A DNA stretch of 52,511 nucleotides, from NCBI GenBank assembly GCA_028696185.1, contig JAQVHL010000013.1:1-52511 (forward strand). Direction: 5' to 3'. The DNA is from Halothiobacillaceae bacterium (lineage in GTDB: Bacteria; Pseudomonadota; Gammaproteobacteria; Halothiobacillales; Halothiobacillaceae). Positions 1-52,511 of the stretch are shown piece after piece (within the stretch, counting starts at the first letter, position 1; each line of letters begins with the position of its first letter). Made by a program: the position numbers and the translations under genes. Under the pieces are notes generated by a model. That model did no database searches. It had not been told where the DNA came from and saw only the letters and a program-made list of their open reading frames with translations.

Positions 1-782
1 TCCACGATGGCCTGCACGGCATAGATCTGGTACGGCCGCATCATCAGCAGCTTCTGTTCGCTGGCCACCAGCACCATGTAGCGGCTGACCATCTGGCCCA
101 GGGTGCATTTGGCGAGGAACTTCTCGGCGAAGGCGTCGAGATGGGTGATCTTCTTGTTGTCCTCGGCGGCGAACTGGTAGACGGGCAGGAAGCGTTCGTC
201 GGCGTTGAAGCTGAAATGGCGGGCGTTGTTGTTGGCGAAGTACCAGGTGTCGGTACGGTTGCTGACGATGAAGAGCTGGATGAAGCAGAGCAGCGTCTTG
301 CCGTAACCGTTGCCGGGGTCGGTCTTGTAATCGACGATCTGCTGCATGGCCCGGCGCGGGCTGACGGCCAGGGTTTTGAGTTCGATCTGCACCACCGGCA
401 CGCCGTTGATGAGCAGCATCACGTCGTAGCGGTGGTGACTGTTGTCGGTGTTGATGCGCAACTGATTGACCACTTCAAAGTGGTTCTTGCACCAGTCCTT
501 GATGTTGACCAGGGTGTAGTTGAGCGGCGTGCCGTCGTCGCGCTCGAAGCTGTTGATGTTGCGCAGCGTCTGGGCGGCGTTGTAGACGTCCGGCGTGATC
601 ACGCCGTCGAGCAGGCGCTGGAATTCGCTGTCGGTGAGCCTGACGCGGTTGAGCGCCTCGAACTTCTCGCGGAAATTGGTTTCCAGCGCGGTACGGCTGC
701 GGATGTCGGGGCGGTAGGTGTATTTGAGGTCGCCCAGCTTGGCGAGCAGATCGAGTTCGATTTGTTGTTCCGACATCGTCAT
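1..782 (-). CDS. hsdR: Type I restriction enzyme R subunit, N-terminal part (cut by window edge)
   Basis: This is the N-terminal 260 codons or so of the motor/nuclease subunit of a type I restriction-modification enzyme; the rest lies left of the window. The translation begins MTMSEQQIELDLLAKLGDLK and shows the HsdR nuclease core: an Asp in DVMLLINGVPVV followed by QIELK, the D...ExK signature of PD-(D/E)xK nucleases. The last residues, RPYQIYAVQAIV, match the Q-motif that precedes the helicase Walker A of HsdR. GGGGAGG lies just upstream. The ATG at 782 leaves 4 bases to GGAGG and the in-frame ATG at 776 leaves 10, so either may be used. The DNA-modification and specificity genes are not in the window. 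The gene to its right is housekeeping, so hsdR is either first in an hsd operon or stands at one edge of a defence locus. Confidence 0.9.
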   Translation of the reverse strand, partial: MTMSEQQIELDLLAKLGDLKYTYRPDIRSRTALETNFREKFEALNRVRLTDSEFQRLLDGVITPDVYNAAQTLRNINSFERDDGTPLNYTLVNIKDWCKNHFEVVNQLRINTDNSHHRYDVMLLINGVPVVQIELKTLAVSPRRAMQQIVDYKTDPGNGYGKTLLCFIQLFIVSNRTDTWYFANNNARHFSFNADERFLPVYQFAAEDNKKITHLDAFAEKFLAKCTLGQMVSRYMVLVASEQKLLMMRPYQIYAVQAIV

Positions 783-977
783 GAATCCTCCCCAAAAAGC
801 CGAATGGATCGTTACGACCGCAGTGCGGACGGGTACATGTGTTCATGGTGGGCGGTGGCCAGCCTCGTCGGCTTCGGCGCTATCTGCTTGTTTTCCCGAT
901 TCAGGCCGCTGTAGTGGGGCACGATGTGGGTGAGGCAAGCCCATGAAAGCGGTCCGGACTTTATCATGTATTTTCCA

Positions 978-1409
978 TTACCCCCGCGCCAGCCGTTGCG
1001 CGCATTCCAGGTAGGCGGCTTCGTCGGGGGGGAGGCCCTGGCGCTGGGCGGTCCACAGGGCTTCGATCAGGCAATCCATCAGGCGGTGTTCTGCTTCGAG
1101 TACGTCGCGGTGGCGGTCACAGAGGCGTTTGTAGAGGGCGGCAATACCGGCGGGGCGGTCGCTCAGGACTTGTTCGCGAAGGGCCAGGTGCAGGCTCAGA
1201 TGCAGGAAGGGGTTGGTTTCGCCGTGTTCGGGCTGCCAGTCGCGCTCCAGTTGCGTGTCGAGATTTTCCAGCAGGGGGTGGTACTCGGGGTGGGCTTCGA
1301 TCAGGTCGGCCATCAGGGCTTCGAGGGCTTCCAGCGGGCGGCCTTCGCGGCGTTTCTGCCAGGCCTGAGCATAGGCGCGGCGCATGGCGTTGCGGTCGGT
1401 ACCGTACAT
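978..1409 (-). CDS. DUF1841 family protein, unknown function
   Basis: A 143-residue soluble protein, MYGTDRNAMRRAYAQAWQKR onward, that I recognise as the DUF1841 family of short proteobacterial proteins. The central part contains HPEYHPLL and HGETNPFLHLSLHLALREQ, a His-rich helical core typical of the family. No enzymatic motif, signal peptide or membrane segment is visible. Its ATG shares one base with the nth stop codon (TGATG), so it is almost certainly translated with nth from one mRNA. Conserved linkage to nth is my recollection of the family, not something the sequence proves. A longer reading upstream exists but would lie inside nth. Confidence 0.8.
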   Translation of the reverse strand: MYGTDRNAMRRAYAQAWQKRREGRPLEALEALMADLIEAHPEYHPLLENLDTQLERDWQPEHGETNPFLHLSLHLALREQVLSDRPAGIAALYKRLCDRHRDVLEAEHRLMDCLIEALWTAQRQGLPPDEAAYLECAQRLARG

Positions 1410-2095
1410 CAGGGGGTCTCCGCCTGGGGGCCGGTGTAGCGGCCGATGATTTCGGGGCTGCATTCGCCGGTTTTGTCGCGGGCCTCGCAGAGGTCGCAGA
1501 CAAGGCATTCGGCGCATTTGGGCGAGCGTGCGGTGCAGATGTAGCGTCCGTGCAGGATGAGCCAGTGGTGGGCGTCCTTGAGGTAGGCGCGGGGGATGAG
1601 GCGCAGAAGACGGTCCTCGACTTCGCGGACGTTCTTGCCGGGCGCGAGCCGGGTGCGGTTGGCCAGCCGGAAGATATGGGTGTCCACGGCGAGGGTGGGC
1701 TGACCGAAGGCGGTGTTGAGGATCACGTTGGCGGTCTTGCGCCCCACGCCGGGGAGTTGCTCCAGGGCCTCGCGTGTGGTCGGCACCTCGCCGCCATGGG
1801 TCTCGACAAGGATGCGGCAGGTCTTGATGAGGTTGGCAGCCTTGGTGCGGAACAGGCCGATGGTCTTGATGAACTCGGCCAGGGGCTCCTCACCGAGCGC
1901 GAGAATGGCCTGCGGGGTGTTGGCTACAGGGAAAAGGCGGGCGGTGGCCTTGTTCACGCCCTTGTCGGTGGCCTGGGCGGAAAGCAGTACGGCCACCAGC
2001 AGCTCGAAGGGGCTGCTGTAGTCGAGTTCGGTGGTGGGGTGGGGGTTCTGGGCCTTGAGGCGGCGGAAGAATTCCTCGCGGATGGCGGCGTTCAT
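1409..2095 (-). CDS. nth: Endonuclease III, DNA base-excision repair glycosylase/AP lyase
   Basis: Removes oxidised pyrimidines and cleaves the abasic site by beta-elimination. The 228-residue protein has every family mark at Escherichia coli-like positions: the helix-hairpin-helix LPGVGRKTAN with catalytic Lys120, the catalytic Asp138 in AVDTHIFR, and the C-terminal 4Fe-4S ligand pattern C-x6-C-x2-C-x5-C beginning ICTARSPKCAEC. The ATG at 2095 gives a full-length N-terminus (MNAAIREEFFRRLKAQNP). The last base of its stop codon is the first base of the DUF1841 start. No strong promoter is evident in the 188 bases between it and the divergent diguanylate cyclase gene. Confidence 0.97.
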   Translation of the reverse strand: MNAAIREEFFRRLKAQNPHPTTELDYSSPFELLVAVLLSAQATDKGVNKATARLFPVANTPQAILALGEEPLAEFIKTIGLFRTKAANLIKTCRILVETHGGEVPTTREALEQLPGVGRKTANVILNTAFGQPTLAVDTHIFRLANRTRLAPGKNVREVEDRLLRLIPRAYLKDAHHWLILHGRYICTARSPKCAECLVCDLCEARDKTGECSPEIIGRYTGPQAETP

Positions 2096-2283
2096 GGTGC
2101 TGGGGGTTGTGGTCGTGCGGGCATTTTACCTGCCTGCGCCGGGTGTGTCCGCATGATGCGCTGTGCGCCCCGCTGGGGCATGGTTTATCCTTCTGCAAAG
2201 TCTCATGATGTGAGCGCTGGTGCCGCCTTGAATACAGGCATGGATGGGTCTTTTGGTATTTACCTTCTTCCCGGGGGTGTTCC

Positions 2284-4356
2284 GTGGTGCGTGAGGCCTT
2301 GTTCCGGCCCTGGTTGAAGCGCTTCCTGCTGATTTTCCTGCCATCCATGGTCGGTGTGTCGGTCATTCTGGTGGTTTTGGGGCTGATTGAGCGCAAGGCC
2401 AACCTGCGCATGCTGGAGGCGCGCGAGGCGGTACAGGTGTCGGCGTCATTGACCGTGCTGGAAAGCGATGTGCGGCGGGTGGTGTCGGATCTGCTGCTTC
2501 TGGAGTCGCTGCCGGCCGTGCGCCATTACCTCAATGGCGGCGGTGCGGGGACGCTGGATGAGCTGGCTCAGTGCTTCGAGGGGATGATGCGGGTTACCGG
2601 GCTGTACGATCAGGTCCGCCTGCTGGATGTTTCGGGTCGGGAGGTGCTGCGTCTGAACTGGGTGGAGGGGCGTGCCGTGCGGGTGCCTGCGGCTGCCCTG
2701 CAGGATAAATCCTCGCGTTATTATTTCAGCGATGCCATCCGTCTGGCGCCTGGTCAAGTGTATGTCTCGCCGCTGGATCTGAATATCGAGGGGCAGGCCA
2801 TTGAAGTTCCCTACAAGCCTACCCTGCGTGTGGCCAAGCCGGTTTTCAATTCGGAGGGCCGGGCGGGGGGCGTCCTGGTGCTCAATTATCTGGCCAACGA
2901 GATGTTGGAGGATTTCCGCTTGATCTTGCGTGGCGAGGCACGAGCGATGCTGCTCAATCGGGAAGGCTACTGGCTGAACGCGCCGGATCCGGCGGATGCC
3001 TGGGGGTTCATGTTTGATCGCGGGCCGTCCTTTGCCGAGCGTTATCCCGATGTGTGGGCGCGCATTCAGGCCAATTCCAGCGGTTCGGTGCTCAACAAGG
3101 ACGGGTTGTTTACTTTTTCGGCCTATCTTCCCCTGCGTTCGGGGCAGATTTCTTCCACGGGTACCTCCCAGGCTTCCGGTGCAAGCCAGGCGGTGGTTTC
3201 GCAACTGGATTATCGCTGGACGGTGGTTTCGTTCATTCCCCGTGAACAGCTGGAGGTTCAGCTGTTGCGTGGGGAACGCTTTTCACCGCTATGGTGGGCT
3301 CTGCTCGGGGTGACCGTGCTTCTGGGCAGTGCCTTGCTGGCCTATCTTTGGCTGGCGCGGCAGCAGGCAGTGCTGGCTTTGCGTGACAGCGAGTCGCGTT
3401 TGCGGGCGGTGACCGATGCGCTGGCGGAGGGTGTGGTGGTGCTCGACCGTCGGGGAGCCATCGCATTCGCGAACCCCGAGGCCTGTGCCTTGTTGTTTCG
3501 TTCTCTAAAGCAGCTTACGGGGCATCCATGGAGCGATTTCGTGGTCGATGCCGAAGGCCGGCCTCTGGAATGCCGTATGGACAAGGTATTGACCCAGGGG
3601 CAACGCATCCTGATGCGTGAGGTGCATCTGGCACGCGATGACGGCGATCGCCTGCCGATTTCCATGAGTGTGTCCCCCCTGCCGGGCGTGGGCGGCGGTA
3701 TCGCCGGTGCGGTGATTGCGTTTCACGATATCAGCGAGCGCCTGGAAATGATCGAGCGCCTGCGTCTGGCCAATGCGGAGCTGGACGATCTGGCCGGTTC
3801 GGATGGGCTGACGGGTCTCGCGAACCGTCGCCGGTTCGATAACTATCTGGCGCAGGAGCTGCTTGCGTCGCGTCGCGCACATTCACCCCTGTCGGTCATC
3901 ATGATCGACATCGATCATTTCAAGGATTACAACGACCGGCATGGTCATCCGGGTGGGGATGAGGTGTTGCGCAAAGTGGCGAGGGTCATGGCGACGATCG
4001 TCAACCGCCCGCGCGACATGCTGGCGCGTTATGGCGGCGAGGAGTTCGTTGCGGCCCTGCCGGAGACCGGGGCGGCGGGGGCGATGCGTGTGGCGGAGAA
4101 CCTGCGACGTGCGGTGGAGGGGCTTCAGATTGCGCACGGGGCGTCGTCGGTGAGTCCCTGGGTCACCATCAGTCTGGGTGTGGCCTGCTTTGACGGGCAG
4201 GAGTTGGGTGAGCGGCCCAGCGTCCTGCTTGCGGCGGCTGACAACGCGCTGTATCGCTCCAAGCGGGGGGGGCGTAACCGGGTCAGCGGGTGTCAGTCCG
4301 TCCCGACCGCGTTTGCGTTCTCTTCCGATGCCGCCGATGAGGTCAGCGGTGAGTGA
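2284..4356 (+). CDS. Membrane diguanylate cyclase with periplasmic Cache-like sensor and PAS domain
   Basis: Predicted to make cyclic di-GMP from two GTP in response to a periplasmic signal. The order in the 690 residues is: membrane segment about 12-36; extracytoplasmic sensor about 40-330, with a Cache-like stretch KSSRYYFSDAIRLAPGQVYV and a conserved-looking LNYL; second membrane segment about 337-358; PAS domain about 370-490; GGDEF domain about 500-675. The active-site motif is GGEEF at about residue 583, the standard active variant. RPRD lies five residues before it and fits the RxxD product-inhibition site. The start is GTG-GTG after a weak GGGGGTG. The 3' end overlaps the convergent LysR gene by 64 bases. 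The ligand is not inferable. Confidence 0.93.
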   Translation: MVREALFRPWLKRFLLIFLPSMVGVSVILVVLGLIERKANLRMLEAREAVQVSASLTVLESDVRRVVSDLLLLESLPAVRHYLNGGGAGTLDELAQCFEGMMRVTGLYDQVRLLDVSGREVLRLNWVEGRAVRVPAAALQDKSSRYYFSDAIRLAPGQVYVSPLDLNIEGQAIEVPYKPTLRVAKPVFNSEGRAGGVLVLNYLANEMLEDFRLILRGEARAMLLNREGYWLNAPDPADAWGFMFDRGPSFAERYPDVWARIQANSSGSVLNKDGLFTFSAYLPLRSGQISSTGTSQASGASQAVVSQLDYRWTVVSFIPREQLEVQLLRGERFSPLWWALLGVTVLLGSALLAYLWLARQQAVLALRDSESRLRAVTDALAEGVVVLDRRGAIAFANPEACALLFRSLKQLTGHPWSDFVVDAEGRPLECRMDKVLTQGQRILMREVHLARDDGDRLPISMSVSPLPGVGGGIAGAVIAFHDISERLEMIERLRLANAELDDLAGSDGLTGLANRRRFDNYLAQELLASRRAHSPLSVIMIDIDHFKDYNDRHGHPGGDEVLRKVARVMATIVNRPRDMLARYGGEEFVAALPETGAAGAMRVAENLRRAVEGLQIAHGASSVSPWVTISLGVACFDGQELGERPSVLLAAADNALYRSKRGGRNRVSGCQSVPTAFAFSSDAADEVSGE

Positions 4357-5240
4357 GCGCGTAGGGCCTCGATGAACCAGACCGTGGCCCGTCCGCTGTC
4401 TCTCGGGCGCCAGCCCAGGCCCAGGCGGGCTGTCGGTGGGGGCGTGAGTGTGCGTTTTTCGAGCAGGCGACCGTCTGCGAGCCAGGGGCAAGCCAGCGCG
4501 CGCGGAACATAACCGATGCCTAACCCGGCGGCCTGTGCTTCGAGTTTGTCGCGCATGCGGGCGACTGTCAGTACATCCTGCCCGGTGAGTATGCCCGCGC
4601 TGCGTGGAGGCAGGTTGCGCGAGGAATCGGCCACCGCCACGACGCGGTAGGGCAGCAGGTCAAGTTCACTCAAGGGCTCGGGGCGTGTCGCCAACGGATG
4701 GGTGGGGGCTACAGCGAGGAGAAATTCCACGTCGGCCAGCGGTTCCAGCGCAAAACCGGCTGGGGGTGGGGCATCAAGCGCCACGCCGATGGCGATGTCG
4801 GCCCGACCGCTGTGCAAGGCGTCCCACACGCCGCCCAGCACCTCGCTGGAGAGGCGCAGGCGGGTTGGTGCGCCGCTGGCATAGAACGCCGCGAGCAGTG
4901 GATGAAAGCTTTCGGTGGGAAACAGATCGCTGATGGCGATGATGAGCTCGCTTTCCCAGCCGCTTGCCAGTCGGCGTATGCGCGCTTCCACAGCGGTGGC
5001 CGAGGCCAGCAGGTGACGGCCTTCCGAAAGCAGCAAGGCGCCGATTTCTGTCAGTTGTGCGCGATGCCCGGCCCGGTCGAACAGGCTGACCCCCAGATCG
5101 TCTTCAAGTTTTTTTATCAGATAGGTGATGGCCGAAGGGACGCGGTGCATTTCATTGGCCGCACCGGCAAAGCTTCCGTTACGCTCGATGGCGTCGAGTA
5201 CGGTCAGGGCTTCGAGGGAAAGTCGGCGTGCAGTCGGCAT
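4293..5240 (-). CDS. LysR-family transcriptional regulator
   Basis: A 315-residue LysR-type regulator. The winged helix-turn-helix occupies about residues 7-66: LSLEALTVLDAIERNGSFAG, then AAN, SAITYLIKKLEDDLG and LFDRAGHRAQLTEIG. A periplasmic-binding-protein-like effector domain follows to about residue 300. The starting MPTARRLSLEAL places the helix-turn-helix at the usual distance from the N-terminus. It lies 33 bases downstream of the DUF808 gene on the same strand, so the two may be co-transcribed. It does not have the usual divergent LysR target layout. Its coding end overlaps the diguanylate cyclase end tail-to-tail. The effector is unknown. Confidence 0.93.
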   Translation of the reverse strand: MPTARRLSLEALTVLDAIERNGSFAGAANEMHRVPSAITYLIKKLEDDLGVSLFDRAGHRAQLTEIGALLLSEGRHLLASATAVEARIRRLASGWESELIIAISDLFPTESFHPLLAAFYASGAPTRLRLSSEVLGGVWDALHSGRADIAIGVALDAPPPAGFALEPLADVEFLLAVAPTHPLATRPEPLSELDLLPYRVVAVADSSRNLPPRSAGILTGQDVLTVARMRDKLEAQAAGLGIGYVPRALACPWLADGRLLEKRTLTPPPTARLGLGWRPRDSGRATVWFIEALRAHSPLTSSAASEENANAVGTD

Positions 5241-5273
5241 GGCCTTGGGCTCAGAGGGCGGTCTGTTGACGAG

Positions 5274-6179
5274 TCAGGGTGCGGCGTGTTTTTTCGCGCG
5301 ACGCAGCAGCATGATCAGCCCCATGACGGCAAATCCGCCGAGCAGGCCGGCGCCAAACTCACCGAGAAGGGGGGCGAAGCTCAGATAGTGTTCGTTCAGG
5401 TGATGCAGCATGGGCAGGTTGTGAACGAAGATGCCGCCGCCGACCAGCACCATGGCCAGTGTTCCGATGATCGACAGTGCTTTGATCAGCCGCGGCATGC
5501 TGGTGACGAGGCCCTGTCCCAGTGCATGGGCCATGCGGCAGCTCAGGCGCGTGCCTTTACGGCCGCGCTCGATCAGTGCCAGGCCGACGTTGTCCATGCG
5601 GATGATGGCCGCGACCAGGCCGTAGACCCCGATGGTGGCGACGATGGCGATCAATGATGTGACGATGACCTGGGTGAGCAGGGGCTGTCCGACGACGCTG
5701 CCCAGCGCGATCACGATGATTTCGATGGACAGGATGAAATCGGTGAGGATGGCGGAGCGGATCTTGGCCGCTTCGATTGCGGCCGCGTCGCCGGTTGTGG
5801 CGGTCAGGGCGGGCTGGGCCGCGTCAGGGGTGGGTTCGTGGGCATGCCAGCCCAGCCATTCGGCCATTTTCTCCGCACCTTCGAAGGCCAGGTACAGACC
5901 GCCGATCAGAAGAACCGGCAGGATGGCCCAAGGCGCGAAGGCGGAGAGCAAAAGGGCGATGGGCAGGATAATGAGCTTGTTGAGCATCGAGCCCTTGGCG
6001 ATGGCCCACAGTACCGGCAATTCGCGGTCATGATGAAAACCGGTGGCCTTCTCGGCGTTGACTGCCATGTCGTCCACAAGGATGGAGCCGGTCTTCTTGG
6101 CGGCGACCTTGGTCAAAGCGGCCGTGTCGTCGAGCAGTGTGGCAACATCGTCGAGGATGGCGAAAAGGCCAGAAGCCAT
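5274..6179 (-). CDS. DUF808 (YedI-type) multipass membrane protein
   Basis: A 301-residue inner-membrane protein of the DUF808/YedI family, role unknown. It starts MASGLFAILDDVATLLDDTA and continues with AAKKTGSILVDDMAVNAEKA, the family's characteristic N-terminus. About six hydrophobic segments follow, for example LIILPIALLLSAFAPWAILP and FILSIEIIVIALGSVVG. I place the start at 6179, because GGAAGGA sits 6 bases upstream of that ATG; the ATG five codons earlier (6194) would bury this ribosome-binding site in the coding sequence. The gene is followed at 33 bases by the LysR gene. Confidence 0.9.
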   Translation of the reverse strand: MASGLFAILDDVATLLDDTAALTKVAAKKTGSILVDDMAVNAEKATGFHHDRELPVLWAIAKGSMLNKLIILPIALLLSAFAPWAILPVLLIGGLYLAFEGAEKMAEWLGWHAHEPTPDAAQPALTATTGDAAAIEAAKIRSAILTDFILSIEIIVIALGSVVGQPLLTQVIVTSLIAIVATIGVYGLVAAIIRMDNVGLALIERGRKGTRLSCRMAHALGQGLVTSMPRLIKALSIIGTLAMVLVGGGIFVHNLPMLHHLNEHYLSFAPLLGEFGAGLLGGFAVMGLIMLLRRAKKHAAP

Positions 6180-6267
6180 GAATGATCCTTCCATTGGCAG
6201 AGTGGATAGCGTTGCTCAAGCATGAGGCCGCAGGGGGCGGAACGTCAATTCCGCGCACTGGCGTGGT

Positions 6268-6546
6268 TCAGGCGGCCAGGCGCGGCGTGAGAAACGCCGG
6301 CTGTGCGCTGGGAGGCGTGGGTTCTGCCGCTGTGAGCAGCAGTTGACGGCGCAACCGGGCCTGACTGGGAAGCAGGGGAAGATAGCCATCGGCGATGATC
6401 TGCGGCGCATCGTCCATCCCGTAGCGGTTAAGCTGTCCCTGCGGATCGGCAAGAAAGTCCTCGAAGCGCAGGCCCTCGCGGGCCAGATGGCAGGCCATGA
6501 ACACATCGGCCCAGTAGTTGATTTCGGGGTCGCTGTAGGTACGCAT
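6268..6546 (-). CDS. Unknown 92-residue protein divergent from the WYL regulator
   Basis: A short soluble protein beginning MRTYSDPEINYWADVFMACH, with a Pro/Ala-rich tail (PTPPSAQPAFLTPRLAA). I do not recognise the family. The N-terminal 50 residues are charged and probably helical (LAREGLRFEDFLADPQGQLN). It is supported as a gene by a near-consensus promoter on its strand (TTGACA, 16 bases, TACTAT), by inverted repeats in its leader, and by its divergent arrangement with a WYL regulator, which suggests it is that regulator's target. It could be a small effector, an anti-defence factor, or the first gene of a longer transcript. The next gene on the strand (DUF808) starts 88 bases after its stop. 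Confidence 0.6.
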   Translation of the reverse strand: MRTYSDPEINYWADVFMACHLAREGLRFEDFLADPQGQLNRYGMDDAPQIIADGYLPLLPSQARLRRQLLLTAAEPTPPSAQPAFLTPRLAA

Positions 6547-6588
6547 GTCGTTACTCCGAATTTACGTCCACAATCTGGACATGAGTAG

Positions 6589-6616
6589 ATAGTAGCCCAG
6601 TTTTTCTTCGTGTCAA
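6589..6616 (-). promoter_or_regulatory. Sigma70-type promoter of the small unknown gene
   Basis: Reading the minus strand, TTGACA (6616-6611), 16 bases, then TACTAT (6594-6589) is a near-consensus promoter. It points at the ATG at 6546 and implies a leader of about 35 bases. Its -35 box lies inside the CGTGTC/GACACG inverted repeat, as expected for a repressor-controlled promoter. Confidence 0.65.
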
Positions 6617-6648
6617 GAAAGACACGTTGTTTTTATTGACATGTGTCA
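6609..6648. promoter_or_regulatory. Inverted repeats, candidate operators of the WYL regulator
   Basis: Two dyads lie in the divergent intergenic region. CGTGTC-AAGAAA-GACACG (6609-6626) is a perfect 6-bp-arm repeat with a 6-base spacer. TGACA-TG-TGTCA (6637-6648) has 5-bp arms. Both share the GTGTC/GACAC half-site, which suggests one protein. The first overlaps the -35 box of the small gene and the second lies just upstream of the WYL gene start. A third dyad, GTCCA-CAATC-TGGAC (6566-6580), is in the small gene's leader and may act in RNA. Confidence 0.5.
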
Positions 6649-6670
6649 CGCAGGCCGGAAAATACACACC

Positions 6671-7540
6671 ATGAACGCATCGCCGACGAATGAAGAACTC
6701 AAATGGGACGTGCGCCAGCGCCTGAAGCTGCTGGAAAGCACCTTGTTGTTGTCTGGCTGGGTGCGTACCCAGGCCCTGACCGACAGCTTTGGTATCAGCC
6801 GGGCCCAGGCCTCCAAGGATTTCGCACTCTATCAGCGCCTGCGTCCGGGTAATCTCGTTTACAACAAATCGAGGAAATACTACGAGGCGGGGCCGGATTT
6901 CGATCCGTTGTTGCTCAGTGGGCGAGCCTCGCAGTTGCTGGACGTGCTGGGTGCCATGCCGCATGGTGACGGCCCGGTACTGGCACTTACCGCGCAGGGG
7001 CCGGCGGTGGAGGTCATGCGTCCGCTGGATCGTGAACTCGATCTGAGGGTGTTTCATGCCATCAGCCGGGCTGCCTGCAACGGTACGAAGTTGCGCCTGA
7101 GCTATCAGTCCATGCGTCGCCCGGAACCGGTGGAGTTGCAGCTCTCCCCACATACACTGGTGTTCAGCGGCTTGCGCTGGCATGTGAGGGCCTATAGCGA
7201 CACTCATGGGGAGTACCGCGATTTCGTCCTGGCGCGTATGCGCGGTGTTCCCGAGGTGCTGGAAGAAGCCGGCGCAAGTCCGGCGGCAGATGCGCGATGG
7301 CATGAAAGGGTGACGGTCGTTATTGTCCCACACCCGGGGCTGCCTGCCGCCCAGCAGGCGGTTATCGCCGAGGACTATGCCATGACCGATGGACGTACCG
7401 AACACCGGCTGCGTGCCGCCCTGGTGCCTTACTTCCTCAGCCTCATGCGTGTCGAACCGGATCGTGAACACCCCGATCCCGCCGTGCAGCAGATTGTGCT
7501 GGCCAATCGTGAGGCGCTTGAGCCCTTGCTCTGGAAATGA
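6671..7540 (+). CDS. WYL-domain transcriptional regulator, BrxR/CapW-like
   Basis: A 289-residue regulator with three parts: an N-terminal winged helix (about 1-95, including LLLSGWVRTQALTDSFGISR and AQASKDFALYQR), a WYL domain (about 125-195, with LRLSYQSM, LQLSPHTLVFSGLRWHVRAY and FVLARM), and a C-terminal WCX-like domain. Length and layout match the BrxR/CapW group, which in characterised cases represses anti-phage operons such as BREX and CBASS. The ATG at 6671 is preferred: the in-frame ATG at 6641 overlaps the second candidate operator and adds ten residues of no evident function. No BREX or CBASS genes are adjacent. The only neighbour under an apparent shared operator is the small divergent gene. 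Ligand and targets are unknown. Confidence 0.85.
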   Translation: MNASPTNEELKWDVRQRLKLLESTLLLSGWVRTQALTDSFGISRAQASKDFALYQRLRPGNLVYNKSRKYYEAGPDFDPLLLSGRASQLLDVLGAMPHGDGPVLALTAQGPAVEVMRPLDRELDLRVFHAISRAACNGTKLRLSYQSMRRPEPVELQLSPHTLVFSGLRWHVRAYSDTHGEYRDFVLARMRGVPEVLEEAGASPAADARWHERVTVVIVPHPGLPAAQQAVIAEDYAMTDGRTEHRLRAALVPYFLSLMRVEPDREHPDPAVQQIVLANREALEPLLWK

Positions 7541-7610
7541 CAGGCCGTTGAAAATGGCTCTTCAGCGGTCTGTTCTGGCCCCGTCGCGAATTCACTTCGC
7601 TTTGATGCGA

Positions 7611-7641
7611 GTTAAAAAAGGGCAGAAAAGCCTTTTTTAAC
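7611..7641 (+). terminator. Rho-independent terminator after the WYL gene
   Basis: GTTAAAAAAGG (7611-7621) and CCTTTTTTAAC (7631-7641) form an 11-bp perfect stem around a 9-base loop. The A and T runs in the two arms would let it work in either direction. It lies 70 bases after the WYL stop codon. Confidence 0.6.
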
Positions 7642-7699
7642 ATTCTCCTCTGCGCAGGCTTCCCCCGTCAGCAGCAGGGAGGATGTTTGCGCACCTCTG

Positions 7700-7980
7700 A
7701 GAGGGTGTTTACAAAAAGAAAGTGTTGCGGACAATTCAGCGCCGGACGAAGGATTCCCAGCTCCTCCTTGGAGGCGCCATGGACGGGGTTGTGGAGACCG
7801 GGTGAAAGGGCCATGGATGGGCCCTTTCAGTCCTGCCACAACAGGATGTTGTGCATCCTGTTCTCGCACCCTTGGGGCATCCATGCCCCAAGCCCTGACG
7901 GGTACGGCGCTCGAATTCGGGACGGCCCGGCTGGAGCAGGTCAGGCCAGGGCTTGCCCGAAGGGTGGTCCCGTGGGGGGG
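7700..7980 (+). repeat. Dispersed structured repeat, copy 1
   Basis: About 281 bases that recur with clear similarity at 27504-27783 in the same orientation. The copies share AGAGGGTGTTTACAAAA, CAGCGCCGGACGAAGGATTC, the segment around GGCCATGGATGG, and AGCCCTGACGGGT. Three hairpins follow one another: TGAAAGGGCC/GGCCCTTTCA (7803-7829, 7-base loop), AACAGGATG/CATCCTGTT (7840-7862, 5-base loop) and CTTGGGGCA/TGCCCCAAG (7871-7892, 4-base loop). The open frames crossing it are not conserved between copies, so I read it as non-coding. Confidence 0.85.
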
Positions 7981-8250
7981 GCTTTGGGTTATTTTTCTTG
8001 CACAAGCAAGAAAAGTGACTCGCCCGCTTGCGTTGACGCCTGTTTGAAGAGGCAAACATCAAGGCGGGCGAAAAAGGGATCCAACGGTTCTTGAAAGCGG
8101 CTTTAACTGGCTGTTGAACGACTTGATCTTTAGCAAGCGGACAGGCTTGCGCACTGTTTCGCCCGCCTCATGTAACGCACTTCGGACCACCCGAATTGCA
8201 AGCGCGGGCGCCCACTGTCGTCCAACAAACATTTATTTTGTAAACACCCT
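7702..8250. mobile_element. Candidate non-autonomous element bounded by 15-bp inverted repeats
   Basis: AGGGTGTTTACAAAA (7702-7716) is exactly inverted as TTTTGTAAACACCCT at 8236-8250, enclosing 549 bases without a credible gene. The right half also folds: TTTTCTTGC/GCAAGAAAA (7993-8014), TGTTTG/CAAACA (8041-8058), GCAAGC/GCTTGC (8133-8150), and an outer stem AGGCGGGCGAAA/TTTCGCCCGCCT (8062-8168). I see no clear target-site duplication and no transposase. A miniature transposon-like element or a composite of structured repeats are the leading readings. Confidence 0.5.
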
Positions 8251-8283
8251 GACAGGCGGGATGAACGCCCGTTTGTCCGTCCG

Positions 8284-8874
8284 TCAGCGTGTCGGTGGCG
8301 CTTCCTCGCCCCGGATACGCATATCCCTGACCCGCCATTGCCCGGCCTCGTCGCGGCTGAGTTGCAGACTTGCATACTGGTGCAGCGTGGCGCCGGGGGC
8401 CAGCTTTCCATAGCGTTTTTCAAGGGTCTCGCTCAGGCGGCCTTCGCGGGCGGCGTCGCTCAGTGGGCCGTGGCGCAGGGCCAGGGCCAGGCGTTCGGGT
8501 TCGTTTTCGGAGAGCGCCTGTTCGATGATCTTGACCGCCAGCTCCGTATCGACCAGGGCGGTCAACTCATAGGCGATGCGCATGTCCCAGCCGTTTTCCG
8601 TGCGTTGTTCGGATTCGACGTGTAGGGCTCGCAGGGCGAGCAGGCCATCCAGCGGCGCGGCCTGCTCGATGGCCTGTTTTGCGGCGGCCAGCCGTTGCGG
8701 ATCGGGGCCCGGGGTATAGGTGGTCAGAAGAAGGAAAGCGGCCAGGGCGAACAGGGCGGCCCCCCAACGGCCGAGGCGTTGGGGGGCCGCGGGTCCGGGC
8801 TTCGGCCAGACACGGGCGTTCGGGCGAGCCGGCTGTCCCGCGAGGGGACGCCGGTTCGCGGGCTCAGCCCGCAC
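8284..8874 (-). CDS. Unknown protein with one membrane anchor
   Basis: A 196-residue protein not recognised as a named family. Residues about 1-34 are basic and Pro-rich. A single hydrophobic segment follows at about 36-53 (WGAALFALAAFLLLTTY), then a helical domain of about 140 residues (LAAAKQAIEQAAPLDGLLAL) ending RVRDMRIRGEEAPPTR. The topology suggests a cytoplasmic N-terminus with the C-terminal domain in the periplasm. The start is GTG and overlaps the preceding TRAP binding-protein gene by 11 bases, so it is probably translationally coupled to it. The context suggests an accessory of that binding protein, but nothing in the sequence proves it. Confidence 0.75.
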   Translation of the reverse strand: MRAEPANRRPLAGQPARPNARVWPKPGPAAPQRLGRWGAALFALAAFLLLTTYTPGPDPQRLAAAKQAIEQAAPLDGLLALRALHVESEQRTENGWDMRIAYELTALVDTELAVKIIEQALSENEPERLALALRHGPLSDAAREGRLSETLEKRYGKLAPGATLHQYASLQLSRDEAGQWRVRDMRIRGEEAPPTR

Positions 8875-9961
8875 CGGCCTGGATGCCGTCCCTGGCGATC
8901 AGGAAGGCCCGCTCGGACAGGTCGGTCCAGGGACGAACCTGTTCGCGGAAGCCGGTCAAGGATTCGAGGACGCGCCGGGCGAAGGCATCGTTCCGGGCTA
9001 CTTCGTTCAGCACCTCGGTGGACAGCTCGCGCAGGGCGTGGAGCACGTCGTCGGGGAAGCGGCGCAGCTGGACACCGTGTTCCTTGACGAGTACGCGCAG
9101 CGCCGCGTTGTTGCGCGCGGTGAATTCGGCCAGCATGTCGGCATTGGCCAGCTTGCAGGCGCTGAGGACGATGTGCTGCAGGTCGGATGGCAGCTCGACC
9201 AGCGCGGCCTTGTTGATGATCGCCTCCATGGTGCTGCCCGGTTCCTGCCAGCCGGGGTAGTAGTAGAAGCGTGCGGCTTTGTACAGGCCGAAGGCCAGAT
9301 CGTTGTAAGGGCCGACCCATTCGGTGGCGTCGATGGTGCCGTTCTTCAGGGCGTTGAACAGCTCGCCGCCGGGAATGTTGACCGAGGTGCCGCCGGCACG
9401 GGTCAGCACTTCGCCGCCCAGGCCGGGGATGCGCATCTTCAGGCCCTTGAGATCCTCCAGCGAGTTGATTTCTCGGTTGAACCAGCCGCCCATCTGCACG
9501 CCGGTATTGCCGCCGGGCAGGGGAACAAGGTTGAAGGGGGCGTAGAGCTCCTGCCACAGTTCCAGACCGCCGCCGTAGAACAACCAGGCGTTCATTTCCT
9601 GGGCGGTGAGGCCGAAGGGAACCGAGGCGAAAAACTGCGCGGCGGCGTGCTTGCCTTTCCAGTAGTAGGCCGCGCCGTGTCCCATCTGAGCGGTGCCCTT
9701 GGAGACGGTGTCGAAGACTTCAAAGGCCGGCACCAGCTCACCGGCACCATAGACTTTGACCTTGAGGCGGCCGTTGCTCATCTCGTTGATGTAGCGTGCG
9801 ATATTTTCCGCGCCGGTGCCCAGGCCGGGGAAGTTCTTGGGCCAGGTGGTGACCATCTTCCATTCGATGGGACGTTCGCTTGCGGCCTTGACCGCAGGGG
9901 AAGCAAGGGCGACACCCAGCGCGCCGGCACCGACGCGGGTGAGAAACTGGCGGCGGCTCAT
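8864..9961 (-). CDS. TRAP transporter substrate-binding protein, TakP-like (second of tandem pair)
   Basis: A 365-residue periplasmic solute-binding protein of the DctP superfamily. The N-terminus MSRRQFLTRVGAGALGVALA then SPAVKA is a twin-arginine signal with a probable cut after about residue 26. The mature part contains WKMVTTWPKNFPGLGTGAEN, YGAGELVPAFEVFD, GGNTGVQMGGWFNREI and GTIDATEWVGPYNDLAFG, close to TakP, the 2-oxoacid-binding TRAP protein of Rhodobacter. It overlaps the upstream paralogue by ATGA. The two proteins share most of their core, so this is a tandem duplication. No DctQ or DctM membrane subunits are in the window. Confidence 0.93.
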   Translation of the reverse strand: MSRRQFLTRVGAGALGVALASPAVKAASERPIEWKMVTTWPKNFPGLGTGAENIARYINEMSNGRLKVKVYGAGELVPAFEVFDTVSKGTAQMGHGAAYYWKGKHAAAQFFASVPFGLTAQEMNAWLFYGGGLELWQELYAPFNLVPLPGGNTGVQMGGWFNREINSLEDLKGLKMRIPGLGGEVLTRAGGTSVNIPGGELFNALKNGTIDATEWVGPYNDLAFGLYKAARFYYYPGWQEPGSTMEAIINKAALVELPSDLQHIVLSACKLANADMLAEFTARNNAALRVLVKEHGVQLRRFPDDVLHALRELSTEVLNEVARNDAFARRVLESLTGFREQVRPWTDLSERAFLIARDGIQAGAG

Positions 9962-11100
9962 GCGTTATCTCCTTTGGTGCCGGGCAGGCCATCGCGGGCA
10001 ATCAGATAGGCCAGCTCCGAGATGTCTGTCCAGCCACGCACCTGTTCAAGAAAGCCCATCAGCGAGTCATGCACCCGGCGGGAGAACGGGTCGCGTGCGG
10101 CGATTTCTTCCATCACCTGGAGGGTGGTGTTGCGCAGGGCGGTGAGTACATCGTCGGGGAAGCGCCGCACCGGCACGCCGTGCTGGTTGAGCAGGGTTTC
10201 AAGCGACGCATGATTGCGTGCGGTGTACTCAGCCAGCATGTCGGCATTGGCCAGCTTGCAGGCATTGAGCACGATATGCCGCAGGTCGGGCGGCAGGCCA
10301 TCCAGCGCCTGTTTGTTGATGAAGGCTTCGACGGTGCTGCCGGGTTCGTGCCAGCCAGGCGCGTAGTAGTACTTGGCGACCTTGTGGAAACCGAAGGCCA
10401 GATCGTTGTAGGGCGCGACCCATTCGGCGGCGTCGATGGTGCCGTTTTGCAGGGCCATGAAGAGTTCGGCTCCCGGGAGGTTGACGGCCGTGACGCCCAC
10501 ACGGGTCAGCACCTCGCCGCCCAGGCCGGGGATGCGCATCTTCAGGCCCTTGAGGTCGGCCAGCGAGCGGATTTCGCGGTTGAACCAGCCGCCCATCTGC
10601 ACGCCACTGTTGCCGCCGGGCATGGGGACGAGGTTGAAAGGAGCGTAGAGCTCCTGCCATAGCTCCAACCCCCCACCGTAGAACAGCCAGGCGTTCATTT
10701 CCTGGGCGGTGAGGCCGAAGGGGACTGTGGTGAAGTACTGTGTGGCCTCGTGTTTGCCTTTCCAGTAATAGGAGCCGCCGCCGTGACCGATCTGTGCGGT
10801 GTTGCGTGACACGGCGTCGAAGGTTTCAAAGGCTGGAACCAGCTCGCCCGCACCATAGACCTTGACGCTGAGGCGCCCGCCGCTGAGTTCGTTGATGTAA
10901 CGCGCGATGTTTTCGGCCCCGGTGCCCAGGCCGGGAAAATTCTTCGGTGCGGCGCTGACCAGCTTCCAGTGAATGACTTCGCCGGAGGCGGTGGCTTTTT
11001 GTGCCGGGGCGTTCTCGTCCTTCTTGCCGCAGCCGGTGAGTGCGGCGGTCCCGGCAAGGGCGCCCAGTCCGGCGTGGGTGAGGAAGTCTCGTCGTTGCAT
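9958..11100 (-). CDS. TRAP transporter substrate-binding lipoprotein, TakP-like (first of tandem pair)
   Basis: A 380-residue paralogue of the next gene on the strand. Its N-terminus MQRRDFLTHAGLGALAGTAA then LTGCG combines a twin-arginine motif (RRDF at 3-6) with a lipobox LTGC (Cys24), so it should be exported folded and lipid-anchored, unlike its soluble partner. Core motifs are the same: NFPGLGTGAENIARYINELS, YGAGELVPAFETFD, GGNSGVQMGGWFNREI and GTIDAAEWVAPYNDLAFG. AAAGGA lies 8 bases before the ATG. It starts 22 bases after the uvrD stop, so uvrD, both binding proteins and the membrane-anchored unknown may form one transcript. Substrate is inferred only from TakP likeness (oxo- or carboxylic acid). 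Confidence 0.93.
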   Translation of the reverse strand: MQRRDFLTHAGLGALAGTAALTGCGKKDENAPAQKATASGEVIHWKLVSAAPKNFPGLGTGAENIARYINELSGGRLSVKVYGAGELVPAFETFDAVSRNTAQIGHGGGSYYWKGKHEATQYFTTVPFGLTAQEMNAWLFYGGGLELWQELYAPFNLVPMPGGNSGVQMGGWFNREIRSLADLKGLKMRIPGLGGEVLTRVGVTAVNLPGAELFMALQNGTIDAAEWVAPYNDLAFGFHKVAKYYYAPGWHEPGSTVEAFINKQALDGLPPDLRHIVLNACKLANADMLAEYTARNHASLETLLNQHGVPVRRFPDDVLTALRNTTLQVMEEIAARDPFSRRVHDSLMGFLEQVRGWTDISELAYLIARDGLPGTKGDNA

Positions 11101-11122
11101 GGCGCTGTCCTTTGTGGCGTGC

Positions 11123-13282
11123 TCAGGCGGCGGTCAGGTTGGCATAGGCGAGGATCAGCCACTTGCTGCCCTCGCGTCCGAAATTCACATGCACACGGGC
11201 ATGCTCGCCCGCGCCCTCGTGGCCGATGATGACGCCCTCGCCGAATTTGGGGTGGCGTACCGATTGGCCGATGCGGAACCCGCTTCCGGTCTGTGCCTGG
11301 GCGGGCGGGCTCCAGACCGGGCGGCTGATCTGGGCGCGCGGACGGACATCGCGTAGCAGCGACGCCGGAATCTCGCCGACAAAACGCGAGGCCTGTGGGT
11401 AGGTGTCGCGTCCATGCAGGCGGCGGTGTTCGGTGGTGGTCAGCACCAGTTGTTCGCGGGCGCGGGTGATGCCAACGTAGGCCAGCCGACGCTCTTCTTC
11501 CAGCCGTCCCGGCTCGTCGATGGACATCTGGTGCGGGAACAGCCCTTCTTCCATGCCGACCATGAAAACGAGCGGAAATTCCAGTCCCTTGGCCGAGTGC
11601 AGGGTCATCATCTGCACACAGTCTTCCCAGGCCTGCCCCTGTGCCTCACCGGCCTCAAGGCTGGCGTGGGCGAGGAAGGCATCCAGCGGGCGCATGCCGG
11701 CGTGCATTTCATCATCGGGAGCGAATCCTCGCGCGGCATTGGCCAGTTCCTCGATGTTTTCGGCCTTGGCCTCGCCGCGATCCCCGCTCTTGTCGTTGCG
11801 GTACATCTCCAGCAGGCCGCTCTTGTCGGCAAGGTACTGAACCTGTTCTTCCAGCGTGAGCTCGCGGGTGGCTTCGCTCAGCGATTCCAGAAGGGCGAGG
11901 AAACCGCGCAGGGCACCCGCCGCGCGGGCGGGCAGGACGCCGGTCGAGAGCAGTACCATGGCCGTCTGCCAGAGCGAGGCGCCGTGGTGGCGGGCCTGTT
12001 CGCGCAGGGTTTCCAGGGTTTTCTCGCCAATGCCGCGCGCGGGGGTGTTGACCACGCGCTCGAAGGCGGCATCGTCGTCGCGGTTGGCAATCAGGCGCAG
12101 ATAGGCCAGCATGTCGCGGATTTCCGCGCGCTCGAAAAAGCGCAGGCCGCCGTAGATGCGGTAAGGCAGGCGCGCGCGGATCAGCGCGTCTTCCAGCACG
12201 CGCGACTGGGCGTTGGAGCGGTAGAGAATGGCCGCCTCGCCGCGCGCACGGCCGGATTCGGTCCATTTGCGCAGGCGTTCGGTGACAAATTGTGCCTCGT
12301 CGTGCTCGTTGTAGGCGCTGTAATAATCAATGGGGGCGCCATCCTCGCCCTCGGTCCACAGGCTCTTGCCCAGGCGGCCCTGGTTGTGGGCGATCACCGC
12401 GTTGGCTGCGGCGAGGATGGTCCCCGTTGAGCGGTAGTTCTGCTCCAGGCGCACCAGATGCGTGCCGGGGAAGTCGCGCGAGAAATGCTGGATATGCTCG
12501 ATGCGCGCGCCGCGCCAGCCGTAGATCGACTGGTCGTCGTCACCGACCGCGAAGACCGGCACGCTCTCGCCGGCCAGAAGGCGCAGCCAGGCATATTGCA
12601 AGCTGTTGCTGTCCTGGAACTCGTCCACCAGCAGGTGGCGGAAACGCTGGCGGTAATGTTCAAGCAAGGGCGGGTTGTCGCGCAAAAGCTCCACCGCGCG
12701 AAGCAGCAGCTCGGAAAAATCCACCAGCCCGGAACGGCGGCATACGGCCTCGTAGTCTTGGTACAGCGTGATGAACTGCCGCTGGATGGGGTCGCCGTTG
12801 TCCGGGATCGACGCGGGACGTATGCCTTCTTCCTTGCGTGCGCCGATATATCCGGCCACAAGCTTGGCCGGCCAGCGTGCGTCGTCCAGCCCCGCTTCGC
12901 GCACGATGCGCTTGACCAGACGTAACTGGTCGTCGGCATCGAGAATCTGGAAGGATTGCGGCAGCCCGGCTTCCTGCCAGTGCTGGCGCAGCAGGCGATG
13001 CGAGAGGCCATGGAAGGTGCCTATCCACAGCCCGCTGGTTGGCCGGGTCAGCAAAGCCTCCACCCGCGCCCGCATTTCGGCGGCGGCCTTGTTGGTGAAG
13101 GTCACCGCCAGAATCGACCAGGGTGAGAGCCCCATGACCTCCACCTGCCAGGCAAGGCGGTGGGTGAGTACGCGGGTCTTGCCGCTGCCAGCGCCCGCCA
13201 GAACGAGCGTGGCGCGCGCGGGACTGGTCACCGCTTCGAGCTGGGCGGAGTTGAGCGGGGCGAGAATGTGATCCTGTGACAT
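11123..13282 (-). CDS. uvrD: DNA helicase II (UvrD)
   Basis: Superfamily 1A 3'-5' helicase for nucleotide-excision and mismatch repair; 719 residues, close to the usual 720. Visible motifs are the Q-motif and Walker A (LNSAQLEAV, then LAGAGSGKTRVL), AVTFTNKAAAEMR (Ia), VDEFQDSN (II), VGDDDQSIYGWRGA (III), LEQNYRST (IV), MTLHSAKGLEFPLVFMVGME (V) and RRLAYVGITRARE (VI). The C-terminus carries the Tudor-like stretch RIGQSVRHPKFGEGVIIG that binds RNA polymerase in UvrD/PcrA proteins. I start at MSQDHILAPLNSAQ (13282) rather than 17 codons earlier, because this matches the family's N-terminus. Confidence 0.97.
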   Translation of the reverse strand: MSQDHILAPLNSAQLEAVTSPARATLVLAGAGSGKTRVLTHRLAWQVEVMGLSPWSILAVTFTNKAAAEMRARVEALLTRPTSGLWIGTFHGLSHRLLRQHWQEAGLPQSFQILDADDQLRLVKRIVREAGLDDARWPAKLVAGYIGARKEEGIRPASIPDNGDPIQRQFITLYQDYEAVCRRSGLVDFSELLLRAVELLRDNPPLLEHYRQRFRHLLVDEFQDSNSLQYAWLRLLAGESVPVFAVGDDDQSIYGWRGARIEHIQHFSRDFPGTHLVRLEQNYRSTGTILAAANAVIAHNQGRLGKSLWTEGEDGAPIDYYSAYNEHDEAQFVTERLRKWTESGRARGEAAILYRSNAQSRVLEDALIRARLPYRIYGGLRFFERAEIRDMLAYLRLIANRDDDAAFERVVNTPARGIGEKTLETLREQARHHGASLWQTAMVLLSTGVLPARAAGALRGFLALLESLSEATRELTLEEQVQYLADKSGLLEMYRNDKSGDRGEAKAENIEELANAARGFAPDDEMHAGMRPLDAFLAHASLEAGEAQGQAWEDCVQMMTLHSAKGLEFPLVFMVGMEEGLFPHQMSIDEPGRLEEERRLAYVGITRAREQLVLTTTEHRRLHGRDTYPQASRFVGEIPASLLRDVRPRAQISRPVWSPPAQAQTGSGFRIGQSVRHPKFGEGVIIGHEGAGEHARVHVNFGREGSKWLILAYANLTAA

Positions 13283-13367
13283 GGGGCGGCATTGTAACGC
13301 AAACCTGTCCCCGGTTTCGGGGGTAAAATCCACGATTTCCGGCAGAAAATAACGAGGAAACGAGACG

Positions 13368-13685
13368 ATGACGGCCAGCCGTCCCGAAATCGGCGATTAC
13401 CTTGCGCTGATGCGCCTGTACGGTGGTCGGCGCATTCATGCCCTTGAAGTGGAGGATGTCACCCTGCTGTTCGAGCAGACACTACGCCTGCTCGCGCGTG
13501 CTTCCCCTTTCAATGATACCCTGCCGCCGCCGTTCCACGAGGATGCCCGCCGCCATGTGGCTGGCGATGCCGCCTTGCGCGAGCGGCTGGCGGACAATGA
13601 AATCCGTCAGTTCTTTCTCTCCGATCTGTATGACTACATTCACCTCATGCAACTGCGTGCTGAACGGGCAGAGAACGGATTTTGA
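13368..13685 (+). CDS. Unknown 105-residue protein divergent from uvrD
   Basis: A small soluble protein, MTASRPEIGDYLALMRLYGG through LYDYIHLMQLRAERAENGF, with mostly amphipathic helical sequence, no signal peptide and no membrane segment. I do not recognise it. It is supported by an initiation region with GAGG a few bases before the ATG, by codon use like its neighbours, and by filling the divergent slot upstream of uvrD. The repeated YGG.RIHAL and FFLSDLYDYIHLM stretches look conserved in character. No function can be inferred. Confidence 0.7.
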   Translation: MTASRPEIGDYLALMRLYGGRRIHALEVEDVTLLFEQTLRLLARASPFNDTLPPPFHEDARRHVAGDAALRERLADNEIRQFFLSDLYDYIHLMQLRAERAENGF

Positions 13686-13789
13686 AGGTCCGTCAGGGGG
13701 CAAAAGGAAGGTTTTCTTGAAATCTGGCGCCGAACTGAACGAAGGGGGCGCTTCCCTCCGCCCACGCTCGTCCATTGGGTAAACACCCT
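13686..13789 (-). repeat. Degenerate relative of the AGGGTGTTTAC repeat
   Basis: Read on the minus strand, this gap begins AGGGTGTTTACCC (from 13789) and continues with TGGACGAGCGTGGGCG. That matches in order the right end of the 7702-8250 element read inward: AGGGTGTTTACA, then TTGGACGACAGTGGGCG. The rest is diverged. It appears to be a decayed end of the same element between two convergent genes. Confidence 0.45.
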
Positions 13790-13806
13790 TAAACGCGTGC
13801 CGAGCC

Positions 13807-15477
13807 TCAGCGGCGCAGGCCGCTCAGGATGAGCAGGATGCCGCCGATGCTCAGCACCCAGGCATCGCCCGGAGCGCCGCCGAGCAGGGGCAGGGGGGCG
13901 TGGCCATCCAGGCCCTTGATGAGGAAGGCGCTGACAATCAATGCGGCGCCGATTACCACGCTGCCATGACGCAGGCGCGATTCGCGCATCTCCTCGCGCA
14001 GGCGGCGGATTTCATCGCGCTGTTCGCGCAGGGCTTCGGCCTGCCGCTCGCCGGCGCGCAGGGCGGCCAGGGTGAGGCGTGGCAGGGCGGGCAGGTGTTC
14101 CAGGAGGGCGGGCCATTCGTTACGCAGGCCACGCCATACCGCCGCCGGGCCGAGCCGGTCGCGCATCCAGCGTTCGATGAATGGTTTGGCGGTCTGCCAC
14201 AGGTCGAGCTCCGGGTAAAGCTGCCGGCCCAGGCCTTCGATGGCGAGCAGGGTCTTTTGCAGCAGCACGAGTTGTGGCTGGACTTCCATGTTGAAGCGCC
14301 GTGCGGTCTGGAACAGGCGCAGCAGGAAGTGGCCGAAGGAGATGTCCTTGAGCGGCTTCTGGAAGATCGGTTCGCAGACCGTGCGGATGGCGGATTCGAA
14401 TTCCTCGACGCGGGTGTGGGCCGGTACCCAGCCGGATTCGAGGTGCAGTTCGGCGACGCGGCGGTAATCGCGGTTGAAGAAGGCGTGGAAGTTTTCCGCG
14501 AGGTAGCGCTGGTCTTCGGGGGTCAGGCTGCCGACGATGCCAAAATCCACCGCCATGTACTGCGGGTCCTGCGGGTGGGCCGGATTGACGAAGATATTTC
14601 CCGGGTGCATGTCGCCGTGAAAGAAATTGTGCACGAATACCTGGGTGAAGAAGATTTCCACCCCACGTTCGGCAAGTTTCCTGAGGTCGATGCCGGCCTC
14701 GGTGAGCTGCGCGGTGCGGCTGATCGGGATGCCGAAGATGCGTTCCTGCACCAGCACCTTCTCGCGGCAGAGCTCCCAGTGGATGGCGGGGATGTAGAGC
14801 AGGGGAGAGTTCTCGAAATGACGACGGATTTCGGCGGCATTGGCGGCTTCGCGCATCAAATCCAGTTCGTCCATCAGGGTCTTGTCGAATTCCTGCACGA
14901 CTTCCACCGGGTGCAGGCGCGGCCCTTCGGCCCAGTAGCGTTGTGCGAGTCCGGCAATGGTGTAGAGGATTTCCAGATCGCGGCGGATGCGGCGTTCGAT
15001 GTCGGGGCGCACCACCTTGACCACGACCTCACGTCCGTCGAGCAGGCGGGCGGCGTGGACCTGCGCGATGGAGGCCGAGGCCAGGGGCGTGCTGTCGAAG
15101 TGCTCGAATACCCGTTCCAGCGGCAGCTGGCCATAGGCCTGCTCGATGCGTCGGCGGGCTTCGGCGCCGGGGAAGGGGCGTACTTTGTCCTGCAGGACAG
15201 TCAGCGCTTCGGCGATGTCTTCCGGCAGCAGATCCTTGCGGGTGGAGAGCATCTGCCCGAACTTGACGAAGATCGGCCCCAGCTCTTCCAGCGCGCGGCG
15301 GATACGTTCTCCCCGGGGGACGCGACGGGTGGAGCCGAACCAGAACCACGGGGAGACGTAGCGCATGAAGCGCAGTGGGCGGAACAGGTGGGTGGCGAGA
15401 ATGACCTCATCCAGCCCGTGACGCAGGAGCACGAAATTGATGTGGATCAGGCGCAGGATCAGGCCGGGACGCAGCAT
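13807..15477 (-). CDS. ubiB: UbiB, ATPase-like kinase-fold protein of ubiquinone synthesis
   Basis: A 556-residue member of the ABC1/ADCK/UbiB family required for aerobic ubiquinone synthesis. The hallmark KxGQ motif is in FVKFGQMLSTRKDLLPEDIA. The Ala-rich loop is LASASIAQVHAARL, and kinase-like motifs appear at HNFFHGDMHPGNIFV (catalytic loop) and VDFGIVG (metal-binding DFG). Two C-terminal hydrophobic segments, VVIGAALIVSAFLI and WVLSIGGILLILSGL, anchor it in the inner membrane. It follows ubiJ after 3 bases. An aerobic or microaerobic quinone-dependent chain fits the nearby sulfide:quinone reductase. Confidence 0.96.
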   Translation of the reverse strand: MLRPGLILRLIHINFVLLRHGLDEVILATHLFRPLRFMRYVSPWFWFGSTRRVPRGERIRRALEELGPIFVKFGQMLSTRKDLLPEDIAEALTVLQDKVRPFPGAEARRRIEQAYGQLPLERVFEHFDSTPLASASIAQVHAARLLDGREVVVKVVRPDIERRIRRDLEILYTIAGLAQRYWAEGPRLHPVEVVQEFDKTLMDELDLMREAANAAEIRRHFENSPLLYIPAIHWELCREKVLVQERIFGIPISRTAQLTEAGIDLRKLAERGVEIFFTQVFVHNFFHGDMHPGNIFVNPAHPQDPQYMAVDFGIVGSLTPEDQRYLAENFHAFFNRDYRRVAELHLESGWVPAHTRVEEFESAIRTVCEPIFQKPLKDISFGHFLLRLFQTARRFNMEVQPQLVLLQKTLLAIEGLGRQLYPELDLWQTAKPFIERWMRDRLGPAAVWRGLRNEWPALLEHLPALPRLTLAALRAGERQAEALREQRDEIRRLREEMRESRLRHGSVVIGAALIVSAFLIKGLDGHAPLPLLGGAPGDAWVLSIGGILLILSGLRR

Positions 15478-15480
15478 GGG

Positions 15481-16104
15481 TCAGTCACGCTCCGCCAGGG
15501 TGCGGTCGAGCCGTGCGATGCGTTCATCCAGGCGTTCGACGTCCTCGCGCAGCCGGTCCACACCGTCGAGGAAGCCATCGGTTTCCTCGCGGCCAGGGCT
15601 CAGGCGGGTTTCCTCGCGCAGGTATTCCCCGCCGTCCAGGGCCCGGTGATCGAGTGTGCGCGCCGCCCAGCTGTTCAGGGCGCGCAGGCGGCTTCCCAGG
15701 CTATGGGCCAGGGCATCGCCGAGGTGGCGGGAGAGGGCCTCTTCCCAGTCCGGGTCGAGTTCGGCCAGGGTGCGGGCAAAGCGTGCGCCCAGTGCGGCAT
15801 CGCCTTCAAAGCGCAGATCCTGGGTGAAGGCGCCATCGGCGGGATGGGCGCGCAAGGGCAGGCGCAACAGGCCGAAGGGCGAGATGACCAGGGTGGCATC
15901 GCTCAGGCCTTCGTGACGTCCCATCAGGTACAGTCCGTCGTTTCCCGGTAGCAGAAAGATATTGACGGGCATCGGACCGTCGAAACGAACACCGATGACC
16001 CGGCCGCTGAATTCCGCCAGGCGCTGGGCAGCATCCTCGTCCAGGGCAATCAGGCGATTGAGGCCGCTTTCCAGCGCGGCGGTCAGCAGGATGGGCAGAT
16101 GCAC
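15481..16104 (-). CDS. ubiJ: UbiJ, SCP2-domain ubiquinone-synthesis accessory factor
   Basis: Lipid-binding scaffold of the ubiquinone biosynthesis complex. I start at GTG 16104 (VHLPILLTAALESGLNRLIA, first residue read as Met), giving 207 residues: AGGAG lies 8 bases upstream and this matches the usual UbiJ beginning. An upstream in-frame ATG at 16179 adds 25 residues that do not resemble the family. An SCP2-like domain covers roughly residues 15-110 (FDGPMPVNIFLLPGNDGLYL), and the C-terminus is a coiled coil (DGVDRLREDVERLDERIARL). ubiE, often next to ubiJ-ubiB, is absent here. Confidence 0.92.
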   Translation of the reverse strand: MHLPILLTAALESGLNRLIALDEDAAQRLAEFSGRVIGVRFDGPMPVNIFLLPGNDGLYLMGRHEGLSDATLVISPFGLLRLPLRAHPADGAFTQDLRFEGDAALGARFARTLAELDPDWEEALSRHLGDALAHSLGSRLRALNSWAARTLDHRALDGGEYLREETRLSPGREETDGFLDGVDRLREDVERLDERIARLDRTLAERD

Positions 16105-16191
16105 CTTGGCAACTCCTGGCGGTGTGGATGCGGGCGAGAGTACCCGAGCGCGGCGGGTCTTGGAAGAGCAGGGGGCCAAGGCGGCGGGGAT

Positions 16192-16217
16192 GAAAAACGC
16201 CCGGCGGGGCCGGGCGT
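16192..16217 (-). terminator. Rho-independent terminator after sqr
   Basis: On the minus strand, ACGCCCGG and CCGGGCGT form an 8-bp stem around a 5-base loop, directly followed by a run of T (GGGCGTTTTTC). It begins 35 bases after the sqr stop codon and separates sqr from ubiJ. Confidence 0.75.
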
Positions 16218-16251
16218 GTCGGGTGGTCCATCGCGGAGGATGAACGGAGGC

Positions 16252-17574
<1,323 letters not shown>

Positions 17575-17665
17575 TCACGTCGAAGAGTAAAATTTCAATT
17601 TGCTGATGCTAGCACAGCATTTCGGGGCCGCAAGTCGAGCCTGCTTTTTGTATATTCAAATTAAT

Positions 17666-18592
17666 TTATGGAGCCGGTTCGACGTTGGGCAGATCCTCGC
17701 GAGTGATCAGGAAGACGCCGTCGCCGCCGCGCTGGAATTCCAGCCAGACCAGGGGCAGTTCGGGGTGACGCTCGGCGACGGTGTGTTCCGTGTTGCCAAC
17801 CTCGACGACGAGCAGCCCGCCGGGGTTCAGGTGCGCTGCGGCCTGGGCGAGGATGCGGTTCACGATGCGCATGCCGTCTTCGCCGGCTTCCAGGGCCAGG
17901 CGCGGCTCGTGGCGGTATTCCGGCGGCAGTTCGCGCATGTCGCGTGCATCGACGTAGGGTGGGTTGCTGATGATGATGTCGTAGCGCTGGCCTTGCAGTG
18001 CGTCGAACAGATCCGATTCGATGGCCCGGACCCGACCTTCCATTCCGTGCAGGGCAATGTTGGTACGGGCCACGTCCAGTGCTTCGGGCGAGATGTCTGC
18101 CAGATCGACCTGGGCGTCGGGGAAGACGCTGGCGCAGGCAATGCCGATGCAGCCGCTGCCGGTGCACAGGTCGAGGATGCGTTCGACGCGCGCGGGGTCG
18201 ATCCAGGGCGTGAAGGCGTTTTCAATGAGTTCGGCCGTGGGCGAGCGCGGAATCAGCACATGCGGGTTGACCTGAAACGGCAGACCCATGAACCAGGCCT
18301 GACCGGTGAGGTAGGCGGTGGGAATGCGCTCGATGCAGCGGCGGCGGATGCGCTCGTGCAGCAGTTCGGCTTCGCTGGGGGTGAGGCGCGCGTCGAACCA
18401 GCGCTCGTCCAGATCGGCGGGCAGGTGCAGGCTTTGCAGGATCAGCCAGGCCGCTTCGTCCAGGTAGTTGTCGGTGCCGTGCCCGAGAAAAATCTTCTGT
18501 TCCGCGAAGCGGCTCATGGCCCAGCGCAGGAAATCGCGCAGGGTTTCCAGGTGGCGGGTATCGTCAAGTGAAGCGGTTGGGTGGGTGAGCAT
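17666..18592 (-). CDS. prmB: PrmB, ribosomal protein uL3 N5-glutamine methyltransferase
   Basis: S-adenosylmethionine-dependent methyltransferase that modifies a glutamine of ribosomal protein L3. The 308-residue protein shows the PrmB-specific N-terminus (DFLRWAMSRFAEQKIFLGHG, then TDNYLDEA), the SAM motif ILDLCTGSGCIGIA, DISPEALDVA, and the catalytic NPPY in IIISNPPYVDARD. I chose the ATG at 18592 (MLTHPTASLDDTRHLETL): it gives the usual lead-in, and an ATG 39 codons upstream would run past the divergent psd start. The distinction from PrmC rests on the LGHGTDN segment. Confidence 0.93.
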   Translation of the reverse strand: MLTHPTASLDDTRHLETLRDFLRWAMSRFAEQKIFLGHGTDNYLDEAAWLILQSLHLPADLDERWFDARLTPSEAELLHERIRRRCIERIPTAYLTGQAWFMGLPFQVNPHVLIPRSPTAELIENAFTPWIDPARVERILDLCTGSGCIGIACASVFPDAQVDLADISPEALDVARTNIALHGMEGRVRAIESDLFDALQGQRYDIIISNPPYVDARDMRELPPEYRHEPRLALEAGEDGMRIVNRILAQAAAHLNPGGLLVVEVGNTEHTVAERHPELPLVWLEFQRGGDGVFLITREDLPNVEPAP

Positions 18593-18659
18593 GGGGATGC
18601 GGTCCGATATTTTATGGCGTGTTTGATATGATAGCGATTTACCGAATCGGAAGGGTGAC

Positions 18660-19547
18660 ATGGCCCGCGACGGCTTTCTTTCCTCCTTGGGCATCAGCCT
18701 GCAATACATCCTGCCCCATCATCTTCTCTCCCGCCTGATCTTCGAGGCCACCCGCTGGCGTCTGCCGTTTGTCGGCATGATCATACGCCGCTTCGTGCGG
18801 CACTTCGCGGTGGACATGAATGAGGCGGCCGAACCGGACGCTTCCGCTTATCCGACCTTCAACGCCTTCTTCACCCGCGCCCTGCGCGCCGACGCCCGTC
18901 CGCTGGCCGAAGGCGAGGGCGTGCTCGCCTGTCCTGCCGACGGGCATATCAGCCAGATCGGGCGCATCGAAGACGGGCGCATCGTGCAGGCCAAGGGGCA
19001 GAGCTATTCCCTGGTGGAGCTTTTAGGTGGCGATCTTGCGCGAGCCGAGGCGTTTCGCAACGGGCGTTTTGCCACCATCTACCTTTCGCCGCGCGATTAT
19101 CATCGTGTGCATATGCCCCTGGGCGGACGCCTGCGGGAAATGGTGCATGTGCCGGGGCGGCTGTTCAGTGTCGGGCCGGGCACGGTGGCGCAGGTGCCGC
19201 GTGTTTTTGCGCGCAATGAGCGCGTCGCGGCGCTTTTTGATACCTCGCGCGGCCCCCTGGGGCTGGTGCTGGTTGGGGCGATGAATGTTTCCGCCATCGA
19301 GACGGTCTGGGCCGGGCTGGTCACGCCGCCGCGCGGGCGCGAGATCGGCGTCACGCGCTATGGTACGGCGGAGGAGAACGGGACGCCGGGGCGGCAGCTC
19401 GATGTCATCCTTGACCGCGGGGCGGAGATGGGCCGCTTCAATATGGGCTCTACGGTCATCGTGCTGGCGGGGCCCGAGGTGGAGTGGCTGCCGGAGCTGG
19501 CTCCCGAACAGCCGGTGCACATGGGGCAGGCCCTGAGCCTGGGCTGA
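18660..19547 (+). CDS. psd: Phosphatidylserine decarboxylase proenzyme
   Basis: Makes phosphatidylethanolamine at the inner membrane. The 295-residue proenzyme contains the self-cleavage motif as MGST (residues 262-265, Ser264 becoming the pyruvoyl group), the conserved DYHRVHMP, and the PTFNAFFTRALR N-terminal signature. The start MARDGFLSSLGISLQYILPH fits the family. It is divergent from prmB. Together with olsB-olsA further right it accounts for two zwitterionic membrane lipids in the cell. Confidence 0.96.
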   Translation: MARDGFLSSLGISLQYILPHHLLSRLIFEATRWRLPFVGMIIRRFVRHFAVDMNEAAEPDASAYPTFNAFFTRALRADARPLAEGEGVLACPADGHISQIGRIEDGRIVQAKGQSYSLVELLGGDLARAEAFRNGRFATIYLSPRDYHRVHMPLGGRLREMVHVPGRLFSVGPGTVAQVPRVFARNERVAALFDTSRGPLGLVLVGAMNVSAIETVWAGLVTPPRGREIGVTRYGTAEENGTPGRQLDVILDRGAEMGRFNMGSTVIVLAGPEVEWLPELAPEQPVHMGQALSLG

Positions 19548-19584
19548 GACGCATCGCTCTTTCGAGAAAGGCGCGCGAGTACGT

Positions 19585-19932
19585 TCAGGCCGCCGGCCAG
19601 CATCCTTCCGGCAGGATTCGCGCCTGAGACGGTAGCGGGTGGCGGTAGAGGTAGATCCAGGCCGCCCCCCAAGGGGTGTCGATCAGGCCGCGCTCGTATT
19701 CGTCCGGATGGTTCTCCAGGTGATCCAGACGGTGCAGATGTGCCGTATCCAGTGCATGCACCTCGCCTTTGAGCGCCGTCGTGCCGCCGGGCAGGGCGGC
19801 CGGGTAGGGTCCGAGATCGTAAAGCCGGTAAAGTGCGGCCGTGGTGTGTTCGCCCAGCAGGTGCGAACCCGCCATCCAGTGCCGGTTGCTCTGGCCGGTT
19901 TTCAGGCTGCCGTAGATGAATACCCTGCACAT
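19585..19932 (-). CDS. Gamma-glutamylcyclotransferase-fold protein (YtfP/AIG2-like)
   Basis: A 115-residue protein, MCRVFIYGSLKTGQSNRHWM onward. YGSL is the substrate-binding glycine loop of the gamma-glutamylcyclotransferase fold. The Glu in LDHLENHPDEYER sits where the catalytic acid of the family lies, followed by WIYLYR and the closing strand. I start at the ATG 19932, since the longer reading (to 20058) lacks family likeness and runs into the divergent trhP gene. The small YtfP-like group often has unknown substrates, so cyclotransferase activity is possible but not established. Confidence 0.85.
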   Translation of the reverse strand: MCRVFIYGSLKTGQSNRHWMAGSHLLGEHTTAALYRLYDLGPYPAALPGGTTALKGEVHALDTAHLHRLDHLENHPDEYERGLIDTPWGAAWIYLYRHPLPSQARILPEGCWPAA

Positions 19933-20007
19933 ACGCTGTCTCGCCCATGACCCTTTGAACGTACAATCCACCCTCTTCAATTCAATCACGTAGTGACTGT
20001 TCTCGCG

Positions 20008-21420
20008 ATGATGAAAACCGAACTGCTGTCCCCGGCGGGCACGCTCAAGTCCATGCATTACGCCTTTGCCTATGGCGCCGATGCGGTCTATGCCGGTCAG
20101 CCGCGCTATTCGCTACGGGTGCGCAACAATGATTTTCTGGAAGACAACCTGCGTACCGGCATTGCGCAGGCGCATGCGCTGGGCAAGCGGTTTTTCCTGA
20201 CGGTCAACCTGATGCCGCACAACGCCAAGCTCAAGACCTTCCTGCGCGATTTGCAGCCGATCGTCGACATGGGGCCGGATGCGCTCATCATGGCTGATCC
20301 GGGCTTGATCGCCATGGCGCGCGAGGCCTGGCCGGACATGCCGATCCACCTGTCCGTGCAGGCCAATACGGTGAACTGGGCGTCGGTGCGCTTCTGGCGT
20401 TCAGTGGGGGTTGAGCGGGTCATCCTGTCGCGCGAGCTGTCGCTGGACGAGGTGGCGGAAATCCGTCAGCAATGCCCGGATACCGAGCTTGAAGTGTTTG
20501 TGCACGGGGCCTTGTGTATCGCGTATTCCGGGCGGTGTCTGCTGTCGGGGTATTTCAATCACCGTGATCCCAATCAGGGCACCTGCACCAACGCCTGCCG
20601 TTGGGAGTACAAGACCCTGCCTGCGCAAGCCGATGCCGCCGGGGTGTACCGTCCGGCCGGGGCGGGGCCGGGACAGGAGGTGACGATTCCGCTGGCGGCG
20701 TTTCCCGGCGGCGCGGGCCGGGGCCTGGATGAGGCTGGGGTGTCAACGCTTGCGTCAACGCTGGGCGAGGGGCCGCGCCACCCGCTGGCCGACCAGGTGT
20801 ACTTCCTGGAGGAGGCGAGCCGACCGGGCGAGCTGATGGAAGTGAGTGAGGACGAGCACGGCACCTACATCATGAATTCGCGCGATCTACGCGCGGTTGA
20901 GCATGTGCAGCGTCTGGTGGAAATCGGTGTCGATTGCCTGAAAATCGAAGGGCGCACCAAGTCGCATTACTACGTCGCGCGTACCGCACAGGTTTACCGG
21001 CGCGCCATCGACGATGCGCAGGCGGGACGGGCTTTCGATCCGCGTCTGCTGGGCGAGCTGGAAAATCTGGCCAGCCGGGGCTATACGGACGGGTTCTACC
21101 AGCGCCACCATACCCAGGATTACCAGAACTATCTGGAAGGGGCGTCGCGCGGCGAGGTGCAGCAGTTCGTCGGCGAGGTTCTCGGGGTGGATGCCCAGAG
21201 CGGCCTGGCCGAGGTGGATGTGAAAAACAAGATGCGCGTGGGCGACCGTCTGGAGTTGATCCTGCCCGGCGGTAACCGCGAGATCGTGCTCGAATCGATG
21301 TTCGACAGGCAGGGGGCGCCGATGGACGAAGCGCCGGGTGGCGGATATCGCGTGCAGTTGCCCTGGCCTGCGGGTGTCGATCCCGCCTATGGGCTGATTG
21401 CCCGTCACCTGCCGGGGTGA
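20008..21420 (+). CDS. trhP: TrhP/YegQ, U32-family tRNA uridine-34 hydroxylation protein
   Basis: Member of the U32 'peptidase' family that in Escherichia coli (YegQ/TrhP) supports prephenate-dependent hydroxylation of wobble uridine in tRNA. Signature stretches are ELLSPAGTLKSMHYAFAYGA, DAVYAGQPRYSLRVRNNDF, VFVHGALCIAYSGRCLLSGY, FNHRDPNQGTCTNACRWEYK and LKIEGRTKSHYYVARTAQVY. The cysteines in CIAYSGRC and CTNAC match the family's cluster ligands. The ATG at 20008 (MMKTELLSPAG) aligns with the family start; ATG 20011 and GTG 19993 are alternatives. About 40 residues near 215-260 are Gly/Ala-rich and probably a variable insert. lptF begins 7 bases after its stop. Confidence 0.93.
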   Translation: MMKTELLSPAGTLKSMHYAFAYGADAVYAGQPRYSLRVRNNDFLEDNLRTGIAQAHALGKRFFLTVNLMPHNAKLKTFLRDLQPIVDMGPDALIMADPGLIAMAREAWPDMPIHLSVQANTVNWASVRFWRSVGVERVILSRELSLDEVAEIRQQCPDTELEVFVHGALCIAYSGRCLLSGYFNHRDPNQGTCTNACRWEYKTLPAQADAAGVYRPAGAGPGQEVTIPLAAFPGGAGRGLDEAGVSTLASTLGEGPRHPLADQVYFLEEASRPGELMEVSEDEHGTYIMNSRDLRAVEHVQRLVEIGVDCLKIEGRTKSHYYVARTAQVYRRAIDDAQAGRAFDPRLLGELENLASRGYTDGFYQRHHTQDYQNYLEGASRGEVQQFVGEVLGVDAQSGLAEVDVKNKMRVGDRLELILPGGNREIVLESMFDRQGAPMDEAPGGGYRVQLPWPAGVDPAYGLIARHLPG

Positions 21421-21427
21421 ATCGGGC

Positions 21428-22531
21428 ATGAAGGTGCTTGACCGGTATCTGCTGCGCGAATTCGGGCTGACCGTGCTGGCGGTGCTGCTTGTGCTGATGC
21501 TCGTGGCGCTGGCCAATGCCTTTGCCCAGCTTCTGGCCCTCGCGGCGGGCGGGGGACTGCCCGAGCACTTGATTCCGGTGCTTTTGCAGGCCAATGCGGT
21601 CAAGTTCCTGTCTTTCGTGCTGCCCGTGGCCTTTTTCCTGGGGCTGATGCTGGCCCTGGGGCGCTTGTACCGCGACAGTGAAATGGCCGTGTTGCGCGCC
21701 TGCGGGGTGGGCACCGTGCGCCTGTGGCGGCCGGTGCTGTGGCTGGGCTTGCCACTGGCGGTGCTGTCCGCCTGGCTGTCGCTGTTCGCCTGGCCGAGCA
21801 TGCAGGCGCTGCGCGATAACGTGATGGACGAGGCGCGTTCCTTGTCCGAGCTCAAGCGCGTACCCACCGGGCGTTTCATCGAAAGCCCGGACGGCCAGGT
21901 GGTGGCCTATGTCGAGCGTCTGGAGGGCGACACCTTCCGCAATGTGTTCATCCATACCCTGCGCGAGGGCATGCCGGGGGTGGAGTGGGCCGCTTCCGGC
22001 CGGTTGGCTACCGATCCAGACAGCGGGCGGCGTTTCGTCGTGCTGGAGGACGGTCGGCGCTACGAGGGGGAGGCAGGACGCGGTGACTGGAATATCAGCC
22101 ACTATGCCGAGCACGCCCTGTTTCTGCCGGGACTGGTGAGCGCGGAGGAAAAACGCCATGTCGTGCCGGACAGCCTCACACTGGCACGATCCGGGCGGCC
22201 GCGCGATCAGGCCGACCTGCACATGCGTCTGGCCCAGCCCTTGAGCGTGCTCCTGCTCGGGCTGCTGGCCGTACCGCTGTCACGTACCTCGCCGCGCCAG
22301 GGCCGCTATGCCCGTCTGGGTATTGGGGTGCTCCTGTATGTCATTTATTTCAATCTGCTGGGGGTGGGCGCATCGCTGATTGCCAAGGGAACGCTGCCCG
22401 CCGCGCTGGGGCTGTGGTGGGTGCATGCGCTTTTGCTTGCGCTGATCGGGGGGCTGTATGCCGTCGAGGCGGGATTTTGGACGCGCCGGGGCCGTACAGG
22501 CGGCCCGCGAAAGACCGAGGCGGCGACATGA
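21428..22531 (+). CDS. lptF: LptF, LPS export ABC permease
   Basis: One of the two permeases of the LptB2FG complex, which extracts lipopolysaccharide from the inner membrane. The 367-residue protein starts MKVLDRYLLREFGLTVLAVL, the family N-terminus. It has three N-terminal membrane helices, a periplasmic jellyroll of about 150 residues (from DNVMDEARSL), and three C-terminal helices (from LAQPLSVLLLGLLAVPLSRT). An in-frame ATG ten codons earlier lies inside trhP. Its stop overlaps the lptG start as ATGA, so both permeases are made together. Confidence 0.95.
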   Translation: MKVLDRYLLREFGLTVLAVLLVLMLVALANAFAQLLALAAGGGLPEHLIPVLLQANAVKFLSFVLPVAFFLGLMLALGRLYRDSEMAVLRACGVGTVRLWRPVLWLGLPLAVLSAWLSLFAWPSMQALRDNVMDEARSLSELKRVPTGRFIESPDGQVVAYVERLEGDTFRNVFIHTLREGMPGVEWAASGRLATDPDSGRRFVVLEDGRRYEGEAGRGDWNISHYAEHALFLPGLVSAEEKRHVVPDSLTLARSGRPRDQADLHMRLAQPLSVLLLGLLAVPLSRTSPRQGRYARLGIGVLLYVIYFNLLGVGASLIAKGTLPAALGLWWVHALLLALIGGLYAVEAGFWTRRGRTGGPRKTEAAT

Positions 22532-23589
22532 CGCGCCTGGACCGCTATCTGTTCCGTACCGTGTTTCTCACCGGTTTGGCGACGCTGGGCATTCTTGCAG
22601 CCCTGGGCGTGATTTTCCTGTTTCTCGACGAGGTCGGGAAAATCGGGGAACGCTACAGCTTTGGCATGGCGCTGGGGTTCGTTTTCCTCAGCTTGCCTGC
22701 CTATCTGTATGATTTTTTTCCGCTGGCTACCCTGATCGGCGCCCTGATGGGGCTGGGTACGCTGGCCTCTCACAGCGAGTTGATCGTGATGCGGGCGGCG
22801 GGTCTGTCCATGGCGCGTCTGGCCCGTCCTGTGCTGCTCGCGGGGCTGGCGCTGGCGGCGGTGGGGCTCATCCTGGGCGAAGGACTGGGGCCGCTGGGGC
22901 AGGCCGAAGCACGGGCCATGCGCGCTCAGGCCATGGAGGAAGCCCTGAGTTTCCAGACCCGTAGCGGCTTGTGGCTGCGCGATGAGGATCGTTTTGTCAA
23001 CGCCCGCCAGGTCACGGTCGGCGGCGTGCTGCTCGATGTGAGTGTGTATGCCTTTGCGCCGGATGGCGCGCTGGAATGGGCGGTGCGCGCCGAGCGTGCC
23101 CAGCGCGATGGGGATGGCTGGCGTCTTTACGGGGTGAGGCGCACGACTCCCGCCGGGGAGAGCCTGCATATGGAGCAGGTAAACGAGGAGCGCTGGTCCG
23201 CACTGGTGCCGCCGCGCATGCTGGACGTGGCAGTGGTGCATCCCCAGCACATGGCGGTGCCGGATCTTCTGACCTACGCCCGCCACCTCTCGCGCAATGG
23301 CCTGGACAATACGCCGTACCTTCTGGCGCTGTGGGTCAAGCTTTTCGTGCCGCTGGGGGTGATCGCCATGCTGGTGATCGCCTTGCCGTTCGCTTTTTCC
23401 AGCCAGCGCGCGGCAAATGCCGGTCAGCGTCTTTTCATTGGCATCGTGCTGGGCATCGTGTTCCTGACGCTAAGCCGTATCATCAACTACCTGGGGCCGG
23501 TTTATGGTCTGGCTCCGTTCCTGAGCGCCGCCTTGCCGCCGGCGCTGTTCCTGCTGCTGGGCCTTGTTGCCCTCAAACGACAAGCCTGA
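22528..23589 (+). CDS. lptG: LptG, LPS export ABC permease
   Basis: Partner permease of LptF, 353 residues, starting [20 protein letters not shown]. Layout is again three helices, a periplasmic beta domain (about 105-260; [20 protein letters not shown]) and three helices ([40 protein letters not shown]). Start ATG 22528 overlaps the lptF stop. The next gene, parC, starts 22 bases after its stop, an unusual partner for lpt genes. Confidence 0.95.
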
Positions 23590-23611
23590 ACCGGGGGCTG
23601 AGGTTGGATCG

Positions 23612-25843
23612 ATGAGCGTGATACAGGGAAACTTCGAACACGAACGCCTGCCGCTGCGTGCGTTCACCGAGAAGGCCTACCTCGATTATTCGATGTACGT
23701 GATCCTCGATCGCGCTTTGCCGCATGTGGGGGACGGTCTGAAGCCGGTACAGCGGCGTATCGTCTACGCCATGTCCGAGCTGGGGCTGGCCGCGAGTGCC
23801 AAGCACAAGAAATCGGCGCGCACCGTGGGCGATGTGATCGGCAAGTTCCATCCGCACGGCGATTCGGCCTGTTATGAAGCCATGGTGTTGATGGCGCAGC
23901 CTTTTTCTTACCGTTATCCGCTTATCGATGGCCAGGGCAACTGGGGCTCGCCGGACGATCCGAAATCCTTCGCGGCCATGCGCTATACCGAGTCGCGTCT
24001 GACGCGTTACGCCGCCTTGCTGCTTGACGAGGTGGAGCAGGGGACGGTCGACTGGCTGCCGAACTTCGACGGCACCCTGGAGGAGCCGCGCCTGTTGCCT
24101 TCGCGGGTGCCCAATGTGCTGCTGAACGGTGCGATGGGGATCGCGGTGGGCATGTCCACCGATATTCCGCCGCACAATCTGCGCGAGGTGGTCAGCGCCT
24201 GCGTGCATCTGCTGGAGGCGCCGGAAGCCAGCGTCGCCGAGCTGTGCCAGCATGTGCCGGGACCGGATTTTCCGACCGAAGGCGAGATTGTCACCCCGCG
24301 CGAGGAGCTTTTACGCCTGTACGAAACCGGCAACGGCTCGGTGCGCCAGCGTGCCCGCTACGAGGTGGAAGACGGCGCAGTGGTGATTACCGCCCTGCCG
24401 TATCAGGTTTCCGGGAGCCGTATCCTGGAGCAGATAGCCGCGCAGATGCAGGCCAAGAAGCTGCCCCTGGTCGCCGATCTGCGTGACGAGTCCGATCACG
24501 AGCAGCCGACCCGGCTGGTCATCGTGCCGCGCAGTAACCGGGTGGAGATCGAGCCTTTGATGGCGCATCTGTTCGCCACGACCGATCTTGAAAAAAGTTA
24601 CCGGGTGAATGTGAACCTCATCGGGCTGGACGGTCGGCCACGGGTCATGGACCTGAAAACCCTGCTGCGCGAATGGCTGACCTTCCGGGAACTGACCTTG
24701 CGCCGTCGCCTGTCCTGGCGTCTGGAGCGGGTCGAAAAGCGCCTGCACATCCTGGCCGGTCTGCTGATTGCCTTCCTGCATATCGATGAAGTCATCGCCG
24801 TCATCCGCGAGGCCGATGAACCGAAGTCCGAGTTGATGGCACGTTTTGCACTCAGCGAGCTGCAGGCCGAGGCGATTCTGGAGATTCGCCTGCGTCAATT
24901 GGCCAAGCTGGAGGAAATCGAGCTGCGTGCCGAGCAGGACCGGCTGGCTGCCGAGCGCGATAAGCTCAAGGCGCTTTTGGGGAACGAGAAGGAACTGCAC
25001 TCTCTGCTGCGCGATGAGCTGCTTGCCGCCGCCCAGGCGCATGGGGATCCGCGTCGCTCCCCGCTGGTGGCCCGCGAAGCGGCGCAGGCCCTCGACGAAA
25101 CAGCGTTGATTGTTGCCGAGCCGGTAACGGTCATTCTCTCCCAGCTGGGCTGGGTGCGCATGGCCAAGGGGCATGATGTCGATCCGGCGGCGCTGAATTT
25201 CCGTTCCGGGGACGGCTTTCTGGCGCGGGCCAGTGGGCGCAGCACACAGCAGGCGGTGTTTCTTGACGATCAGGGGCGGGCCTACAGCCTTCCCGCGCAT
25301 GGCCTGCCTTCGGCGCGCGGTCAGGGCGAGCCCCTGACCGGCAAGCTTTCGCCGCCGGCCGGTGTGCGTTTCGTCGATGTCGTACTGGGCAATCCCGAAG
25401 ACCGGATCGTACTTGCGCGCAATACCGGCTATGGTTTCGTCACGGTGCTTGAGACCCTGCAGGGACGACAGCGCGCGGGCAAGGCCGTGGTGAGCATGGA
25501 GGAGGGATCGCGTCTGCTGCCGGTGGTGAAGCTGCGCGACATGGAACACGACCGCCTCGCGGTGGTGAATTCCACCGGACGCTTGCTGGTCTATCCGGTT
25601 GCCGAGCTGCCGCAACTCGCGCGGGGCAAGGGCAACAAGCTCATGGGGCTGTCACGTGGTGAGCAGATCGTTGCCCTGGCGGTGCTTCACGAAGGCGACA
25701 CGCTGGTGCTTTACGCTGGCGCCCGCACCTTGAGCCTGCGCGGGGGCGACATCGAGCTGTATGCCGGCACGCGCACCCAGCGCGGTACTTTGTTGCCACG
25801 GGGGCTGCAGCGCGTGGATCGCATCGAGTCGCGTACACCTTAG
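23612..25843 (+). CDS. parC: DNA topoisomerase IV subunit A
   Basis: Type IIA topoisomerase subunit that decatenates chromosomes; 743 residues. The catalytic tyrosine is Tyr125 in [15 protein letters not shown]. The quinolone-resistance region [12 protein letters not shown] keeps Ser85 and Glu89, the sensitive-type residues (Ser80/Glu84 in E. coli). ParC rather than GyrA is indicated by the short C-terminal region and the lack of a GyrA box. The start is [20 protein letters not shown] at 23612. parE is not in the window. A weak hairpin with CCCGGCG/CGCCGGG arms (25888-25920) follows. Confidence 0.96.
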
Positions 25844-26029
25844 AGTTTGCTGCTTAACAGCTTGTTATGGATGATTTATGTGCCTTTCCCGGCGTTTTGA
25901 TGGTTTTTTCAGGCGCCGGGGAAGCATAAGCGGTGCCATGAGTGTGCATTTCGTGGCGGTCGCGATTGAATTTTTTGCTACCATCCCCATCAAACCCACG
26001 AACCCTCAACCCTTACGGATACACAAGGT

Positions 26030-26923
26030 ATGAAACGCATCCTGCTCTTCCTCGCAACCAACATTGCGATCATGATCGTGCTGTCGGTTTCCTGGTTCGT
26101 CCTCTCGAAGGTGTTCGGGCTCGACCGGATGTTCGACTACCAGGGCGGCGGCATCAATTTCACCTCGCTGCTGATCTTCTCTGCCGTGTTCGGCATGGGG
26201 GGCGCGTTCATCTCCCTGCTCATGTCCAAGATGGTGGCCAAGATGAGCACCGGCGCTCAGGTCATCGAACAGCCCTCGAACGAGATCGAGCGCTGGCTGG
26301 TGGAAACCGTGCGTCGTCAGGCCCAGCAGGCCGGTATCGGCATGCCCGATGTCGCGATCTATGATTCTCCGGAAATCAATGCTTTCGCCACTGGCGCCAG
26401 CCGCAACAACGCGCTGGTCGCCGTCAGTACCGGGCTTCTGCACAACATGAGCCGCGACGAGGCCGAAGCTGTGCTCGGGCATGAAGTCGGTCACATCGCC
26501 AACGGCGACATGGTGACCCTGACCCTGATCCAGGGCGTGGTCAATACCTTCGTCATCTTCTTCGCCAAGCTTGTCGGCTATTTTGTCGACCGGGTAATCC
26601 TGAAGAACGAAGAAGGTCAGGGTATCGGCTTCTTCATCGCCGACATCGTCGCCCAGATCGTGTTCGGCATCCTGGCGAGCGTGATCGTCATGTGGTTCTC
26701 TCGTCAGCGCGAGTTCCGCGCCGATGCCGCTGGCGCGAGCCTCGCCGGCCGGCAGAAGATGATTGCCGCGCTGGAGCGTCTGAAGCTCAACTACGAGCAA
26801 CCCTCGCAACTGCCGGCCCAGATGACCGCCTTCGGCATCTCCGGTGGTGGCGGCATGGCCAAACTGTTCATGAGTCACCCGCCGCTGGATGAGCGTATTG
26901 CCGCCCTGCGTGCCGCGCAGTAA
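26030..26923 (+). CDS. htpX: HtpX, membrane zinc metalloprotease of envelope stress
   Basis: Inner-membrane M48 metalloprotease that degrades damaged membrane proteins. The 297-residue protein has two N-terminal helices ([40 protein letters not shown]), the zinc motif HEVGH starting at His151 with catalytic Glu152, two further hydrophobic segments, and the third zinc ligand in [10 protein letters not shown]. It ends with [14 protein letters not shown], as is usual. It is a single gene closed by a strong terminator 20 bases downstream. Confidence 0.96.
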
Positions 26924-26942
26924 GCAAGCCCTTGCCAGTCAT

Positions 26943-26973
26943 AAAAAAAGCCTGCGTCATGCAGGCTTTTTTT
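26943..26973 (+). terminator. Strong rho-independent terminator after htpX
   Basis: AAAAAAAGCCTGC (26943-26955), GTCAT loop, GCAGGCTTTTTTT (26961-26973): a 13-bp stem ending in a T run, symmetrical enough to act in both directions. Confidence 0.92.
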
Positions 26974-27024
26974 ATGGGCTTGGGCGTGGTGGACGCATCG
27001 ACACGTTTCTGAAATACTGCGCGG

Positions 27025-27243
27025 ATGGATATCCTGTATTTCCTGATTCCGCTCAGCCTCGTGGTGTTCGGTGTCATCATCTGGGCCATCTTCTGGACCG
27101 TGAAGCACGGGCAGTACGATGATCTGGAAGGCCCGGCGCACCGTATCCTGATGGATGACGACGACCCGCGCATTCCAGGCCGGGAACCGGCCGGCAAGAG
27201 TGTGCGCGGCACTGGGAAAGAGCAGGGTAATCCCCTACAATGA
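27025..27243 (+). CDS. ccoS: CcoS, cbb3-type cytochrome oxidase assembly protein
   Basis: A 72-residue single-span protein needed for cofactor insertion into cbb3 oxidase. MDILYFLIPLSLVVFGVIIW is the membrane segment, followed by the family's QYDDLEGPAHRILMDDDDP signature. The C-terminal tail after residue 50 is not conserved. ccoS normally follows ccoGHI, but here it stands alone after the htpX terminator, so the oxidase genes must be elsewhere. Its presence implies a high-affinity oxygen reductase in the cell. Confidence 0.92.
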   Translation: MDILYFLIPLSLVVFGVIIWAIFWTVKHGQYDDLEGPAHRILMDDDDPRIPGREPAGKSVRGTGKEQGNPLQ

Positions 27244-27286
27244 GTGTGCTTGCACCCATATAACAGTACTTGCCGAGGAGAGCGCC

Positions 27287-27385
27287 ATGAAAGAGTATTT
27301 TTCCTTCCAGAACTTCGCGTTTACCTTTGTGATCGGCCTGATCGTCTGGTCCTGGATCAGCTTCCTCAGCGTCGTCATCCTCTGA
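27287..27385 (+). CDS. Single-span membrane microprotein, 32 residues
   Basis: ATG 27287 follows GAGGAG with a 6-base gap, an excellent initiation site. The peptide begins MKEYFSFQNFAFTFVIGLIV and continues WSWISFLSVVIL: one hydrophobic helix after a short polar head. A strong terminator starts 49 bases after the stop, and ccoS ends 43 bases upstream, so the two are probably on one mRNA. I do not recognise it. By size and neighbour it could be an accessory subunit or assembly peptide of the cbb3 oxidase, but that is inference from position. Confidence 0.7.
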   Translation: MKEYFSFQNFAFTFVIGLIVWSWISFLSVVIL

Positions 27386-27434
27386 AGGTAAGCCGCGCGG
27401 CGTCTCCTCTGGCGCTCGTCAGGCGATGAAATGT

Positions 27435-27467
27435 AAAAGCCGGCTGTCGCAAGACAACCGGCTTTTT
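27435..27467 (+). terminator. Rho-independent terminator with GCAA tetraloop
   Basis: AAAAGCCGG, one mismatch, TGTC, GCAA loop, GACA, CCGGCTTTTT forms a 13-pair stem and T tract (27435-27467). It closes the ccoS/microprotein transcript. Confidence 0.9.
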
Positions 27468-27503
27468 CACGTCAGCGGCCTGGATGAATTAGGCCGCGAC
27501 TTC

Positions 27504-27783
27504 AGAGGGTGTTTACAAAAAAGTTCTGCAAACAATATCAGCGCCGGACGAAGGATTCCCAGCTCCCCTTGGAGGTGCCATGGCCGGGGGCGTGGAGACC
27601 GGGTGAAAAGGCCATGGATGGCCCTTTCAGTCCCGCTACAACGGGATGTTGTGCATCCTGTTCTTGCCCCCTTGGGGCATCCATGCCCCAAGCCCTGACG
27701 GGTGCGGCGCTCGAATTTGGGACGGCTCGGTCGGAGCGGCCCCGGCCATGGCTTGCCCGAAGGGCGCCTCCGTGTGGGTGCCC
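27504..27783 (+). repeat. Dispersed structured repeat, copy 2
   Basis: Second copy of the 7700-7980 repeat in the same orientation, upstream of dnaB. It keeps AGAGGGTGTTTACAAAA, the GGCCATGGATGG hairpin, the second hairpin (AACGGGATG/CATCCTGTT, where the one change leaves a G-U pair) and the third hairpin unchanged (CTTGGGGCA/TGCCCCAAG). Similarity fades after about 27783, and I find no inverted copy of the end motif on its right. It fills most of the 520-base gap between the microprotein and dnaB. Confidence 0.85.
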
Positions 27784-27906
27784 TTTTGTTTTGGTATGAG
27801 GCAGGCAAATGCTTCAAGCGTTCTGTGCGCTGGATACGCCGAATGTGACGGAACTCTTGCTATCATGCCTCCTCCAACCGTCCCCTTGATTCTGGAACGA
27901 CACGCC

Positions 27907-29310
27907 ATGAGCGAACCCTTGGCCTTTCCTGCCCAAGCCCGACGCCCTGCGGGGCTTGAGGGGGTGCGCGTGCCGCCCCATTCGGTGGAAGCCGAGCAGG
28001 CGGTGCTGGGGGGCTTGATGCTGGACAACCAGTCCTGGGACAGCGTGGCGGATCGACTGACTGTGGAGGACTTCTACCGTCGCGATCACCAGCTGGTGTT
28101 CAAGGCCATCGCGGCTCTGGCGACGGCGGGCAAGCCCTATGACGTAGTGACGGTGGCCGAATGGCTGGGGCAGACAGAGACTCTGGAGGACGCCGGCGGC
28201 GTGCCGTATCTCGCCGGGTTGGTGGACAGCACGCCGACGGCTGCCAATATCCTGGCCTATGCGGATATCGTTCGCGAGAACGCGGTGCTGCGCAAGCTCA
28301 TCGAGGTGGGTACCGACATTGCGCAAAGTGCCTACCGCACCGAGGGGCGGAGCAGTCAGGAATTGCTCGAAGCGGCAGAGCGCGAGGTGTACGCGATTGC
28401 CGAACACGGCGCGCGCGCGCGCAAGGGTCATGTCGCGCTCAAGGATGTACTGGCCGGGGTGGTTGAGCGCATTCAGATTCTCTACGAACGCGACGAGCCC
28501 ATCACCGGTCTGCCGACCGGTTTCGACGATCTGGACGACATGACCTCCGGGCTGCAGGGGGGGGACCTCATCATCGTGGCCGGCCGTCCCTCGATGGGTA
28601 AGACGACCTTTGCAATGAATATCGGTGAGAACGTTGCCATACGCACGCACAAGCCAGTGCTGGTGTTCTCCATGGAGATGCCTGACGAACAGCTGGCCTT
28701 GCGCATGATGTCCTCGTTGGGTCGCATCGACCAGAAAGACCTGCGTACCGGCAAGCTCTCCGATGAGGACTGGCCGCGCCTGACTTCGGCGGTGGTGATG
28801 CTCTCCGAGGCGCCGGTCTACATTGACGATACCCCGGCCTTGTCGCCGACCGAGGTGCGTGCACGCGCGCGCCGTCTCAAGCGCAAGGAAGGACTGGGGC
28901 TGGTGATTGTGGATTACCTGCAGCTCATGCAGGTGCCGGGCAACAGCGAGAACCGCGCCACGGAGATTTCCGAAATCTCGCGCGGGCTCAAGGCGCTCGC
29001 CAAGGAGCTTTCGGTGCCGGTCATCGCCCTGTCCCAGCTCAACCGCTCTCTGGAGCAGCGTCCGAACAAGCGTCCGGTCATGTCCGATTTGCGCGAATCC
29101 GGTGCGATCGAACAGGATGCCGACATCATCATGTTCATCTATCGAGATGAAGTTTATGACAAGGAAAGTCCGGACAAGGGGATTGCCGAAATCATCATTG
29201 CCAAGCACCGTAACGGCCCCATCGGCACCGTGCGTCTGACCTTCCAGGGGCAGCACACCCGGTTTGACAACTTCGCGCCGGATCGCTACGCCGGCGAGGG
29301 CTTCGTGTGA
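27907..29310 (+). CDS. dnaB: Replicative DNA helicase
   Basis: Hexameric 5'-3' fork helicase, 467 residues. The N-terminal domain begins VPPHSVEAEQAVLGGLMLDN. The RecA-like domain has Walker A GRPSMGKTTFAMN (about residue 226), VFSMEMPDEQLALRMMSSLG, Walker B GLVIVDYLQLM and the DRESGAIEQDADIIMFIYRD-like block (here DLRESGAIEQDADIIMFIYR). No intein interrupts it. ATG 27907 (MSEPLAFPAQARRPAGLEGV) gives the usual length; ATG 27865 is a less likely alternative. Its end overlaps alr as GTGA. Confidence 0.96.
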   Translation: MSEPLAFPAQARRPAGLEGVRVPPHSVEAEQAVLGGLMLDNQSWDSVADRLTVEDFYRRDHQLVFKAIAALATAGKPYDVVTVAEWLGQTETLEDAGGVPYLAGLVDSTPTAANILAYADIVRENAVLRKLIEVGTDIAQSAYRTEGRSSQELLEAAEREVYAIAEHGARARKGHVALKDVLAGVVERIQILYERDEPITGLPTGFDDLDDMTSGLQGGDLIIVAGRPSMGKTTFAMNIGENVAIRTHKPVLVFSMEMPDEQLALRMMSSLGRIDQKDLRTGKLSDEDWPRLTSAVVMLSEAPVYIDDTPALSPTEVRARARRLKRKEGLGLVIVDYLQLMQVPGNSENRATEISEISRGLKALAKELSVPVIALSQLNRSLEQRPNKRPVMSDLRESGAIEQDADIIMFIYRDEVYDKESPDKGIAEIIIAKHRNGPIGTVRLTFQGQHTRFDNFAPDRYAGEGFV

Positions 29311-30413
29311 ACGGCGAGCGCGCGGGTCGTCACGCCGAGGCGCTCATCGATCTGGAGGCCCTGCGTCACAATCTTGCACAGGCGCGGCGGGCGGCGGGCG
29401 AGGCGCGGGTATTTGCGGTCGTCAAGGCCGACGCCTATGGTCATGGCCTGCTGGACGTGGCGCGCGCGCTGCACGAGCACAGTGACGGGTTTGTCGTGGC
29501 CACACTGGGCGAGGGCGAAGCCCTGCGCCGTGCCGGTGTGACGCGACGCATCATGGTTCTGCAGGGACATGATTCCTTGGGCGAAGCCCGCCGCGCCGCC
29601 CGCCTGCAGCTTGAGCCCGTGCTGCACACGCCGCCGCAGCTCGATGTGCTGGATCAGGGGCATGCGGGGCTGCCTATGCGCGTATGGCTGGAAATCGATT
29701 CCGGCATGCATCGCATGGGCTTCGATCCGGCGGAGGTGGCACCGGCCCTGTCCCGGCTTGATGGCCACCGGGCCCTGCGCGAGCCGCCGGGCCTGATGAC
29801 GCACATGGCGCGTGCGGATGAACGCGATTGCCCCCTGACCCAGGCGCAGCTTGAGCGTTTCACGCAACTGACCAAAGGGCAGGCGGGCGAGCGCAGTCTG
29901 GCCAATTCGGCCACCCTGCTGGGCTGGCCGGCCGCGCTAGGTGACGTGGTGCGCCCCGGAATCATGCTGTACGGCGGCAATCCTTTCGTCGATGGTCGCG
30001 AACTGCCATGCACGCTCAAACCGGTCATGCAGCTGCGTACCCGGCTTCTGGCCGTGCGCTGGCAGAAAAAGGGCGACCGTATCGGCTATGGGGAAACCTG
30101 GACCTGCCCGGAGGACATGCCGGTCGGGCTGGCGGCCATTGGCTATGGAGACGGCTATCCGCGTCATGCGCCCAGCGGTACGCCGGTGCGCGTTGCGGGA
30201 CAGGACGCCTCGCTGGTCGGGCGGGTGTCCATGGACCTGCTGACCCTCGATCTGCGCGGCGTGGCGGCACGTCCTGGGGATGAAGTGCTGCTTTGGGGGG
30301 AGGGACTGTCGGTGGATAGCGTGGCTTCGATGGCAGGCACGATCAGCTACGAGCTTCTGTGCGCGGCGGGCGCGCGTAGCCGGCGCGTGGTGCTGAACAC
30401 CGGGGCGGTCTGA
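29307..30413 (+). CDS. alr: Alanine racemase
   Basis: PLP enzyme that makes D-alanine for peptidoglycan; 368 residues. The PLP lysine is Lys40 in VFAVVKADAYGHG, and the second catalytic base is Tyr261 in DRIGYGETW. WLEIDSGMHRMGF, ANSATLLGWP and DVVRPGIMLYGGNPF are typical. It starts with GTG overlapping the dnaB stop (GTGA), and its stop overlaps the cupin start by one base (TGATG). The dnaB-alr order is common in gammaproteobacteria. Confidence 0.96.
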   Translation: MNGERAGRHAEALIDLEALRHNLAQARRAAGEARVFAVVKADAYGHGLLDVARALHEHSDGFVVATLGEGEALRRAGVTRRIMVLQGHDSLGEARRAARLQLEPVLHTPPQLDVLDQGHAGLPMRVWLEIDSGMHRMGFDPAEVAPALSRLDGHRALREPPGLMTHMARADERDCPLTQAQLERFTQLTKGQAGERSLANSATLLGWPAALGDVVRPGIMLYGGNPFVDGRELPCTLKPVMQLRTRLLAVRWQKKGDRIGYGETWTCPEDMPVGLAAIGYGDGYPRHAPSGTPVRVAGQDASLVGRVSMDLLTLDLRGVAARPGDEVLLWGEGLSVDSVASMAGTISYELLCAAGARSRRVVLNTGAV

Positions 30414-30745
30414 TGTCCGGGATGCCTGCCCCCCGCCCGCTGCTGGCGGATTTGCCTTCGGCCGATGCGACGGAACACTTCGAAACGCTCTTGCGCCGTC
30501 CCGGCTGCCGGGTGGAGCGTATTGTATCGAGGGGACAGGCCAGCCCGCCGGGCTTCTGGTACGATCAGCCCCATGATGAATGGGTGCTGCTTCTGAGCGG
30601 TGCAGCGCGTATTGGTTTTGCACCGCAGGGCGAGGTGGCCTTAAGCGCAGGCGATAGCCTGCTCCTGCCTGCGCACTGCCGGCATTGTGTGGCCTGGACC
30701 GCGTCCGGGGTCGACACGGTCTGGCTGGCGCTGCATTTCGACTGA
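30413..30745 (+). CDS. Small cupin-domain protein
   Basis: A 110-residue single-domain cupin. Motif 1 is recognisable as PPGFWYDQPHDEWVLLLSG with GAARIGF following; motif 2 is SAGDSLLLPAHCRHCVAW. The metal ligands look partly kept (His and Glu in QPHDEWV, His in PAHCRHCV), so a metal-binding fold is plausible. It is translationally linked to alr (TGATG). Similar cupins beside alr are known to me only as hypothetical proteins; substrate and role are unknown. Confidence 0.82.
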   Translation: MSGMPAPRPLLADLPSADATEHFETLLRRPGCRVERIVSRGQASPPGFWYDQPHDEWVLLLSGAARIGFAPQGEVALSAGDSLLLPAHCRHCVAWTASGVDTVWLALHFD

Positions 30746-30823
30746 GCTTTGGCTCGAATTCCCTTGCTATGTTTTTCGTCCCGTTTCCCGCGGGGTTTGA
30801 CAACTTTTATCTGGAGAGATGTC

Positions 30824-31240
30824 ATGCGTCTTGAACAAGCGCCGCCGATCACCCTCAGTACGCTCGACTACGAACGTCTGGAAGCCTTGCTGGATCAGCC
30901 GCAATGGCGGGGTAATCCGCAGAGCGAGCGCCTGCGCCAGGAAATGGAGCGCGCCGAGCTGGTCGAGCCGCAGGGCGTTCCACCGACCCTGGTGACCATG
31001 AATTCCACACTGCGCTGCATGGATCTCAACACCCGGGAAGAACGGTGTTTCACGCTGGTTTACCCGCGTGACGCGGATGCCGATGCCGGGCGCGTGTCGG
31101 TGCTGGCTCCCCTGGGCAGCGCCTTGCTTGGCTTGTCGGTAGGGCAGAGCATCCACTGGCCGGTCCCGGAAGGCGTGCGTCACCTGCGCGTGGAAGGGCT
31201 GGACTACCAGCCTGAAGCGGCCGGGGAACTGCACCGCTGA
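30824..31240 (+). CDS. rnk: Rnk, GreA/GreB-like regulator of nucleoside diphosphate kinase
   Basis: A 138-residue protein of the Rnk family, which binds RNA polymerase near the secondary channel and affects nucleotide pools. It matches E. coli Rnk along its length: DYERLEALLDQPQWRG, LVTMNSTLRCMDL, TLVYPRD, SVLAPLGSALLGLSVGQSIH and LDYQPEAAGELH. The N-terminal coiled coil is short, as in Rnk and unlike GreA/GreB. GGAGAG lies 5 bases before ATG 30824, which excludes the longer upstream reading. Confidence 0.92.
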   Translation: MRLEQAPPITLSTLDYERLEALLDQPQWRGNPQSERLRQEMERAELVEPQGVPPTLVTMNSTLRCMDLNTREERCFTLVYPRDADADAGRVSVLAPLGSALLGLSVGQSIHWPVPEGVRHLRVEGLDYQPEAAGELHR

Positions 31241-31312
31241 AATTCTTGCACCATTTTCCCGCACGGGGGCATGATGCGGTACGGATGTGATCTGACAACA
31301 GGAGAGATAGTC

Positions 31313-31870
31313 ATGCCCCGACCTCTGCGTTCTGCCCTCTTGAGCCTGGCACTGCTGTTGCCGATAACGGTAAGTGCCGAAAATACGGCACCCGCCACGG
31401 CACCGACTACCCTGCCGGTACCGGCTCCCGTTGCGGAAAAGAAAATCCATGATGATGCAGCGGCGCTCAAGGGGTTTAGGGAAGCCCGAGGCGTGTTCCT
31501 GATCGACTTTACCGATGCAGGCAAGACGGCCTTCTACCTGAAAGTCATTCGCGGCACGCATCAGAATTTCCTGCGCCAGGGCGTGAAACCGGAACTGGTG
31601 CTGGTGTTCATCGGTCCGACCGTGAAATTCCTCACGACCCGGCCCGAAGAGGAAATAGCCCACACTCAGGCCGATGCACTGAAGGCCATCGCAGAAGAAG
31701 TCCGCCTGCTCAAGGAACTGGGCGTACGCATGGAGGTGTGCGCGGTGGCGACCGAGGTGTTCAAGGTCGACAATGCGAGCCTGCATCCGGGGCTGGAGCT
31801 CACGGGGGATGGTTTTGTCTCCCTCATCGGCTGGCAGACCCAAGGGTACAAGCTGGTTCCGCTTTTTTGA
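31313..31870 (+). CDS. Exported DsrE/DsrF-like protein
   Basis: A 185-residue protein with a Sec signal (MPRPLRSALLSLALLLPITV, then SA), a Pro/Ala/Thr-rich linker (about 22-50) and a DsrE-like domain (about 60-185). The domain shows VFLIDFTDAGKTAFYLKVIR, ELVLVFIGPTVKFLT and LLKELGVRMEVCAVATEVF, whose Cys corresponds in position to that conserved in COG1416 proteins. AGGAGAG precedes ATG 31313 by 6 bases. DsrE-type proteins carry sulfur during sulfur oxidation in the cytoplasm; exported relatives are less understood. In a cell with SQR, handling of periplasmic sulfane sulfur is a reasonable guess. Confidence 0.8.
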   Translation: MPRPLRSALLSLALLLPITVSAENTAPATAPTTLPVPAPVAEKKIHDDAAALKGFREARGVFLIDFTDAGKTAFYLKVIRGTHQNFLRQGVKPELVLVFIGPTVKFLTTRPEEEIAHTQADALKAIAEEVRLLKELGVRMEVCAVATEVFKVDNASLHPGLELTGDGFVSLIGWQTQGYKLVPLF

Positions 31871-31964
31871 GTCCAGGTGTTTGAGCGCCGTGCAGGCCCG
31901 CCGCCGTTATTGATTAACCAAAAATTCAAGTTCGCGTCACCGGATCGCAAAGCGCCGTTAATAG

Positions 31965-31993
31965 CCTGCTCATCGTTCCCCAACGTGAGCAGG
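31965..31993 (+). promoter_or_regulatory. Leader hairpin that covers the olsB ribosome-binding site
   Basis: CCTGCTCA, one bulged T, CGTT, CCCC loop, AACG, TGAGCAGG forms 12 base pairs at 31965-31993. Its 3' arm contains the only purine-rich site (GAGCAGGG) before the olsB ATG at 31998. The folded mRNA would hide the ribosome-binding site. No T run follows, so it does not look like a terminator. Confidence 0.6.
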
Positions 31994-31997
31994 GTTT

Positions 31998-32789
31998 ATG
32001 GAACAGGCGATCATCGGTGATATTCAGCGACTTTCCGTTGAACTGGCGGTGACGGATGAGGACGTGCGCGATTCGCAGCGTTTGCGGCATCGCGTGTTCG
32101 TCGAGGAGATGGGCGCGGCCAGCGATGGCATCCAGGACGGCATCGAGCGCGATTATTACGACGAATTCTGCCATCACCTCATCGTTCGCGATCAGGCGAC
32201 CGGCGAGGTTGTGGCCAGCACGCGCATCCTGACCGATACACAGGCCCGTCTGGCGGGCGGCTTTTATTCGGAAAACGAATTCGACATGACGGCCATACTC
32301 GGCATTCCCGGCCGTGTGATGGAAATCGGACGTACCTGCGTGCATCCGGATTACCGCAACGGCGGAACCATCGGTCTGCTGTGGTCGGGGCTGGCGCGCT
32401 TCATGGACATCAACCGCTTCGGGCACCTGATCGGCTGCGCGAGCATTTCCATGCAGGATGGCGGCATTCAGGCACGGGCCATACTCGACAAGCTGCGCGG
32501 AAAGCACCTCTCGCCGGAAGATCGGCGTGTCGTGCCGCGTCTGCCCTTGCCGGAAAGTATCCCCGCGCTCAGCGGTGAATTGCGCATGCCGCCGCTACTC
32601 AAGGCGTACATGCGTCTTGGGGCGCAGATCTGCGGCGAGCCGTGCTGGGATCCGGCTTTCGGTACGGCGGATGTGTTCGTCCTGCTGGATGTGGACAATC
32701 TGCACCGCCGGTATTACCGCCATTTCATTGAGCGCCAGCAGGGCGCCGACATCGATACGGTCCGTTATGCCAAACTTGCGGCAGCTTGA
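31998..32789 (+). CDS. olsB: OlsB-like ornithine N-alpha-acyltransferase
   Basis: First enzyme of ornithine-lipid synthesis: transfers a 3-hydroxyacyl chain from acyl carrier protein to ornithine. The 263-residue protein has the acyltransferase fold of the OlsB/hemolysin-type family: RHRVFVEEMGA, VASTRILTDTQARLAGGFYS, VMEIGRTCVHPDYRNGGTIG and LIGCASISMQD. The assignment relies on family resemblance plus the OlsA-like gene overlapping its end by 23 bases. An autoinducer-synthase-like or other GNAT role is less likely given that partner. A hairpin overlaps its ribosome-binding site. Confidence 0.85.
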   Translation: MEQAIIGDIQRLSVELAVTDEDVRDSQRLRHRVFVEEMGAASDGIQDGIERDYYDEFCHHLIVRDQATGEVVASTRILTDTQARLAGGFYSENEFDMTAILGIPGRVMEIGRTCVHPDYRNGGTIGLLWSGLARFMDINRFGHLIGCASISMQDGGIQARAILDKLRGKHLSPEDRRVVPRLPLPESIPALSGELRMPPLLKAYMRLGAQICGEPCWDPAFGTADVFVLLDVDNLHRRYYRHFIERQQGADIDTVRYAKLAAA

Positions 32790-33543
32790 GCGTATCGGCG
32801 CGATTGGCGCGCATCTGGGAATCGGTGCGGCGCTCACCCTCTGGCATGCGCGCGCCGATGAAGCGCGTCGTGCCCCGGTGATCCGTGACTGGCATGCCGG
32901 GGTCTGCCGCCGTCTGCGTGTCACGGTGAGTCACGAGGGCGCTCCCCTTGCGTCCGGCGCGTTGTGGGTGGTGAACCATGTCTCCTGGCTGGATATCCCG
33001 GTGATTGGCAGTCTGTCGACGCAGGCGGTCTTTCTCGCCAAGTCCGATGTACGGGGCTGGCCCTTGATCGGCTGGCTCACCGAGCGCGCCGGTTCCTTGT
33101 TCATCGCACGCGGTGCTGGTGCCGTGGAGCGGGTGCAGGAGGACATCGCGCGGCGTCTGGAGCGGGGGCAGAGCGTGGTGCTGTTTGCTGAAGGCACCAC
33201 CACGGATGGGCGTGATGTGCGCCGCTTCCATCCACGTCTTTTCCAGGCGGCATTGCAGGCCGGGGCACCCGTGCAACCCCTGGCCCTGAGTTATCCCGTG
33301 GCTGGGCAAGCTGGCATGCATCCCGCCGTCCCCTATGTGGGAGAAGACAGCTTCGGGCGCAGTCTGGCGCGGATTGCCGCGGCGGATGAGGTGCGGGCGC
33401 ATCTGCATGCCTTCGACCCGCTACCGCCGGTCAGCGGGCGCGACGCGCTGGCGCGAGCGAGTCATGCCCTGATCCGTTCGGCCATTCTCGGGGCGGTGGA
33501 TCGGGCGTCTGCCCCGCTCAGCGAGCCGGCACGAGCCGCGTAG
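32767..33543 (+). CDS. olsA: OlsA-like lyso-lipid acyltransferase (PlsC family)
   Basis: Second acylation step of ornithine-lipid synthesis, or a 1-acylglycerol-3-phosphate acyltransferase. The 258-residue protein carries H-x4-D in VVNHVSWLDIP, the glycerol/acceptor motif LFAEGTTTDG, and FIARGAGAV and VQPLALSYP in the expected order. I start at ATG 32767 (MPNLRQLERIGAIGAHLGIG) because this is the first start giving a plausible N-terminal membrane-associated helix; an earlier frame start lies deep in olsB. Its end overlaps the convergent znuB gene by 26 bases. Confidence 0.87.
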   Translation: MPNLRQLERIGAIGAHLGIGAALTLWHARADEARRAPVIRDWHAGVCRRLRVTVSHEGAPLASGALWVVNHVSWLDIPVIGSLSTQAVFLAKSDVRGWPLIGWLTERAGSLFIARGAGAVERVQEDIARRLERGQSVVLFAEGTTTDGRDVRRFHPRLFQAALQAGAPVQPLALSYPVAGQAGMHPAVPYVGEDSFGRSLARIAAADEVRAHLHAFDPLPPVSGRDALARASHALIRSAILGAVDRASAPLSEPARAA

Positions 33544-34300
33544 CGACGAAGACCAGCACGGCAGCCAGCACCACCGAGGGACCGGCCGGCGTGTCCCACT
33601 GCAGGGACGCGCCCAGTCCACCGCCCACGGCCAGCAGGCCGAAACCCGTCGCCATCGCGGCCATGCTCTCCGGCGAGCGGGCCATACGGCGGGCGGCAGC
33701 GGCGGGAATGATGAGCAGCGAGGTAATGAGCAGGATGCCTACCAGCTTCATCGCCAAGGCGATCACCAAGGCCAGCAACAGGGTGAAAATCAGTTGCACG
33801 CGCTCCACCGGCACGCCTTCGACCCGTGCAATATCCGCCGATACGGTGGCGCTGAGCAGGGGACGCCACAAAGCGGCAAGCGCGCCGAGTAACAGCACAT
33901 CCGCCAGGGCGATCCAGCCCAGATCGGTACGGTTGACCGACAGGATGTCGCCGAACAGATAGCCGAACAGATCCACGCGTGCGTCTTCCTGAAAAGACAG
34001 CAGCACCAGGCCCAGGGCCAGACTGCCGTGGGCGAGCACGCCCAGCAGGGTGTCGCTGGCCAGCTCGTGGCGTTTCTGCAGGAACATCAGCAGCAGGGCG
34101 ACCCCCAGGCTGATGAGGGTGACGGTCAGGGCAGGCCACAGACTGAGCAGGAGCCCGAGCCCGATGCCAAGAAAAGCCGCATGGGCGAGGGTTTCGCCGA
34201 AATAGGCCATGCGCCGCCAGACGACAAAGCAGCCGAACGGTCCGGCCAGCAAGGCGACGCCCAGTCCAGCGGCCAGGGCGCGCCACACGAAGTCATCCAT
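33518..34300 (-). CDS. znuB: ZnuB, zinc ABC transporter permease
   Basis: Inner-membrane permease of the high-affinity zinc importer; 260 residues starting MDDFVWRALAAGLGVALLAG. About seven to eight hydrophobic segments are visible, and the family pattern CFVVWRRMAYFGETLAHAAF is conserved. Its start overlaps the znuC end by 8 bases, so it is translated with znuC. Its last 26 bases overlap the convergent olsA end. Confidence 0.94.
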   Translation of the reverse strand: MDDFVWRALAAGLGVALLAGPFGCFVVWRRMAYFGETLAHAAFLGIGLGLLLSLWPALTVTLISLGVALLLMFLQKRHELASDTLLGVLAHGSLALGLVLLSFQEDARVDLFGYLFGDILSVNRTDLGWIALADVLLLGALAALWRPLLSATVSADIARVEGVPVERVQLIFTLLLALVIALAMKLVGILLITSLLIIPAAAARRMARSPESMAAMATGFGLLAVGGGLGASLQWDTPAGPSVVLAAVLVFVATRLVPAR

Positions 34301-35108
34301 GGTTTTCCCCCTCGTTTTTCAGTTTGCGGCACGGGGGGCTCAAGGGCGCTGGGGCAGTGTGCGCGCAGGAAGCGCCACAGGCATGCACCTGTCCGTCCAG
34401 GCCGTGCTCATGATCGTGATGGTGGGTGTAAACCGTCAGTTCGCCGCCGAACAGACGCTGGTATTCCGGGTGCCGGCTCACGTCTTCAGGCTGACCACGG
34501 CAGCACACATGCCCCTCGATGCACAGCACCTCATCGGTAGCCGCCATCACCAGATGCAGATCGTGCGAAACCAGCAGAACACCGCAGCCCAGCCGGTCGC
34601 GCAGGCCACGGATCAGCGCGTACATCTCGCGCTGCCCGGAGATGTCGACGCCCTGTGCCGGTTCATCCAGGACCAGCAGATCCGGACGCCGCAGCAGCGC
34701 GCGGGCCATCAGCACGCGCTGGAACTCTCCCCCGGACAGGCTGCGCAGCGGGCTGAACTCTCGCTCACGCACGCCAACCTCATCCAGTGCGCGACGCCGC
34801 TCCTCGGGCGAGCAGCGCCCACCCAGGGCCAGGAAGCGATCGACGCGGATCGGCAGGCTGGCGTCGATATCCAGCTTTTGCGGCACATAGCCGATGCGCA
34901 GTCCCGGACGGCGGATGATCTGCCCCTCGCTGGGCGAGCGCAGGCCCAGCAGCAGACGCACCAGCGTGGTCTTGCCCGCACCGTTTGGGCCGATGACTGT
35001 CACGATGCGTCGGGGGCTCAAGGTGAGGGAAACCTGGTCCAGCAGGGTGCGTTCCTGCTCGCGCAGGCTGAGATTCTGGGCTTCGATAAGCGGGTTTTGT
35101 TCAGACAT
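34293..35108 (-). CDS. znuC: ZnuC, zinc ABC transporter ATPase with His-rich tail
   Basis: Energises zinc uptake. The 271-residue protein has Walker A GPNGAGKTT, the Q-loop YVPQKL, signature LSGGEFQRV, Walker B LLVLDEPAQGVD and the switch His in VSHDLHLV. The C-terminus is unusually rich in metal-binding residues (YTHHHDHEHG, then HACGASCAH), perhaps a zinc sensor or reservoir. No ribosome-binding site can be seen. The ATG at 35108 directly abuts the Zur box, whose TATAAT could serve as the -10 box, implying a leaderless or nearly leaderless mRNA. Confidence 0.94.
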   Translation of the reverse strand: MSEQNPLIEAQNLSLREQERTLLDQVSLTLSPRRIVTVIGPNGAGKTTLVRLLLGLRSPSEGQIIRRPGLRIGYVPQKLDIDASLPIRVDRFLALGGRCSPEERRRALDEVGVREREFSPLRSLSGGEFQRVLMARALLRRPDLLVLDEPAQGVDISGQREMYALIRGLRDRLGCGVLLVSHDLHLVMAATDEVLCIEGHVCCRGQPEDVSRHPEYQRLFGGELTVYTHHHDHEHGLDGQVHACGASCAHTAPAPLSPPCRKLKNEGENHG

Positions 35109-35127
35109 GGTGTTATATTATAACGGT
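35109..35127. promoter_or_regulatory. Zur box between znuC and znuA
   Basis: GTTATATTATAAC (35112-35124) is a perfect 13-base palindrome matching the gammaproteobacterial Zur core TGTTATANTATAACA, here with TG on the left. It lies between the divergent znuCB and znuA genes. On the minus strand it contains TATAAT ending 8 bases before the znuC ATG, with CTGAGA 17 bases upstream as a possible -35. Zinc-loaded Zur would block both promoters. Confidence 0.88.
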
Positions 35128-35156
35128 GTCCCGGCATTCTCTCAGGAGCTAACCCA

Positions 35157-36107
35157 ATGCTCAATCTTTACCGCTTCCGCCCGCGCGGGCGTATCGCGCT
35201 TGCCCTGCTGCTGACCGTGCTGATGGGGCTTACGTCCGTTCAGGCGGCGCCTCAGGTTGTGGTCAGCATCAAGCCGCTGCAGGAGCTGGTCGGCGCGGTC
35301 ATGGACGGCGTGGCCGAACCGCGCTTGCTGGTCCCGCCAGGCCAGTCGCCGCACACCTGGAGCCTCAAGCCGTCCGACGCGGCAGCGGTGAGTGGCGCGG
35401 GGCTTGTTGTCTGGATCGGGCCTGGGCTTGAAACGTCGCTCGCCCGCGCCCTGCGTGGCGCACCGGCCGGTCAGCCGCGCCTGGAAGTGGAAAGCCTGCC
35501 GGGCATCCTGCTCCTGCCGGCGCGTGTCGGCGGCGATTGGGAAAAGCGTCGCCGCGATGGGGTGGACGATGGCCAAGGTCATGCGCATGGCACGTCAAAC
35601 GCCGATCCTCACCTGTGGCTGTCGCCGGACAATGCGCGCCAGATTGTTGCCGCTGTGGCCCAGAGGTTGTCCGAGCTGGATGAGGTCAATGCCGTGCGCT
35701 ATCGGGCGAATGCCGCGCGTTTCACGCAGGAGCTGGACACACTGGATGCCCAGCTCAAGGCGCGTCTGGCGCCCTTGGCCGACCGGCCTTTCATTGTTTT
35801 TCACGATGCCTACCAGTATTTCGAAAAGCATTATGGCCTGCGAGCCGTCGGTTCGGTGCTGGTCAGCCCCGAGCAGATGCCGGGCGTGAGGCGGGTGAGC
35901 GAATTGCGTGACAAGGTGCGCAGCCTGGGCGCCGTCTGCGTGTTTGCCGAGCCGCAGTTTCCGCCCGCGCTGGTCGATACCCTGATCGAAGGCACTCCGG
36001 CGCGTCGGGGGACGCTCGACCCCCTGGGGATGGGGCTAAGCGGCGGATATCCTGCGCTGCTGAACCAGATGGGCGAGGATCTGGCCCGGTGTCTGGAACC
36101 GAAGTGA
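35157..36107 (+). CDS. znuA: ZnuA, periplasmic zinc-binding protein
   Basis: Delivers zinc to ZnuBC. The 316-residue precursor has a basic N-terminus and signal peptide (RIALALLLTVLMGLTSVQA), followed by VVVSIKPLQELVGAVMDGVA. The three zinc histidines lie in SPHTWSLKPSD, DPHLWLSPDNA and VFHDAYQYFEKHYG. The acidic His-rich loop between the first two is short (DDGQGHAHG). AGGAG precedes ATG 35157. It is transcribed divergently from znuCB off the shared Zur box. Confidence 0.95.
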   Translation: MLNLYRFRPRGRIALALLLTVLMGLTSVQAAPQVVVSIKPLQELVGAVMDGVAEPRLLVPPGQSPHTWSLKPSDAAAVSGAGLVVWIGPGLETSLARALRGAPAGQPRLEVESLPGILLLPARVGGDWEKRRRDGVDDGQGHAHGTSNADPHLWLSPDNARQIVAAVAQRLSELDEVNAVRYRANAARFTQELDTLDAQLKARLAPLADRPFIVFHDAYQYFEKHYGLRAVGSVLVSPEQMPGVRRVSELRDKVRSLGAVCVFAEPQFPPALVDTLIEGTPARRGTLDPLGMGLSGGYPALLNQMGEDLARCLEPK

Positions 36108-36228
36108 GGACGGCGGCGTAAAACCGCGAGGCCCTTAATGGCGGGGGACGAAAGAGCGATTTCAGTTGCCCGGCAAGGCGCGTTAAAGTGGAGTTTTCGT
36201 GCGTGTCAGAACAACGAGGAGTCAGTCG

Positions 36229-37434
36229 ATGTCCCACCCAAGCGTCAATCTGCGTCCCAACGCGGAAGGTTATTTCGGTGCCTATGGCGGCCAGCATATC
36301 CCGCCGCACCTGAAGGTCATCATGGACGAGATTGGCGAGGCCTACCTTGCCATCCGCCAGACATCCGCCTATCAGGACGAACTGGCCGAGCTGTACCAGC
36401 ACTACGTCGGCCGTCCCAGCCCGTTGTTCCATGCCCGCCGTCTGAGCGAAAAATGCGGCGGCGCGCGCATCTGGCTCAAGCGTGAAGACCTGAACCACAC
36501 CGGCGCGCACAAGATCAACCACTGCCTGGGCGAGGCCTTGCTGGCCAAGCACATGGGCAAGACCAAGGTGCTGGCCGAAACCGGCGCCGGACAACATGGC
36601 GTGGCGCTGGCTACCGCCTGCGCGCTGGTCGGTCTGCCCTGCGAAATCCACATGGGTGCGATCGACGTGGCCAAGGAGCACCCCAACGTCACCAAGATGA
36701 AGATACTGGGCGCCGATCTGATCTGTGTCGAGCGCGGCACGAAGACGCTCAAGGACGCGGTGGACAGCGCGTTCGAGGAGTACCTCAAGGATCCGCAGAA
36801 CTTCTTCTATGCCATTGGCTCGGTGGTGGGGCCGCACCCCTTTCCCATGATGGTGGCGGACTTCCAGTCCATCATCGGACGCGAGGCGCGCGAGCAGTTC
36901 CCGGCGCGCACCGGCAAGCTGCCGGATGCCGTGGTCGCCTGCGTGGGCGGCGGCTCCAACGCCATGGGCATCTTTTCCGGTTTTTTGGATGACGCGGGGG
37001 TGCGTCTGGTGGGGGTCGAGCCTTCCGGTACCGGGCGTGAGGTTGGCGCCCATGCCGCCACCTTGAGTTATGGCAAGCCCGGCACACTGCACGGCTTTCA
37101 TTCCTATCTCTTGCAGGAAATGGCCGAAGGCGAGCCCGACCCGGTCTACTCGATTGCCTCCGGTCTGGATTACCCGGCGGTCGGCCCGCAGCACGCCTAT
37201 CTCAAGGACATCGGCCGTGCCGAATACCATGCCATCGACGACGCCGGTTGCCTGGATGCCTTCATGACCCTTTCGCGCACCGAAGGCATCATCCCGGCGC
37301 TGGAATCGGCCCATGCCGTCGCCTGGGCCATGCAGGAAGCAGCTCGCCTGGGGCCGGAGGCCGACATCCTGGTCAACCTTTCCGGTCGTGGCGACAAGGA
37401 CGCCGATTTTGTGGCGGACAAGCTGGGCTTGTAA
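36229..37434 (+). CDS. trpB: Tryptophan synthase beta chain, without a trpA partner
   Basis: Condenses indole with serine. The 401-residue protein has the PLP lysine Lys95 in [40 protein letters not shown], the phosphate cup [24 protein letters not shown] and the terminal [17 protein letters not shown] precedes ATG 36229. Several positions differ from the usual TrpB1 pattern ([13 protein letters not shown] at the N-terminus, [17 protein letters not shown] after the lysine). No trpA follows and no trp attenuator is visible upstream. It may work with a distant trpA, or as a stand-alone enzyme salvaging indole. Confidence 0.93.
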
Positions 37435-37704
37435 ACACCCTTGTAACGGTGAATTCGTGCCAGAGTGTTTCTGGAACATACCTGAATAGATGGATTTTTC
37501 CCAAATGCAGATGGCCCGTTCTAGGGCGAAAGCGAACCGGGGAGGATGGGATGTGAGCCTGTGCGGTCACAGCGATTATGCGTCATCCTGTGACAGAAAG
37601 AGGGATGTGGGCAGGTCGTTTTCGCTGCGCATCAGGCGCGCTTTTGGGAGTAGGCGAAGTTCGGCAACGCCAGAGAGGCGTTGCCGGGCAGAAAAGGGGA
37701 GGGG
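37435..37704. other. Gap between convergent genes with a 10-bp-stem hairpin
   Basis: No gene seen. It opens inside a copy of the GTAAACACCCT motif (37431-37441, overlapping the trpB stop). A CCAGA/TCTGG hairpin lies at 37460-37474. A strong perfect hairpin, CGGCAACGCC-AGAGA-GGCGTTGCCG, lies at 37662-37686, 19 bases beyond the stop of the minus-strand ricin-lectin gene. It lacks a clear T run, so it may be a transcript-end stabiliser rather than a classic terminator. Confidence 0.55.
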
Positions 37705-39336
37705 TCAGCGGATTTGGGCGCCGCCGGACTTCCAGTAATTGATGGTTTTCTGGATCAGCATGCCGCCATCGGTATCGATGTTGGTTTGCGGTGTGTCACC
37801 TGGGCCGAACATCAGTCCTACGACATGCGCTGCGGCAACGTCGTCGATCTTGCTGAAAAGAAGCTCGACCCGGTTGTCCTTGTAGTGCTGGTAGGTGTTG
37901 TCTTGCCAGGAGTTGCCTACGGGGATCTGCCACATGATGGTGGGTTTGCCGAGGGTTTCGGACAGGGTCTTGCTCCAGCTCAAATAGGCGGCAAACTTCT
38001 GTTCATCCCACCAACGGAAGTGTTGCCCAAGTACGGAGGAGTAATAGCCCGCATCGCGGTCCGAAGGGTCGGTGGCAATGAAATCCCCCTCACTTGCCCC
38101 CAGCGCGCTCATGAACTTGGCAACCTTTTCGGCATCGCCATTGGCTTCGTAGTTCCAGGGCGACGTGTGCAGGCCGACAGCCGAGTTGGGTGCGTACTTG
38201 CGGGCCATGGTGATCATGCAGCGGGCGTAACCGGAGACGGTGTCGGCATGGGTTTTCGCCGGGCAATCGGGGTTACTCTCATTGACCTTGGCCGGGATTG
38301 TATTCGGATCACGATTGGTGGATCGGATGAATCCCCACAGATCAGGTTCGATATGCAGGATCGTGCGATTGGTGCCGACCTTCTGCAGGAAGAACCGGTA
38401 ATCGTTGAAGTAGCGCTTCATTATGTCGCTGTTATTGAGGGCATCGATTTCTTCTTGGCCCTCAGCGCCGCCAACCAGATGGCGAATTGAGTAATATGTC
38501 CAGTAGCTCAATTGCGGGTGCGGTTTGTTATCGTAGGTAAGCTTTCCGAGATTCTCGATAAAGTCACCGGGATATTGCGATCCGGGCGGGCGTTCGTTCC
38601 ATTGCCAGCATCCCCACCACTTGCCGCAGGCGTCGTCGGCTTTGCATGAGGTCATGCAGGCGTCGACCGGGGCGACGTTGTTGATATACTGGTATTGTGC
38701 GTCGAAGGGGGCTGTTTTTGCGCTCGCGCTATTAATGCTGCCAATCAGTACCTTGTTGCTGCCCATGAAGCTCTTGTTGGTGCAGGCACCATCAGTCGGG
38801 TTGAGGTACCAGCGTTGAGCAGCTGATGATAGGTCCGGATTCTGGCGGATGAGCGCGCCTTTGTCTTTGTTAGCCGCTGTTACAAACTTGCCGGAGTGTG
38901 CGGACTCGATCATGAACGAGCCTGTGCTCGTCTGGGTCAGTTTCCATTGTTGATTGGCATGGCCGCTGTAGGACCATTGCTTGATGGGGGTGTCGTCCTG
39001 TGTCGACCATCCCGACACATCAAGTGATTTGTTGCTGTGCACCGGTCGAATGGTCCAGGTGCCGTCCCCGAGATTGCTGAGCGTCCATTGCTGGTTTGTT
39101 TGATTGTTGTCCGTCCACTGAATGACGTCTGCGCCGTCTTTTTTGGATTTTCCTGAAACGTCGAGTGCCATTCCACTGGCTTCATTGATGATCTTGTATG
39201 TCTTGCCGCTTTTCGGGAGGTCTGTGCAGTTCGAGGCATATGATACGCAGGAGATCAATGATCCAATGAGCAGGGCGCTTATGCGCATGACTGTCGGGGT
39301 TGCGCTTTTTTGATCCTTGAGGTGGTTTTTTGCCAT
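37705..39336 (-). CDS. Secreted ricin-type lectin with C-terminal hydrolase-like domain
   Basis: A 543-residue exported protein. Residues 1-34 form a long signal sequence (core VMRISALLIGSLISCVSYA). A beta-trefoil ricin-type lectin domain spans about 38-165, with three Q-x-W repeats (NQQWTLSNLG, NQQWKLTQTS, AQRWYLNPTD). A Cys-rich linker follows (DACMTSCKADDACGKWWGCW). The C-terminal 300 residues contain ILHIEPDLWGF, GLHTSPWNYE and TIMWQIPVGNSWQD, which look like strand ends of a glycosidase-type TIM barrel with a candidate acid in HIEPD. I cannot assign a glycoside hydrolase family. AAGGAG lies 6 bases before ATG 39336. Sixty-base blocks I counted are 53-57% G+C, lower than neighbours (65% in trpB), suggesting acquisition. 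Confidence 0.85.
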   Translation of the reverse strand: MAKNHLKDQKSATPTVMRISALLIGSLISCVSYASNCTDLPKSGKTYKIINEASGMALDVSGKSKKDGADVIQWTDNNQTNQQWTLSNLGDGTWTIRPVHSNKSLDVSGWSTQDDTPIKQWSYSGHANQQWKLTQTSTGSFMIESAHSGKFVTAANKDKGALIRQNPDLSSAAQRWYLNPTDGACTNKSFMGSNKVLIGSINSASAKTAPFDAQYQYINNVAPVDACMTSCKADDACGKWWGCWQWNERPPGSQYPGDFIENLGKLTYDNKPHPQLSYWTYYSIRHLVGGAEGQEEIDALNNSDIMKRYFNDYRFFLQKVGTNRTILHIEPDLWGFIRSTNRDPNTIPAKVNESNPDCPAKTHADTVSGYARCMITMARKYAPNSAVGLHTSPWNYEANGDAEKVAKFMSALGASEGDFIATDPSDRDAGYYSSVLGQHFRWWDEQKFAAYLSWSKTLSETLGKPTIMWQIPVGNSWQDNTYQHYKDNRVELLFSKIDDVAAAHVVGLMFGPGDTPQTNIDTDGGMLIQKTINYWKSGGAQIR

Positions 39337-39380
39337 TTCGGACTCCTTGGGAAATGCTGAGTTCATTCCAGAAACAACAG

Positions 39381-39862
39381 GGATTTGAAAAGCACTCCGT
39401 GTTCTTTTCAATCCGACTCGTCGCGGTATGTTTCCGTGACGAGTCCTGGCCGCTTGTTTAAAAACGCATGGGTGCGTTTCTTCTGCTTATTCGTGTGCGC
39501 TATGCACCCGAATGCGGCACCACGCTTCAAATACAGCTGTAATTGAAGCATGCGCGGAACATCCCTGCTTCGCATTACTTGTTCGCCGAAAGAATATTTC
39601 AGCGCCCTGTGAGCAGGTTGTTGAAAAAGGGCTCCCTGCTCTTTTTCAACCCGGCCTATCGCGGAACGCGTCCGGATAAACTACCTGAATCAAGTCGTTG
39701 CACACTTGATGCTCACAGGTCGCTGAAATATCCATCCGGGTATGGGTTTTACTGGCATACCCTTATATCCTGCCTGCATTTTCCGGCTCTTGGCGGGCTC
39801 GCGCTATAGGTCGATGCTGATTTGCTCATAAGAAATATGGATATGGTATAGGGATATCCCTA
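39381..39862. repeat. Gene-free, palindrome-dense region
   Basis: Between the ricin-lectin gene and gloB I see no credible gene in about 760 bases, but many dyads: 39381-39414 (GAAAAG..CTTTTC core), 39415-39445 (GACTCGTCGCGG/CCGTGACGAGTC, 12 pairs with one G-U), 39462-39479 (AAACGCA/TGCGTTT), 39524-39549 (GCTTCAA-A-TACAG/CTGTA-A-TTGAAGC), the large inverted repeat 39594-39731, GGGTATG/CATACCC (39738-39762) and the 14-base palindrome TAGGGATATCCCTA (39849-39862). Blocks I counted are about 50% G+C. The first hairpins would lie in the 5' leader of the ricin-lectin mRNA. Confidence 0.7.
39594..39731. repeat. 138-bp inverted repeat with 22-bp arms enclosing three hairpins
   Basis: Arms at 39594-39615 (starting ATATTTCAGCG) and 39710-39731 (ending CGCTGAAATAT) are complementary at 21 of 22 positions. 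Inside lie GTTGAAAAAGGGC/GCTCTTTTTCAAC (39620-39650, one G-U), CCGG..CGCG-GAA-CGCG.CCGG (39651-39675) and TCAAGT/ACTTGA (39690-39709). The fold is a long stem with a three-way array of hairpins. It could be a structured RNA, a miniature mobile element or a single-strand DNA recombination site. I see no flanking target duplication. Confidence 0.75.
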
Positions 39863-40099
39863 CAAGCCAAAGGGGGTATGCTTGAGTGAAGAACGGCGAG
39901 CCATGGGCACCAGCACCTGCCGGGGGATGAAAGTGGTTTGCCTGTCCGGTCAGTATCTCCACTTCGTGTGCGGGTATCATGCTTCGCCGGAGATAGAAGG
40001 CGCTAGTGGTGAGCCGCTGTTGTGACGGGGTGAAGGGCTCCGCGCGCTGGAAACTCACGTTACAATCGGGCTTTCAATTCCAGGCATGAGGGGCTCGCC

Positions 40100-40873
40100 A
40101 TGCGACTGATCCCGGTACCGGCGTTTGAGGACAACTACATCTGGTTGGTCATCGGTGAGGATGGCCGAACCGCCATCGTCGATCCTGGCGAGTCCGTGCC
40201 GGTAGAGGAGGCGCTTGAGCGGCTGAACCTCAAGCCGGTTGCCATCCTGCTAACGCATCATCATGCCGACCATGTGGGAGGGGTGAAAGCACTGCGTGAG
40301 CGTTACCACCTGCCGGTGTATGGCCCGGCGCACGAGGCCCGCGCGCTGGTCACGCATCCGCTGGAGGGGGGGGATACGGTCGATCTGCCCGGTATTGGCT
40401 GCTTCGATGTCCTGTTCACCCCAGGGCATACTCTGGGACACATCGTGTTTCATGCGCCGGGTGTGCTTTTGTGCGGCGACACCCTGTTCACAGCGGGGTG
40501 TGGGCGGTTGTTTGAAGGCAGTGCGGCACAGATGGCCGATGCTCTGGGGCGGATTGCCCGCTTGCCGGACGAAACGAAAGTTTACTGCGCACATGAGTAC
40601 ACGGCCGATAACCTGCGCTTTGCCCGTCATGCGGAGCCTGAGAACGCAAAGATACGCGCACGAGAGCAGGATACGGCCGAGCGGCGCTCACGCGGTGAGC
40701 CTACCGTTCCTTCCACCCTGGGGCTGGAAAAGGAGACGAACCCCTTCTTGCGGCTGGATAATCCTTCCCTGTTGGCAGGTGCCGAACGCCACGCCGGTCA
40801 CCCGTTGCGCACGGATGCCGAGCGTTTTGCGGCTGTGCGGCACTGGAAGGACGTGTTCGACGGTCTGGTGTGA
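40100..40873 (+). CDS. gloB: Hydroxyacylglutathione hydrolase (glyoxalase II)
   Basis: Hydrolyses S-lactoylglutathione in methylglyoxal detoxification. The 257-residue metallo-beta-lactamase-fold protein has THHHADHVGG (His53, His54, His55, Asp57, His58), FTPGHTLGHIVF, LLCGDTLFTAGCGRLFEG and YCAHEYTADNLRFA, and the GloB C-terminal substrate domain ending RTDAERFAAVRHWKDVFD. ATG 40100 gives MRLIPVPAFEDNYIWLV, the normal start. A long hairpin follows its stop. Confidence 0.96.
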   Translation: MRLIPVPAFEDNYIWLVIGEDGRTAIVDPGESVPVEEALERLNLKPVAILLTHHHADHVGGVKALRERYHLPVYGPAHEARALVTHPLEGGDTVDLPGIGCFDVLFTPGHTLGHIVFHAPGVLLCGDTLFTAGCGRLFEGSAAQMADALGRIARLPDETKVYCAHEYTADNLRFARHAEPENAKIRAREQDTAERRSRGEPTVPSTLGLEKETNPFLRLDNPSLLAGAERHAGHPLRTDAERFAAVRHWKDVFDGLV

Positions 40874-40922
40874 GCCAAAGGATGCGTTTTTGCCGTTTGC
40901 AAGTCATCGTCATTCAGGCCTT

Positions 40923-40962
40923 GCGCCCCTTGTGGCTGAACGGTTTTAGTCACAAAGGGCGC
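40923..40962 (+). terminator. Long hairpin after gloB
   Basis: GCGCCC(C)TTGTG(G)CT (from 40924) pairs with AGTCACAA(A)GGGCGC (to 40962) around a loop carrying TTTT, giving a stem of about 13 pairs. It sits between convergent gloB and the chemoreceptor gene. No terminal T run follows, so it may be an attenuated or bidirectional end signal. Confidence 0.5.
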
Positions 40963-41079
40963 CTGCCGTGCCCAAGGGTATCGAGCCCAATCCGGTACGG
41001 CTTCTGTGGAACGGCTTTGGACTAAGCCTTCTTTTTCGAAAAACAGGAGTCAGCTGGCAGGAGGCCGTGGAGAGGCGGC

Positions 41080-42822
41080 TCAAGTCCTGAACTGGCGAAT
41101 CTGTTCGGTCAGGGTTGTGGCCAGGCGGGCCAGCTTGCCGGCAGCACCGTCGAGGCGGTCGGCGCTGGTGGTGGTCTGCTCGATTTGTCCCTGTACATTG
41201 TGCAGGTTTCGGTTGATTTCCTCGGATACCGAGCTTTGCTGGTTGGCCGCAGTGGCGATCTGTGCATTCATGTCGTTGATGCGGCTGACTCCTTCGAGGA
41301 TGCGGTGGATGGCTTCGCCGGCAATCTGCGCCTGTTCGGCATCCTTGCGGGTCTTGATGCGGCGTTCGGTGATGCCTCGTGCCGTGTTCTCCGCACTGCC
41401 CTGCAGGCGTTCGATCATGGCCTGGATTTCCTGGGTGGAGGCTTGTGTTTTGCTCGCCAGCGAGCGGACTTCCTCGGCGACCACGGCAAAACCGCGTCCC
41501 TGTTCGCCGGCTCGGGCGGCTTCGATGGCGGCATTCAGGGCCAGAAGGTTGGTTTGTTCGGCAATGCCACGGATCACATCGACCACGCGGCCGATGTCGT
41601 AGCTGTCGGCCTTCAGGCGGTCCACATTGCTGCTGGCTTGTTCCATATCGGTGGCCAGCTTGTCCAGTTCCCGAATCAGCGCTTCGATGTCGCGTGCGGC
41701 AAGACGGGCGGATTCGTCGGCTTCGCTGGCGGCGTTGGCCGCGTCAGACGCGTGGTGGGCTACTTCATTGACACTGGCGGCCATTTCGTTCATGGCCGTG
41801 GCCACCATGTCGATTTCCAGGTTTTGTCGGGACAGCGCCTCGCGTGAGGTTTGTACGCTGCCGGTCATGTCTTCGGCGCTGCGCTCCAATTCATGAGAGG
41901 TGGTCGATATTTGTTGCACGAGTTCGCGCATTTCACGAGAGAGATGGTTCAGGCCACGCGAGAGATCGCCGATCTCGTCCTTTCTTTCGTCCCGTGTGCA
42001 GGTGACGGTGAGCTCGCCATCGGCCAGAAAACGCAGCTTGCTGGCGATTTCTGTAATGGGCTCTCCCACTTGCTTGCGGGTGATGAGCCACATCAGGATG
42101 AGCAGGGGCAGGGTGATGAGTGCAACGATCGCAAGCCCAAGTTCGACGTTGTGCAGCAGGTAGGCGTCCATTTTGTCGAGCGGACGGATAACTTCGAAGG
42201 CGCCATGCAGGTCACCGACTTTTTTGTTGTCCATCGCATAGCCGGTGATGTCCTTGCCGTCATCGCGCCCCCACACGCTGCGCGATTGCGCTGGGTCGCC
42301 GTGGCAGACCAGGCAGGCTTCGGAAAGGCGCACCGGGCGGAAATAACGTATGGCGTTCATGGCATTGTCGATGACGTGATACTCGCGCGCCTGCGGGTTT
42401 TTTTCGAAATAGGCGAGGGCGTCGCTTTCCACGGCGTCCGGTGTGTTATCCGGATTGCGCGCATTCTGGCGAGGGGTGCGGAAGGTCAGTCCCAGTTCTT
42501 CGGATTTGGCCTTGGCGGCTTCCCAGGCGCTGACTACCGGTACGGCGGCCAGCAGCTTTTCCTTCGCGGCTTCCCGAGTCGGGCTCGTGGCCACGATCTG
42601 ACGCAGGTCTTCCGGGGTGAACAGCCCCAGCTTCCACTTTTGTTCCATGCCTTCGCGTACCGATTCCGCCATGAGAATGGTCGTTCGGGCGGTGGTGATT
42701 TCTTCTTGTAGAAGGGTTGTACGGGTTTTTAGGACATAGGCGATGAACAGGACGGTTACCAGCGCCACCACTACAATGGCAATGTTGAGCGTCACGCGTG
42801 AGGATAATGTCTTGAAGCCCAT
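41080..42822 (-). CDS. Methyl-accepting chemotaxis protein with periplasmic haem-type sensor (DUF3365-like)
   Basis: A 580-residue chemoreceptor. Membrane helix 1 is at about 12-34 and a periplasmic domain at about 36-222. This domain contains a c-type haem motif, CLVCH (Cys170, Cys173, His174), in [11 protein letters not shown], as in DUF3365/Tll0287-like sensors. Helix 2 is at about 226-247 and a HAMP domain follows ([20 protein letters not shown]). The signalling domain has the conserved tip [20 protein letters not shown] then [15 protein letters not shown]. The haem site suggests redox, oxygen or nitric-oxide sensing, i.e. energy taxis, though ligand and haem attachment are inferred. No other che or fla genes are in the window. 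Confidence 0.93.
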
Positions 42823-43005
42823 GCTGTGTTTTCCGTCGGGATGGGGGTTTTTGAGGTTTTTTGCATTCTGTGTTAGGGATGAAACAGGGTCAAGTGTGAT
42901 TTTTTGTATAGAGATTGAATAGAATTTTGCCTGCTTGCATAGAAAACCCGGCAGGGGCCGGGTTGCTGTAAGCAGGCGGCGGTGAGCCGCTTAGCTGTGG
43001 CAGGC

Positions 43006-43025
43006 GTTGAAAAAGGATTTTCAAC
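43006..43025 (-). terminator. Hairpin at the end of the RND operon
   Basis: GTTGAAAA-AGGA-TTTTCAAC (43006-43025) is a perfect 8-bp stem starting 9 bases after the RND pump stop on the minus strand, with an internal TTTTT. It is likely the operon's end signal. Confidence 0.5.
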
Positions 43026-43033
43026 GGTTGCCG

Positions 43034-46000
43034 TTAGGCTGCCTGGGAAGGGGGAGGCTGGCGCCGCAGGCGCTCGCTGAGGGTCTGGATCAGCTCGAAG
43101 AACATCGGTACGAACAGGATGGCGACGTAGGTGGCGAGGATCATGCCGCCGACGATGCCGGTTCCCAGCGAGTTGCGTGCGCCTTCCCCGGCGCCGGTGG
43201 CCAGGGCCAGCGGCAATACGCCGAGGATGAAGGCCATGGAGGTCATGATGACCGGGCGGAAGCGGATGCGTGCGGCTTCCAGCGCGGCTTCCTTGATCGA
43301 TAGCCCTTCGCCGTGCAGCTTGGCGGCGAATTCGACGATGAGAATCGCGTTCTTGGCTGACAGACCGATCAGAACCAGCAGGCCGACCTGGAAGTAGATG
43401 TCGATGGACAGATCGCGCAGGTAAATGGCGATCAGCGCACCCAGCACGCCAAATGGCACGGCGGTGACCACGGCGAACGGCAGGGACCAGCGTTCGTACT
43501 GTGCGGCGAGAATCAGGAACACCATCAGCAGGCCGAACACGAAAGCGATGTTGCCTGAAGTGCTGGCCGAGAGCTCCTGATAGGCCGCGCCGATCCAGCC
43601 CAGCGCGTAGTCCGGACCGAGTGTGCTTTCCGCCAGTTCCTGCATTGCGGTAAGGGCTTGTCCCGAGCTGTAGCCGGGGGCGGGGTTACCGAGAATCTTC
43701 GCCGCAGGGAAGATGTTGAAGCGATCGACGATGTCCGGGCCGAGGATACGGTAGCTGCGCACGACCGAATCCAGCGGAATCATCTGCCCGGCCTCGTTGC
43801 GCACGAAGATGCGCTTGAGGTCTTCCGGTGCGGCACGGAAATCGGCATCGGCGGCGAGATTGACCTGGAAGTTGCGTCCGAACAGGGCGAAGTCGTTGAC
43901 GTACATCGAGCCGAAGCTGGCCTGCATGGCGGCATAGATGTCCTTGACCTGCACACCCAGCGCGTAGGCCTTGTCACGGTCGATTTCCGCCCGGTAATGC
44001 GGCACGTTCGGGGCAAAGGTCGAGCGCACGCCGGTCAGTTCGGGACGCTGCGCCGCGGCTTCGACCAGCGCGCGGGTGGCGGTGGCCAGAGCTTCCGTGG
44101 TGCCGCCGGTGCGGTTTTGCAGGTACAGCTCGAAACCGCCGGTGGTGGAAATGCCTCGGATGGGCGGAGGCACGAAGGCAAAGGTGCGCGCGTCTTCGAT
44201 GGGGAAGGCCTGCTTCATGACCTTGCCGACCATTGAACTCACGTCCTGTCCCGGGGCAGTGCGTTCGGACCAGTCGTTCAGGCGCACGAAGAAGACGCCC
44301 GTATTCGGACGCAGCGAGCCGGCCAGCAGGTCGAAACCGGCGAATCCTGCAGCGGAGAAAACTTCCGGGTTTTGCAGCATGAGGGCGGAAAGCTCGTCGC
44401 GTACGGCGATGCTGCGGTTCAGCGAAGAGGCTTCCGCCAGGGTGGGCACGGCGATGAAATAGCCTTGGTCCTCCGGCGGAACGAGGCTGGTCGGCGCCTT
44501 GAGGAACAGGTAGGCCGTGGCCGCAATCACCCCACCGAACAGCAGCAGGCCGACCGGCCAGAGGTTCAGGAAGAACCGTACCGCGCCCATGAAGACATGG
44601 GTCAGTCCGGCGAAAAATACGTTGAACAGGCGGAAGAAGCCGCGTGGCTCGCCGTGTTTTTCATGGCGAAGCAGGATGTTGCACAGTGCGGGCGTGAGGG
44701 TCAGGGCAATGATGGCGGAAATCAGCACCGCGATGGAGATGGCCACCGCGAATTGACGGTACATCTCGCCCGCCAGCCCCGGAATGAAGGCCACGGGTAC
44801 GAACACCGCGAGCAGCACCAGTGTGGTGGCGACGATGGGGCCGGTGACCTGTTCCATGGCCTTTATGGCGGCGCTGCGCGAATCGAGCTTTTCCTGGGTC
44901 ATCAGGCGTTCAACGTTCTCGATCACGATGATCGCATCGTCCACCACGATGCCGATGGCGAGCACCATGCCGAACAGGGTCAGCAGGTTGATGGAGAACC
45001 CGACCAGGAAGAGTCCAGCCAGGGTGCCGACGATGGCGACCGGAATGGCCAGCAGCGGAATGATGGTGGCGCGCGGTTTCTGCAGGAAGATGAAAATCAC
45101 CAGCACGACCAGCACCAGCGCTTCCAGGAAGGTCTTGATGACTTCCTTGATCGAGACGCGCACGAAATCGGTGGTATCCAGCGGGATTTCGTAGCTCAGA
45201 TCGCCGGGGAAGTTGCGCGAGAGTTCATCAACCTTTGCGCGGATGTTGTCCACCGTGTCCAGGGCGTTCGCTCCCGGTTGCAGGTAGATGCCGATGGGGA
45301 TCATCGGGCTGCCGTTGAAAGAGGCGGAAAAGCCGTAATTCTTGGAGCCCAGCTCGATGCGTGCCACATCGCCCAGGCGCAGCGTGCCGCCGGTTTCGTT
45401 CGAGCGCAGCACGATGTCGCGGAACTGCTGCTCGTTGGTGAAGCGCCCGTCGGTGGTGATGGTATAGGTGAAGGCCTGTCCTTCCATGGTCGGTTCGCCG
45501 CCGAACTTGCCGGCGGCGAATTGCGCGCTCTGCGCACGGATGGCCTCCGCCACCTCGCTGGGGGTGAGGTTGAACTGCGCCAGCTTGTCCGGTTGCATCC
45601 ATATACGCATGGAGTAATCCGACTGCCCGAACAGGGCCGCGTCTCCGACGCCCTGCACGCGCTTGAGGTCGTCGATGATGTTCAGCAGCGCATAGTTGGA
45701 GATGAACGTGGTGTCGAACTGGCGCGAGGGCGATAGCACCGCGATGACCATCAGCAGCGAGCTGGATTTTTTCTTGACCACCACGCCTTGATTGCGCACG
45801 TCCTGCGGGAGCTGTGCGAGGGCCTGCTGGACGCGGTTGTTGACGTCGATCGTGGCCTGGTCGGGGTCGGTCCCGTTGCGGAAGGTCACCGACATGCGCA
45901 GCGTGCCGGCATCCGAGCTGCTGGAGGTCATGTACAGCATGTTTTCCACGCCGTTGATGCTTTGCTCCAGGGGCGCGGCCACCGATTGCGCGATGACATC

Positions 46001-46165
46001 GGAGCTCGCGCCGGGGTAAGTGGCCTCGACGGACACCTCGGGCGGCACGATTTCCGGGTATTGCTCGACGGGCAGGCCGTTGAAGGCGGCGGCACCGGCA
46101 AGAAGGATGACGATGGCGAGGACCGACGAGAAAACCGGCCGGTCAATGAAAAATCGTGAGAACAC
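43034..46165 (-). CDS. RND multidrug efflux pump, HAE-1 family (AcrB/MexB-like)
   Basis: A 1043-residue proton-driven inner-membrane pump. It opens MFSRFFIDRPVFSSVLAIVI, the HAE-1 N-terminus, then VEQYPEIVPPEVSVEATYPG. The proton-relay aspartate pair lies in GMVLAIGIVVDDAIIVIENV. Two repeats of large periplasmic loops and six helices are present (second half from FFLNLWPVGLLLFGG). The start codon is GTG at 46165, directly after the TAA of the adaptor gene, so the pair is translated as a unit. No outer-membrane channel gene follows, so the pump must borrow a TolC-like partner. Substrates are not predictable. Confidence 0.95.
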   Translation of the reverse strand: MFSRFFIDRPVFSSVLAIVILLAGAAAFNGLPVEQYPEIVPPEVSVEATYPGASSDVIAQSVAAPLEQSINGVENMLYMTSSSSDAGTLRMSVTFRNGTDPDQATIDVNNRVQQALAQLPQDVRNQGVVVKKKSSSLLMVIAVLSPSRQFDTTFISNYALLNIIDDLKRVQGVGDAALFGQSDYSMRIWMQPDKLAQFNLTPSEVAEAIRAQSAQFAAGKFGGEPTMEGQAFTYTITTDGRFTNEQQFRDIVLRSNETGGTLRLGDVARIELGSKNYGFSASFNGSPMIPIGIYLQPGANALDTVDNIRAKVDELSRNFPGDLSYEIPLDTTDFVRVSIKEVIKTFLEALVLVVLVIFIFLQKPRATIIPLLAIPVAIVGTLAGLFLVGFSINLLTLFGMVLAIGIVVDDAIIVIENVERLMTQEKLDSRSAAIKAMEQVTGPIVATTLVLLAVFVPVAFIPGLAGEMYRQFAVAISIAVLISAIIALTLTPALCNILLRHEKHGEPRGFFRLFNVFFAGLTHVFMGAVRFFLNLWPVGLLLFGGVIAATAYLFLKAPTSLVPPEDQGYFIAVPTLAEASSLNRSIAVRDELSALMLQNPEVFSAAGFAGFDLLAGSLRPNTGVFFVRLNDWSERTAPGQDVSSMVGKVMKQAFPIEDARTFAFVPPPIRGISTTGGFELYLQNRTGGTTEALATATRALVEAAAQRPELTGVRSTFAPNVPHYRAEIDRDKAYALGVQVKDIYAAMQASFGSMYVNDFALFGRNFQVNLAADADFRAAPEDLKRIFVRNEAGQMIPLDSVVRSYRILGPDIVDRFNIFPAAKILGNPAPGYSSGQALTAMQELAESTLGPDYALGWIGAAYQELSASTSGNIAFVFGLLMVFLILAAQYERWSLPFAVVTAVPFGVLGALIAIYLRDLSIDIYFQVGLLVLIGLSAKNAILIVEFAAKLHGEGLSIKEAALEAARIRFRPVIMTSMAFILGVLPLALATGAGEGARNSLGTGIVGGMILATYVAILFVPMFFELIQTLSERLRRQPPPSQAA

Positions 46166-47383
46166 TTAACGCGCCTCCTTGCCAGGGGAAGGGGGCTGGG
46201 CCGATGCGTCCGGCGCGGCCGGCTTGACCTGAAGACCGTCGCGCAGCTTGATGAGTCCTTCGACCACCACTGTCTGGCCGGCACTCAGGCCCTGCTCGAT
46301 GACCCGTCCCTGAGTCACGCGCGGTCCCAGGACGACAGGCGTCGCCTTGACCTTGTCTTCAGCACCCAGGACATAGACGATGGTCGAACCGGGTTTCGGG
46401 CCGGAGCCAATCGCGGTTTCCGGTACGACCAGCGCGTTTTCGCGCTTCTCGACCTGCATGCGGATGCGCAGGAATTCATTGGGGCGCACCCGTCCCTCGC
46501 TGTTGCTGAACACGGCGCGCGCGAGCACGGTATCGGTTTTCTGATCCACTGTGGCGCCATGGAAGTTCACCTGGCCTTCGAGTGGCAGTTCCTGACCGTT
46601 GGCACCGACCAGACGGGCCGGCAGCGGCTGCCCCGCACCGGCGCTCAGCGCCGGGCTGTGCGCGTAGGGGTCGTTGGTGGAAAAGCTGAACACCACCTGG
46701 ATGGGGTCGATCTGGGTGATCGTGGTCAGCAGGTCGCCTTCCTTGATGAGGTTCCCGCGTGAGACGGCGCGCAGGCCGCTGACGCCGGCAATGGGGGCAC
46801 GGACATTGGTGTAGTCGAATTCAATCCGCGCCGCGTCGAGCTTGGCGCGCGCCAGCTCGACGCCGGCTTCGGCCAGTTCCAGCGCGGAGCGGGTATTGTC
46901 CCGGTCCTGTTCGCTGGCGACCTTTTTCTCGAACAGCGAAGCCACACGGTTCCAGTCGCGTTTGGCCTTGTTGAGATTCGCCTGGGCGTTGAGCAGCTCC
47001 GCTTCGGCCTGCTTGATGCGCGCCTGATAGGGGCGCGGATCGATGCGGAACAGGCTTTGTCCGGCCTCCACGGCCACGCCTTCCTGATAACCTCGCCCAA
47101 CCAGAATGCCCCCGGCTTGCGCGCGGACTTCAACCTCGCGCATGGCACGGGCACGGGCGGGGTATTCGGCATACACCTCGACGGTCTGAGCTTCGATTTT
47201 CTTTACGCCCACCATCGGCGGGGGCATCTGCGGCGGGGCGGCCAGGCTCAAGGGCGCGAGGCTGCCCAGGAGCAGGGCCAGACCCCAGCGCACACCCTGT
47301 CCGCAGGGCCCGTTCCGGTCAGAGGAGGGGGTGTCGGGATGAGCCGTCCGGGCGGGACGGCAGAGGTGAAAGCGAGCGGACAT
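46166..47383 (-). CDS. RND periplasmic adaptor (AcrA/MexA-like membrane-fusion protein)
   Basis: Links the pump to an outer-membrane channel. The 405-residue protein has a signal segment (WGLALLLGSLAPLSLAA) without a lipobox cysteine, so it is probably not a lipoprotein, unlike AcrA and MexA. It contains the split lipoyl domain (EVRAQAGGILVGRGYQEGVA and YTNVRAPIAGVSGLRAVSRG), a helical hairpin between (AEAELLNAQANLNKAKRDWN), and beta-barrel and membrane-proximal domains. A start further in, near MPPPMVGVKKIEAQT, would lose the signal. It lies 96 bases after exbD and is probably separately transcribed. Confidence 0.94.
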   Translation of the reverse strand: MSARFHLCRPARTAHPDTPSSDRNGPCGQGVRWGLALLLGSLAPLSLAAPPQMPPPMVGVKKIEAQTVEVYAEYPARARAMREVEVRAQAGGILVGRGYQEGVAVEAGQSLFRIDPRPYQARIKQAEAELLNAQANLNKAKRDWNRVASLFEKKVASEQDRDNTRSALELAEAGVELARAKLDAARIEFDYTNVRAPIAGVSGLRAVSRGNLIKEGDLLTTITQIDPIQVVFSFSTNDPYAHSPALSAGAGQPLPARLVGANGQELPLEGQVNFHGATVDQKTDTVLARAVFSNSEGRVRPNEFLRIRMQVEKRENALVVPETAIGSGPKPGSTIVYVLGAEDKVKATPVVLGPRVTQGRVIEQGLSAGQTVVVEGLIKLRDGLQVKPAAPDASAQPPSPGKEAR

Positions 47384-47479
47384 GAGTGGAAGACCCCGGC
47401 GCGAAATGAGAGCGAGTCCCCGATTCTACACGGCCTTCCGTTAAATCGATAGCATGCTTACTAATAGACCATAAATGAA

Positions 47480-47899
47480 TCATTGTCCCCCATCGGGCAG
47501 TGTAATGAAGCCCATCTTGCTCAGGCCCGCCTGGCGTGCGGCCGCCATGACTTCGGCCAGACGCTGATAGCGGGCCTGACTGTCGACAGACAGGTGCAGC
47601 TCCGGCTGCGGTTGGCGCTGGGCGGCATCCGCCAGACGCTGAAGCAGGGCGGTGTCGTCAAGGGCTTCCTCGTTCAGGAAGACCTGACCTTCGACATTGA
47701 TCGCGATGCGCAGGCTGTCCGGTTTGGCCTCGCTGGGCTGGGCGGAGGCATTGGGCAGATCCACCTTGATGGTCTGGGTCATCAGCGGGGCGGTGATGAT
47801 GAAGATGATCAGCAATACCAGCATGACATCCACCAAGGGGGTGGTGTTGATGTCCGCCATCGGTCGCTTGCCGCCGGATTCGAAACTGCCGAAGGACAT
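47480..47899 (-). CDS. exbD: ExbD, TonB energy-transducing subunit
   Basis: A 139-residue protein with one N-terminal helix carrying the essential Asp in MADINTTPLVDVMLVLLIIF and a periplasmic domain (VEGQVFLNEEALDDTALLQR, GFITLPDGGQ). ExbD couples proton flow to TonB with ExbB. The TolR relative is excluded by the adjacent exbB and tonB. Its ATG is 2 bases after the exbB stop. Confidence 0.94.
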   Translation of the reverse strand: MSFGSFESGGKRPMADINTTPLVDVMLVLLIIFIITAPLMTQTIKVDLPNASAQPSEAKPDSLRIAINVEGQVFLNEEALDDTALLQRLADAAQRQPQPELHLSVDSQARYQRLAEVMAAARQAGLSKMGFITLPDGGQ

Positions 47900-47901
47900 C
47901 T

Positions 47902-48642
47902 TCAGACGGCCTCGACCGGTGTCATGGCAACCGGAGCGTGTTCACGGGGGCGGTTGACCGGCGTGTTGAGCGGGTATCCGGTGGTGAAGTACACGTGCAG
48001 GTCATGAGCAAAACCGTCAAGCTCGGTGGAAAGAATGCTCAGGCCACGGTTGAAGGCGTTGTAGGCCAGCACGGCAGGAATGGCCACGGCGAGTCCCAGT
48101 GCGGTCATGATGAGGGCTTCACCCACGGGGCCGGCGACTTGGTCTAGCCCCGCCTTGCCGCTGGCGCCAATGCTTACGAGCGCGTGATAGATGCCCCATA
48201 CCGTGCCGAAAAGACCGATGAAAGGTGCGGTGGAGCCCACCGAGGCCAGGAAGGTCTGGCCGTTTTCCAGGTGGCTGTTGGCGCGGTTGAGCGCCTGGCG
48301 CAAAGCGCGGGTGATGAGCTCGCCAGTAGCGATGTGATCGTTGAGCTGGCGCGTCTCGCCGGAATGCCGGTCGATGTGACGTGCGGCCTGTGCGCCCTGG
48401 GCGGCAAGATAGGCAAAGGCTGGCGTGTTCTTGAGCGCTTCGATGCCCTGCTCGATGCCCGGAGCATGCCAGAAGCGCTCTATCGCCTGTGTGGCATTGC
48501 GGCGCAGACGCAAGAGCTGCCAGGTTTTGCCGAGGATGATGGCCCAGCTCACGATGGACAGAGCCGCCAGCAGGACGAAAATCACATGGGAGACCGTGTC
48601 GCCCTGACTCCACATGGCGCCGATATCCAGGGTTGTGTTCAT
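47902..48642 (-). CDS. exbB: ExbB, TonB-system proton channel subunit
   Basis: A 246-residue three-helix inner-membrane protein of the MotA/TolQ/ExbB family. Hallmarks are VSHVIFVLLAALSIVSWAII, the conserved LASVGSTAPFIGLFGTVWGI and GPVGEALIMTALGLAVAIPA. I start at ATG 48642 (MNTTLDIGAMWSQGDTVSHV), four bases after the tonB stop; the longer frame runs inside tonB. It works with ExbD and TonB to power siderophore, haem or metal receptors. Confidence 0.95.
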   Translation of the reverse strand: MNTTLDIGAMWSQGDTVSHVIFVLLAALSIVSWAIILGKTWQLLRLRRNATQAIERFWHAPGIEQGIEALKNTPAFAYLAAQGAQAARHIDRHSGETRQLNDHIATGELITRALRQALNRANSHLENGQTFLASVGSTAPFIGLFGTVWGIYHALVSIGASGKAGLDQVAGPVGEALIMTALGLAVAIPAVLAYNAFNRGLSILSTELDGFAHDLHVYFTTGYPLNTPVNRPREHAPVAMTPVEAV

Positions 48643-48646
48643 GTGC

Positions 48647-49423
48647 TTAGCTCTCCAGATTGAATGTGATGGGGATGACGACCCAGGCGGGTACCGCCGA
48701 CGTGCCGCGCTTGGCGGGTACGAAGCGCCATTTGCGCACGGCATCCAGGGCCGCTTCGTCCAGACGCTCGCTGCCCGAGCTGCGGTCGATGCGCACCTGC
48801 TCCGGACTGCCGTCGGGCAGAACATGGGCGCGCAGGTAGACCGTGCCTTCTTCACCCAGGCGGCGTGAAATCTTCGGGTAGTTCGGGCGCGGGTTATTCA
48901 GGTAGGCGGCGTCGAAGCGCGCCGGCTCCTCGCGTGCGGGCGCGGGTTCGGGCGTTGCCTGGGCCGCCGGCGCGGGGGGCGGCGGTGACGGATCCTTGCG
49001 CGGCTCGGGCTCGGGTTGGGGTGTCGGTTGGGGTTTGGCCACCGGTTTGGGTTCCGGTTTAGGCTTGGGCTTGGGTTTGCGTGGTTCTGGCGGCGGAGGC
49101 GGTGCTGGCTCCGGCTCGGGGGTTTCGATGCGCGCCACTTCTTCCACCGGCGTCGGTTCAGGTGCGACAGGCTCGGGTTCGACGATGTTTTCGATGGGTG
49201 CGGGTTGCGGTGGTGGCGTCGGTGCGATCAGACTGACCGTCAGGACTTCTTCGGCCGGTGCGGCGGCCATGGGCTGCGGTGTGCTGGCGAGCAGAAAAGG
49301 AGCAAGCAGGGCCGCATGCCCGGCGATGGCAAGCAGCAGGGGGTAAGGGCGACCTCGAGGGCGCAGCAGTTCTGCGCCTGGGGTCGATTTGGAGGGCTGG
49401 GCGGACTGGGCCGGCGCCGGCAT
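48647..49423 (-). CDS. tonB: TonB energy transducer
   Basis: A 258-residue protein with an N-terminal anchor (YPLLLAIAGHAALLAPFLLA, where the His in GHAALL is the functional position). A Pro/Glu/Lys-rich spacer of about 120 residues spans the periplasm (EPEPVAPEPTPVEEV, KPKPKPKPEPKP). The TonB C-terminal domain is NYPKISRRLGEEGTVYLRAH through EAALDAVRKWRFVPAKRG. It is first in tonB-exbB-exbD. A promoter with a Fur-like site lies immediately upstream, so iron repression is likely. Confidence 0.95.
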   Translation of the reverse strand: MPAPAQSAQPSKSTPGAELLRPRGRPYPLLLAIAGHAALLAPFLLASTPQPMAAAPAEEVLTVSLIAPTPPPQPAPIENIVEPEPVAPEPTPVEEVARIETPEPEPAPPPPPEPRKPKPKPKPEPKPVAKPQPTPQPEPEPRKDPSPPPPAPAAQATPEPAPAREEPARFDAAYLNNPRPNYPKISRRLGEEGTVYLRAHVLPDGSPEQVRIDRSSGSERLDEAALDAVRKWRFVPAKRGTSAVPAWVVIPITFNLES

Positions 49424-49447
49424 CCTGATTCACCGTCATAAAGCAAA

Positions 49448-49490
49448 TGATAATTGTTCTTAATAATACTCATGTGCGCACTCAGGTCAA
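49448..49490 (-). promoter_or_regulatory. tonB promoter with Fur-like box
   Basis: On the minus strand, TTGACC (49490-49485), 16 bases, then TATTAT (49468-49463) is a good promoter for tonB. Directly downstream, TGATAATTGTTCTTA (49448-49462) matches the Fur 7-1-7 consensus TGATAATnATTATCA at 11 of 14 defined positions, with one half-site perfect. Iron-loaded Fur would cover the transcription start. Confidence 0.7.
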
Positions 49491-49567
49491 GCCAGTATCG
49501 GGTGTTTTGTGAAAGAGGGGCAAAACGGGCGATTGTCCGGGGGCGGGGTTTGCGCTATGTTGCGGGC

Positions 49568-49876
49568 ATGAGTACGCCTGAATCCAAACAAGCTGCCGCC
49601 CGAGCGGACAATGAAATCGATGCTCTGGTCGGAGCGGCGCCCCGTCGCGCACCCCCGACACCGGAGCAGCTGGCGAAAGCCGAGCGGGCGGGGCGTTCCT
49701 TCAAGATCCTCATGGTGGTCGGGATGGTTCTGACCTTCATTGGTCTGATTGTCGGTTTCACCGCGATGTTCATCGATGCCGACAGTGCGGCCGTCATGTT
49801 CATCGGCATTATCCCTGTTGGCTTTCTGATGACCTTCGGCGGATTGACCGGCTGGGTCCTGGCCGGCGGGCGCTGA
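49568..49876 (+). CDS. Unknown small membrane protein, two helices
   Basis: A 102-residue protein. A polar N-terminus of about 45 residues (MSTPESKQAAARADNEIDAL, PPTPEQLAKAERAGRS) is followed by two membrane segments (ILMVVGMVLTFIGLIVGFTA and VMFIGIIPVGFLMTFGGLTG). I do not recognise a named family. ATG 49568 is taken as the start; a reading from 49454 would cross the tonB regulatory region. It is divergent from tonB and 40 bases before dusA. Confidence 0.7.
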   Translation: MSTPESKQAAARADNEIDALVGAAPRRAPPTPEQLAKAERAGRSFKILMVVGMVLTFIGLIVGFTAMFIDADSAAVMFIGIIPVGFLMTFGGLTGWVLAGGR

Positions 49877-49916
49877 TCTGCCAGTTCACCTTGGTTCCAG
49901 GCCTGTCTTTTCACTC

Positions 49917-50915
49917 ATGATGTCCGATTCTTCCTCGCCTGAAGCTGTTTCGCGCCGTCTGTCCATCGCCCCCATGCTGGACTGGACGGATACTCAGGCG
50001 CGCTATTTCCTGCGCCTGATCTCCCGGCATGTGCGTCTTTACACCGAGATGGTGACCACGGGTGCGCTATGTCATGGCGATCCGGCACGTCATCTGGATT
50101 ATTTCCCCGAAGAGCATCCGCTGGTGCTTCAACTGGGCGGGAGTGACCCGCACGAGCTGGCCCATGGGGCGCGCCTGGGCGAGCAGTGGGGCTATGACGA
50201 AATCAACCTTAACGTGGGGTGCCCCAGCGACCGGGTCATGAGTGGCCGTTTCGGTGCGTGCTTGATGGCTGAGCCGGAATGGGTGGGGGCCTGTGTGCGT
50301 GCCATGCGCGAGGCGGTGAGCGTGCCGGTCAGTGTGAAATGCCGTATCGGTATCGACCGGCAGGATACCTACGAGCCTTTGCGTGATTTCGTCGGAACGG
50401 TGAGCGAGGCGGGGTGCGGGCTGTTCGTGGTTCATGCGCGCAAGGCCTGGCTGGACGGGCTTTCACCTAAGGAAAACCGTGATATTCCGCCCTTGCGTTA
50501 CCCCTATGTCTACCGGCTCAAGGAAGAGTTTCCGCATCTGCACATCAGTTTGAATGGGGGGGTGCGTTCCCTGGAGGAGACGCGCGTTCACCTTGAGCGC
50601 GTCGATGGGGTGATGATCGGGCGTGAGGCCTATCACAACCCCTGGGTGCTGGCGCAGGCCGACCGTGAAATTTTCGGTGAGGCGGAAGCGCCTTTGCCCG
50701 AACGTCTGGACGTTCTGGAGCGCTTCATACGCCATGCGGAGCGCCAGTTGGCGGCAGGCGTGCCTTTGCATGCCATGACCCGGCATATCCTGGGTTTGTT
50801 TCACGAGCAGCCCGGTGCGCGCCGTTTTCGTCGAATTCTCAGCGAGCAAGGTGCCCGGCGTGGCGCGGGTCTGGGGGTTTTGATCGAGGCGGGACGTGCT
50901 GTGGGCTTGTCCTGA
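49917..50915 (+). CDS. dusA: DusA, tRNA-dihydrouridine(20/20a) synthase
   Basis: FMN enzyme that reduces uridines 20 and 20a of tRNA. The 332-residue protein has the DusA signature LSIAPMLDWTDTQARYFLRL, NLNVGCPSDRVMSGRFGACL with the catalytic cysteine in NVGCPS, VSVKCRIGID, VHARKAWLDGLSPKENRDIP and LNGGVRSLEE. The WLDGLSPKENR segment separates DusA from DusB and DusC. ATG 49917 or 49920 is the start. A weak CCTGAG/CTCAGG hairpin spans the stop codon. Confidence 0.95.
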   Translation: MMSDSSSPEAVSRRLSIAPMLDWTDTQARYFLRLISRHVRLYTEMVTTGALCHGDPARHLDYFPEEHPLVLQLGGSDPHELAHGARLGEQWGYDEINLNVGCPSDRVMSGRFGACLMAEPEWVGACVRAMREAVSVPVSVKCRIGIDRQDTYEPLRDFVGTVSEAGCGLFVVHARKAWLDGLSPKENRDIPPLRYPYVYRLKEEFPHLHISLNGGVRSLEETRVHLERVDGVMIGREAYHNPWVLAQADREIFGEAEAPLPERLDVLERFIRHAERQLAAGVPLHAMTRHILGLFHEQPGARRFRRILSEQGARRGAGLGVLIEAGRAVGLS

Positions 50916-50989
50916 GGCTGGATTCGCTCAGGTTTCGTCATGCCTTGCTGTGCACCGCTGACGCTTCACCGCGCCTTCCGTAATGCCTG

Positions 50990-51481
50990 TTAACGTGACA
51001 GCCACTCCACGGGCCGGAGTCCTTCCAGCCGGAATGCCTTGCCGAAACCCGCAACATAGCGCCCATCGTGCGGATTAAGGCGCACAAGGCGAAAGTCCGG
51101 CAAGCGGCGAAGCAGCCTCAGGACGCTGCCGTGTCTTTCCTGCATGGCATCAAGCACGCGGGCGGATGTCTCGCCCTCGGGCCAGTCGACCGAGCAACGC
51201 AGGATCAGGCGCTCACGAGCGAAGATTTGCGCTGTTTGTGTTTCATCGGCCATCAGCATGACGCTTGCGCGTGCCTGGGTTTCCAGGTGCCCTGTGTGCG
51301 GGGCGAGCTGGCTGATAAACAGGTGAAACGCGCCGTCCTGGAAGAGGTAGGGGGCGTAGCTCGGTTCGGGGTCACCCTCCGCATCGAGGGTGACCAGGGT
51401 CAGCGAGCCCAGGCGGTCGATCAGCGCCTGGATGTCCTGCGTCACACGCTCAAGATCGGGAGGGGCAGGGCGCTCATTCAT
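50990..51481 (-). CDS. HugZ/HutZ-like split-barrel flavin/haem-binding family protein
   Basis: A 163-residue protein of the pyridoxamine-phosphate-oxidase-like split-barrel fold. SLTLVTLDAEGDPEPSYAPY, FHLFISQLAPHTGHLETQAR, ASVMLMADE and AGFGKAFRLEG resemble the HugZ/HutZ group, some members of which degrade haem. A catalytic assignment is not certain: general flavin reductase-like members share the fold. Its ATG overlaps the PilZ stop (ATGA), making an operon of PilZ then this gene. The nearby tonB locus fits iron or haem use but is not in the same transcript. Confidence 0.8.
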   Translation of the reverse strand: MNERPAPPDLERVTQDIQALIDRLGSLTLVTLDAEGDPEPSYAPYLFQDGAFHLFISQLAPHTGHLETQARASVMLMADETQTAQIFARERLILRCSVDWPEGETSARVLDAMQERHGSVLRLLRRLPDFRLVRLNPHDGRYVAGFGKAFRLEGLRPVEWLSR

Positions 51482-51786
51482 TGGTTTTCCACAAAGCTGA
51501 TGAAGCGGCAGGCAATATGCTGTGGGGTTTCTCCCAGGGCCAGGCGCACGACTTCGGCTACGGCTTGCAGCGGCGGGGTCAGGGGTAGGCCGGGTTCGAT
51601 GATGACATCCAGTTGCATGCCTTCTCCGAACAGGTGGATGGGCGTGAAGTGCATGGAAAATCCTGTGGCGCTCAAGTCGCGCAACTCGCCTTCCAGCCAG
51701 CGCTCCTGGCTGGGCAGGCGCACGCGCACGGCGGCTCCCTGGGCGTTCATGCGGCGGTGATCGCGGTTATCCGAGACGTTGTACAT
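51478..51786 (-). CDS. PilZ-domain protein, putative c-di-GMP receptor
   Basis: A 102-residue single PilZ domain. The c-di-GMP motifs are present: an Arg pair in DNRDHRRMNAQGAAVRV (RxxxR region) and the D/NxSxxG motif as DLSATGFSM. ATG 51786 is preferred because GGAG lies 9 bases upstream; a TTG five codons earlier would put that site inside the gene. It overlaps the HugZ-like gene by ATGA. It is a plausible reader of the signal made by the GGDEF protein at 2284-4356, though no direct link is shown. Confidence 0.85.
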   Translation of the reverse strand: MYNVSDNRDHRRMNAQGAAVRVRLPSQERWLEGELRDLSATGFSMHFTPIHLFGEGMQLDVIIEPGLPLTPPLQAVAEVVRLALGETPQHIACRFISFVENQ

Positions 51787-51815
51787 GCACTTCAACTCCA
51801 AAGGCGGTCGCCCGG

Positions 51816-52436
51816 TCAGCGTGTCTGGCGGTATTGACCGTAGAGCTGCATGACTCGGGTGACGTAGGTCATGGTTTCCTCGTAGGGCGGAATGCCCTTG
51901 TAGCGCTGCACAGCGCCTTCTCCGGCGTTGTAGGCGGCGACAGCGAGGCGGGTGTCGCCGAACAGCTTGAGCAGGAAGCTCAGGTACTGCACGCCGCCGG
52001 CGATGTTCGCCTGCGGATCGAACACATCGTTGACGCCAAACCTCGCGGCTGTGCCGGGCATGAGCTGCATCAGGCCAGAGGCTCCCATGGGGGAAACGGC
52101 GCGCGGGTTGAAGGCGCTTTCCGCGTGGATGACGGCACGTACCAGGTGTTCGTCCACTTCGTGATGGCGGGCTGCAGTGCGTATGACTTCGTCGAAGGCC
52201 TCGCGGTTGAGCTTGTAATTGCCGGGGGCAACGTCGCGCCAGCCCTTGGGGCGGATGTGCAGGATCTTGATGGTCTTCATGTGCGCGGCGTTGGCGCCGC
52301 TGGGGGGAATGTTGGTAATGACCACCGGTCCTTTTTCCTGGGTATTTTCCAGGAACCAGACCGTACCCGCCCCGCCCCGTGCGGGGCAGAGTGCGGCGGC
52401 CAGCAGCAAGCCCGTAGCAATCGTCCTGATCTTCAT
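51816..52436 (-). CDS. SLT-family lytic transglycosylase
   Basis: A 206-residue exported peptidoglycan lyase. The signal peptide is MKIRTIATGLLLAAALCPAR. An unknown N-terminal segment of about 55 residues follows, then the SLT domain (about 90-200): HLVRAVIHAESAFNPRAVSP with the catalytic Glu in HAESAF, GASGLMQLMPGTAARFGV, NIAGGVQYLSFLL and LAVAAYNAGEGAVQRY. The N-terminal part resembles the short transglycosylases with a DUF4124-like or spacer region. ATG 52436 is chosen; an ATG 12 codons earlier (52472) would put residues before the signal. Confidence 0.92.
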   Translation of the reverse strand: MKIRTIATGLLLAAALCPARGGAGTVWFLENTQEKGPVVITNIPPSGANAAHMKTIKILHIRPKGWRDVAPGNYKLNREAFDEVIRTAARHHEVDEHLVRAVIHAESAFNPRAVSPMGASGLMQLMPGTAARFGVNDVFDPQANIAGGVQYLSFLLKLFGDTRLAVAAYNAGEGAVQRYKGIPPYEETMTYVTRVMQLYGQYRQTR

Positions 52437-52511
52437 CTGCCGGATATTAACGGCAAATTCGCTCCGACACACCCCCGGAAGGCAAATTTCTCCCCGGATG
52501 CGGTGTCTTGC

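Follow-up and report, generated by a model that had tools for sequence, protein, structure and literature searches.

In many bacteria, the regulator CsrA/RsmA governs metabolism, biofilm formation and motility; RNAs that carry many binding hairpins restrain it in turn. The sequences it recognizes have been summarized as the CsrA consensus RUACARGGAUGU, the CsrB repeats CAGGA(U/A/C)G and the RsmE loop ANGGAN (PMC7652899). Regulatory RNAs have also been linked to mobile DNA: the miniature transposable elements (MITEs) QMITE1 and QMITE2 of Coxiella give rise to small RNAs (PMC5896051), and the authors who described the 5'tnpA small RNA of IS200 noted GGA sites in it as possible CsrA sites (PMC12594629). 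In the open-access literature, which omits most subscription papers, we found no MITE carrying CsrA sites.

The locus described here lies in a stretch of 52,511 nucleotides from a Halothiobacillaceae bacterium, referred to as the window. The initial annotation had reported a 138-bp inverted repeat at 39594–39731, closed by 22-bp arms and folding as a cloverleaf, and had suggested a structured RNA, a miniature transposable element or a folded-DNA recombination site. The sequence bears out the pairing of the arms (39594–39615 and 39710–39731) at 21 of 22 positions, and the stretch is, as stated, without any gene of the window's main set. The nested pairing also proved to be beyond chance: the MFE of the 138 nt was −66.4 kcal/mol on the plus strand, where shuffled sequences averaged −33.8 (z = −9.2), and −65.1 kcal/mol on the minus strand, where they averaged −36.4 (z = −7.8), and none of 200 shuffles reached this fold stability. 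The 138-bp unit is single in the genome, two other loci having just its first inner hairpin in common, and the hairpin-rich stretch begins upstream of the annotated repeat, at about 39378. Among the relatives of the first inner hairpin, this hairpin is the first of five consecutive hairpins (h1 to h5). The inverted repeat spans the place where decayed copies of a five-hairpin mobile element of about 150–165 bp meet in tandem, and the 'cloverleaf' is a by-product of these tandem copies. The earlier interpretation as a whole is thus partly supported.

Three copies are arranged on the plus strand. Copy A1 (39378–39449) is truncated; it starts at 39378 with the left end CAGGGATTTGAAAA and retains h1 (39385–39411) and h2 (39415–39445). 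In an nhmmer search with a profile HMM built from ten elements, all from other genomes, 39381–39442 matched model positions 4–67 (E 1.5e-4). Copy A2 (39450–39609) is decayed but of full length, from h1 to h5: the covariance model R1, built from twelve elements, none of this genome, aligned 39450–39609 with model positions 1–161 (54.3 bits, E 6e-15; the covariance-model E-values are rough), and nhmmer matched 39456–39609 (E 4.7e-9). The right end of A2, ATATTTCAGCGCCCTG at 39594–39609, is the left arm of the annotated repeat. By the duplication rule of the family, TGAG at 39610–39613, a degenerate YTAR, occupies the 4-bp target-duplication position between A2 and the following copy. This copy, B (39614–39710), begins with the left end CAGGTTGTTGAAAAA (39614–39628) and is without h4. 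Its h1 (39620–39650), h2 (39657–39678) and h3 (39689–39710) are the three inner hairpins of the initial annotation, which exist as described but with limits that are refined here. Positions 39614–39710 matched model positions 1–99 with nhmmer (E 2.2e-11), and R1 matched 39614–39772 (44.7 bits, E 4.9e-12), the last third, corresponding to h4 and h5, fitting poorly. After CTCA at 39712–39715 stands an end-type repeat, CAGGTCGCTGAAATAT (39716–39731, plus strand), which is the annotated right arm and is either the left arm of h5 of copy B or the left end of a further copy. A right-end PWM trained without this genome ranked 39716–39731 third and 39609–39594 fourth among 104,992 window positions. 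Since the left arm is the right end of A2 and the right arm is the end-type repeat after CTCA, the closing stem bridges neighbours, and the cloverleaf is lost as a stand-alone 138-bp unit: the arms that close it are the terminal repeats of copies lying side by side. The suggestion, raised by one locus (L019), that an element had inserted into a pre-existing hairpin was dropped, the arms being family ends. A 96% match to 39718–39741 in another genome (G018) lies inside an apparent nadD coding sequence, judged by translation, and was taken as chance.

A further decayed copy, which retains h1 and h5 around a shortened middle, is present on the minus strand at 7541–7647 (R1, 37.8 bits, E 5.9e-10); weak signals of end-like repeats were seen near it at about 8236–8251 and 8415–8430. 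At 27440–27734, weak model matches of about 17 bits on both strands may represent a remnant or chance hairpins. Element copies in tandem, as in the window, were seen in a second genome (L012 and L222, G037:C106).

Members of the family start and end with CAGGnTGTTGAAAAA, and their h5 consists of the end repeat in palindromic form. They are flanked by 4-bp direct repeats of the form YTAR, with C or T preferred at the first position, T at the second, A at the third and A or G at the fourth. The 4-bp flanks were identical in 36 of 81 copies, compared with 9.6% when the flanks were permuted. In one genome (G004), an element lies between genes reading as spoT and ridA, and two others (G013 and G001) have the same genes without the element. 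The comparison of occupied and empty sites proposed in the initial annotation was therefore achieved as presence and absence at spoT–ridA; a base-exact empty site was not obtained there, the spacer being too diverged. The ends, the duplications and this presence/absence show mobility. The terminal repeat is common to the MITEs, to four IS elements (L105, L098, L079 and L122) and to a partial IS in this genome. The same ends and duplications bound IS5-family (NF033581) transposase genes in Methylophaga, Sphingopyxis and Bradyrhizobium, and Massilia has a diverged version of such an element. This genome carries an IS5 transposase gene at a contig edge, 58% identical to its Methylophaga counterpart, with the end CAGGCCGTTGAAAAA and TTAA. 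These ends identify the elements as MITEs belonging to an IS5-type transposon and, being shared, suggest that an IS5-family transposase mobilizes them in trans. The miniature transposable element of the initial annotation is thereby upheld, with terminal inverted repeats, target duplications, copies in multiple genomes and, in this one, a transposase with the same end. An IS701 transposase was considered as the mobilizer and discarded, being absent from six genomes; the IS in L105 proved to be IS5-family. The GGA hairpins described below are absent from the IS5 elements tested.

Several observations on related or neighbouring repeats are recorded here. In one locus (L179, G000:C98, 849–1100), the IS5-type element of this genome adjoins the apparent start of a Tn3-type transposase gene. 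Many other MITEs (L057–L174) are bounded by the same CAGGnTGTTGAAAAA ends and YTAR duplications; they were seen in Pseudomonas, Nitrospira, Desulfobacterota, Spirochaetes and others, often have one long hairpin and mostly lack ANGGA loops. Several copies in one genome (L187, L188, L192 and L193, in G024) contain an extra 15–30 bp directly before h5, with TTTGTTTTAACTTGGC- or TTGCATTAACAGGC-type repeats, which suggests slippage at this position. In the upstream flank of L004, a different repeat of about 140 bp abuts the MITE; it occurs at about fifteen places in G001 and at a few in relatives.

The covariance-model search that the initial annotation had proposed recovered both window copies, copies across the genome and relatives. 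With a model free of window sequence, about 20 element copies were found in this genome, from 50 matches at E ≤ 0.1, of which 25 reached E ≤ 1e-4, some of these overlapping or on both strands of one place; reverse-strand matches of about 25–45 bits stem from palindromes and were excluded from copy counts. In scans that scored at most seven places per genome, mostly in draft assemblies, the element was carried by 48 of 369 genomes of the class sample (38 of 272 genera) and by 46 of 398 genomes of the phylum sample, many of which belong to other classes. Matches were likewise obtained at single loci with the titles Nitrospiria and Deltaproteobacteria, and none in a plasmid collection.

We then considered the constraint on the interior. 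In a model-fitted alignment of 59 copies, all 47 modelled pairs had changed on both sides, which provides the compensatory changes that had been called for, and 94.5% of cells were paired; the covariation score was 0.698, against 0.197 for shuffled and at most 0.155 for slid alignments. Because this alignment was fitted to the structure, a fit-free mismatch test was added, in which stems were located by Watson–Crick pairs alone and all mismatches were penalized equally. On the h1-to-h5 strand, deduplicated within genomes, A·C mismatches outnumbered G·U by 100 to 20, and in h2–h4 by 66 to 9 (p 8e-12, a value that exaggerates independence, since the copies have common ancestry); A·C was in excess in 33 genomes and G·U in 6. 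Consensus elements of 18 genomes gave about twenty A·C and zero G·U. Within genomes, substitutions were balanced (147 G>A against 160 C>T, and 135 A>G against 160 T>C), and a spectrum this symmetric excludes that a simple mutational bias between the strands produced the A·C excess. What reads as A·C on one strand is a G·U wobble on the other, so the strand on which the mismatches are tolerated, and which is therefore under selection, is the one read from h5 to h1; selection probably acts on an RNA of this strand. Single-stranded DNA with tolerated G·T wobble would give the same strand bias. The h5-to-h1 strand, hereafter the RNA strand, gave the more stable fold in 42 of 51 genomes. Among the window copies, B was equally stable on both strands and A1 was stabler on the non-RNA strand.

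The loops are also strand-specific. On the RNA strand, a GGA loop was found in 103 of 120 detected h4 hairpins and in 142 of 155 h1 hairpins, and was rare in h2, h3 and h5; the complementary loop motif was almost absent from h4 (1/120) and uncommon in h1 (12/155). Defining a strict site as an ANGGAN hexaloop on a stem of at least three pairs, we counted 1.18 per element on the RNA strand and 0.019 on the other, with a background in all the fetched DNA of 0.038 per 160 nt. All strict hexaloops lay in h4 (117) or h1 (73), and 179 of the 190 were closed by C–G. They occurred at least once in 45 of 51 genomes and, in the genomes outside model building, numbered 121 on the RNA strand versus 1. Both h4 and h1 were strict in 54 of 161 elements, and the two sites are spaced by 91–95 nt. 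The h4 loop sits on at least fifteen different 4-bp stems, and some copies read GUACAGGGAUGUAC. A csrA gene was present in 30 of 32 carrier genomes checked, including this one; the other two, both draft assemblies, gave no match. With compensatory changes in every modelled pair, a G·U/A·C strand bias and conserved loop motifs, the family behaves as the structured RNA that the initial annotation had offered as one option, and its best reading is as a candidate mobile CsrA-binding RNA element. In the window, the strict site is confined to A2, where h4 carries a C–G-closed AGGGAU hexaloop (39561–39566, minus strand); degenerate sites remain in B, as AGGGAG in the h1 loop (39632–39637, minus strand; CsrA-type ANGGA), and in A1, as a weaker CsrA-type site, ACGGAG, in the h1 hairpin (39395–39400, minus strand).

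We consider it probable that the copies arrayed at this locus are decayed forms of a MITE with five hairpins, whose RNA cargo has a predicted CsrA-binding hairpin pair. An IS5-family transposase acting in trans would move the element of about 150–165 bp into YTAR targets and duplicate them; the cargo would be RNA rather than protein. The h5-to-h1 strand, which is the minus strand of the window, folds as five hairpins, with h4 and h1 displaying C-[ANGGAN]-G hexaloops, and the identity of the motif suggests that CsrA/RsmA binds these two loops, probably as one dimer bridging both. The element RNA might be transcribed from neighbouring genes or from an unrecognized promoter, and could either titrate CsrA like CsrB/RsmZ or put the adjacent transcript under CsrA control. 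The mobile family, its conserved hairpins, the strand-specific constraint and the CsrA-type loops on one strand are thus shown by the sequences; IS5-type mobilization, transcription, CsrA binding and either effect are inferred.

As for genomic context, the array precedes a gene for a secreted ricin-B-type lectin (37705–39336, minus strand; ATG at 39336, SD AAGGAG at 39348–39343), which lies downstream of it on the RNA strand, so that the sites of A1, A2 and B are in sense orientation. The protein matches Pfam RicinB_lectin_2 (E 5.9e-35); the ricin-B-type domain is on its N-terminal side, and about 300 C-terminal residues are without a Pfam match. A search for sigma-70 promoters recognized none, either in the window or in the element scanned. 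The orientation of copies relative to neighbouring genes was not significantly biased (35 vs 22 upstream, 28 vs 34 downstream). With neither a promoter nor a significant orientation bias, no firm choice can be made between a decoy and a cis element, and the decay of the window copies argues against assuming a function there.

The findings were weighed against other explanations. An ordinary MITE would have hairpins that are DNA palindromes, kept by template-switch correction or by cruciforms formed in transposition, with no RNA function. The terminal repeats and YTAR duplications, the many restored pairs among within-genome copies and the occurrence of other MITEs with the same ends as one long hairpin all agree with this; yet DNA-level correction is strand-blind, whereas the inner hairpins show the A·C excess of 66 to 9 under a symmetric mutation spectrum, and the GGA loops are confined to one strand and two of five hairpins. 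We regard this explanation as unlikely. The RNA-strand evidence in itself names no partner, and a MITE-borne structured RNA might serve another RNA-binding protein, mimic a ribosome-binding site, or act as a terminator or insulator; the G+C stem of h1, flanked by A- and U-runs, would be compatible with this explanation. A partner other than CsrA is nevertheless quite unlikely, considering the C–G closure of nearly all ANGGAN hexaloops, the fixed spacing of the two sites and their agreement with the published CsrA/RsmE site (PMC7652899); a Shine–Dalgarno mimic would have no use for the A that stands two positions ahead of GGA, and a terminator scan found no terminator at h1.

A local role was also considered, in which the array is retained in the 5' region of the lectin gene as a leader for CsrA control of that gene. 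The three ANGGA sites lie in sense orientation upstream of its SD sequence and ATG, but the copies are decayed to one strict site, no promoter was found in the window, and copies elsewhere have no significant gene-orientation bias. As the reason for the array, this role seems distinctly improbable, and it is compatible with, rather than exclusive of, the CsrA-binding MITE that we favour. The initial annotation had envisaged a cloverleaf or a folded-DNA recombination site; a functional structure of this type, closed by a stem of its own, would account for the paired arms and the z-score of about −9. However, both arms are family end repeats, A2 stops exactly at 39609 and B starts at 39614, and the genome has no second copy of the 138-bp unit. 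Nothing was found in favour of a recombination site, and we hold this possibility to be very remote.

Returning to the MITE with CsrA-type hairpins, we lean slightly towards the wider view that it is a widespread selfish element whose sole cargo is a CsrA-binding RNA, supplying genomes with mobile decoys, or with CsrA sites that act in cis, by the dozen. If so, the element would rewire or parasitize a global network of post-transcriptional control, in Pseudomonadota and also outside this phylum, its conserved hairpin pair making it a ready-made vehicle for CsrA sites. An RNA cargo would also account for a MITE interior kept by compensatory change, and comparison of occupied and empty sites would make the evolution of the Csr network directly testable. 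The A·C versus G·U mismatch test offers a cheap discriminator between RNA- and DNA-level selection on palindromic repeats.

Finally, we compared the element with known systems. Searched against Rfam, the window gave nothing at the gathering score and nothing credible below it; the CsrB and RsmY families had no match in eight element loci or the window, and in none of 19 carrier genomes did a match to the RsmY model exceed the cut-off. Four genomes gave RsmY matches below the threshold, and these were rejected: the best rests on a terminator hairpin, and only one of the loci also has a weak element-family match, elsewhere in the locus. QMITE1 and QMITE2 resemble the element as MITEs tied to small RNAs, but QMITE2 has direct repeats of 7–9 bp, and CsrA is not mentioned in that report (PMC5896051). 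The IS200 5'tnpA RNA is likewise a structured regulatory RNA derived from an insertion sequence, but it is a transposase mRNA leader rather than a MITE, and its CsrA binding was not shown (PMC12594629). The outer stem does not belong to a single unit, as that of a stand-alone cloverleaf would. With CsrB/CsrC and RsmX/Y/Z, the element shares one-strand GGA-loop hairpins and more than one site per RNA, and the sequence and structure features of a CsrA/RsmA-binding RNA were found together with a host csrA, binding being predicted; unlike these RNAs, it has just two strict sites at a fixed spacing, is present in multiple copies on a transposable element, and lacks an Rfam match and a recognized promoter. 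Of the MITE features tested, terminal repeats, the YTAR duplication and occupied and empty sites were all found, and the short, non-coding, dispersed copies with NF033581-type terminal inverted repeats resemble IS5-family MITEs. The interior of the element sets it apart: five conserved hairpins, two of them with CsrA-type loops, are subject to strand-specific constraint and do not derive from any of the IS elements examined. The MITE is thus of a known kind, and its conserved hairpin interior with CsrA-type loops appears to be unusual and new.
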